Part shown: piece after piece, positions 1 through 39,598 of the stretch
Numbering within the stretch: the first letter of the stretch is position 1
Layout of the letters: every line of letters begins with the position of its first letter
Source: Verrucomicrobiales bacterium
Lineage (GTDB): Bacteria > Verrucomicrobiota > Verrucomicrobiia > Verrucomicrobiales > DEV007
NCBI GenBank assembly: GCA_029213195.1
Contig: JARGNI010000046.1
Location: 1-39,598 of the forward strand
Reading direction: 5' to 3'
Length of the DNA stretch: 39,598 nucleotides
Program-made: the position numbers and the translations under genes
Notes under the pieces: model-generated
Told to the model about the DNA's origin: nothing
The model's input: the letters and a program-made list of their open reading frames with translations, nothing else
Database searches by the model: none

Positions 1-2126
<2,126 letters not shown>

Positions 2127-2224
2127 AGTGACTGAATATAGTCACCGGTGTCTCGAAATGCCAGCGGGGGGATTTGGCAGGAGGACGGGCGCGTGCCTGT
2201 AACACCGCCCCAGGTTTTCCGAAA

Positions 2225-2269
2225 GAAGAAAGCGCGGACGGGAGCGAATCGGCTCCGGAGATGCGCGCT
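2225..2269 (-). terminator. Weak candidate terminator after the small acidic protein gene
   Basis: Outer arms agcgcg (2231-2236) and cgcgct (2264-2269) and inner arms ggagc (2241-2245) and gctcc (2252-2256) can form an interrupted hairpin. In the minus direction it is followed by a pyrimidine stretch (ttcttctttc). The stem is imperfect, so this is only a candidate. Confidence 0.3.
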
Positions 2270-2286
2270 TCCTGGGAATGCGCGAG

Positions 2287-2721
2287 TTATACGAGGATGG
2301 CCTCGTCGCCCGGTTCTTCTGGCTCGGTGGTCGGAGTCTCTTTCCGCTTTCGGTTTCGGATCACCTCATCGGCAGCTTTCTGGCCGGCGTCCGACCCGGA
2401 TCGAAAGCCTTCCTTCAGATTCTCCGGAGTGACTTCCTTGAGAAGAGCCGCCCCAAAAGTCGTGGCGTAGGCGAGTGCATAGGCCAAGTCATGTGCGCCC
2501 TTGGCGAGATCTTCTTTTGCCTTTGGGATCGCTTTTTCGAAAGCCTCCTTGGCGTCATCGGTTCCGCTTCGGAGGGCTTCCTGAAAAGATTTTCCCAGAT
2601 CTTCGAAGGAGGTGCCTGAGTTGGAGCGGGTTTCCGCATCATCACTTGTCTCCGAGCTTGTCTCGGAAAAAGCGGGATCGGTCTCGGGTTTTTCAGCGTG
2701 TGGGTCGGTATCGTGATTCAT
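2287..2721 (-). CDS. Small acidic helical protein of unknown function
   Basis: The product is 144 aa from an ATG at 2721. The first ~40 residues are rich in Asp, Glu, Ser and Thr and are probably disordered. Residues ~42-85 (EDLGKSFQEALRSG onwards) look like long amphipathic helices, with a more apolar Ala-rich stretch (AYALAYATTFGAALL) and a basic RNRKRK patch near the C-terminus. No signal peptide is visible. The arrangement resembles small YtxH-like stress or envelope-associated proteins, but I do not recognise a family. It lies downstream of the membrane-anchored receiver gene with a ~90-base gap, so co-transcription is possible. Confidence 0.6.
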   Translation of the reverse strand: MNHDTDPHAEKPETDPAFSETSSETSDDAETRSNSGTSFEDLGKSFQEALRSGTDDAKEAFEKAIPKAKEDLAKGAHDLAYALAYATTFGAALLKEVTPENLKEGFRSGSDAGQKAADEVIRNRKRKETPTTEPEEPGDEAILV

Positions 2722-2759
2722 AGCGTTTGGTTGTTTTGGACACTGCTATCTTCACGCCG

Positions 2760-2814
2760 TTGAAATCAATTCTCGATTACAATCCCTGCGCTGGTTTGTA
2801 GCGATCGATTTCAA
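2760..2814. other. Nested inverted repeat between receiver gene and small acidic gene
   Basis: Outer arms ttgaaatc (2760-2767) and gatttcaa (2807-2814) are perfectly complementary, and inner arms tacaa (2778-2782) and ttgta (2796-2800) are nested inside them. The element overlaps the stop codon of the upstream minus-strand receiver gene and lacks a T-run, so it is more likely an RNA structure or operator than a terminator. Confidence 0.35.
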
Positions 2815-3644
2815 AGAGGGCGACCTTCGTTGATGCGAGGCGGAGGCGAAGTCTCTGGTGGCTGAGTTTCTTCTTCTCCTTCGACAGGGGCGCTCGAGGT
2901 CTCTTCCCGCATCTCGTTCCATTTGGAGAGATAGACTTTGGCATCTTCGACGATCTGGGACCGGAAGGGCTTCGCTTTTTCGATCCAGTCGAAGTGCCAG
3001 CCTGCGAAGAGAAGGCCCCCCACAAGGAGCACCTTGAAAAGATCGCTACGCCAAAGGCCTCGCTGTGCGGCGATCTCGTTCTCCAACTCCTCGATACGGT
3101 CTCCCTGGACAGCCAATCGTTCTCGAATCTTCCGAAGTTCGCGTTGCGGCGAGTCCGGGTCGGGGCTGGGTTCCACGGGTGAGGTCGGCTCGGTCTCTTC
3201 CGGGATCTCGTTCAGTCCGATTTCCTTCGCAGCGCAAACTTGCTCATGAGAATGAAGCACGAGGGGTTCGAGTTTCTCGAATTCGATCGGCTTTGAGAGG
3301 AAATAGGTGGTGAGCAACGTCTCCGAATGAAAACTCTGGAATTCTTTTTCCAGCTCATTCGATGGATATCCGGTGATCATCAGAAAACTGACGGGACGGT
3401 CCAGCTTTTCTCGCAAGGCCTCAAGGACCTCGATCCCTGTCATTCCCGGCATCTGGAAATCGAGTGTGACTACGTCGATGGTCTCATCTTCGAGGATTCG
3501 ATCAATCGCCTCGGCGCCTGATTGCGCCGTGAAGACCTTCTCAAACCCCACGTATTCCCGTAGAAAGGTCTTGAGCCCGAGCTGGAAGGCAGGATCCTCG
3601 TCGACGACGAGAATCCGAGCGTGTTCAGCAGAGGGGGTATTCAT
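2811..3644 (-). CDS. Receiver domain protein with coiled coil and C-terminal membrane anchor
   Basis: The product is 277 aa. Start ATG at 3644 (MNTPSAEH) is chosen because the receiver fold begins right after it; an earlier in-frame ATG lies at 3680. Residues ~10-130 form a CheY-like receiver with the acidic pair in VVDEDP, phospho-acceptor Asp62 in TLDFQMP, and Lys118 in LSKPI. A Pro/Glu-rich linker (~145-167) leads to a short coiled coil (~168-196), a single hydrophobic segment (~203-221) and an acidic Pro-rich tail. No DNA-binding or enzymatic output is present. The likely role is a phosphorylation-controlled scaffold tethered to the membrane; this is inferred. It is divergent from the EboE-like gene. 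Confidence 0.85.
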   Translation of the reverse strand: MNTPSAEHARILVVDEDPAFQLGLKTFLREYVGFEKVFTAQSGAEAIDRILEDETIDVVTLDFQMPGMTGIEVLEALREKLDRPVSFLMITGYPSNELEKEFQSFHSETLLTTYFLSKPIEFEKLEPLVLHSHEQVCAAKEIGLNEIPEETEPTSPVEPSPDPDSPQRELRKIRERLAVQGDRIEELENEIAAQRGLWRSDLFKVLLVGGLLFAGWHFDWIEKAKPFRSQIVEDAKVYLSKWNEMREETSSAPVEGEEETQPPETSPPPRINEGRPL

Positions 3645-3826
3645 GCGGGTGGTGGCCACTTGCGGGACTCCGATGCTCATTCTAAAATGCGGTTTGCCCA
3701 TCTTTGAAGAAGTTGCGCGCGAAGTCCAGTCGTGATTCTCAGTTTTCAGAGGGGCTCGAATTGGTCGAGACGGAGGCCTCGTGCCATTTGGGTTGCAGCG
3801 CCACGAAGTTTGGGTTTGTCTCGGGT

Positions 3827-5026
3827 ATGAGGCTAGCGCACGACATCGACCTCGGATATTGCACCAATATTCATCGAGGAGAGACCTGGGAAGAAACCTT
3901 TGCCGGGCTTCGGGATTACACGGATGAGGTTCGGCGGAGAGTGTCTCCGGATGCGCCCTACGGAGTGGGGCTGCGCCTCAGCAATACCGCGTCTCTGGAG
4001 TTGAAGGAGGACCCGGGAAAGAAGGTGGCATTTCAGAACTGGCTGGAGCAGACCAATAGCTACCTCTTTACGATCAACGGGTTTCCGTTTGGCACCTTTC
4101 ACGGGAGTCGGGTCAAGGAGCAGGTCTATGTGCCGGATTGGGCGACGGAGGAGAGACTGGAATATACGGTTCGCCTCTTTTCCCTGTTGGATGAGTTGGC
4201 TCCCAAGGGGCAGGAGATCAGTGTTTCGACGCTACCAGGTTCCTTCAAGGAATTCGTCACGGAGGAGAATAGGGAGGCTCACGAGGAGGCCATGTTCCGG
4301 AATCTTCGCAAGTGCGCAGAGGAGATCGACCGCATCCGTCAGAAGAGCGGCAGGGTGATCCATCTCGGAATGGAGCCCGAACCCCTGGGTTTGTTCGAAA
4401 CCAGTTCGGAAACGGTTTCTTTTTTCGACCGGCTTATCGATGGAGAAAGCGAGCGAAGTCGGAATCTCATTCTCCATACAATCGGCGTCAACTACGACAC
4501 ATGCCACCTTGCTATCGAGTATGAAGACCCACGCGATGCCATCTCACGGTTGCGGGATGCGGAAATCCGGCTGAGTAAGATTCATCTCAGTTCTGCCTTG
4601 AAATTGACCCCTGAGCCTGAAGCGGTGAGAAGACTGTCCGCATTCCACGATGAGGTTTACCTTCACCAGGTCATTGTGAGAGCGGGGGACAAGATCACGG
4701 AGCGATTTCGAGATTTGCCCGATGCCATGGCTTGGTTCGAGGAGCAACCGGAGGAAGCCGGCGAAGAATGGAGAGTGCATTTTCATGTACCGATCCACGC
4801 CCAGCCGGAGCAGATTTTTTCCGACACTCGAGACCACATTTCCGGATTGTTGGATCTATTGGGAGCGGATCCGGGTTGGTGTCGGCATTTTGAGATGGAG
4901 ACCTACACCTGGGAAGTTCTGCCCGAGGAGATTCGTGCTCGCACCGTGGTCGACCAGTTGACCGAAGAATACGCTTGGTGCCTGAGCGAGTTTCAACGGG
5001 TTGGGATCGAGAAGATCCGGTCGTGA
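3827..5026 (+). CDS. eboE: EboE-like metabolite traffic protein (TIM barrel)
   Basis: The product is 399 aa when started at ATG 3827, which places the family-typical LGYCTNIHRGE at residues ~9-19; the frame is open upstream to 3704 but that extension does not resemble the family. EboE proteins are sugar-isomerase-like TIM barrels of the ebo cluster, linked to export or trafficking of secondary-metabolite precursors in cyanobacteria and algal plastids. Recognisable here are NGFPFGTFHG, the HLGMEPEPLGLFET strand with its acidic residues, and NYDTCHLAIEYEDP. The other ebo genes (A, B, C, D, F) are not adjacent: neighbours are a divergent receiver gene and a convergent receiver gene. Its job here may therefore differ from scytonemin-type export. 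The symbol is assigned by similarity recalled from the family. Confidence 0.8.
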   Translation: MRLAHDIDLGYCTNIHRGETWEETFAGLRDYTDEVRRRVSPDAPYGVGLRLSNTASLELKEDPGKKVAFQNWLEQTNSYLFTINGFPFGTFHGSRVKEQVYVPDWATEERLEYTVRLFSLLDELAPKGQEISVSTLPGSFKEFVTEENREAHEEAMFRNLRKCAEEIDRIRQKSGRVIHLGMEPEPLGLFETSSETVSFFDRLIDGESERSRNLILHTIGVNYDTCHLAIEYEDPRDAISRLRDAEIRLSKIHLSSALKLTPEPEAVRRLSAFHDEVYLHQVIVRAGDKITERFRDLPDAMAWFEEQPEEAGEEWRVHFHVPIHAQPEQIFSDTRDHISGLLDLLGADPGWCRHFEMETYTWEVLPEEIRARTVVDQLTEEYAWCLSEFQRVGIEKIRS

Positions 5027-5062
5027 TTTCTCTCGGATTTTTAGAAACGCAAGGAGCGAGCT

Positions 5063-5272
5063 TTACCAGACATCCCGCTGATCTGTGCGGGGGCTATCGT
5101 CTGGCTCGGGGAAGGAAAAGTCGACTTTGGGGGTCAGATCTGCAGGGAAATCGTGATCTTGAATGGAAATCTCTCCTTCAGAGCTCAACATTCCGTCGAA
5201 ATCGGGGAGACTGCTGGTATGCGGCTCGGTCCGGAGTGGAGGCAGAGTTGAAGCTTCGTCCGACGGGGTCAC
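5063..5272 (-). CDS. Possible small acidic ORF in frame behind the CheY-like gene
   Basis: A 69-codon open frame starts with GTG at 5272, only 3 bases after the TAG of the receiver gene (5276-5278) and in the same reading frame. The sequence is acidic and Pro/Ser-rich (PSDEASTLPPL, FSFPEPDDSPRT) with no recognised domain. It could be a translation-coupled small protein, the remains of a C-terminal tail cut off by a TAG mutation, or chance. No ribosome binding site is evident. Confidence 0.3.
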   Translation of the reverse strand: MTPSDEASTLPPLRTEPHTSSLPDFDGMLSSEGEISIQDHDFPADLTPKVDFSFPEPDDSPRTDQRDVW

Positions 5273-5275
5273 GTT

Positions 5276-5647
5276 CTACGCCATCTCGAGTTGAGAGTCG
5301 ATGGTGTTGAGCAGTTCCTTCAACTGGACTGGCTTGGAAAGAATGACGCTGCGAATGCCTCCCGTGTCTGCGAGGGCTTGCGCTTCCCTGGCGATACCGG
5401 TGAGGAGTACGACGGGGATGTAGCGCAGGGAAAGGTCTTCCCGAAGATCCGCGAGGACTCGTCCTCCGTCTCGCTCGGGCATCATGACATCGAGGAGGAT
5501 GAGGTCAGGCAGATAGTGGCGAGCGGTGTTGATCGCCAGAAGCGGATTGTTCTCGACTACAGGGGCGAACCCGAACTTCGCCAGGGTTTTTGCGAGTAGG
5601 GTCGTCAGGGCGACGTTGTCGTCGATGATTTGGATGGTAGTCTTCAT
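5276..5647 (-). CDS. Single-domain CheY-like response regulator
   Basis: The product is 123 aa from ATG 5647 (MKTTIQIIDDN), preferred over a TTG two codons upstream. It is a complete receiver with the acidic pair in IIDDN, phospho-acceptor Asp53 in LLDVMMPERDGG, Thr83 in LLTG and Lys105 in LSKPVQ. No output domain is attached, so it probably passes phosphate or binds a partner protein. No kinase is adjacent; the nearest in the window is the hybrid kinase 20 kb away. The upstream 5654-5733 stretch is very AT-rich and lies between this gene and the cupredoxin terminator, so the gene probably has its own promoter there. Confidence 0.9.
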   Translation of the reverse strand: MKTTIQIIDDNVALTTLLAKTLAKFGFAPVVENNPLLAINTARHYLPDLILLDVMMPERDGGRVLADLREDLSLRYIPVVLLTGIAREAQALADTGGIRSVILSKPVQLKELLNTIDSQLEMA

Positions 5648-5733
5648 TCCCAAGAGGAAGTGAAGGATAGATGAAAATTATGAATATTACAATTATTTTA
5701 TTTTTGAGACCCTTATTTTTTCCCTTTGGACAC

Positions 5734-5770
5734 AAAAAAACCTGTCTCCCGGAAGGGGAAGACAGGTTTT
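5734..5770 (-). terminator. Intrinsic terminator of the cupredoxin gene
   Basis: An 11-bp perfect stem (5737-5747 with 5760-5770, arms aaaacctgtct/agacaggtttt) encloses a 12-base loop. In the minus direction it is followed by a run of seven T. It lies just after the stop codon of the cupredoxin gene. Confidence 0.9.
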
Positions 5771-5783
5771 GGAGAGAAAAAAT

Positions 5784-6245
5784 TTACTCAGCGACCTTCA
5801 TGACTCCGTTCATAATGGCCCAGTGACCAGGATAGGTGCAGAGGTAAGGGTAGTCGCCAAGTTCGCTGGGAGCAACGAACTCGAGGATGTCTTCTTCACC
5901 TGCCTGGATCAGCTTCGAGTGGAAAAGAATGTCCTCCGAATCAGGCACAGCCTGCTTGGTGGTCAAAAACTCAGGATCAGCCATACCGGCGTTTGCGGCC
6001 ATGCCTACGACGTCCTTCTTACTTGGCTTCACGATGAGGAGATTGTGAGGCTGTCGGGTAACACTGTCTGCAGGGTTGACCAGCTTGAGTTTTACCTTGG
6101 TTCCGGGTTTCACGGTGAACTCCTTGATATCGTAGAGGAATTGAACCTTGTCTGCAGTGATCGTGATCTCCATTTCTTCGGCCTTCGCGCCAAGCGAAAC
6201 AGCGAGGAGGCAGAGTCCGAGAGTAGCTGTGAGGATGCTTTTCAT
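5784..6245 (-). CDS. Azurin-type blue copper protein (cupredoxin), exported
   Basis: The product is 153 aa from ATG 6245 (MKSILTATLG), preferred to a TTG four codons upstream because a standard signal peptide then starts directly; cleavage is likely after the AKA at ~20-22. The mature part is a cupredoxin. All type-1 copper ligands are visible: His67 in QPHNLLI, then Cys136, His141 and Met145 in LCTYPGHWAIM, with the C-x4-H-x3-M spacing of azurin. It should act as a small periplasmic electron carrier. It is monocistronic by appearance, with a strong terminator behind it and a divergent gene at 6448. No copper oxidase or cytochrome partner gene lies nearby. Confidence 0.92.
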   Translation of the reverse strand: MKSILTATLGLCLLAVSLGAKAEEMEITITADKVQFLYDIKEFTVKPGTKVKLKLVNPADSVTRQPHNLLIVKPSKKDVVGMAANAGMADPEFLTTKQAVPDSEDILFHSKLIQAGEEDILEFVAPSELGDYPYLCTYPGHWAIMNGVMKVAE

Positions 6246-6447
6246 AGAAATAAACAATTGGGTAGGTGTAGGCGAGTGACCTCGAGAAGGTCACCGCGCA
6301 CTTTACGTTACGGTTCTGACGCTGCAACGGCTTGTTTCATGAGAACTTTTCAAAAATTTAAAAAATAGGTTGGAAAAAACTCAATAAACGGTAAATTTAT
6401 GGAAATTTGACTTTTCGCGGAAATTCTACCTTTATCCCTTTTCTAGA
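6246..6447. promoter_or_regulatory. AT-rich divergent promoter region
   Basis: About 200 bases separate the divergent cupredoxin and receiver/DHp genes. The segment 6340-6440 is strikingly A/T-rich with several short A and T runs. It must hold promoters for both directions, but I could not place convincing -35/-10 boxes. No small ORF or RNA hairpin stands out. Confidence 0.4.
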
Positions 6448-7215
6448 ATGAATCGAGTTCTTATCGTTGCAGGAGAACGCCAGACTGGCGAACGTTTTCA
6501 GCAGGCCCTGGGAGAATCTGGCTTCCAGACTGCCGTGGTCTGGAATCCCATGCAAATGGTGGAATTCTGCCGTCAGCATCTCCCGGATTTCATGGTGGTC
6601 GATCTCGATCTTGCCGAACATGGACTCTGGAGTGCGGTGCAGGCCGTTCGAGGCATCGGGACCCTGGCCAACATCCCTTTCATCGGCATTTCGTCGATCG
6701 GGAATCCCCAGGTTCTTGAAAAAGCGAAGGCGGCCGGATTCGGATCGATTTTCCCGACCCACCAGAGTGCGCAGACCGTCGTGGATGAGTTGCAGGGCCT
6801 CATGGAGCGGAATCAGCCCGAGCCCGAGTTCGACGATTCGGCCGACATCGTCACTCGCGATCCATCCTTGAACAAGCTGCGAGAAATTACTCGCGACATC
6901 GTCACGACAACTTTCCGGCTCAAGGAACTGGTTCCCGAGTATGGGGAAGATGGTCCGGAGCTTTTTGGGTACATCGAGTCTGCGGGAGCCGCGATTCGCA
7001 AGAAGCTGAACGATGTCGAGGATTTCTCGCTCCATGATAAAGAATTGCGGCACGATTTTCGCAACATGATCGGTTCGGTGACGGGGTTTGCGGAACTCAT
7101 TCTCATGGAAGAGGGCATCTCGCCCGAGTCGACCCAGGGTTTGTCCCGACTCCGTGAGCGATCCCGCGAGTTCGTCGAGATCCTCGATGAGCAGAAGGCT
7201 TCTGCCGACGCCTGA
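6448..7215 (+). CDS. Degenerate receiver fused to a DHp-like helix pair without ATPase
   Basis: The product is 255 aa from ATG 6448. Residues ~1-120 have a receiver fold with Asp52/Asp54 in VVDLDLAEHG, but the acidic pair after strand 1 is missing (LIVAGERQ) and the conserved KP after strand 5 is replaced by IFPTHQ. After a linker, residues ~140-245 are helical and carry RHDFRNMIGSVTGFAELI, with His202 placed like the phospho-accepting H-[ED]-x-R-[NT] box of histidine kinases. No ATP-binding domain follows. The protein may be a phosphotransfer or dimerisation partner for another kinase, or may act without phosphorylation. This is inferred; no close family is recognised. Confidence 0.75.
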   Translation: MNRVLIVAGERQTGERFQQALGESGFQTAVVWNPMQMVEFCRQHLPDFMVVDLDLAEHGLWSAVQAVRGIGTLANIPFIGISSIGNPQVLEKAKAAGFGSIFPTHQSAQTVVDELQGLMERNQPEPEFDDSADIVTRDPSLNKLREITRDIVTTTFRLKELVPEYGEDGPELFGYIESAGAAIRKKLNDVEDFSLHDKELRHDFRNMIGSVTGFAELILMEEGISPESTQGLSRLRERSREFVEILDEQKASADA

Positions 7216-7328
7216 CCCCTTTCTGCGATTCCGAATCGAATTTTCGTGCTTCGGATAGCTCTTTGCAGAGTTCCTGATCAGTCGTATCCTCAGCACGTGT
7301 CGACGTGTGAGGAGAAAAGAATCGGGAA

Positions 7329-8225
7329 ATGAAAATCGGGATTACCGGAGCAAGCGGATTTCTGGGGGGAGAAATCCTCTCCCAGGCCAAAGCAAAAGGC
7401 TGGACTGTGATTGCCTTTTCTCGCTCGGCAACGGCCATCCCTGGAGCGGACGAGGTCCGTTCGCTGGCGGATCGAGAGAAGATCGATCTCAACGATCTCG
7501 ATGCGGTGATCCATCTCGCAGGTGAGCCCATCGTGGGTTTGTGGACGAAAGAAAAGAAGCGGAGAATTCACGAAAGCCGGGTCGATCTGACTCAGGATAT
7601 CGTGGATGCCCTTGAGAAAATCACGAGAAGTCGCCGACCCGAAGTGCTTGTGAGCGCCTCTGCCATCGGATTCTATGGGGATCGAGACGATGAATGGCTC
7701 GATGAAGAGTCCGATGTGGGGTTTGGATTTCTCTCAGAAGTCTGTCGGGATTGGGAGAGAACGGCCGAAGGGGCAAAGCGTCTCGGCGTCAGGGTCGTCA
7801 ATCCACGGATCGGGATTGTCCTGGGCGAAGAAGGTTTTCTCCGGCGCTTGCGACCGATTTTCCGACTCGGACTCGGGGGGCGTCTCGGAAGCGGGAAGCA
7901 ATGGATGTCCTGGATTCATGTGGCGGACCTGGCAGGGATTTTTCTCAAATGTGTCGCCGAGTCCACCATTCATGGGCGAGTCAATTGTGTCACCCCGAAG
8001 CCTGTGCAGAATCGCGAATTCACGAAAACCTATGCCCGAATCCTTCGACGCCCAGCCTGGTTCCGGGTTCCGAGGTTTCTACTCAGCCGGTTGCCAGGCG
8101 GAATGTCCGAGCTGTTTCTTGCGAGCCAGCGGGTCGATCCGGTGGTGGCGCGTGCGTTTCAATTCGAATACCGGCACGCTTCCCTGGAATCTGCACTGGA
8201 GGCTGTCGAAGAGGACCGTTCTTGA
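7329..8225 (+). CDS. TIGR01777 family epimerase-like NAD(P)-binding protein
   Basis: The product is 298 aa from ATG 7329, with an AGGAG at 7310-7314 that is slightly far from the start. The N-terminus shows the extended-SDR nucleotide-binding motif GITGASGFLGG at residues ~4-14; DAVIHLAGEPIVG, SASAIGFYG and WMSWIHVADLAG follow in the order of the TIGR01777/YfcH family. The C-terminal ~45 residues (from RVPRFLLSRLPG) match the DUF1731 tail. Members are about 300 aa and are annotated as epimerases; their substrates are mostly unknown. It is followed after ~115 bases by the HAD gene on the same strand. Confidence 0.92.
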   Translation: MKIGITGASGFLGGEILSQAKAKGWTVIAFSRSATAIPGADEVRSLADREKIDLNDLDAVIHLAGEPIVGLWTKEKKRRIHESRVDLTQDIVDALEKITRSRRPEVLVSASAIGFYGDRDDEWLDEESDVGFGFLSEVCRDWERTAEGAKRLGVRVVNPRIGIVLGEEGFLRRLRPIFRLGLGGRLGSGKQWMSWIHVADLAGIFLKCVAESTIHGRVNCVTPKPVQNREFTKTYARILRRPAWFRVPRFLLSRLPGGMSELFLASQRVDPVVARAFQFEYRHASLESALEAVEEDRS

Positions 8226-8341
8226 AAGAATCGAGCGCTGCAGAAACCGGTAATCCGTGGTATTGTATCGAGTCTCTTCGATAGGGTTCCCGATGAATCA
8301 TTTCTCTCCGGAATCCAGGATCGAAATCGCTTTTTCTTTAC

Positions 8342-9220
8342 ATGGCAGCTCCCCAGAACATCATCGGCCTGGTTTACGACTATGACCAGACACTGAGTCC
8401 CACCTACATGCAGGATGAAGTGCTCTTCCCGAAGTTCGGGATCAATCCTTCGGAGTTCTGGAAGCGTTGTAAAGTCCTCGTCGAGGAAGATGGATATGAG
8501 AGCGAGCTTGCCTATCTCAAGGCGATGATCGACTACCTCGAAATGGACGGGCCGAGCAACGCCGATCTCGAGAAACTCGGCGAAGGTCTCCAGTTTTTTC
8601 CGGGACTTCCCGATATGTTTGAAGAGCTTGAGGAATTGCTCACCGATGAGCATCGTGCGATGGGGGTGCAGATCGAGCACTACATCGTCTCGAGTGGGAT
8701 CAAGGCGCTGATCGATGGGAGTCGGCTCAAGCCCTACACCAAGGAAGTGTTCGGTTGTGAGTTCGCGGAGAACAGTTCGGGTCGAATTTCTTTCCCTCGA
8801 CGAGTGATCTCGCACACTGCCAAGACGCAGTATCTCTTTCGGATCAACAAAGGAATGCTCGATCCTTCCGAGGATGTGAATGATCACATGCCCGACGAGC
8901 TTCGTCCGATTCCTTTTCCCAACATGATCTACCTCGGAGATGGTCCGACCGATGTGCCCTGTTTCACAGTGATGAAACGATTCGGCGGACACAGCATTGC
9001 CGTCTACAATCCGGACGATGCTACTCGAGTCAGCTTTCGGAAGGCATTCCAACTCTCGGGGGTGGCCGGAAGGATCAAGCACATCGCTCCCGCCGACTAC
9101 CGTGCGGGGAGTCATCTTCGGCTCATCCTTGAAGAGACCATTCTCGAGATTGCCTCTCGCATTGTCGAAGTTCGACGACGGGAACTGGTCGAAGGGACGG
9201 TTGCGGCACCGACGCACTGA
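8342..9220 (+). CDS. HAD superfamily hydrolase
   Basis: The product is 292 aa from ATG 8342, with no Shine-Dalgarno sequence visible (the leader is T-rich). HAD motif I is DYDQT with nucleophile Asp13 and acid/base Asp15. A cap of ~100 residues follows, then motif II at IVSSG, and motif IV LGDGPTDVP with the Mg-binding acids. HTAKTQYLFRINKG probably supplies the motif III lysine. No signal peptide or membrane segment is present, so it is a cytoplasmic phosphatase or related hydrolase of unknown substrate. It is convergent with the AroD gene, only 27 bases apart. Confidence 0.88.
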   Translation: MAAPQNIIGLVYDYDQTLSPTYMQDEVLFPKFGINPSEFWKRCKVLVEEDGYESELAYLKAMIDYLEMDGPSNADLEKLGEGLQFFPGLPDMFEELEELLTDEHRAMGVQIEHYIVSSGIKALIDGSRLKPYTKEVFGCEFAENSSGRISFPRRVISHTAKTQYLFRINKGMLDPSEDVNDHMPDELRPIPFPNMIYLGDGPTDVPCFTVMKRFGGHSIAVYNPDDATRVSFRKAFQLSGVAGRIKHIAPADYRAGSHLRLILEETILEIASRIVEVRRRELVEGTVAAPTH

Positions 9221-9247
9221 TCGATCTCAGCCTGGAGGATTTCCGGG

Positions 9248-9940
9248 CTAGGGCAGCTGCTGGAGCAGAGCGCTCAACTGGGCTGCCGACCACTGACCGG
9301 GGGCATTGGCCACCTGGAGGTAACCGTAGTTGAGACACGATCCGGCTTCAGGCAGAACGAGCCGGGAGAGCTTGCCGAGAGGGCCCATCCCCATGGCCGA
9401 AATAAGTCGGCCGGTGGTTCGCGTCTCGGAAACGAGTTCCGCCAAGGCATAGAGTTGGGAGCGGTTGTCCAGGTGGACCGCAAGTTTCGCCACATCGGCA
9501 TCCAGGGAAAAAGCTTCCGAGATGGTGTCCCGGAGAACATCGATGCCGGGGAAGGTATCGAAGTCGTGAAACGAGCCGATGCGCTGAATCCCCCTGGCTG
9601 CGGCTTCACTCATCAGTTCCGAAAAACCGCCTCCGCGCAATGAATCGACTTCGATGTCGAGGAGGTGGGAGTAGGGGAGTGCTTCGGTGTAGAGTGAGAC
9701 CCGCTGCTCCGTGGAAAGATTGCCAGCCCCGCCTTCGAGGGAGGATCGAACGGTTGTCAGAACGGGTAGGGGGCTGGTCGCCATAGACTCGAGTGCCTCT
9801 GAAGCCTGATCTCGCAGATTGTCGAGACGGAACTCGAGCACGTCGGAACCGGAAAACGTCTCGGCTTTCAAAAAGTCGAGATCGCTTTTCTGCGTCACGG
9901 TGGCGACGACAAGGGGAGAGGAATGGAGATCGGGTTTCAC
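9248..9940 (-). CDS. aroD: Type I 3-dehydroquinate dehydratase
   Basis: The product is 230 aa when started at GTG 9940; the frame is open to a TTG at 10006 but that would begin inside a stretch unlike the family. The enzyme dehydrates 3-dehydroquinate to 3-dehydroshikimate in the shikimate pathway through a Schiff base. Family features are present in order: EFRLD (Glu37, Arg39), TVRSSLEGG, SFHDF with catalytic His125, AKLAVH with Schiff-base Lys152, and the MGPLGKLSR substrate-binding loop. No other aromatic-pathway gene is adjacent. A terminator at 10004-10045 separates it from the oxidoreductase gene upstream, so it needs its own promoter or read-through. Confidence 0.93.
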   Translation of the reverse strand: MKPDLHSSPLVVATVTQKSDLDFLKAETFSGSDVLEFRLDNLRDQASEALESMATSPLPVLTTVRSSLEGGAGNLSTEQRVSLYTEALPYSHLLDIEVDSLRGGGFSELMSEAAARGIQRIGSFHDFDTFPGIDVLRDTISEAFSLDADVAKLAVHLDNRSQLYALAELVSETRTTGRLISAMGMGPLGKLSRLVLPEAGSCLNYGYLQVANAPGQWSAAQLSALLQQLP

Positions 9941-10003
9941 AGGGCGAGAAGAGAACGATGAAACTGGCCAGAAATCAAATTCCCATTCTCGCCGGCGAGA
10001 TCG

Positions 10004-10045
10004 CAAAACAAAAAGCCCCGACTCGCTGAGGCGAGCGGGGCCTTT
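10004..10045 (-). terminator. Intrinsic terminator of the oxidoreductase gene
   Basis: Arms 10015-10026 and 10031-10041 form an 11-bp GC-rich stem with one bulged A (10021) and a 4-base loop. In the minus direction a T-rich run follows (complement of the A-rich 10004-10014). It sits 25 bases past the stop codon of the Gfo/Idh/MocA gene. Confidence 0.9.
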
Positions 10046-10069
10046 CGAAAGAAAAAGAGCGAGAGCCGA

Positions 10070-11422
10070 TCAGGCTTTCTGATTGTCCTCCGGGAAGACC
10101 GTGTCCTGAGTCTCAGGAACACCGGGAATCCGCATCGGACGAATCGGAAGTTCACCGTTCATGTCGATGTTGTCCGGAACGAGATCCTGCTCGGCGTTGT
10201 TCAGATCTTCCCAGGTGATCCGCTTGCCCGAGTAGCAGGCTGTCCGTCCGAGGATTGCCATCGTGGTCGAGTGAGCGATCCAATCGGCATCGTCTTTCCG
10301 CTCGCCGGAACGAATCGCGGCGAAGAACTCTTCGTGCTCGAGATCATACATGCTCTTCGGCGTCCGTGGCTTTCTCCAATTCCACGGATTCTCTCCCGTG
10401 ATCGATGCCGAACTCGTTCCGAACTTCGCGATGCCCTTCGTTCCGTAGATCGTGTCTCCGGTGAAGTTGTAGGAATCGACGAACTGACGCCACTCGACGT
10501 GGGCCTTGGCTTCGTTTGGATATTCGTAGGTGATGCTGAAGTGATCGTAGATGTTCCCGGCTTCGTTGGGACGGGTTCTTCCGCCACTTCCGTAGGCAGC
10601 AATTGGACTCGCATCCTTGAAGGCCCAGCCGATTCGGTCGACGTTGTGACATCCCTGCTCGACGATTCCATCACCGGAAAGCCAGGTGAAGTTGTACCAG
10701 TTTCGGATCTGCCACTCGGTGTCCGACATGCCATCGGGACGGCTCGAGGCAGGTGGCATCGCTTTGACGGGGCCTGCGTAGTAAAGCGAGTGGATGCTCT
10801 CCACTTCTCCGATGGCGCCGTCGTGAATCTTCTCAAAGAGGGGGCGACCGTGCTCGCTGTAGCGGTAGCAAAATCCACAGAGAACCGAGAGGTCCTTCTC
10901 GGCAGCCACTTTGCTCGTTGCGAGAAACTCTTTTACGCCCGCCATATCGGTGGCGCAGGGCTTCTCGACGAAAGCGTGGATTCCGGCATCGACCGCGGCG
11001 GCGAAGTGCGTGGGGCGAAAGGCAGGTGGAGTGGTCAGGAGAATGACGTCGACACCCGAGTCGATGACTTTCTTGTAGGAATCAATTCCGCTGAAGACGC
11101 GTCCATCGATACTCTCGGAGACCTTGTCTTTCACCGATCCGTACTTCCGCACCATCGCGAGTTTCTTCTCTGCTTCCTCGAGATAGAGATCCCCCATGGA
11201 CCAGAGCTCGACGTTGTCGTCGGCCTTCATTGCATTCATCATGGCGCCACCGCCACGGCCGCCGGTCCCGACGACTCCGATCTTCAGTTTCTTGTCATTG
11301 GGAGCTCCGAAGGTGACCGAAGGAAATCCGATGGCAGCGCCTGCGGCGGCAGCGGTTCCGGTGGTCTTTACGAAGTTTCGTCGTGTGGTGTCCGAGAGGG
11401 GGGTGTCAGGTTTTTCGCTCAT
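10070..11422 (-). CDS. Gfo/Idh/MocA family oxidoreductase, Tat-exported
   Basis: The product is 450 aa from ATG 11422. Residues 10-42 form a twin-arginine signal (TTRRNFVKTTG, then an Ala/Gly-rich hydrophobic stretch ending SVTFGAP). The mature enzyme opens with the Rossmann motif KIGVVGTGGRGGG (~47-59) and has the family-typical EKPCA at 153-157 with its catalytic-site lysine. The C-terminal domain contains GCHNVDRIGW. Such Tat-exported dehydrogenases are very common in Planctomycetota and Verrucomicrobiota and act on sugars or inositols outside the cytoplasm with a tightly held nicotinamide cofactor. The substrate cannot be read. A terminator follows; a divergent gene starts at 11558. Confidence 0.93.
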   Translation of the reverse strand: MSEKPDTPLSDTTRRNFVKTTGTAAAAGAAIGFPSVTFGAPNDKKLKIGVVGTGGRGGGAMMNAMKADDNVELWSMGDLYLEEAEKKLAMVRKYGSVKDKVSESIDGRVFSGIDSYKKVIDSGVDVILLTTPPAFRPTHFAAAVDAGIHAFVEKPCATDMAGVKEFLATSKVAAEKDLSVLCGFCYRYSEHGRPLFEKIHDGAIGEVESIHSLYYAGPVKAMPPASSRPDGMSDTEWQIRNWYNFTWLSGDGIVEQGCHNVDRIGWAFKDASPIAAYGSGGRTRPNEAGNIYDHFSITYEYPNEAKAHVEWRQFVDSYNFTGDTIYGTKGIAKFGTSSASITGENPWNWRKPRTPKSMYDLEHEEFFAAIRSGERKDDADWIAHSTTMAILGRTACYSGKRITWEDLNNAEQDLVPDNIDMNGELPIRPMRIPGVPETQDTVFPEDNQKA

Positions 11423-11557
11423 AATAAAAGGTTCTCACTACAGAATGTCTTTCGATCGAGAATCTCCATAAGCGTCGGGTAGAATTGCGCCCCTGTCAAA
11501 ATCGCTTCCCTACGTGATTGCATCTCTCGGATCGAAACGATATCGATGGCGGCATCC

Positions 11558-12472
11558 ATGGATTTCGCCTTTCTTCTCAAAAAAATGCTCACCGTTCTCG
11601 TGACTCCGGTGGGCATGGTGCTCGCACTGCTGATTCTTGCGTTTCTCGCGATTCCGACTCGCAAGGTGCTGCCGCTCCCTCGACAACGGAGAAAAGACAA
11701 GGGGGCGGTAGAGAGTTCGGAAGATGGCCAGGAAAATGACGAGGAAGGTTCGGCCAATGAGAAAGAAGACACAGAAGCGGCCCCGGAACCGGTTCCTCTC
11801 TTCACCCCTCAAAAACAGGGAGGCGCGGCGACCTTCTTCGTCGCGGGGGCGATCTTTCTTCTCTACGGTCTTTCGATCGAGCCGGTGTCGAACCTCCTCG
11901 TAGCCACGGTCGAGAAGAGAGTTCTGAGCGCCGACTCTATCCCAGACGGGTTCTCCGCTACCTACATTGTTGTATTGCCCTCCGGAGTCCGGGATGAAAC
12001 CCTCCCCCTGGAATCTCGACTTTCGTATGTCTCGCTCGCTCGACTCCATGGCGGGCTTGAGTGGTGGAAGCGGTTTCCTGAGGCGACCCTCGTATTCAGC
12101 GGGACATCGGAAGAGACCGAGGCGATGAAAGCGGTGGCTCTGCGAGCCGAGGTGCCGGAGCCCCAGATTCTCGAGGAAACAGAGGCACGGGACACGCGGG
12201 GGCACGCGGTCTACCTGGGTGCCATCCTCCAGCAGCAGCCGTTTCTCCTCGTGACTTCAGCCCTCCATCTCCCGCGATCCTTGGCTCTTTTTCAAGGAGA
12301 GGGCCTCCATCCGGTCGGAGTTCCCGTCGACTTCCTTGCAAGGGTCGAGGGCGGAATTGAGTTCGAACCGAGGCATCTGCTTCCCAAGGCAATGTTCCTC
12401 AACCGATCCGAGCGAGCCCTTCACGAAATGGTGGGGATGATCTGGGCTGAAATTCGAGGGCAGACAAGTTGA
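11558..12472 (+). CDS. ElyC/SanA/YdcF family DUF218 membrane protein
   Basis: The product is 304 aa from ATG 11558 (MDFAFLLKKML), chosen because ElyC proteins start M-x-F-x-L-K-K; a second ATG four codons upstream (11546) is possible. Two transmembrane segments lie at ~11-31 and ~91-110, separated by an unusually long acidic insert (~45-80). The DUF218 domain then follows on the outer side: IVVLPSGVRDE, RLHGGLEWWKRFP, LVFSGTSEETEAM, and LLVTSALHLPRSLALF. ElyC of E. coli is needed for envelope integrity and lipid-carrier metabolism; this is the closest analogue. The product is probably an inner-membrane envelope factor. Confidence 0.88.
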   Translation: MDFAFLLKKMLTVLVTPVGMVLALLILAFLAIPTRKVLPLPRQRRKDKGAVESSEDGQENDEEGSANEKEDTEAAPEPVPLFTPQKQGGAATFFVAGAIFLLYGLSIEPVSNLLVATVEKRVLSADSIPDGFSATYIVVLPSGVRDETLPLESRLSYVSLARLHGGLEWWKRFPEATLVFSGTSEETEAMKAVALRAEVPEPQILEETEARDTRGHAVYLGAILQQQPFLLVTSALHLPRSLALFQGEGLHPVGVPVDFLARVEGGIEFEPRHLLPKAMFLNRSERALHEMVGMIWAEIRGQTS

Positions 12473-12487
12473 CCTCGGCTGGTGGAA

Positions 12488-13093
12488 CTATGGAGCTGAC
12501 TTCAGGCGCGCGATCTCTTCGAGAACTTCTTGGTGACGAGAAACTTCGTAGATCAGAGAGCAGAGTCCGGCTCGGTCGCCGCCTTCGCAATTCTCGGGAC
12601 GATCGTCGAGATAGACCGTGGTAGCCGGATCGAGGTCCAGGGTCTGGATCGCGCACTCGTAGATTTCCGGGTCGGGTTTCATGAATCCCACTTCGTGGGA
12701 GTAGATGCGTCCGGAAAAGGCTTCGAAGACCGAATAGGTGGACTCGAAAAAGGGCACATGAATCGCGTTGGTGTTCGAGAGGAGGTGCAGTGGGTAACCC
12801 TCGGCATGAAGCGATTCGATCAGCTCGACGATCGGCTGGTTCAGCTCGAAGATATCCTCGAAGGCCTCGAGGAATTGTCGCGGATTGCCGGAGAAACCGA
12901 TTCGAGAGGAGGCTTCGGCGACGAATTCATCCACGGTGAGTTCTCCTCGTTCGAGCGGTGGAGTCAAGGCGGCCACTCGCTCGAGTGCTTCCTCCGGCGC
13001 GACTTCGCAGGACGGTGCGATTCGATGGGCGGCTTTGCTGAAATCGAAATGGATGATGACATTTCCGATGTCGAAGAGGAAGGCAGAGATCAT
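12488..13093 (-). CDS. HAD-IA family phosphatase (YihX-like)
   Basis: The product is 201 aa from ATG 13093. Motif I is FDIGNVIIHFD (nucleophile Asp8, with Gly in the position of the usual second Asp, as in YihX). The helical cap lies at ~18-90. Motif II is LLSNTN, motif III KPDPEIY, and motif IV YLDDRPEN. This set matches the YihX/epoxide-hydrolase N-domain branch of HAD-IA; YihX dephosphorylates alpha-glucose-1-phosphate. The substrate here is not known. It is convergent with the DUF218 gene (15-base gap) and divergent from the Hsp20 pair. Confidence 0.9.
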   Translation of the reverse strand: MISAFLFDIGNVIIHFDFSKAAHRIAPSCEVAPEEALERVAALTPPLERGELTVDEFVAEASSRIGFSGNPRQFLEAFEDIFELNQPIVELIESLHAEGYPLHLLSNTNAIHVPFFESTYSVFEAFSGRIYSHEVGFMKPDPEIYECAIQTLDLDPATTVYLDDRPENCEGGDRAGLCSLIYEVSRHQEVLEEIARLKSAP

Positions 13094-13386
13094 GTCGGGA
13101 CCGACCTAACAGGGTTTGGTCACCCACACAACAGGGTTCCCTCCCTTTCGCCTCGAAACATCGAGCCGAAGTGAGTCGAAGTGACACACAGTTCTGGCAC
13201 ACGGGAAGAGTGCCGATGTGTCAGTTTGGCTCATTCGGGGGTGCTGCTTAGGTTCTTGATTTAGATTTACTTCATTGGTAATCAATGCGTTAAGACAAAT
13301 GGGAGATCAATGGCACAGCGAATGCATCTTCTTTGTGGCGAAATTATTCTCTCGAAGAGAAAAACCAATACCCAAACACAAAAACC
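13094..13386. promoter_or_regulatory. Divergent intergenic region upstream of the Hsp20 genes
   Basis: About 290 bases without a gene separate the HAD phosphatase gene from the Hsp20 pair. The right half is AT-rich and holds a small dyad, cattg-gtaat-caatg (13273-13287). It probably contains the heat-shock promoter. No CIRCE element (TTAGCACTC-N9-GAGTGCTAA) and no clear sigma-32 box was found. Confidence 0.4.
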
Positions 13387-13809
13387 ATGAAATTGATCCG
13401 ATACAACCAACCGTCGTCCTTTCTCAGTGATTGGGATTCCTTTTTTGCGGATCCCTATCGTGCGTTCGCGCCCTTCTTTCGCTCGACGCTCTCTTCTGCC
13501 CGTGAATCAGCCGCTCCGCTGGTCGAGTGGTATGAGGATGACGAAAACTACTACGCCCAGGTCGACCTGCCGGGAATCTCGAAGAAGGAGCTCAAAGTGG
13601 ACGCCGAAGATGGGCTCCTCCGGCTCGTCTACGAGTCTCATGAAGAGTCTTCCGAAAAGGAGACCAGGGACGAGCAGTTCGAGCATGTCCTGAGATGTCC
13701 CGAGGGCGTCGATGTCGGCAAAGCCTGCGCCAACCTGAAAAATGGCGTGCTTCGGCTGACCTTGCCAAAAGCCGAGCAGAACCGCCCCGTCAGCATTCAA
13801 GTCAAGTAA
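13387..13809 (+). CDS. Hsp20/alpha-crystallin family small heat shock protein (first copy)
   Basis: The product is 140 aa from ATG 13387 (MKLIRYNQPS); no Shine-Dalgarno is present upstream. The N-terminal ~40 residues are the usual variable arm. The alpha-crystallin domain spans ~43-130: PLVEWYEDDENYYAQVDLPGI, the LKVDAEDG strand, and the signature LKNGVLRLTLPKAE. The C-terminus has an I-x-V anchor (SIQVK). It is an ATP-independent holdase in the cytoplasm. The second Hsp20 gene follows after 25 bases and is only distantly similar, so the two may form mixed oligomers. Confidence 0.93.
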   Translation: MKLIRYNQPSSFLSDWDSFFADPYRAFAPFFRSTLSSARESAAPLVEWYEDDENYYAQVDLPGISKKELKVDAEDGLLRLVYESHEESSEKETRDEQFEHVLRCPEGVDVGKACANLKNGVLRLTLPKAEQNRPVSIQVK

Positions 13810-13834
13810 TCCAAACTGAACCCAATCCATTTCC

Positions 13835-14236
13835 ATGAAAAGTCGAAACGAAATTTCCCCAGATTGCCAGGAAAGCCCTTCCCGGGAGACTGCCTTGCAG
13901 GTGCGTCCCGGTCCGGTCATCAAGCCCCACTACGAATCGCACTACAGCGAGGAGAGCTGGGAAGTCACCGTCGCCCTTCCCGGGGTGGAGAAAGATGACC
14001 TCAAAGTAAACATCGAGAACGAGATTCTCGATCTGCAGGGCGTGCGTCGAAGGGATGTCCCCGAGTCGTTCCGTCCCCTCGCCGAGTATCCCGATGAGCG
14101 TCGCTATCGCCTTCGCCTCGATGTTGGACCGGAGGTCGATCCTGAAAAGATCGAGGCTCATCTCGAAGATGGGATTCTCAGCCTCAGGCTTCCGCTTCGT
14201 GAAGAAGTAAAGCCTCGCTCGATCCCGATTCATTGA
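13835..14236 (+). CDS. Hsp20/alpha-crystallin family small heat shock protein (second copy)
   Basis: The product is 133 aa from ATG 13835, with a C-rich leader and no Shine-Dalgarno. The alpha-crystallin domain starts at ~30 (PHYESHYSEESWEVTVALPGV), continues with LKVNIENEILDLQGVR, and ends with the signature LEDGILSLRLPLREE. The extreme C-terminus carries the I-x-I anchor (SIPIH). Compared with the first copy its N-terminal arm is shorter and lacks aromatic residues. A strong terminator at 14275-14314 closes the two-gene unit. Confidence 0.92.
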   Translation: MKSRNEISPDCQESPSRETALQVRPGPVIKPHYESHYSEESWEVTVALPGVEKDDLKVNIENEILDLQGVRRRDVPESFRPLAEYPDERRYRLRLDVGPEVDPEKIEAHLEDGILSLRLPLREEVKPRSIPIH

Positions 14237-14274
14237 TCGAAATCTGGGCGGAGAATCCAAATTTTCCGGCTCAG

Positions 14275-14314
14275 AACCGGTCGCATGTCTTCCCGGCATG
14301 CGGCCGGTTTTTTT
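14275..14314 (+). terminator. Intrinsic terminator of the Hsp20 pair
   Basis: Arms 14275-14287 (aaccggtcgcatg) and 14297-14309 (catgcggccggtt) form a 13-bp stem with a single G-T wobble and a 9-base loop, followed by a run of T to 14314. It lies 39 bases after the Hsp20 stop and about 70 bases before the next start. Confidence 0.95.
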
Positions 14315-14385
14315 GCAGAAACGGGCCTCGTGCAGGCCGTTTCCCTCTTCTTGCCAGTTACGAAAGATTCTGGTACCGTTTTCCG

Positions 14386-15909
14386 GTGATCTCCTGGCGA
14401 CCCATCCTGGCTGTTTTTGGACTCTGCACTTGCTGGGTTCACGCGCAGGAGTCTGCCCCGGGGGCGAATGGTCCTCGGGCCGGGGCAATGAGCCCGAGTG
14501 GAGGTAGCAGGCCGGGTGCGGCTATCAGACCGGGGGCAAGCGTTGTGAGTCCGACGAAAATCCCGGACGAGTGGGGGACCGACTACCAGATCCAGGTTCA
14601 GGGGGCGACTCCCGGAGTTCGCACCGAATTCCTTACTTTTTGCCAGGACCTTCGAAAACGTTTTCGATGGACCCTGTTTCGCTATCGTCCCGGCGATATC
14701 TCGAGGAGGAATGAGTGGGTCATTCCCTTGCGCGTCGAACTATGGGGCGATCCGAGCGATGTTTACAAAGGAGACTCCGCTCGCATGGGGGTGGAGCTCC
14801 GACCGGGAGAGCGATTCGAGATCTGGGTCGCGGCTCGACTCCACGACGAGTTTTCTTCCGACGCCTTTCGATTGGAATTCGTCCGAGCCCTCGTGACCGA
14901 GAGGATCATCGAACCCTACGTCGTCTCGGCCGGGATTCTCGGAGAGCGGGTCATCCACCCTCCGGACTGGTTGGTTCATGGGTTCGATGAATTGTTGATC
15001 CACCGAAGAGAGGGGCGACCCAGCTCGGCCTATTCCGGAGTTCTGGAAAGCGGTCAGATTCTCTCACCGGCTGAAATTTTTTCGCTCCGCGAACCCGAAG
15101 AACTCGATCCGATCGACTACACCATTTTCCGGATGTCTTCGGCAGCGATGGTGGAAACCCTTCTCGATCAGCCTGACGGAGACATTGCGCTTCGTGAAGT
15201 CCTTGGCGAATTGGCCATGACCGATTCGGTGGTGCCATTGTTGCGAAAGCACTTCCCCGCATTTCGCGAGATGGAGGATGGCATCGAGAAGTGGTGGGTT
15301 CTACAAGTGGCCAGTCTCGGGCAGCAGGGACGCTTTGATTTCATGGGACAGGTCGAGACCGAGGCTCTGCTGAATGAGGCGCTCCTTTTTCGATTTGAAG
15401 AAGGAGAGACGATTCGGAGAAAGGGGGAAAAGACCGGGCTCTTCGAGAAACTGAAGAACCCCAAGGAGGAAATCGTGATCGAAGAAAGCTTTGAGGGCAC
15501 GATCGAGGACTATCGCGAGTTTGTGGGGCGCCCCGGGGTCGAGATCAAGATGAGCGAGGCGTATTTCAAACTGGTCTTCCTGAAACAAGTGGGTTTTCCG
15601 CTCTATCGGCCCCTCCTCGATCGCTATGGTGCCGTTCTCGAGAAGATCGCGAAAAGACAGCTTCGGGGGCTCGATGAGGAGTTGGCCGAGTTGCAGCAGA
15701 TGCGGGACGCGATCGGCGCGACCCTGGTCCGGACCGCAGATACCTTGAATCACTACGAAGCGACCCAGATGCCTCATCGCAGCCGGGCCTTCGAAGAGTA
15801 TCGCCGCATTCGGGATACCCTCGACAAGCGTGAGGAGCCTGTGTCTGACGATCGGATTTCCCAGTTCCTGGATCGCTATGAGCGAGGTGAGCTGACCTTG
15901 AAACCCTGA
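14386..15909 (+). CDS. Secreted protein of unknown function with a degenerate peptidase-like motif
   Basis: The product is 507 aa from GTG 14386. The frame is open to 14233, but a terminator lies inside that stretch, and the GTG starts exactly at a signal peptide (ISWRPILAVFGLCTCWVHAQ, cleavage near residue 20). A Gly/Pro/Ala-rich segment follows (~22-57). The body is globular: RFEIWVAARLHDEF, RALVTERIIEPYVV, and PPDWLVHGFDELLIHRR at ~193-207. The latter sits where MA-clan metallopeptidases have HExxH, but the second His is absent, so it is probably inactive or unrelated. The C-terminal ~130 residues are charged and helical. It precedes the HlyD/M50 pair by 133 bases and could be its partner; that is inference. 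Confidence 0.75.
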   Translation: MISWRPILAVFGLCTCWVHAQESAPGANGPRAGAMSPSGGSRPGAAIRPGASVVSPTKIPDEWGTDYQIQVQGATPGVRTEFLTFCQDLRKRFRWTLFRYRPGDISRRNEWVIPLRVELWGDPSDVYKGDSARMGVELRPGERFEIWVAARLHDEFSSDAFRLEFVRALVTERIIEPYVVSAGILGERVIHPPDWLVHGFDELLIHRREGRPSSAYSGVLESGQILSPAEIFSLREPEELDPIDYTIFRMSSAAMVETLLDQPDGDIALREVLGELAMTDSVVPLLRKHFPAFREMEDGIEKWWVLQVASLGQQGRFDFMGQVETEALLNEALLFRFEEGETIRRKGEKTGLFEKLKNPKEEIVIEESFEGTIEDYREFVGRPGVEIKMSEAYFKLVFLKQVGFPLYRPLLDRYGAVLEKIAKRQLRGLDEELAELQQMRDAIGATLVRTADTLNHYEATQMPHRSRAFEEYRRIRDTLDKREEPVSDDRISQFLDRYERGELTLKP

Positions 15910-16042
15910 GGGGGAAGAATGTGACACGGATCGAGGCTGCGGATTCACGCATTGTCATGCATCCAATAACGCGGTATCTTTCTGACCCGCGCGATCCTTC
16001 CCAGTTCGGATGGGTTGCGGATATGCAGCATAGAGATGGTCG

Positions 16043-17947
16043 ATGGCAAGTAATCTGGTGACTGAATTCAAGGAGTCTGGTGGACTCCCGGTAGGGCCGG
16101 CGCGTCCTCAGGAAGGTGCGCCCACGACGATTCGGGCTCTGCGCCCGCAAGACTCTCTGTCTCCTCTCGCAGAGGTCTTTTCCCGCGCTGCGCACCGGGA
16201 GCAGTTTCTGCAATTGCTCACCGACTACGTTCGGCTTCTTCTCGGCGCGGAAGCGGTCGTGCTCCACGAAAAGCGTGGGGAAGAACTGCGGTTGATCGGG
16301 TTTGCAGGTGTCGGGATGGAAGATCCCAAGGCGCGGCAGGTCTGGATTCCGCAGGACGAGGTTTTGAAAACGGCGTTTGCGGAGAACAAGGCCAGCCAGG
16401 TCCATCTCATCGTGGGAGGACGACAGCATTCCCAGTTGATGGTTCCGTTCCCGGTGCCGGGAGATGTTCCCGTGTGTTTCACCGCCTACCTTCCTCCGGA
16501 GCGAGTCGCATTCTCGGATCCCTGCTTTTCGATGCTGCATCTTACGACGCAGTTCATCGTGCAGCGGGAGTTGATCGCGGAAGCACACGAAAACGAAGAG
16601 GCTTTCGTGCAGGCCACCATGCTGGTGGAGATGTTTTCACGCACCGCGGATGGGGATACTTTCAAGCGCTCCCTTTTCACCCTCGTGACCGAGTTGGAGA
16701 AATTCTTCGGCTGCCAGAGAGTCGCGATCGGAACTGGCTCCAGTCGTTCCTGCAAGGTGCACGCCGTCTCGGGGATGAGCAGCGAAGAGAAACGCACTCT
16801 CGGATACTCTCAGCTGGGCGCGGCGATGCGCGAAGCGATCGCACTGGATGAGATGATGGTCTGGCCGAGCCAGCACGATATGATCCGAGAAGTCGTCGTC
16901 GCTGCGAATCATGATGATCTGCTTCATTCTTTCAAATCCGGGAAGGTTCTGGTCGCGCCGATTCGGCACGAGGCATCGGGCCTGACCGCTGCCATTGCTT
17001 TGCTCTATCCTCCCGCTTCTCCCGATATTTCGAAGAAGACCTACCGATTGCTCAAGGCCTGCCAGCCTCATCTCGGGTCACTCGTTGGCTTCCTGAAGCG
17101 TTCCAAACCGGGGGCTTTCTGGGGAGGTGTCCTGCGCTTCTGGCGTGGAGGGAAGACCAAGCGTACGCTCGCCATTGCCGCTGCAGTTCTCACCCTCGTG
17201 GTGATGTTGTTTCCGATTACCTATCGAGTCGGGGCCGAGTGTGTTTTGCAGCCCGTCATGCGGAGAACGGTGGCCGCTCCCTTCGAAAACCGCCTCTACC
17301 AGACTTTTGCGAAACCGGGAGACGAGGTCCGTGCCGACCAGATTCTCGCGGAGCTCGATGGACGGGAGATCCGGGTCACGCTTGCCGAATCAATCGCGGC
17401 TCGGAGCGCTGCGGTGAAAAAGCGAGACAATGCCATGGTCCTCGAGGATCCGGCGACGCTTCAAATGGCGCAACTCGAAGCCGACCGACTCGCTCTCGAA
17501 GTGGAACGACTCCAGTTCCGCAGCGACAATCTTCTGATTCGTTCTCCGATCGACGGCATCGTCCTGACCGGAAACCTGGAACGTTCCGAAGGGGTTCCTG
17601 TGACGACGGGGCAAAAGCTTTTCGAAGTCGCTCCGCTCGAGACGATGCTGATGGAAATTGCGATTCCGGAGACCGAAGTTCGTCATGTAACTCTGTCCGG
17701 TAAAGTGGAGATGAGGTTGGATTCCGACAGCTCGCGGGTTTGGGAGTCCGACCTGCTCCGGATCTATCCAATCTCCGAAATCCAGAACGGACAGAATGTT
17801 TTCATCGGAGAGGCCATGTTGGAGAATGATAACGATGTGCTCCGTCCCGGTATGAAAGGGAGCGTCCGGATCCATTCCACCCGCAAGTCCATTGGCTGGA
17901 TCCTGTTTCATCGGCTCTGGGAGTATCTGCGACTCAAGCTTTGGTAG
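16043..17947 (+). CDS. GAF-GAF-TM-HlyD membrane fusion protein
   Basis: The product is 634 aa from ATG 16043. Residues ~40-180 and ~195-345 look like two GAF domains (the second contains FFGCQRVAIGTGS and VLVAPIRHE). A single transmembrane segment lies at ~374-393. Then comes an HlyD/biotinyl-lipoyl adaptor: VAAPFENRLYQTFAKPGDEV (~410-429) as the first half-motif, a short coiled coil (~455-495), IRSPIDGIVLTG (~499-510) as the second half, and beta-barrel segments with a C-terminal amphipathic helix. The topology puts GAF sensing in the cytoplasm and the adaptor in the periplasm. The gene ends 2 bases before the M50-HlyD gene, so the two are almost surely co-translated. Which ligand the GAF domains bind is unknown. 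Confidence 0.85.
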   Translation: MASNLVTEFKESGGLPVGPARPQEGAPTTIRALRPQDSLSPLAEVFSRAAHREQFLQLLTDYVRLLLGAEAVVLHEKRGEELRLIGFAGVGMEDPKARQVWIPQDEVLKTAFAENKASQVHLIVGGRQHSQLMVPFPVPGDVPVCFTAYLPPERVAFSDPCFSMLHLTTQFIVQRELIAEAHENEEAFVQATMLVEMFSRTADGDTFKRSLFTLVTELEKFFGCQRVAIGTGSSRSCKVHAVSGMSSEEKRTLGYSQLGAAMREAIALDEMMVWPSQHDMIREVVVAANHDDLLHSFKSGKVLVAPIRHEASGLTAAIALLYPPASPDISKKTYRLLKACQPHLGSLVGFLKRSKPGAFWGGVLRFWRGGKTKRTLAIAAAVLTLVVMLFPITYRVGAECVLQPVMRRTVAAPFENRLYQTFAKPGDEVRADQILAELDGREIRVTLAESIAARSAAVKKRDNAMVLEDPATLQMAQLEADRLALEVERLQFRSDNLLIRSPIDGIVLTGNLERSEGVPVTTGQKLFEVAPLETMLMEIAIPETEVRHVTLSGKVEMRLDSDSSRVWESDLLRIYPISEIQNGQNVFIGEAMLENDNDVLRPGMKGSVRIHSTRKSIGWILFHRLWEYLRLKLW

Positions 17948-17949
17948 CG

Positions 17950-20205
17950 ATGTCAGTCGATCACAAGGTCAGTGAGATAAGCACCTCTCGTCCCCGCTTG
18001 CGACGAGATGTCCGAACCCATTACCAGGAGTATCGGGGGAAGCCGAGTTACATCATCGAGGACACCTCGAAGGGGAAATTTTTTCATGTCGGTTTTCCCG
18101 AGCATCAGTTCATCCAGAGTTTCGACGGTTACACCACGATCTCCGAAGCGCTGGCGCGAAATGCAGCGACCCAGGGAGAAGAAGCCCTGACTGAGGCACA
18201 AGGAGAACAGATGCTCCGCTGGCTCATCGACAGCGATCTCCTCGAGTCGGATACCAGTAGCCAGGGCGAGCGGCGGCGCGAACAGTGGATGCGGCAGAAA
18301 GACAAGCAGCAGAAGAACCCGATCGCCAAGGTCATGTTCTTCAAAGTGCCGCTGGGATGTCCTGACCGTCTCCTCACTCGCCTCGAACCCCTCCTGGGAT
18401 GGATTTTCGCGATCCCGGGACTCCTGCTCTGGCTGGGATTGGTGATCTACACGATCTTCCAGTTGGCACCCGAGTGGGATACGTTCGTCTCTGCATCGGG
18501 CCAGGTCATTGCGCCGGACAACTGGATCCGGGTGATTGCGATCTATGCGGTTCTGAAGGTACTGCATGAATTCGGTCATGGCCTCGCGACCAAGCGATTC
18601 GGCGGACCCGTACCGGAGTGGGGGGTGCAGTTGCTTGCCTTCGTGACGCCGCTTGCTTTCGTCGATGCCTCGGCGAGCTGGAAGCTCTCCTCGAAGTGGA
18701 GGCGGATCACCGTTTCCGCAGCGGGCATGTATGTCGAGATCGCCATCGCGTGCGTCTGTGTTCTGGGATGGCTGAATACCGATCCCGGGGTGCTCAACAC
18801 CTCATTGCACAGCGCAGTGATCGCCGCGACTTTCGTGACTTTGCTTTTCAACGCGAACCCGCTGATGCGGTTCGATGGCTACTATATCCTGCTGGATTTC
18901 CTGGGGATTCCCAACCTGGGAACGAAGGGACAGCAGTTCCTGAAATGGTTTGGAAAGGTGTTCATCCTCGGGATGGAAGACCTCACGATGCCGGCGGCAG
19001 CTCGGCAGCACCCGATCGCCGTGCCTCTGTATGGAATCCTGGCAGCGCTTTGGAAGATCGTGATCTGGATCGGGATCATGGTCATCGTGAGTCTGCTATT
19101 CAAAGGCGCCGGACTGGTTCTCGCCATCGCGTCGGTGCTCGTCATGTTGGGGACGAGCCTCTACAAATTCCTGAAATTCCTCTTCAAAGTGGGAACGGGT
19201 CCAAAGCTGAGCCGCGCGCTCCCCCGGCTCGGGATTCTTATCCTGACTTTGCTTTGCGTGTTCACCTTTGTCCGGATCAATCCGACTGGAAAAGCGGTCG
19301 CGGTTGTCGAGTATTCCAATCGAGAGATCCTCCGGGCGGGTGTAAGGGGACAGGTCGTGGAGGTGAAAGTCCGGGAAGGGCAGGATGTCAAGAAAGGGGA
19401 CTTGCTGGTCGATTTGCGAAACCCCGACGAAGAGATCGAGCACGATAAGATCGAGATCGAGCTGGGAACGGCGCGAATTCGAGCTCGCAGCTATTATCAG
19501 AATGACGATCTTCCGGCCTATCAGGCGGAGCTGGAAACCATCGAGGGACTGGAACAGAAACTCGCCGAGAGTCGGGCTTACCTTGCCGCGCTCCAGGTGA
19601 CCGCACCGGCCGATGGCGTGGTGGTCGGACGACTCTTCGACTCACTTCCCGGACAGTGGGTGGAAGTGGGGGACGAGATCCTGTCCGTGATTCCCGATCA
19701 CGAGAAGGAGCTCCTGATTTCGTTTCGGCAGGATGACATCGACAGTCTCGCGGACCAAGTTGGGCGTCGTATTCGGGTTCTTCTGCGAGGTCGTTCCAAG
19801 CCGATCGAAGGAGAAATCGAGCGGATTGAGAGTCGGGCGACTCGCGCACTTCCGCACGAGGTCATGGCGGCTCCTAACGGGGGACCCCTTGCTTTGCGGG
19901 CAAGCAGTGATCCACTGGCCGAGCGCGAGCAGGAGATTGCCCGAGGTGGCGGGGGCTACGATTCTGATCTGGACTACTTCAGCATTCTCGGTGAGCAAAG
20001 CCAGGCCCGAGAATTGGCGCGAGCCCGATTTGCGGGACGGGCCCGGATCCTGTCGGATTCCGAAGATCCGCTGCTCGAAGGGGAGTGGGGATTCGTTAGA
20101 TTTGCGAACGCAGAGAAGGAGCGACTCGGCAAATGGCTCTTCAACGAGATCTCCGGCTACATCCGAGAGAAGATCGAACAGGCCAAGGCAGCGGCTGCCG
20201 CGTAA
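17950..20205 (+). CDS. PqqD-like/M50 site-2 protease/HlyD fusion membrane protein
   Basis: The product is 751 aa from ATG 17950; the TTG 9 bases earlier is less likely. Residues ~25-100 resemble a PqqD-type winged helix that binds peptides. Multiple transmembrane segments (~150-415) carry the M50 zinc site, HEFGH at 206-210, and the second motif NANPLMRFDGYY at 301-312, whose Asp309 should be the third ligand. After a last membrane segment (~425-443), an HlyD-type adaptor follows: EILRAGVRGQVVEVKVREGQ and LQVTAPADGVVVGRLFDSLP as the two lipoyl half-motifs around a helical hairpin. This matches the YydH-like putative peptide zinc metalloprotease family. All catalytic residues seem intact. It probably works with the GAF-HlyD protein on a peptide substrate. 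Confidence 0.88.
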   Translation: MSVDHKVSEISTSRPRLRRDVRTHYQEYRGKPSYIIEDTSKGKFFHVGFPEHQFIQSFDGYTTISEALARNAATQGEEALTEAQGEQMLRWLIDSDLLESDTSSQGERRREQWMRQKDKQQKNPIAKVMFFKVPLGCPDRLLTRLEPLLGWIFAIPGLLLWLGLVIYTIFQLAPEWDTFVSASGQVIAPDNWIRVIAIYAVLKVLHEFGHGLATKRFGGPVPEWGVQLLAFVTPLAFVDASASWKLSSKWRRITVSAAGMYVEIAIACVCVLGWLNTDPGVLNTSLHSAVIAATFVTLLFNANPLMRFDGYYILLDFLGIPNLGTKGQQFLKWFGKVFILGMEDLTMPAAARQHPIAVPLYGILAALWKIVIWIGIMVIVSLLFKGAGLVLAIASVLVMLGTSLYKFLKFLFKVGTGPKLSRALPRLGILILTLLCVFTFVRINPTGKAVAVVEYSNREILRAGVRGQVVEVKVREGQDVKKGDLLVDLRNPDEEIEHDKIEIELGTARIRARSYYQNDDLPAYQAELETIEGLEQKLAESRAYLAALQVTAPADGVVVGRLFDSLPGQWVEVGDEILSVIPDHEKELLISFRQDDIDSLADQVGRRIRVLLRGRSKPIEGEIERIESRATRALPHEVMAAPNGGPLALRASSDPLAEREQEIARGGGGYDSDLDYFSILGEQSQARELARARFAGRARILSDSEDPLLEGEWGFVRFANAEKERLGKWLFNEISGYIREKIEQAKAAAAA

Positions 20206-20206
20206 A

Positions 20207-21613
20207 TCACGCCTCGCCGTTTTTCTCCTGCCGTTTCTCGAACAGTTCCCGCCAGTAGGCGAGTCTTTCGGCAACGCGTTTCTCCATGCCGTGATCGGAG
20301 GGCTCGTAATAGCGACGCCCCTCGGGAAGATAGGCCTGGGGCACGTAGCCTCCTTCGAAATCGTGCCCGTAGAGATACTCTGTTTCTTCCGGATCGATCG
20401 CACCACCTTCAGTACCCAGCTTCTTCCTCGACTTGGTGCGTAGATGAGGAGGAACGGCGAGCGTTTTTCCTTCCGCCACTTCTCGCATTGCCTCATTGAT
20501 GCCCATATAGGCCCGATTGCTCTTGGGGGCTGTGGCGAGATAGACCGCGGCATGCGCGAGGGGAATTCTCGCTTCGGGCATACCGATGAACTCCACTGCC
20601 TGTTGGGCTGCGACAGCGACACGGAGGGCATGGGAGTCGGCCATGCCTATGTCCTCACTGGCTGCGATCACGATACGCCGGGCGATGAAGCGGATGTCTT
20701 CTCCAGCATAGAGCATCTTGGCGAGCCAGTAGAGTGCGGCGTCGGGATCTCCTCCGCGCATCGATTTGATGAATGCGCTGATGGTGTCGTGGTGAGCGTC
20801 ACCGTCGGCATCGTAGACGACGACTTTTCGCTGGATGGAATCCTCGGCTACCGCGAGATCAATGATGATGTCCCCCGTCTCGGGATCTGCTTCCGTGGTC
20901 AATACGGCCAGTTCGAAACTGGTCAGCATCTTTCGTGCATCGCCATCGCACATGCGGACGAGGTGACTCACGGCTTCGGGGCTCACTTTCAGCGGCTTCT
21001 TTCCGTAGCCCCGCTCGTCGTCATGGATGGCCGAGTTCAGGAGGGTGGCGAGATCTTCTTCCGTGAGCGGTTCGAGCTGAAAGACCTGGCTTCGGGAGAC
21101 AAGAGGGCTGTTGACGTAAAAATACGGATTGTGGGTCGTGGCTCCGATAAACCGGACCGTTCCTCGCTCGATGTGGGGGAGCAGTACGTCCTGCTGCGAT
21201 TTGTTGAAGCGATGGATCTCGTCGACAAAGAGCGTGGTGACCTCTCCCCGTGTTCGCTGAAATTGTCGAGCGGCCTCGACGGATTTTCGAATTTCAGCGA
21301 CGTTGCTTTCGACTCCGGAAAGATTCAGAAATCGGGATTGGGTGCGCTGAGCAATCAGCTCTGCCAGGCTGGTTTTGCCCACTCCGGGGGGGCCGTAAAA
21401 GATCAGCGAGGTGAAACGATCTGCTTCCACGGCTCGTCGAAGCAGCTTTCCCGCACCGAGGATATGGTTCTGTCCGACATACTCATCAAGGTTGCGAGGA
21501 CGCATCCGGGCAGCCAAGGGCATCGATGCGCTGGGCGCCTGCCGGGAAGAATTCCCAAAATCACCAACGTCCGGAGAGGGAGCGCTGGTTTCATCTTCAA
21601 ACAGGTCATCCAT
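20207..21613 (-). CDS. rarA: Replication-associated recombination protein RarA (MgsA)
   Basis: The product is 468 aa from ATG 21613. It is an AAA+ ATPase of the clamp-loader clade that acts at stalled replication forks. The family start PLAARMRPRNLDEYVGQNH is at ~32-50, Walker A is GPPGVGKTS (74-82), Walker B LFVDEIHRF (128-136), sensor 1 is FIGATTHNP, and the C-terminal part contains GGDPDAALYWLAKML, RRIVIAASEDIGMAD and PLAHAAVYLA, all typical. The N-terminal MDDLF might be a clamp-binding peptide. The gene is convergent with the M50 gene with one base between stops and has an AT-rich promoter region upstream. No LexA-like dyad was seen in front of it. Confidence 0.97.
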   Translation of the reverse strand: MDDLFEDETSAPSPDVGDFGNSSRQAPSASMPLAARMRPRNLDEYVGQNHILGAGKLLRRAVEADRFTSLIFYGPPGVGKTSLAELIAQRTQSRFLNLSGVESNVAEIRKSVEAARQFQRTRGEVTTLFVDEIHRFNKSQQDVLLPHIERGTVRFIGATTHNPYFYVNSPLVSRSQVFQLEPLTEEDLATLLNSAIHDDERGYGKKPLKVSPEAVSHLVRMCDGDARKMLTSFELAVLTTEADPETGDIIIDLAVAEDSIQRKVVVYDADGDAHHDTISAFIKSMRGGDPDAALYWLAKMLYAGEDIRFIARRIVIAASEDIGMADSHALRVAVAAQQAVEFIGMPEARIPLAHAAVYLATAPKSNRAYMGINEAMREVAEGKTLAVPPHLRTKSRKKLGTEGGAIDPEETEYLYGHDFEGGYVPQAYLPEGRRYYEPSDHGMEKRVAERLAYWRELFEKRQEKNGEA

Positions 21614-21856
21614 GAGGAGTTATGTGCCGTTCTTCGGGCGGCAATATCGTTTCCTAGTAGCGCCCGGCCAGAAGGCGAATTCAAGGAGAGAAGCAAAATT
21701 CTGTCGGATTTTGGGGAAAGAAGGCGGCTATAATGGAAATATTTTCAATAATTATAATAATTTGTTTGATTATCCGTAGTATTCCGGTAAAATTTTAAAA
21801 TACTTAACGGATACAAAACAAATTCCGGTTTCCCTCATCATCCCTCACTCCCAGTC
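21614..21856. promoter_or_regulatory. AT-rich divergent region with imperfect inverted repeat
   Basis: About 240 bases separate rarA from the unknown gene at 21857. The segment 21730-21815 is very AT-rich. Within it tatccgtagtat (21771-21782) and atacttaacggata (21800-21813) form an imperfect inverted repeat with a 2-base insertion in one arm, a candidate operator. Promoter boxes could not be placed with confidence. Confidence 0.4.
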
Positions 21857-22342
21857 ATGAACACCTTGATTCCCGATCTTGCTCAATTCCAACTCGAAGA
21901 ATTGGGTCAAACGCCTTCCGTCGACAATCCGAATGCGGAGGTCAGTTTCAAAGTGGACGTCGAGCCCTCTCGGGTGACTCGCCGTGTCGTCGTTGGTATT
22001 CTCGACGAGAGCAAGAAGCGAGGAATCTCCATCGCAATCTATCCTGCTACCGGAGAAGTCTGTGACATGACCAATGGAGGCGGAGTGATCGGGTATCTTT
22101 CCAAGGCGCCTCTCAATCCCGGTGTTCCCGTACCTTGTGACCTCACCCTTTACCGGTTCGGAAAGAATTTTGTCTGCAGTGTCCGCGTCCATGGCGAGAT
22201 TTTTCTCTATCCCGCCTTCTCCATGGATGGCAACACTTGCCTCACCGCCTTCGTAGGCCAGGAAAGCTCCGGAAGCGAGTCGGGATCGATCGGATGGTCC
22301 CGTCTTCGTCTCGATGTCCTCGAGCAGCCTGTGGCGGCCTGA
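21857..22342 (+). CDS. Unknown cytoplasmic protein, beta-rich
   Basis: The product is 161 aa from ATG 21857; the leader is C-rich with no Shine-Dalgarno. No signal peptide or membrane segment is present. The sequence alternates short beta-type stretches (ISIAIYPATGEVCDM, LTLYRFGKNFVCSVRVHG, CLTAFVGQESS), which suggests a beta-sandwich such as a concanavalin-like fold, but I do not recognise the family. Codon use looks like that of the neighbours. It stands alone between the divergent rarA gene and the convergent EF-G gene, followed by a GC-rich hairpin at 22375-22403. Confidence 0.7.
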   Translation: MNTLIPDLAQFQLEELGQTPSVDNPNAEVSFKVDVEPSRVTRRVVVGILDESKKRGISIAIYPATGEVCDMTNGGGVIGYLSKAPLNPGVPVPCDLTLYRFGKNFVCSVRVHGEIFLYPAFSMDGNTCLTAFVGQESSGSESGSIGWSRLRLDVLEQPVAA

Positions 22343-22374
22343 TTTTTTAGTGGTAGTAGTCGTTGGTTAGTTTG

Positions 22375-22403
22375 CGGCGCGGTTCTCTTCGAGGGCCGCG
22401 CCG
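22375..22403 (+). terminator. GC-rich hairpin after the unknown gene, possible terminator
   Basis: Arms cggcgcgg (22375-22382) and ccgcgccg (22396-22403) are perfectly complementary with a 13-base loop. No T-run follows, so termination would be weak. Confidence 0.4.
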
Positions 22404-22447
22404 TTCACTTTGGACGCGAGGAATTTCGGGTACCGGGCAGCGAGGCA

Positions 22448-22478
22448 CAAAAAAAGCCGGGCAGTGCGCCCGGCTTTT
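22448..22478 (-). terminator. Intrinsic terminator of the EF-G gene
   Basis: Arms 22452-22462 (aaaagccgggc) and 22468-22478 (gcccggctttt) form a perfect 11-bp stem with a 5-base loop, followed in the minus direction by a T-run. It lies 25 bases after the EF-G stop. The short T-run on the plus strand could let it act in both directions. Confidence 0.93.
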
Positions 22479-22502
22479 CTCGTTTGAGTGGTCTGAAAAG
22501 AT

Positions 22503-24593
22503 TTAGTTCTTCTCTTTCTCTTCCTGCGCTTTGGCGATGATCTCTTCCGAGATGTTGCGAGGGCAGGGGGCATAGTGAGAGAACTCCATGGAGAACTGAC
22601 CACGACCGGAGGTCATGGTCCGAAGGTCACCAATGTAGCCGAACATCTCACTGAGAGGTGCGTCTGCCTTGACTCGAACCCCGGTAGGAGTGGAGTCCTG
22701 GGTCTTGATCATTCCGCGACGGCGGTTGAGGTCACCGATGACGTCACCGACGTGATCTTCCGGAGTGAAGACGTCGAGTTTCATGATCGGCTCAAGAAGC
22801 TGGGGGCCACACTTGGGAATCGTCTGGCGATATCCGGACTTCGCGGCAATTTCGAAAGCGACCGCCGAGGAGTCAACCGCGTGGAAGGCACCGTCAACCA
22901 GGGTCACTTTGAAGTTCAAGAGAGGGAAGCCAGCGAGGACACCTTTGTCCTTGGAAAGCTTGAAGCCTTTTTCAATGGCAGGCCAGTATTCCTTGGGGAC
23001 GTTTCCACCAACGACCTTGGACTCGAATTCGAATCCGGTGCTCTCCTCATCGTCGAGAGGCTCGATGATGTAGTCGATCCGACCGAACTGTCCGGAACCA
23101 CCCGACTGTTTCTTGTGGGTGTAGGAATCTTCGACCCGCTGCGTAATCGTTTCGCGGTAGGCGACCTGGGGGGCTCCCACTTCGACTTCCACCTTGTGGG
23201 TTCGCTTCAGGATGTCGACCTTGATGTCGAGGTGAAGCTCACCCATTCCCTTCAGGATGGTTTCTCCACTGTCAGGATCGGTTTCCACGTAGAAAGAGGG
23301 ATCCTCGCGGACCATTTTTCCGATCGCTTCTCCCAGCTTCTCGGAAGCGGCCTTGTCCTTGGGTGAAACCGCAACGGAAATCACGGGGTCGGGGAAGACC
23401 ATGGGCTCGAGCGTCGCAGGATCTTTCGGATCGGCCAGGGTGTGACCGGTCTGGACGTTCTTCAGGCCAACGAGGGCGATAATGTCTCCTGCTCCTGCGC
23501 TCTCCCGCTCTTCACGAGAGTCGGCATGCATCTCCACGATTCGACCGACACGCTCGGTCTTTCCGGTGAAGGTGTTCAGGATGTTGTCTCCCTTTTGCAA
23601 GGTTCCGGAGTAGATCCGGGTGAAAGTAAGAGCGCCATACTGGTCATCCATGATCTTGAAGGCGAGCGCCCGAAGCGGCTCGTCGTCGGAAACGATGGCG
23701 AATTCGCCCGTCTCGTTTCCTTCAAGGTCAACCTCTGGCTGAGGCGGGACTTCGGTAGGGCTGGGGAGATAGTCGACCACCGCGTTGAGGACATTCTGGA
23801 CTCCTTTGTTCTTGAATGCCGATCCACAGAAAGTCGGGAAGAAATCGAGGGCGATCGTTCCTTTCCGGATGCAACGCTTGATGGTGTCGATGTCGGGCTC
23901 CTCTCCTTCAAGGTAGGCCTCCATCACCTCGTCATCCTGTTCAACCGCGGTCTCGATCATCTCGGCACGGCATTGCTCGGCTTTCTCGACCATGTCGGCA
24001 GGAATGTCGACGATCTCGTAGTTTTCGGGCTGGCCGGAATCGTCCCAGACCCAGGCTTTCATGGAAAGCAGGTCGACGATCCCCTTGAAGTCATCTTCGA
24101 TCCCGATCGGCAGGACCATGACGAGAGGCTTGGCACCGAGGACCTCCTTGATCTGCTCGACGACTCGATAGAAGTCGGCTCCGATTCGGTCGAGCTTGTT
24201 GACGAAAATGACGCGGGCTACCTTGGAATCGTTTGCGTAGCGCCAGTTGGTCTCCGACTGAGGCTCCACCCCTCCGGAGCCACAAAAGACTCCGACACCA
24301 CCGTCGAGGACTTTCAGGGAGCGATACACCTCGATCGTGAAGTCCACGTGGCCGGGAGTATCGATAATATTGAAGCGGTGATCATCCCAGAAGCAGGAAG
24401 TCGCCGCGGACTGAATCGTGATTCCACGCTCAGCTTCCTGTTCCATGAAGTCGGTCGTCGCTTCCCCGTCGTGCACCTCACCGGTCTTGTGGATTTTACC
24501 GGTCAGCTTCAGGATACGCTCGGTCGTCGTAGTTTTTCCGGCGTCGACGTGGGCGAAGATACCGATATTTCTGTATTTGGAGAGATCACTCAT
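22503..24593 (-). CDS. fusA: Elongation factor G
   Basis: The product is 696 aa from ATG 24593, the normal EF-G length. It is the translocation GTPase. Visible motifs: P-loop AHVDAGKT (14-21), switch I RGITI, G3 DTPGHVD with His82, G4 NKLD (132-135), domain II and III segments, and the C-terminal [13 protein letters not shown]. Around G3/G4 the sequence reads [16 protein letters not shown] where standard EF-G has a Phe-Asp-Ala-Val-Ala-Gly type stretch, so this may be a second EF-G lineage. It is not in a str operon: no rpsL, rpsG or tuf lies nearby. A terminator follows. Whether another fusA exists in the genome cannot be seen here. Confidence 0.93.
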
Positions 24594-24728
24594 CTACCTG
24601 GGTGTTTTATGGATTGAACCGTTTTTTCGAGCGTATAGTTGATCAAAGCGGGCTGATGGCAACCGCGAATTCGATTTTTCGAGCAAATATTCTCGACATT
24701 GCGAACGTTTTTCGATCCCCGAGCTCGG

Positions 24729-25805
24729 TCAGAACAGCTCCAGTTGCCCCGGAAGGCGTCGACGAAAAGAACTCGACGACAGTATGGGAGCTCTCTCTTC
24801 GAGGCCGAAACGCCGTTTCGAGAGGCGGAGCAACTGCCGAATCTGGGAGGCGAGGGGACCTTTTCCAGTCATCCGGGTGTGGAAGTCCGAATCGTTGAGT
24901 TCGCCTCCTCGAATCTCCCGGATACGGTTGAGGATCAGTTCCTTGCGATCGGGGAGAAATCGCTCGAGCCAATCAGCAAAGACGTCTTTCACGGCGTAGG
25001 GAAGCCTCACCAATGTCCCGGAGGCAAAGCTCGCTCCGTGATCGGCGGAAGCTTCGAGCAGGGCCGGGATCTCATGGTCATTGAGTCCTGGGATGAGCGG
25101 TGCTACGGAGACTCCTACGGGAATCCCGGCTTCGGAGAGCGCTTTCATGGCATCGAGCCGTGCCTGGGGGCGGCTCGCTCGCGGCTCGAGACGGCCCGCA
25201 AGATCGGCATCGAGCGAGGTCAGGGAAATCACGACGAGCGCGGCCTCGTGAGAAGAAAGCTCGGATAGCAGATCAAGATCCCGCGTCACGAGGGCATTCT
25301 TCGTAATGACCCCGACAGGGTTGCGAAAATCTCGAAAACGAACCAGGCATTCCCGAGTGATCCGGAGATTTCTCTCCAGCGGCTGGTAGCAGTCGGTGAT
25401 GCCACTGCAGGCGATGGGCTCAGGCTGCCAGGAGGGAGAGGCCAGCTTTTGTTCGAGGAGGTCGGGTGCCAGCTCCTTGGCGAGAATACGGGTTTCAAAA
25501 TCGATACCGGCGTTGTAGCCCAGGTATTCGTGGTAGGGGCGGGCGTAGCAGTAGGCGCACCCGTGCTCGCATCCCCGATAGGGATTGAGACTGTATCGGA
25601 ATCCGATATCGGGACTCCGATTCTCCGTGAGGATAGATCGAGAATCGTCGATCTCGACCTTTGTAGCGGGTCGAATTGCTTCGAGATCCGGATCGACACG
25701 AGCCAGTTCCTCCCGGACTCCAGGATCGTCGACCACGGAATAATTCGAGAATCGATGGGCTGGCTCGAGAACGCTGCCTCGACCTTTCGCTTCGTATTTT
25801 TGCAT
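24729..25805 (-). CDS. PA0069 family radical SAM protein (spore photoproduct lyase-like)
   Basis: The product is 358 aa from ATG 25805. The 4Fe-4S cluster motif is RGCEHGCAYCYARPYHEY with Cys79, Cys83 and Cys86, i.e. C-x3-C-x2-C. Family-typical stretches follow: ACSGITDCYQPLER, GVITKNALVTRDLDLL, VVISLTSLD, and SVAPLIPGLND. PA0069/Rv2578c-type proteins are relatives of spore photoproduct lyase (SplB), and a DNA-repair role is suspected but not well established. A TGTTC-N4-TAACA dyad lies at 25811-25824, 5 bases before the start codon, suggesting LexA control. It is followed by a ~135-base gap to the EF-G start. Confidence 0.93.
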   Translation of the reverse strand: MQKYEAKGRGSVLEPAHRFSNYSVVDDPGVREELARVDPDLEAIRPATKVEIDDSRSILTENRSPDIGFRYSLNPYRGCEHGCAYCYARPYHEYLGYNAGIDFETRILAKELAPDLLEQKLASPSWQPEPIACSGITDCYQPLERNLRITRECLVRFRDFRNPVGVITKNALVTRDLDLLSELSSHEAALVVISLTSLDADLAGRLEPRASRPQARLDAMKALSEAGIPVGVSVAPLIPGLNDHEIPALLEASADHGASFASGTLVRLPYAVKDVFADWLERFLPDRKELILNRIREIRGGELNDSDFHTRMTGKGPLASQIRQLLRLSKRRFGLEERAPILSSSSFRRRLPGQLELF

Positions 25806-25810
25806 TTACG

Positions 25811-25824
25811 TGTTCAAAGTAACA
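25811..25824. promoter_or_regulatory. LexA-like operator dyad
   Basis: The plus strand reads TGTTC-AAAG-TAACA. Nine of ten arm bases fit the motif TGTTC-N4-GAACA reported for Verrucomicrobia LexA (from memory). The dyad extends outward by two pairs. It sits 5 bases upstream of the ATG of the radical SAM gene, between it and the EF-hand gene. Confidence 0.5.
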
Positions 25825-25845
25825 CGCAAATACCCGGTGGCAAGA

Positions 25846-26349
25846 TCAGTTCGCTGCGGGAGGCTTCGGGGCTGACCCTTTCTTGGGTGTGGATCCCTTG
25901 GGCGCGGAGCCTTTCGGGGCTGCCGCTGCGGCTGCTTTTTCTTTCTCTTCGGCGACGACTTTCTGGTACTCCTCGAGGCTGACTGCGTTGTCCGCGTTGG
26001 TATCGCATCGATTGATCATTGCGGTGACGCTTTTTCCGAATTCGGAGAGAGAGAGCATCTGGTCCGAGTCGGCATCGATGACTTGGAACGCGGGGGTGGC
26101 GAAAAGGTCGTAACTCTCGTTTGCTGGTGCCTTTGGAGCTCCAAATTCAGCTGAGGTGATCACCTTGTCGCGATTCCGATCCATCTTGTCGAAATCGGCT
26201 TTCTTTCCGCGTGCCAGTTCCGCGTAGGTTACGATTCCGTCTCGATTGGCGTCGTAGGTAGTGAAGGAATCTTCAGCGGAAGCATTCTCGGCAAGGTGAG
26301 GAGAGAATGCCAGAAGCAGGGCGGTGAGGTAGAGCGAACGGGTTTTCAT
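25846..26349 (-). CDS. Exported EF-hand calcium-binding protein
   Basis: The product is 167 aa from ATG 26349. A signal peptide covers residues 1-25 (cleavage after ASA). Four EF-hand loops follow: DANRDGIVTYAE (33-44), DRNRDKVITSAE (57-68), DADSDQMLSLSE (92-103) and DTNADNAVSLEE (116-127). The first is canonical; the others lack the central Gly. The C-terminal ~25 residues are a low-complexity PKGS/PKKG repeat that could contact polyanions. Such periplasmic EF-hand proteins are common in Planctomycetota and Verrucomicrobiota; their targets are unknown. It lies downstream of the hybrid kinase gene by ~60 bases in the opposite order of transcription (the kinase gene ends at 26409), so the two may be co-transcribed. 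Confidence 0.9.
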   Translation of the reverse strand: MKTRSLYLTALLLAFSPHLAENASAEDSFTTYDANRDGIVTYAELARGKKADFDKMDRNRDKVITSAEFGAPKAPANESYDLFATPAFQVIDADSDQMLSLSEFGKSVTAMINRCDTNADNAVSLEEYQKVVAEEKEKAAAAAAPKGSAPKGSTPKKGSAPKPPAAN

Positions 26350-26408
26350 ACAGAGTCACGGAAGAATACCCGTTTCGCCTGCTTTTGTCACAAGTTTCGA
26401 AGTCAGAG

Positions 26409-29400
26409 CTAGTTTTCGACTTCTCTTTCCTGGATTCGGGAATGAACAATCTGAACCAGATCGGAAGCGGCCTGCCGCCCTTTCTTGACGACATTGGTCA
26501 CTCTTTCGCGCAGGAAGCGAAGTTCTTCTTCGTTGGGATCTTTTCCCGTGAGGACGATCACGGGGATGGCTCTCAGTTGCTCATCGGCACGGAGGTGTTC
26601 GAGAAACTCGAATCCATCCATTTCGGGCATCAGGAGGTCGAGAATAATCGCGGCTGGCAGCGTTTTGGAAAGCATCTCGAGGGCTTCCCTACCGTTGTTG
26701 GCGCTCAGCGTCTGCCATCCGGCTTCCTCAAGGTATCTTTCCATGGCCTCGAGCGAGCCGACATCATCGTCGACGAGGAGAAGATTGCGCTGTGGGGATT
26801 GACTCGTGATCCGATGAATGACTCGACTGAGCCGATTCACATCGATCGGTTTGACGAGGTAATCCTCCACATCCAGCGAGAGACCATTTTCCTGCTCGGC
26901 CATGACGGAAACCATGACGACGGGGATGGACTGGGTGCGGGAGGACTCTTTCAGGTCGTGGAGCACCTGCCATCCGTCTTTTCCCCCTGGCATCACAACA
27001 TCGAGGGTGATCGCATCGGGCAGGTGGCGTTGTGCAAGTTCCAGTCCTTCGTTTCCATCGACAGCGGTGATGACCTTGTATCCCTCTGAGATCAACATCC
27101 GTCGGAGCAGTTCTCGAACGCTTTCGTCATCATCGATGACGAGGACGGTTGCTTCGCCGTGGTTCGTAGCGGCATCTGTCTGCTGGGTGGGTTTTGCCGA
27201 AAACGATGGTTCGGATTCCTCGGGCTCGCGGTAGTATTCCGAAGTGGGCACGAGTGGAAGAAAAACGCTGAAGTGAGTTCCCTTTCCCAGTTCACTGACA
27301 AAGCCAATTCGACCTCCCATCTGGGAGACCAGTTCCTTGCAGATGGAAAGTCCCAAGCCGCTGCCGCCGGCGTTCTCTTTCTTGTTGGAAACAAAGGGGA
27401 CAAAGGCTTTCGATTGTTCCTCGGGACTCATCCCCCGGCCCGTATCGGTTACGGTGAACTCGATCCATGGTTCGTCGTTGATCTCGCGACTCCTGGCCTC
27501 GATGGCCACGTGACCTTCTTTGGTAAACTTGCACGCGTTTCCGACGAGGTTGCCGAGAATCTGTCGGAGTCGACGATCATCGGCTTCGAGAAACAAGGCT
27601 TCTTCATCGTGGTGGATGTCGAACCCGACGCCTTTGCTCGTCGTCGTGGGCGCATAGGATTCCTTCAAGTCTTCGAGGAGCGCAGGGACGTCGATCTTTT
27701 CCTGGGTGAGGCGTTCCGCGCCCATGATGATTTTCTGATATTCGAGAATATCGTTCACCAGGTTCAATTCGCGGGCGGCATGAGCGTGGATCCGTTCGAC
27801 ATCCTTTTTCTGTCCGTCGTCGAGCTGGGACAGTTTCAAAGCTTCGACCTGGAGAAAGATGGCATTGAGGGGTTGTCGAAGATCATGGCTGACCTTGGCG
27901 ACAAATGCGTCTTTCTCATGACTCAGGCTCATGAGCTTCTCATTGGCTTTTTCGAGTTCGGAGTTTGCCCTGCGCAATTCCTTGGTTCGATTCTGAACTC
28001 GTTGCTCCAACTCGCCCTGGAAGGCGGCGAGTTCTTCGAAGAGGCGTTTCGAAGCCCGCGCGATGTCTCCCACTTCGTCGCGACGCTTGGTGTCGATGTT
28101 CCGGGCGAGACCGGAGACTTGCTTGGGGAGGCTCTCCCGACGGGTTTCCGTGATCCTCTGAGCGGTCTTGGTCATTCGCCGGAGAGGGCGAATGAAATGC
28201 ATCGCGATGAGAAATCCGAGGATCCCAAACCCGGCGGCCACGAGGAAGGCCACGTTTTGAACCGAGGTCATTTCGTATTCGATCGACGAAGCGAGCTCAT
28301 CATCGAGAACGGCATAGTGCATGAGGTAGCTCGTCCCGGCTTCTTCATTTCCAATGATGAGTTTCACCGCCCAGGAGTGAATCTCGTCACATTCTACGAC
28401 GGCTCGCCAATCGACTTCGGTATCGACTTCTGGATATTCTCTCGCAAAGGCCGACTCGACGATTTCTTCGAGTTGCTCGAGATCCTCTCGCGACCGACAG
28501 AGAAGCCGGATTTCGCGAACGCCTCCCCGGGCTCCCCCGACTCTCCCGATGGGAGCTACCTCGGTTTCGAGATGCGTGAAGAAGGCGTCGACCTCCTCCT
28601 CCTCGCGCTGGCTCATCGCGATCGTCAACTCCGGGCTGGGGGTGCCTTCGCGGAAGTAGTAGGGGCTGCTGAGTTTGACGTAGTCCATCCGCTTGAGGCG
28701 GTCGACCTTGGCTGAGCCTCCGGTGATGGGGCTGGCCGCTCTTTCCTGGAGGGCTTCCTCCAGTGCTTCGCTTTCGCTGAGACTTCGGAAGACCGCGTCA
28801 TTTCCGCGGTCTTCAGGGTCGTATTCGTCGTGGCGAACCAGAAGCTCTCCGTTCGTGTTCTCCAAAACGAAGAGATGTCTCGGAGACGGGTCTTGACGAA
28901 GGGTCATCATGATCCGAACATAGACCGGCTTGCCTCCGGTGAAGCGACCGAACTGATCCAATGGCGCAACGGCCCAGACAACGGGTTCGCTCCGGTTGAC
29001 CGCTTCGATCTCGGGGAGATCGGAGCGGGTCAGGACCATCCGCTGAATCGGTGAAAGGTGTAGCCTCGCCCCGGCGCGAGCATCCCGTTCAGGGAACCAG
29101 CTTGCGTCTTCGGGAATGACGGCTTTTTCCTCGATCACCTGGATGCGCCGGTCCTCGCCATCGAAGTAAACGAGGTCGATTCGGAGATGGTCTTCCCAGT
29201 AGCGATTGCAAAGTCCCTCGGCGAGGAGGCGAAGATCCTCCTGTGGACGACCTCCAGCGACTTCCTCCTGAAACGAGGGGCTGAAGGCGATATTGATCAG
29301 GTCATCCCGCAAACCTTCGATCTTGTCCATGAGAACCCAACCTCTCAGGGAGGCTTCGTCACCAAGGTCGACCAGTTCGTGTTCCCGGAGCACTGCGGTC

Positions 29401-29495
29401 GCGCGATGGGTCAGCACTTTCGCGACCAGCAAGGCGGACGCTGCCGTAGCCAGCATCACCAGCAGGGCGACTTTTTCTCGGATACCAAAATGCAT
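26409..29495 (-). CDS. Membrane-bound hybrid histidine kinase with two receiver domains
   Basis: The product is 1028 aa from ATG 29495. Order: transmembrane segment (~9-27), a large extracytoplasmic sensor of ~380 residues (28-411), second transmembrane segment (~412-432), HAMP (~433-488), coiled coil (~490-525), HisKA with phospho-acceptor His537 in KVSHDLRQPLNAI, HATPase with N box Asn653, G1 DTGRG (684-688) and G2 GGSGLGLSI (710-718), then receiver 1 (~783-895, Asp832, Lys882) and receiver 2 (~904-1020, Asp953, Lys1004). All key residues are intact. The sensor has no recognised fold apart from a possible double-Cache-like shape. Its partners may include the stand-alone receivers in this window, but none is adjacent. 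Confidence 0.95.
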   Translation of the reverse strand: MHFGIREKVALLVMLATAASALLVAKVLTHRATAVLREHELVDLGDEASLRGWVLMDKIEGLRDDLINIAFSPSFQEEVAGGRPQEDLRLLAEGLCNRYWEDHLRIDLVYFDGEDRRIQVIEEKAVIPEDASWFPERDARAGARLHLSPIQRMVLTRSDLPEIEAVNRSEPVVWAVAPLDQFGRFTGGKPVYVRIMMTLRQDPSPRHLFVLENTNGELLVRHDEYDPEDRGNDAVFRSLSESEALEEALQERAASPITGGSAKVDRLKRMDYVKLSSPYYFREGTPSPELTIAMSQREEEEVDAFFTHLETEVAPIGRVGGARGGVREIRLLCRSREDLEQLEEIVESAFAREYPEVDTEVDWRAVVECDEIHSWAVKLIIGNEEAGTSYLMHYAVLDDELASSIEYEMTSVQNVAFLVAAGFGILGFLIAMHFIRPLRRMTKTAQRITETRRESLPKQVSGLARNIDTKRRDEVGDIARASKRLFEELAAFQGELEQRVQNRTKELRRANSELEKANEKLMSLSHEKDAFVAKVSHDLRQPLNAIFLQVEALKLSQLDDGQKKDVERIHAHAARELNLVNDILEYQKIIMGAERLTQEKIDVPALLEDLKESYAPTTTSKGVGFDIHHDEEALFLEADDRRLRQILGNLVGNACKFTKEGHVAIEARSREINDEPWIEFTVTDTGRGMSPEEQSKAFVPFVSNKKENAGGSGLGLSICKELVSQMGGRIGFVSELGKGTHFSVFLPLVPTSEYYREPEESEPSFSAKPTQQTDAATNHGEATVLVIDDDESVRELLRRMLISEGYKVITAVDGNEGLELAQRHLPDAITLDVVMPGGKDGWQVLHDLKESSRTQSIPVVMVSVMAEQENGLSLDVEDYLVKPIDVNRLSRVIHRITSQSPQRNLLLVDDDVGSLEAMERYLEEAGWQTLSANNGREALEMLSKTLPAAIILDLLMPEMDGFEFLEHLRADEQLRAIPVIVLTGKDPNEEELRFLRERVTNVVKKGRQAASDLVQIVHSRIQEREVEN

Positions 29496-29555
29496 GAAGC
29501 GGGAAAGGGACGACGTTTCAAGTCTGTCACCGATTCACCGAAAGAAAAAGAGCAA

Positions 29556-30029
29556 TCAACGTTTCGTCGTCTTGAGTCGGGTCAGACCGAAAAAGTCACG
29601 AAAGACACGGCGGAAGACTTCGCGCTTGAACTTCGGGACCCATGCCAGATCGAATTCGTTGGGATAGATCCACCGATAGTCGGAGAACTCCCGCACGTGA
29701 GAGTCGAGTCGGATCTCCTTCTTCTTACCCTTGTAGGTGCAGAGGAAATAGGTCTGCACCTGGCCGCAAAACTGACCCTTCTTGAGATGCCCGTCGGGGA
29801 ATTTGTATCGATAATCGGTGAAGCAGGCTTTCAGAGAATACTTGTCGGGGCTGATTCCAATTTCTTCCTCTACCTCTCGATAGAGAGCGGCGATGAGATC
29901 TTCTCCGGGATCGACTCCGCCCTGGGGAAATTGCCAGCTCCCCGGATGCTTGATGCGTTCAGCGATCAGGATTTTCCCACTCTTGGGGCGTTGCAGTATC
30001 CCGGCAACATTGGGGCGATAGGTAGCCAT
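29556..30029 (-). CDS. rppH: RppH-like Nudix hydrolase (RNA pyrophosphohydrolase)
   Basis: The product is 157 aa from ATG 30029, with no Shine-Dalgarno. The start YRPNVAGILQRP resembles the RppH family start. The Nudix box G-x5-E-x7-REVEEEIG is complete at residues 37-59 and is preceded by SWQFPQGGV as in RppH. RppH removes pyrophosphate from 5'-triphosphorylated mRNA to start decay; related members hydrolyse diadenosine polyphosphates. The length fits the family. It is divergent from the gene at 30099 and 60 bases upstream of the hybrid kinase gene. Confidence 0.88.
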   Translation of the reverse strand: MATYRPNVAGILQRPKSGKILIAERIKHPGSWQFPQGGVDPGEDLIAALYREVEEEIGISPDKYSLKACFTDYRYKFPDGHLKKGQFCGQVQTYFLCTYKGKKKEIRLDSHVREFSDYRWIYPNEFDLAWVPKFKREVFRRVFRDFFGLTRLKTTKR

Positions 30030-30098
30030 AAGGGTTCGAGGGGAAGATTAAGAGAGAAAAGATTTACATCGAGCAATAATTTTCCGAAGATACCTGCT

Positions 30099-30650
30099 GT
30101 GTCAAAATCGCAACGCATATCGAACCCTCAATTGACCTTTTGGTTCGCTATTGCGGCTTTTCTCCTCTTTGCATTCCTGACCGGTTGGGTGATCTGGCAG
30201 CTACGACCTGCCCGGGTCCTCGCGAAGCGCCAGGCGGCCCTGATCGAAGGGATCGAAAAGAGAAGTGCTTCTCGAATCGGCAGGCTCGTTTCCGAGGGAT
30301 ATTCGGATCGTTGGGGATTCACCCGCGAAGATGCTGTGGAAGCCGTTCTCGATGTCGGCAGCCAGTTCTTTACCCTCATATTGACATCGAGTGATCAGGA
30401 AATGAACGTCGATGAAGATTGGGCCGTGATTCAAGTCCGTCTCGAACTGAGTGGCAAACCAGTGGGGCCGGTCGGGAACGAAGCGACTCGTCGACTCAAC
30501 CAACTCGAACCTCCTTTCGAGTTCACTTGGAAGAAAGAGAGTTTCCTTCCCACGAGCTGGAAGCTGGTCATGATCGAGAACTCGGGCCTGCCCGACGAGC
30601 TCTATGGCTATGAGCCCGGTGACATTCGACGCGCGCTTCGAGGCGAGTGA
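30099..30650 (+). CDS. Small membrane-anchored protein of unknown function
   Basis: The product is 183 aa from GTG 30099 (VSKSQRISNP). The frame is open far upstream, but that part is antisense to the rppH and kinase genes, and the GTG immediately precedes a transmembrane segment at ~11-34. The rest is soluble and probably extracytoplasmic: SEGYSDRWGFTREDAVEAVLDVG, then beta-type stretches ending in PDELYGYEPGD. The pattern, with a ~100-residue alpha/beta domain, resembles SnoaL/NTF2-like folds, which is a guess. It is convergent with the sulfatase gene, 75 bases away. Confidence 0.75.
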   Translation: MSKSQRISNPQLTFWFAIAAFLLFAFLTGWVIWQLRPARVLAKRQAALIEGIEKRSASRIGRLVSEGYSDRWGFTREDAVEAVLDVGSQFFTLILTSSDQEMNVDEDWAVIQVRLELSGKPVGPVGNEATRRLNQLEPPFEFTWKKESFLPTSWKLVMIENSGLPDELYGYEPGDIRRALRGE

Positions 30651-30725
30651 GAGATGGTCCTCGCCTGATTGCGAGGAGGGCAGTTGATAGGGAGTCGATC
30701 TCTCGAGCCAACCGACGGCAAGCGA

Positions 30726-32627
30726 TCACTTGGTCTCGACCTGGAACTTGACGCTGTCGATCGTTCCCTCCCACTTCTTCGATGGGGCAGCGGAATCGAC
30801 GGGGTTTTGCGAGTCGAATCCGAGCGAAAGTTCTTCCATGGGGTGGCTCCGAATCGGCTTGATCGCCGGGTTGGACACCGGCTGAGCTTCGTTGATCTGC
30901 AGGGAGGCACCTTCCTTCTTCGAAATCCTGGCGAGAATTCTGCAGGATTGGGAATCCGGACGCGGAGCCTGAATGCGGTCCACGGTTTCACGATCCCGGC
31001 GAATCGCGAGCACTACCGATCCGTCTTTCAGATAGATCGTGTATCCGACGGAGAGTCCTCCATGAGCCAGGAGAACACCGTCCGTGAGATCCCCGGAAAC
31101 CACCAACTCCATCGCAATCGTTTCTCCTCCAATGTTTGGGAGATCGGCAGGCGATACGGTGTCGCCGTTTTTGAGCTTCTTCCAATCGATCGGTTTCCCC
31201 GATTTTTTCGAACCGGATCGGTTCCGTGCCTCTGCAGGATAGAGCATGACAGGATTTTTTACGACACCCGGAGGACGAACCCCAGGGCCTCGATTCCCCA
31301 GTTCAGCGAGGATCGGTTCCGCGAGTTTTCGAAGACGCGCGACCACCTCCGGGTTCTGCTCGGAAACATCGGTGGTTTCACCCAGATCGTTTTCAAGATG
31401 ATAGAGACGCCCGGGGCGCTTGACGTCTTCCGGCTGGCTTCGGAATCCCATCCCGATACTCTGGCCTTCTAGGGCCAATTTCCACGGGCCTGACCGAACG
31501 GCCTTCAGTCGAGTCCCCTGGAAATAGTGCCAGATTTCATGTGGACTTTCTTCAGTCTCGCCGAGGAGGAGCGGGGCAAGATCTTTTCCATCGATCTTGC
31601 GATCCTGGTCGAGTTTCACACCGGTGAGGCCGGCAAAGGTCGGAAGAAGATCGGTTGTGCCGCTGATGGCACTCGAGTCGCTGCCGGGAGAGATTTTCCC
31701 GGGCCACCAGGCGATGGTGGGAACTCTCACGCCTCCTTCGAAGGTGCCGCCCTTGGCTCCTCGCAGGGGACCGGAGACTCCTCCTGCCTTTCCTTTGGAG
31801 GCCCAGGGGCCATTGTCACTCGTGAACCAGACGAGGGTGTTTTTTTCGAGCTTCAGCTTTCGCAGTGTCTCGAGGATCTGGCCCACGCTCCAATCCACTT
31901 CCGCAATCCAGTCACCGTAGGTTCCGTTCTCAGAGATCCCGACGAAATCAGGATGAGGGTAGAGCGGGACATGCATCGCCGTGTGGGGAAGATAGACGAA
32001 GAAAGGGTTTTCCTGGTTTTGCTCGATGAACTGAATGGCTTCCTCGGTGTACTCGCGCGTGATCCGACGCTGCTGCTCATCGGTAATCAGTTCGGCAGGT
32101 TCCTCGTCTCTCATCAGCGGATGCACGGCGAGACCCGTCTCGATCGATTTCCGTGCCATGTCGTTGGAGTAAGGAATCCCGAAGTAGGTGTCGAATCCCT
32201 GGCGAGTAGGGAGAAATTCCCGCTGGTCACCGAGGTGCCATTTCCCGAAGCATCCGGTCGCGTAGTCGGCGCGTTTCAGGTAGTCGGCGATCGTGATCTC
32301 CTCGGGATTCAGGCCTTTCTCTCCAGCAGGAAAGAAAACGCCCGGCACGGAAACCCGAGGGGCGTAGGAACCGGTGAGCAACTGAGCGCGGGAGGCGGAG
32401 CAAACCGGGGCGGCGTAGAAGCTGGTGAGTCGCATTCCTTCCTCCGCCATCCGGTCCAGGTGGGGTGTTTGGTTCACTTCCGAGCCGAAAGGACCGATGT
32501 CGCCATACCCCATGTCATCGATGAAAATCACGACGAAGTTGGGACGGGGATCCTTGGCCATACCGGGGAGGGTGACCAGCGGAGTGAGTAAAGAAGCAAA
32601 CAGGGGCGCAAGGAGAGAGCGAGTCAT
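30726..32627 (-). CDS. Type I (S1) sulfatase, exported
   Basis: The product is 633 aa from ATG 32627, which begins a clean signal peptide (MTRSLLAPLFASLLTPL, cleavage near residue 24); a GTG 11 codons upstream is less likely. The formylglycine motif is CSASR with Cys76, i.e. C-x-A-x-R. Metal-binding Asp37/Asp38 lie in FIDDMGYGD, and the consensus TSDNGPW and FEGGVRVPTIAWWPGKI follow. The enzyme should remove sulfate esters from sugars or polysaccharides. A C-terminal extension of ~150 residues with many beta-type stretches may bind the glycan. It is divergent from the DUF1552/DUF1592 pair, with about 105 bases between. The maturase is not in the window. Confidence 0.95.
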   Translation of the reverse strand: MTRSLLAPLFASLLTPLVTLPGMAKDPRPNFVVIFIDDMGYGDIGPFGSEVNQTPHLDRMAEEGMRLTSFYAAPVCSASRAQLLTGSYAPRVSVPGVFFPAGEKGLNPEEITIADYLKRADYATGCFGKWHLGDQREFLPTRQGFDTYFGIPYSNDMARKSIETGLAVHPLMRDEEPAELITDEQQRRITREYTEEAIQFIEQNQENPFFVYLPHTAMHVPLYPHPDFVGISENGTYGDWIAEVDWSVGQILETLRKLKLEKNTLVWFTSDNGPWASKGKAGGVSGPLRGAKGGTFEGGVRVPTIAWWPGKISPGSDSSAISGTTDLLPTFAGLTGVKLDQDRKIDGKDLAPLLLGETEESPHEIWHYFQGTRLKAVRSGPWKLALEGQSIGMGFRSQPEDVKRPGRLYHLENDLGETTDVSEQNPEVVARLRKLAEPILAELGNRGPGVRPPGVVKNPVMLYPAEARNRSGSKKSGKPIDWKKLKNGDTVSPADLPNIGGETIAMELVVSGDLTDGVLLAHGGLSVGYTIYLKDGSVVLAIRRDRETVDRIQAPRPDSQSCRILARISKKEGASLQINEAQPVSNPAIKPIRSHPMEELSLGFDSQNPVDSAAPSKKWEGTIDSVKFQVETK

Positions 32628-32733
32628 GGCAGAACTCGAACACAGATCTCCTCGCTTCACGATTCCCGAGTTCTGCGCGGATACGTATCGTTTGGCTCCT
32701 TTACAGGGCGGACCTCGGAAAGGACTTTCCCCG

Positions 32734-34002
32734 ATGAGATCGAGTCGAGTGGATCGTCGTCATTTCCTTCGTGCCTCGGGGGTCTGCATGGGGCTTCCCA
32801 TGCTGGAATCCTGGAAAGGGTGGGCAGCCGAGTCGAATTCTCTGGGAGGCGTTGCCCCGGATGCGAAAGCAAAGCGATTGGTCTGTATCGGATCGTACCT
32901 GGGACTGCACCGCCCGGCCTTCTACCCGAAAGCGACGGGAGCGGACTACGAGGTGACCCCCTTGCTGAAGCCGGTCCGTGAATTTCGCGATGAACTTACC
33001 GTGTTTTCCGGTCTCGACCATCGCGCCAAGAATGGGCACGGTGCCTGGGAGAACTATCTCTGCGGTCAGAATCTCAAGTCGTATTCCCTCGATCAACAGG
33101 TGGCCGACGTGATCGGAAAGGAGTCTCGATTCTCTTCGCTCCAACTCACGGCTGGCAAGAACAGCCGAAATATGAGCTATACGCGGGACGGAGTCGCTCT
33201 TCCCATGATCCAGCGCCCCAGCGTTCTCTACCGGAAGCTCTTTGCTTCGCCGGAGGATCGGGCACGTTCCGGATATCTCCTGGAGAGCGGGGTCAGCGCT
33301 CTTGATCGCGTCCTCGAAGATGCCAATCGGTTGAAGGGGCGGGTCAGCGCGAGAGATCGAGAGAAGCTCGATGAATATTTCACTTCGGTTCGAGAGGTGG
33401 AGAAACGGATGGAGAAGCAGCGAGCCAATCTCGACGAGGAAGTGCCGCAGGTCGATTTCGAACTGCCCGGATATGACCCGGTCGCACCGACGCTCATGCT
33501 CGAGGCGGAGGAGATGATGTATGACCTGATGGCCCTCGCCCTGCAAACGGATTCGACCCGAGTCATCAGCCTCTTTCTGGCGGGTCTCGGACAGGTCTTC
33601 ACGATCGATGGAGAGACGCTGCAGGCCGGGTACCATGCCCTTTCTCACCACGGAAACGATCCCGACAAGATCCGTGACCTGGTCAAGGTGGAGAATGAGC
33701 ACATGATTCGCCTGGCGAGGTTCCTCGAGCAACTCAAGAACAAGACTGATGCAGAAGGTCGGTCTTTGCTCGATTCGACCATCGTCCTTTTCGGAACTGG
33801 GATGGGCGATGCGAGTCGCCACTCCAACCGGGACCTTCCGACCCTGGTCGCAGGAGGTGGATTCCAGCACGGGCGTCATATCGCAAGTGAGGGTGATGAG
33901 CGCCTCCTGGGAGATCTCTACATCACCCTGATGCAGCAATTGGGATTGGAGACGGACCGCTTTTCCAACGCAGACCGCAATGTAAATGACCGGTTTGCCT
34001 GA
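32734..34002 (+). CDS. DUF1552 domain protein, Tat-exported
   Basis: The product is 422 aa from ATG 32734; the longer frame upstream (from 32425) runs antisense to the sulfatase gene. The N-terminus has a twin-arginine motif (VDRRHFLRASG) and a hydrophobic stretch. The body shows the DUF1552 pattern: RLVCIGSYLGLHRPAFYP, FSGLDHRAKNGHG, and LDSTIVLFGTGMGDASRHSN with the His/Asn-rich ending HGRHIA. The family is related to DUF1501/alkaline-phosphatase-like proteins and is frequent in Planctomycetota and Verrucomicrobiota, almost always beside a DUF1592 gene; no reaction has been established. The stop codon overlaps the start of the next gene by 17 bases. Confidence 0.92.
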   Translation: MRSSRVDRRHFLRASGVCMGLPMLESWKGWAAESNSLGGVAPDAKAKRLVCIGSYLGLHRPAFYPKATGADYEVTPLLKPVREFRDELTVFSGLDHRAKNGHGAWENYLCGQNLKSYSLDQQVADVIGKESRFSSLQLTAGKNSRNMSYTRDGVALPMIQRPSVLYRKLFASPEDRARSGYLLESGVSALDRVLEDANRLKGRVSARDREKLDEYFTSVREVEKRMEKQRANLDEEVPQVDFELPGYDPVAPTLMLEAEEMMYDLMALALQTDSTRVISLFLAGLGQVFTIDGETLQAGYHALSHHGNDPDKIRDLVKVENEHMIRLARFLEQLKNKTDAEGRSLLDSTIVLFGTGMGDASRHSNRDLPTLVAGGGFQHGRHIASEGDERLLGDLYITLMQQLGLETDRFSNADRNVNDRFA

Positions 34003-36598
34003 AGTCTTTCAGAAAGAGAAGCTTTCTCGGATCGGATCGAGAGCGGGCCTTTTTGCCGCGCTGATGTGGTTCGGTCAGATTGGCGGTTCCGCTGAATTTC
34101 CTGACAAGTTCTTTGCTCGCTACTGTTTCGAATGTCATGACGATTTGATTCAGGAAAACGGCGTTCGGCTCGATGATGCCGTCGACCGTGACTGGAGAGT
34201 TCTGGATACCCATCATTTCTTCGAGCGGATCATGCAGGTCGTCGAGGATGGCGACATGCCTCCCGGGAAAGCTGAGGCCCAGCCGAAGAAGAGCGAGCGG
34301 GAAGAGGTGGTTGCCTGGTTGCACGAGAATCTGCTCGCCCATTCCGAAGTGGGTGGAACCGTGCTGCGACGACTCAACGAGAAGGAGTACACGAGAACGA
34401 TCGAGAAACTCTTTGGGATCTCCTACCAGGTCCCCGATGGGTTTTCCTCGGATGATCGTTTCCACGGATTCGAAAACCAGGGAGAAGATCTCGTGCTCTC
34501 GCCTCCCCTGATGGAGGGATACGTCGAGTCAGCTGCGTTGATCGCGGACCGGCTTTTCCCTCCGCCGCCACTTCCGGTTGTTCCCGAGGAGTTTCAAGCC
34601 GGCCCGGAGGATCTCGTGATCAGCTATTCGTCGGGGGCTGTTGTGGATGGGGCGATGCGCCTCGCCTCCAAGACCAACACGATTGCTCGGAGTTCGACCT
34701 GGCCTCAGAAATTCGAAGCGAAGGCGTCGGGTGTATACAAGGTGCGGGTCGAGCTTTCTGCGATCGGAGCCACCGAGGAGCCGTTCCAGGCAGAGTTGCG
34801 TGCGAAGCCTGTCAGTGACAATGATTTTGGTCCCGTGACCTCGTTGCGACTCCTCGAGCGTTTTTCCGTTGCTTCGGATCAACCCAAGGTCTTCGAGGCG
34901 GAGGTCGAGATCTACGAGGGAGAGACGCTTCTCTTCTACTTTGCGAATGCTGCTCTGGACAGCGGAAACGACAAGAAGAAGGAACTCCGAGCTTATCTCA
35001 CTCGGCAGTTCGAATCGAACCCCCGACTGATGGCCGCCTGGCAGGCGATCCAACATGGGAGTGGTATTCGTGGAGGCGTGGGCTGGGATCGAGTGAAGGA
35101 GAAACTCGCCGATCCTGATCTGGATGTGTCGAAGGCGAAGGTGGCGTCACGAGAAGGGCGTCGCCTTCTCGATATGATGACGAAGAATCCGGTCCTCTAC
35201 GTGGAAACGCTTTCCTATCAACTTTTTGAGGAGGGGCCAGCCCTGGGTATACATGGCGTCGAGATTTCTGGGCCCTTGCGGAGGGTCGAGGACGATCAGG
35301 ACCGGGAGCGCAAGAAGCGGGTCCAGCGTTTCCTCCGGGATTCCGAAGGAGGCAGCGTCGCGATTGCGGCGGATTCAGATCTCGAAGAGACTTTTCGAGA
35401 ATTTCTCACACGAGCCTTTCGTCGTCCGGTCCTGCCGGAAGAGCTCGCGGCCTACCTGGGTCTGATCGAGGATCACGTTTCGGCGGGGCATTCCAGGGAG
35501 CAGGGAATGCACCTTGCGATTCGGACGGCACTGATCTCTCCCCAGTTCCTCTATCGAGAGAGCGCGATCGATCGGCTCGATGACTGGGAGTTGGCTTCTC
35601 GACTCTCCTATTTCCTGACTCTAGGGCCGCCCGACGATACTCTCTGGAAGAAGGCAGAGCAGGGAATGCTTTCGAAAAAGGGGAACCTGCGAGACCAGGC
35701 CGTCCGTCTGCTCAAGAGCAGTCAGAGCCGACTCTTTGTCGAGGACTTCCTGGCCCAGTGGTTGGGTTTGCGTCTCCTTGAGGACATCATGCCGGATTCG
35801 CGTCTGCTTCAATTCGAGGCATCGGATCGACGAGCGATGATGGATGAATCGGAACTGTTTTTTTCGGACGTGCTGAACAAGAATCTTCCGGTCGAGACCC
35901 TGATCGATCCGGACTTCACTTTTTTGAATCAGTCACTCGCCAAGAAGATCTACGGTCGAAACGACGTGAAGTCGAAGCAGATGACTCGAGTCGCTCTTCC
36001 GGAAAATTCTCCTTACGGAGGAATACTCGGCCAGGCGGCCGTCATGATGGCCACGGCCAATGGCGTCGATACCCAACCCGTCGTGCGTGGAGTCTGGGTG
36101 CTGGAGAATGTGTTGGGGGATCCGCCTCCAGCGCCTCCGGAAAGCGTTCCTGCCATCACCCCGGACACTCGCGGAGCCAAGACCGTCCGCGACCTTCTCG
36201 ATGCCCATCGCTCGGAAGAAAGCTGCGCTCGCTGCCATGTCAAAATCGATCCTCTCGGCTACGTGTTGGAGAACTTCGATCCGGTGGGGCGTTGGCGGAC
36301 TCATTATCCGATTCTCAACCAGGGAAAGAAAGGGTTGCCTGTCGATGCAAGTGGGGTTCTGCCGAGTGGGGAGCCTCTGCACCACATCGACGATCTCAAG
36401 AATTATATTGTCACGAATCGCGATCAGTTTGCCGCCTGTCTTGCGGAAAAACTGATGTCTTACGCGACCGGTCGGAAGTTGACGTATTCCGACCGAAATC
36501 TCCTTCGTGAGATCGTGGCCGAATACGGTGGGCAGGAACTCGGACTCAGGGACCTGATCCTCACCCTGGTCGAGAGCGAAGTCTTTCGGAAGAAGTAA
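33986..36598 (+). CDS. DUF1587/DUF1592/DUF1588/DUF1585 protein with two CxxCH heme motifs
   Basis: The product is 870 aa from ATG 33986, overlapping the DUF1552 gene by 17 bases. A signal-like segment is at ~20-36. A heme c motif CFECH (residues ~48-52) begins a cytochrome-like domain. RRLNEKEYTRTIEKLFGI (~130) marks DUF1587; a beta-rich insert (~190-330) may be carbohydrate-binding. FRRPVLPEELAAYLGLIE marks DUF1595, LASRLSYFLTLGPPDDTLW marks DUF1592, QAAVMMATANGVDTQPVVRG marks DUF1588 with a second CARCH motif, and MSYATGRKLTYSDRN marks DUF1585. The order is that of the standard family. It is thought to be an envelope-located redox or glycan-related protein; the function is unproven. Confidence 0.93.
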   Translation: MTGLPEVFQKEKLSRIGSRAGLFAALMWFGQIGGSAEFPDKFFARYCFECHDDLIQENGVRLDDAVDRDWRVLDTHHFFERIMQVVEDGDMPPGKAEAQPKKSEREEVVAWLHENLLAHSEVGGTVLRRLNEKEYTRTIEKLFGISYQVPDGFSSDDRFHGFENQGEDLVLSPPLMEGYVESAALIADRLFPPPPLPVVPEEFQAGPEDLVISYSSGAVVDGAMRLASKTNTIARSSTWPQKFEAKASGVYKVRVELSAIGATEEPFQAELRAKPVSDNDFGPVTSLRLLERFSVASDQPKVFEAEVEIYEGETLLFYFANAALDSGNDKKKELRAYLTRQFESNPRLMAAWQAIQHGSGIRGGVGWDRVKEKLADPDLDVSKAKVASREGRRLLDMMTKNPVLYVETLSYQLFEEGPALGIHGVEISGPLRRVEDDQDRERKKRVQRFLRDSEGGSVAIAADSDLEETFREFLTRAFRRPVLPEELAAYLGLIEDHVSAGHSREQGMHLAIRTALISPQFLYRESAIDRLDDWELASRLSYFLTLGPPDDTLWKKAEQGMLSKKGNLRDQAVRLLKSSQSRLFVEDFLAQWLGLRLLEDIMPDSRLLQFEASDRRAMMDESELFFSDVLNKNLPVETLIDPDFTFLNQSLAKKIYGRNDVKSKQMTRVALPENSPYGGILGQAAVMMATANGVDTQPVVRGVWVLENVLGDPPPAPPESVPAITPDTRGAKTVRDLLDAHRSEESCARCHVKIDPLGYVLENFDPVGRWRTHYPILNQGKKGLPVDASGVLPSGEPLHHIDDLKNYIVTNRDQFAACLAEKLMSYATGRKLTYSDRNLLREIVAEYGGQELGLRDLILTLVESEVFRKK

Positions 36599-36627
36599 GG
36601 ATTCGGTGAGTCACCTGGCTGCTAGAA

Positions 36628-37635
36628 TCACGGTCTCGGGACCTGGGCAACTTTCTGTCTCAGCTCGGCGACCTTCTGCTTCAGCGCATTGATCTTGTCC
36701 TCGTAGGCTTTGAGAGTCTTTCTCTGGTCCTGGGCCGAGACCGCGATGGTGGAGTTCTGCATTCGGTATTCCGCGTCTCGCTTTCGGCTTTCCTGCTCGC
36801 TGATGGCATCGTTCAAAGTGTTGATCTCGGCGAGTAAGCCAGCGACTTTCTGATCGTATTCGTCGCGAGCTCGCTGCTCGGCTTCTCGTTTCTTGGCATC
36901 GAGCTCGCGTTGGCGCTCGCTCTCCGCTCTTCTGCGATCCATCTCTTGTTCCCGCGCGACCCGCTGCGCTTCCATCTCCCGGGCACGCTGCTGCTGTTGC
37001 TCCATGGCACGCTTGCTCGCCAAGGTGCGGGAGCGCTGGCGCTCGTCTTCGGACATGAGGGAACTGGGCCGGCGGGAAAGAACCATTTCCGGGTCAATCC
37101 TCGATTCTGCAGGCGGGGGGGTGAGGACGAAATTCGACCGGATTTCTTCGGGAATCTCGGCAAAGGGAATTGAGGTGAATCCACCCGAATGACGGATCCG
37201 CATGTCGGTGGGATTGACTTCCTTGATGACGACATCCGAAAGGGTTCGGCCGTCACTCAGCGTGATGTCGCCAAGTTCGGTTTCCAGCGGAATCAGTTTG
37301 GGCTGGAAGGCATCCTTGTAAGCGCGGAGGAGGGCCACCTTCTCTCTGATCTCGGTTTCCAGCGCGGGAATCGTGGCGCCAATCTCGTGGCGACGAAGCG
37401 TTGCCTTCTCTACCTCGGCTTCGAGAGCGAGCGAGGGTTCAGCCTTCTCTTTCGCCTCGGCCAGTCTTTCGCGTAGCTTGGGTTCCTTTGACTCGTCCTG
37501 CTCCAGGCTGTGCTTGAGCCGGATGATCTGCTTGTTGTAGTAATCGACGAGCCCTTCCAGTTCCTTCATCCTCTGCGATTTGCAGGAACAGAGGACGAGC
37601 ACACCGAGGAGGAGGATTGGGAAAAGACGCTTCAT
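36628..37635 (-). CDS. Coiled-coil lipoprotein with 'DG...HSGG...F..IP' module
   Basis: The product is 335 aa from ATG 37635, which overlaps the stop of the upstream lipoprotein gene as ATGA, so translation is coupled. A lipoprotein signal ends LVLCSC with Cys16 or Cys18 as the lipidated residue. Residues ~20-110 are coiled coil. A compact module at ~121-170 (ITLSDGRTLSDVVI ... RIRHSGGFTSIPFAEIP) follows. The rest (~190-330) is a long, highly charged Arg/Gln/Glu coiled coil with repeated REQEMDRRRAESERQRE-type runs. No enzyme motif is seen. A structural or scaffold role in the envelope is likely. Confidence 0.85.
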   Translation of the reverse strand: MKRLFPILLLGVLVLCSCKSQRMKELEGLVDYYNKQIIRLKHSLEQDESKEPKLRERLAEAKEKAEPSLALEAEVEKATLRRHEIGATIPALETEIREKVALLRAYKDAFQPKLIPLETELGDITLSDGRTLSDVVIKEVNPTDMRIRHSGGFTSIPFAEIPEEIRSNFVLTPPPAESRIDPEMVLSRRPSSLMSEDERQRSRTLASKRAMEQQQQRAREMEAQRVAREQEMDRRRAESERQRELDAKKREAEQRARDEYDQKVAGLLAEINTLNDAISEQESRKRDAEYRMQNSTIAVSAQDQRKTLKAYEDKINALKQKVAELRQKVAQVPRP

Positions 37636-38189
37636 GGATTGCTTCCCTTGATTTTCTGTTGGGCGAGAATGGTTGGTTCGTGGACCATTGCGACTCGCAG
37701 ATCGAGGGGGAGATTCTCAAAGGCGACCGCCGATGTTCCGGAAGAGTGTTCGAGAGTGACTTCGTTTTCCTCGATGGACTTGATTACCGATTTGCGGAGG
37801 ATGTCTCCATCGGTGAGTCGGACGGTCCCTATTTCACGATCGAGCATCGACTCCCGGGAGGCTTTTCGCCAGACTGCCAGTCGCTCGTCGAGAAACTCCT
37901 GGCTCGCTTCGAGATCTGCGTAGTAGCGATTTACCGTTTCATGGCTGGATGCGATCTCGCTTTTCGCTTTCTGGAGGTCCTTGAACTTGGCAGTCTTGGC
38001 GTTCATGACCGAGGTCTCTCTCGAGAGTTCCTTGTTGATCGCCTCCTGTTGGGCGATCTGGGCCTCCAGTTCGGCGGCCTCAGCCTTGAATTCCTCGACC
38101 TGTTTCTCCAGTCTCAGCTCCTCGCTTTTGTTGCAAGAGCAAAGCAGGAAGAGTGGTAGGACTGCGAGGGCAATAAATCGCATGAGCAT
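37632..38189 (-). CDS. Coiled-coil lipoprotein, first gene of the pair
   Basis: The product is 185 aa from ATG 38189 (or Met3 at 38183). The lipoprotein signal ends FLLCSC. Residues ~22-105 are coiled coil (SEELRLEKQVEEFKAEAAE). The C-terminal ~55 residues carry the same module as the next gene: VRLTDGDILRKSVI ... TLEHSSGTSAVAFENLP. The module is common in verrucomicrobial proteins that I recall, but has no known role. The two genes probably arose by duplication with different extension of the helical part. The gap to the GYF_2 gene upstream is ~60 bases, so a three-gene operon is possible. Confidence 0.83.
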   Translation of the reverse strand: MLMRFIALAVLPLFLLCSCNKSEELRLEKQVEEFKAEAAELEAQIAQQEAINKELSRETSVMNAKTAKFKDLQKAKSEIASSHETVNRYYADLEASQEFLDERLAVWRKASRESMLDREIGTVRLTDGDILRKSVIKSIEENEVTLEHSSGTSAVAFENLPLDLRVAMVHEPTILAQQKIKGSNP

Positions 38190-38250
38190 GGTAGGTATCT
38201 TGGAGAGTGTTCAGTAGATGTAAAGTAGCGATTTTGGAATTGTTGATCGG

Positions 38251-39483
38251 TTAGGTTGATTCGCTGGTCATATTGGTCTCCCGGGTTTTGAGGTGAATGG
38301 CGAGGACCATCTCGAAAACCGATGAAAAGGCAGAGGGGATCGTGATCAGGGTCGTAACGACAGCTGCTGCGAAGAAGTTCTGAAAGACAGGGATCGGAAT
38401 CTCAAGGATGTAGCCAACGACGCCACTGATCATCCCGATGGGGATCAAGACGAGGAGGCGGTAGCCGACGATCCTCCAGAAATTCCCGCGAGTAAGTTCC
38501 CAGGATCGTCCGAGGGCGAGTCCGCCGCCCTTGCGCTCGAGAACGGAAATGGGTTCCGCCGTCGTAAGCCGGACCGAGAGGAATACGATGACTACGAGTG
38601 CAATCATGGCGAAGAAAAAATAGGCAGCCATGTCCGTGGCTCCCTGGAAAAGAAGCAATCCAAGAACTGCTCCGGTGATTACATAGAGGAAGTAGAGGAT
38701 GAGGCGTGTCAGGAAAACGCCGAGGAAGTTCGAGACGCCGGTGCGGAGAAGGTCTCCTGCCTCCAGCTCGGAGCGACCGTCCCAACGCTGCCAGGTCATG
38801 GAAAAAAGTGCTGCCGAGACAAACGCCCCGATGAGGACCCCGGATACGAGATTCAAGGAGGCGGGTCCCCAGATTGATAGCATGGAAAAGGTGAACAGGT
38901 CCTCGGGGTTTTCACTATCGAGAACGGGGGAGGAAAAGACGTAGCGAGTGAGAAGCTCGATCACCAGTTGTGTCGGGCCATAGATGCTGATGCAGAGAAT
39001 CACGATCGCTTTCCATTGGGCGCCAAAGATCTGAAAAGACTGTCCCAGCACGGTCTCCAGGGTGAGCGGAGCAGGAAAAGGGTAGCCCTCGAGAGGGATG
39101 TCGGGTGATTTGCCTGATTCGGCGAGCTGCTGCACAAAGGCATTGCGATGTTCGGGGGCGACCCAGACCTCCCCGAAAGGAAGCATTTCCGACTGCTTTT
39201 TCTTCTTGCCGGACCAGGCACAGGGAACCAGGGGATCCGAGTAGTCGACCGGGGCTTCGTCTTCTTCAGGCTTCGACGGCTTTCCGGGAAGAGGGCGTGG
39301 GAGATTTTCACCAAACCGAATCGAACTCAGCTCGGCCCAGTCGTCCATGCCGCTGGTCCACACAAGCGTGGAGTCTTCCAGCAGGCCGAGCTCTCGATCC
39401 GCGAGAAGCTTGCGCTCGGAAACTGGGCCTTTTCGGACGCCTTCCATTTCGAAGTGCCATTCGCGAGTGGGATCGGGTTCCAT
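38251..39483 (-). CDS. GYF_2 domain multi-pass membrane protein
   Basis: The product is 410 aa from ATG 39483 (MEPDPTREWHF), chosen because the GYF_2 domain begins directly after it; the frame is open to 39588 and an ATG there cannot be ruled out. GYF_2 (~8-55): WHFEMEGVRKGPVSERKL and VWTSGMDDWAEL. Then a Pro/Glu linker, a degenerate zinc-ribbon-like stretch with only one Cys (CAWSGKKKKQSEM ... VWVAPEHR, ~88-112), and about six transmembrane segments between ~158 and 395 in an arrangement like the DUF4013/DUF975 or GPDPase membrane-domain families. The function is unknown; GYF_2 domains usually bind Pro-rich peptides on partner proteins. Confidence 0.83.
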   Translation of the reverse strand: MEPDPTREWHFEMEGVRKGPVSERKLLADRELGLLEDSTLVWTSGMDDWAELSSIRFGENLPRPLPGKPSKPEEDEAPVDYSDPLVPCAWSGKKKKQSEMLPFGEVWVAPEHRNAFVQQLAESGKSPDIPLEGYPFPAPLTLETVLGQSFQIFGAQWKAIVILCISIYGPTQLVIELLTRYVFSSPVLDSENPEDLFTFSMLSIWGPASLNLVSGVLIGAFVSAALFSMTWQRWDGRSELEAGDLLRTGVSNFLGVFLTRLILYFLYVITGAVLGLLLFQGATDMAAYFFFAMIALVVIVFLSVRLTTAEPISVLERKGGGLALGRSWELTRGNFWRIVGYRLLVLIPIGMISGVVGYILEIPIPVFQNFFAAAVVTTLITIPSAFSSVFEMVLAIHLKTRETNMTSEST

Positions 39484-39598
39484 TTCGGGAGCATGGCTGG
39501 GATAGGCACGTTTTGTCGAATCAAATAGGCAAACTTTGCAGGGCACTAGAAGCCATCTCATAAATGCCTGAGCAGGATCAGTGCGCATCCGAGATAGA

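Follow-up and report, generated by a model that had tools for sequence, protein, structure and literature searches.

How two adjacent genes of a Verrucomicrobiales bacterium, coding for membrane proteins with adaptor arms, act together, and on what substrate, is the question raised by the DNA analysed here, a stretch of 39,598 nucleotides (GenBank assembly GCA_029213195.1, contig JARGNI010000046.1, forward strand; hereafter the window). In a first-pass annotation the pair had been read as one complex for the cleavage or export of peptides, coupled to cytoplasmic sensing, with YydH-like proteases as the known parallel and a secreted protein encoded nearby as a possible substrate or partner. The single system and the leader-binder fold of that reading stood, and the YydH membership and the secreted partner did not.

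Gene organization and domain structure

The two genes adjoin on the + strand at the positions given in Table 1, as annotated, and the TAG-CG-ATG junction leaves the described 2-base gap if the ATG at 17950 is used; from an alternative start, TTG at 17941, gene 2 would code for 754 aa and overlap gene 1. The HlyD-type arms assigned to both products were recovered by Pfam, in gene 1 by HlyD_D23 together with an HlyD_3 match and in gene 2 by HlyD_3 (2.6e-13), and the modelled arm of gene 2 was aligned with MacA, MexA and HlyD structures at Z of about 12.7-14.8. When gene 2 was compared with solved structures by sequence search, only its HlyD/biotinyl region was matched. Two GAF-like domains had been claimed for gene 1: one was matched by Pfam GAF just above the cut-off, and the second was unmatched at E 0.1. 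Among 30 homologues of gene 1, GAF was matched in 17, GAF_2 in 8 and GAF_3 in 6. The single membrane span of gene 1 was assigned by eye only. An Rfam search of the window gave 0 matches.

Table 1. Coordinates of the gene pair and its domains in the window
Feature	Position	Strand	Remarks
GAF-HlyD protein (gene 1)	16043..17947	+	634 aa; GAF-type region, membrane anchor, HlyD adaptor arm
GAF domain of gene 1, residues 211-320	16673..17002	+	Pfam PF01590 7.4e-05, 23.7 bits, cut-off 22.4
HlyD_D23 adaptor region of gene 1, residues 410-604	17270..17854	+	Pfam PF16576 2.4e-16
RRE(PqqD-like)-M50 protease-HlyD protein (gene 2)	17950..20205	+	751 aa from ATG
PqqD/RRE-fold N-domain of gene 2, residues 13-102 (751-aa form)	17986..18255	+	model pLDDT 89.5
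M50/S2P-type protease core of gene 2, residues 188-320	18511..18909	+	RseP orthologue 7w6y structural match
HEFGH zinc motif of gene 2, residues 206-210	18565..18579	+	
NPLMRFDGYY of gene 2, residues 303-312	18856..18885	+	holds presumed third zinc ligand Asp
HlyD adaptor arm of gene 2, residues 447-636	19288..19857	+	Pfam HlyD_D23 447-580, HlyD_3 550-636

Zinc site and N-terminal fold of the gene 2 product

Both elements of the M50 zinc site reported for gene 2, HEFGH and NPLMRFDGYY, are present in its sequence, and Pfam Peptidase_M50 scored 21.5 bits, below its gathering cut-off of 27.2. The residues H206, E207, H210 and D309 were invariant in 27/27 aligned homologues, as were N303, P304, L305, F308, G310 and Y311. 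The model of the protease core was aligned with the RseP orthologue 7w6y over 130 residues (Z 10.8, rmsd 3.0), and HExxH and Asp lie, in this predicted model, inside an S2P-like fold, as in M50/site-2 proteases.

The YydH-like identity was not borne out, NF058609 (YydH/LiaK) scoring 43.8 bits against a cut-off of 225, and assignment to the daptide intramembrane metalloproteases (NF041824) was rejected at 155.5 bits against a curated cut-off of 300. Both families are, like gene 2, of M50 type with HExxH, and the daptide model also spans the N-domain; gene 2 differs from them in its added HlyD arm and in the giant protein, rather than short peptide, that is proposed as substrate. A short precursor peptide need not be assumed for the pair, the neighbourhood of which was mapped for ORFs of more than 70 codons.

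The PqqD-like N-domain proposed for gene 2 was supported by structure models and hardly by sequence; because Pfam PqqD matched only 2 of the 27 members, fold searches were needed. The N-domain model gave Z of 10.3 and 9.3 against 5v1v (TbiB1-leader), 9.7 against 6jx3 (lasso B1) and 8.5 against PqqD 5sxy, and the three-strand, three-helix winged helix of the RRE / PqqD fold was found in the predicted models. In a Foldseek search with the N-domain no match reached E 0.001 (best, 0.0068), and by a second aligner domains of GdmN carbamoyltransferase and Rv2067c scored as high as RREs. As modelled, the N-domain shares the fold of RiPP leader-binding domains and is a candidate reader of the LEPR-XLL leader described below. 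It is modelled with the same fold as the three RiPP recognition elements named above; unlike them, it is fused to a protease-adaptor, and the leader that it is proposed to read belongs to a giant protein.

Conserved locus and partner genes

A secondary, type-I-related conserved SecA_DEAD locus was published in 2015 (Kamneva, Poudel and Ward; PMC4452313) from Planctomycetes, Verrucomicrobia, Proteobacteria and a few others, with short SecA_DEAD, M50-HlyD, GAF-HlyD, HlyD and sometimes OEP/TolC as components and with a role called "completely unknown"; the abstract, the relevant sections and a term search of that paper yielded neither a substrate nor the LEPR motif for the locus. The window pair is one split half of this SecA-DEAD/HlyD/M50/GAF locus, which the first-pass annotation had overlooked. 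M50-HlyD and GAF-HlyD are encoded together in the window, and the same genome (G000) carries, besides a long SecA frame (1,059 codons, C57), a short SecA_DEAD of 651 aa (C46, 15183-17129), which is 60% identical to the SecA of L041, a protein with SecA_DEAD, PP_bind and P-loop domains. On C46 the short SecA is grouped with a TolC (877 aa) and a third HlyD (281 aa, identified by weak matches to HlyD-containing models), and the same trio was found in G005, G006, G008, G024, G025 and G026. The published system is typically arranged as a single locus, as its description indicates; in G000 it is split over C100 and C46, and the gene pair, the SecA/TolC/HlyD group and the giants lie on three different contigs. 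Genes of this type lie together in one locus in L037, L091, L096, L139 and L141, with the full set of HlyD, SecA, TolC, GAF-HlyD, M50 and giant in L037, and the order on C3 of G025 is TolC-SecA-HlyD-giant. Compared with the published locus, as far as it is described in those sections, the component set is the same; what the present analysis adds is the RRE fold, the invariance of the catalytic residues and a proposed giant cargo.

That the two genes form one system was upheld: in 72 of the 80 named loci the DNA flanking the M50 gene also encodes a GAF-HlyD homologue. Homologous pairs recur far beyond chance, in records titled as several phyla; the lack of conserved association that would have spoken against a shared system did not occur. 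Short SecA was found in 26/56 relatives, all 26 of them M50-positive (some copies partial; one fragment, in G031, and housekeeping SecA left out of the count), and the M50 protein is present without short SecA in G040, G044, G045 and G047. ABC-like ORFs were detected near the pair in 5/80 named loci, in 3/39 relative loci and in none in the window, by a simple scan for Walker A plus LSGG around the loci that can miss some.

The secreted protein at 14233-15909 (14386 in the first-pass annotation), put forward as substrate or partner, was found in 51/56 relatives, namely in 28 of the 30 M50-positive and 23 of the 26 M50-negative ones; it thus behaves as a core gene and not as substrate or partner. 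It had no Pfam or NCBIfam match.

Distribution of LEPR-XLL genes

Genomes with a LEPR gene also carried the M50 gene in 25 of 26 cases among the 56 relatives (Fisher 6e-10), in 23 of 24 among 195 genomes of the phylum of G071 (2e-13) and in 25 of 26 among 244 genomes of the order of G089 (3e-17), values that overstate significance because the genomes are related; the LEPR-positive genomes without the M50 gene were G038, G177 and G449. M50-positive relatives were the 30 with E below 1e-50 out of 36/56 matching at E 0.001 (G007, G016, G027, G038, G041 and G053 were dropped), and G044 was counted LEPR-positive by the cut-off though its frame has only 294 codons. In the wide sets LEPR was called at E 0.005, and M50 counts there may be low since 4-5 candidates per genome were scored. 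M50-positive genomes without a LEPR match amounted to 34/57 and 32/57 in two wide sets and to 5/30 among the relatives. When 35 M50 genomes, drawn from the 61 named loci in which no LEPR frame adjoins, were examined singly, 11 had no LEPR match above the cut-off and 7 had none even at E 1.

The genes are also physically linked: across the two sets with measured distances, 20 genomes have a LEPR-XLL gene starting within 5 kb of the M50 gene. Among the relatives (33 M50 matches and the best 60 LEPR matches), this held for 11 of these 60, below which G004, with 403 bp between the genes, ranks; in a gammaproteobacterial order (40 of its M50 matches and all 31 LEPR matches) it held for 11/31 LEPR starts. 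For the chance values of linkage, a genome of 4.5 Mb containing 1.5 M50 genes is assumed. In five relatives the distance between motif and M50 gene is 256-392 bp, and in seven gammaproteobacteria it is 1.3-1.4 kb.

The LEPR model is weak, with 24 positions, and passed its cut-off in 1/14 control genomes at a loose setting and otherwise in 0/14. A first motif scan gave 14 matches among 3,034 ORFs, compared with 5.6 in shuffled sequences, and a second scan, relaxed post hoc after the first result, gave 23 against 3.3, of which 19 loci were judged genuine by eye (L146, L147, L159 and L160 were dropped). The independent tests of the association are the curated-family searches, not these scans.

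Giant open frames and their leaders

C57 of G000 carries two LEPR-XLL open frames in tandem, one of 18,540 and one of 16,800 codons, neither with an evident signal peptide. Both were matched by NCBIfam NF012209 (LEPR-8K; 24.9 bits each, cut-off 17), and the motif follows after 48-49 residues, close to the N-terminus of a long frame. LEPR-XLL proteins, known as a domain label, are here the proposed cargo; among the database records and literature passages searched, none attaches an exporter to them. In a table of 31 leaders, which includes fragments cut by contig ends, maximum hydropathy was up to 1.56, compared with 1.63-2.70 in ten TolC proteins, ranges that nearly touch. The search pattern restricts most of positions 0 to +8 of this table, but not E at -2 (22/31) or P at +10 (20/31). 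Seven giants, of which one is from G001 and the other six come from G000 and four of its close relatives, shared 69% identity up to LEPR+10, 41% over the next 80 columns and 52% over the rest.

Discussion

The gene anatomy, the modelled RRE fold, the intact catalytic residues, the partner genes and the co-occurrence and physical linkage with LEPR-XLL lead us to regard the pair as probably the inner-membrane half of a dedicated exporter, with LEPR-XLL giants as cargo; peptide cleavage plus export fits as its function. Each giant would have at its N-terminus a non-classical leader that closes with a block like LFAEALEPRVLFS[A/G]xP, to which the RRE-fold domain of the M50 protein may bind, the leader being added as a beta-strand by analogy. 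The short SecA-like ATPase would push or feed the giant chain. A bridge from the inner membrane to the dedicated TolC channel would be formed by the HlyD arms of three proteins (M50, GAF and third HlyD); cleavage within or close to the leader would fall to the S2P-type active site, and the assembly may be gated or regulated by the GAF region. With classical type I secretion (HlyB-HlyD-TolC) this scheme has in common the HlyD adaptor, the TolC channel and a proposed one-step conduit; it appears to differ in that, in the loci scanned, a SecA-type ATPase recurs with these genes instead of an ABC transporter. Type I secretion substrates carry a C-terminal signal, whereas an N-terminal leader is proposed here. 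We consider it an even call that the system is a distinct secretion pathway, in which giant surface proteins, selected by a RiPP-like N-terminal LEPR-XLL leader, would pass an HlyD/TolC conduit powered by a SecA-type motor; an RRE would read that leader, and the site-2 protease to which this RRE is fused would take it off. In the literature passages searched (including PMC4452313, PMC10868602, PMC11573180 and PMC12288469), no paper was found that links the M50/GAF-HlyD locus to LEPR-XLL giants, and none of these passages states how such giant chains exit the cell.

The same apparatus might export LEPR-XLL giants with the M50 protein serving mainly as membrane pore or scaffold and the RRE-fold domain in another role. 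A pore formed by the M50 protein was proposed in PMC4452313, and the similar fold of other proteins, e.g. GdmN and Rv2067c, would suit this view; we think it unlikely, for HExxH and Asp, which a mere pore would not need, are invariant in all 27 divergent homologues, and this argues for catalysis. Maturation and export of a modified short peptide of RiPP type, with the giants only indirectly associated, seems to us improbable. The daptide_HExxH match over gene 2 residues 19-414, the radical SAM and 2OG oxygenase genes that separate the pair from a LEPR giant in L040 (relatives of these genes occur in L044) and a small DUF3467-like protein near GAF-HlyD in 6/39 relative loci and 4/80 named loci speak for it; the scores, however, are far under curated cut-offs, and the small protein is absent from the window and the other examined loci, whereas LEPR giants recur. 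Membership in a shared accessory pool, the pair being an efflux or stress device, is a similarly improbable source of the co-occurrence and is already weakened: many M50-positive genomes are without a detected LEPR gene, and the pair has HSP20-like genes nearby in the window and in L032-L035, but the close LEPR-M50 spacing is left unexplained, and the gene sets also include short SecA and TolC.

In several phyla, bacteria code for proteins whose length runs from thousands to almost twenty thousand residues. If the dedicated-exporter reading is true, an orphan export locus would gain a cargo and the LEPR-XLL motif a likely function as export leader, and leader recognition by RREs, so far a matter of small natural products, would come to include the secretion of some of the largest proteins in bacteria.

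Gene pair and associated components

The window is contig 100 of G000, 39,598 bases long. The two adjoining plus-strand genes described in the first-pass annotation were found at the window coordinates in the table, and the two bases that it placed between them separate the gene 1 stop codon from the gene 2 ATG. A single one of the two GAF domains that it assigned to gene 1 was recovered, the second being without Pfam support in this protein; GAF, GAF_2 and GAF_3 models were matched by 17, 8 and 6 of 30 gene 1 homologues, respectively.

At E 0.001, homologues of gene 2 (M50 genes) were detected in 36 of 56 genomes related to the window genome (G000), with strong matches in 30, and in neighbourhood maps many pairs were accompanied by a short SecA (a secondary SecA_DEAD protein distinct from the long housekeeping SecA), TolC, a third HlyD protein and very long genes. 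Representative neighbours gave domain matches to SecA_DEAD with PP_bind and P-loop, to OEP and to HlyD. The partner genes of G000 are located on another contig and not beside the pair, and for this reason none was seen in the first-pass annotation. The TolC, short SecA and HlyD trio recurs in G005, G006, G008, G024, G025 and G026, and in the two stretches of G029 examined short SecA was present without a TolC match. By a simple scan for Walker A plus LSGG motifs, which can miss some ORFs, an ABC motor appears to be no regular neighbour of the pair, ABC-like motifs being found in 5 of 80 named loci (those in titled records) and 3 of 39 relative loci.

Coordinates of the gene pair, partner genes and giants in G000
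Feature	Location	Strand	Length	Evidence
Gene 1, GAF-HlyD	window 16043-17947	+	634 aa	GAF match, residues 211-320; strong HlyD region
Gene 2	window 17950-20205	+	751 aa from ATG at 17950	N-terminal domain; M50 core with HEFGH and NPLMRFDGYY; HlyD arm
TolC	G000:C46 12477-15110		877 aa	HMM match
Short SecA	G000:C46 15180-17135		651 aa	HMM match
Third HlyD	G000:C46 17132-17977		281 aa	only 38 bits to HlyD-containing models
Giant 1	G000:C57 111561-167183		open frame, 18,540 codons	LEPR leader
Giant 2	G000:C57 167706-218108		open frame, 16,800 codons	LEPR leader

Two tandem related genes lie upstream of the pair (window 13333-14236; the first HSP20-like at 47.9 bits, below the cut-off), with relatives near the pair in L032-L035, and a small protein at window 25846-26349 is weakly similar to lanmodulin and EF-hand proteins (35 bits; cut-off 135). 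A small DUF3467-like protein has its gene close to that of GAF-HlyD in L036, L040, L044-L047, L105, L133, L141 and L154; the L040 copy, the only one scanned, fell just under the Pfam cut-off. One genus (L063, L066 and L067) has M50-HlyD but no short SecA, and its stretches gave no GAF-HlyD match, so the protein may serve another purpose there. The M50 protein of L093, a record titled Akkermansia muciniphila MAG (a label that may be wrong), is 42% identical to gene 2.

Protease core and N-terminal domain

Apart from the proposed LEPR-XLL cargo (NCBIfam NF012209), this set of components was described as a locus by Kamneva and colleagues (2015; PMC4452313). In the passages concerned its role is termed completely unknown, with SecA suggested as the energy source and the M50 protein as a possible pore. 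H206, E207, H210 and D309 were unchanged in 27 of 27 aligned gene 2 homologues, with identity down to 25%, and the modelled M50 core was aligned with the RseP structure 7w6y at Z 10.8, which favours an active protease rather than a mere pore.

The N-domain is hardly visible to sequence models, the PqqD model matching only 2 of 27 family members. In the full-length AlphaFold model (pLDDT 77.5), residues 13-102 were aligned with the RiPP recognition element (RRE) TbiB1 plus leader (5v1v) at Z 10.3 and rmsd 3.0, with 85 residues aligned of the 88-residue chain. The domain was also modelled alone from 77 sequences (pLDDT 89.5). The top five Foldseek rows were leader-bound lasso-peptide RREs (5v1v, 6jx3 and 5v1u; E 0.0068-0.042, probability 1.00), with zero matches reaching E 0.001. 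A second aligner gave 6jx3 (Z 9.7), 5v1v (Z 9.3) and PqqD 5sxy (Z 8.5), together with GdmN carbamoyltransferase domains (about Z 10) and Rv2067c (Z 9.8). The PqqD-like assignment of the first-pass annotation thus holds for the modelled fold, through these RRE/PqqD structure matches.

Giants and their leader

Both tandem giants of G000 carry the leader at the start, ending in RPLFAEALEPRVLFSGTP. Together they span nearly 106 kb (G000:C57:111561-218108; L069-L074); their leaders are almost identical, and the frames contain 0 and 5 cysteines. In giant 1, two pieces of 5,000 residues each gave matches to FG-GAP, cadherin-like, bacterial Ig and laminin-G domains, plus a weak one to matrixin, as expected of predicted surface or adhesion proteins. 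Of three giants tested against NF012209, two matched; L060, which carries MEQRLLL, did not.

The consensus of 31 distinct leaders, located 13 to 69 residues from the predicted start, was [LFV]-x-[LFV]-E-x-L-E-x-R-[VIL]-L-[FLY]-[SD]-[AG]-x-P, most positions from 0 to +8 being already restricted by the search pattern. Maximum 12-residue hydropathy was up to 1.56 in leaders versus 1.63-2.70 in ten TolC proteins (ranges that nearly touch, with starts predicted), and by this measure no Sec-signal-like hydrophobic core was found in the 31 leaders. Seven giants, drawn from six genomes, share LFAEALEPRVLFS as their longest invariant run; their pairwise identity is 69% to LEPR+10, 41% over the following 80 columns and 52% in the remainder. 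The hydrophobic residues that alternate ahead of LExR would be well suited to pair as a beta-strand with an RRE.

Co-occurrence and linkage

Of the 56 relatives, 30 carried strong M50 genes. Short SecA was present in 26 of these and in no other relative; LEPR passed the cut-off in 26 relatives, 25 of them M50-positive (exception, G038). Two wider sets were counted for M50, LEPR and both: the 195 genomes from the phylum to which G071 (Rhodopirellula locus L129) belongs gave 57, 24 and 23, and the 244 from the order to which G089 (Oceanospirillales locus L165) belongs gave 57, 26 and 25. Among 14 control genomes, one exceeded the LEPR cut-off in the relatives search and in the one-by-one genome search, and none was matched in the two wide-set searches. 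Five LEPR motifs in relatives lay 256-392 bp from the M50 gene, and 11 of the best 60 LEPR rows (10 genomes) were within 5 kb; of the 31 in the gammaproteobacterial order, 7 were within 2 kb and 11 (10 genomes) within 5 kb. P values for association and linkage are rough, the genomes being related to each other. In G025:C3 the gene order is TolC-SecA-HlyD-LEPR giant, and LEPR-like frames adjoin the cluster in named records titled Verrucomicrobia and planctomycetes. In L040 (10813-12812), HemN-like radical SAM and 2OG-Fe(II) oxygenase genes, with relatives in L044, lie between the M50 gene and the LEPR-XLL giant, which their products possibly modify.

More than half of the M50-positive genomes in the wide sets were without a LEPR match at the threshold used, M50 occurs without short SecA in G040, G044, G045 and G047, and LEPR occurs without M50 in G038, G177 and G449. 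From 61 named loci without an adjacent LEPR frame, 35 genomes were taken; 24 had a LEPR match over the cut-off elsewhere, including Nitrospirales and Elusimicrobia records, and 7 had none at E 1 (Verrucomicrobiaceae (L100), Saprospiraceae, Beggiatoa, Desulfobulbaceae, Spirochaetales, Desulfocapsa and Desulfuromonas records). These misfits may be due to leaders of variant sequence, to incomplete genomes, to motif matches that arose by chance or to a different cargo. Near the M50 gene of L100, a 1,421-aa ORF (1382-5647) has a start containing ...IEALESRISPA, possibly a variant leader.

Proposed mechanism

We propose that the leader of the LEPR-XLL giants, the putative cargo, would be held at the membrane by the RRE-fold domain of the M50 protein, the chain moved by the SecA-like ATPase through a conduit of three HlyD-type arms and TolC, and the leader removed by the M50 site, with putative regulation by GAF. 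The export apparatus is already in print and LEPR-XLL is already a named domain; the passage on LEPR-XLL in PMC10868602 gives no exporter, 'LEPR' was absent from the main text of PMC4452313 by term search, and no publication joining the two was found in the open-access literature by titles, abstracts and term counts. What is new here is a testable hypothesis on cargo and recognition for a known apparatus.
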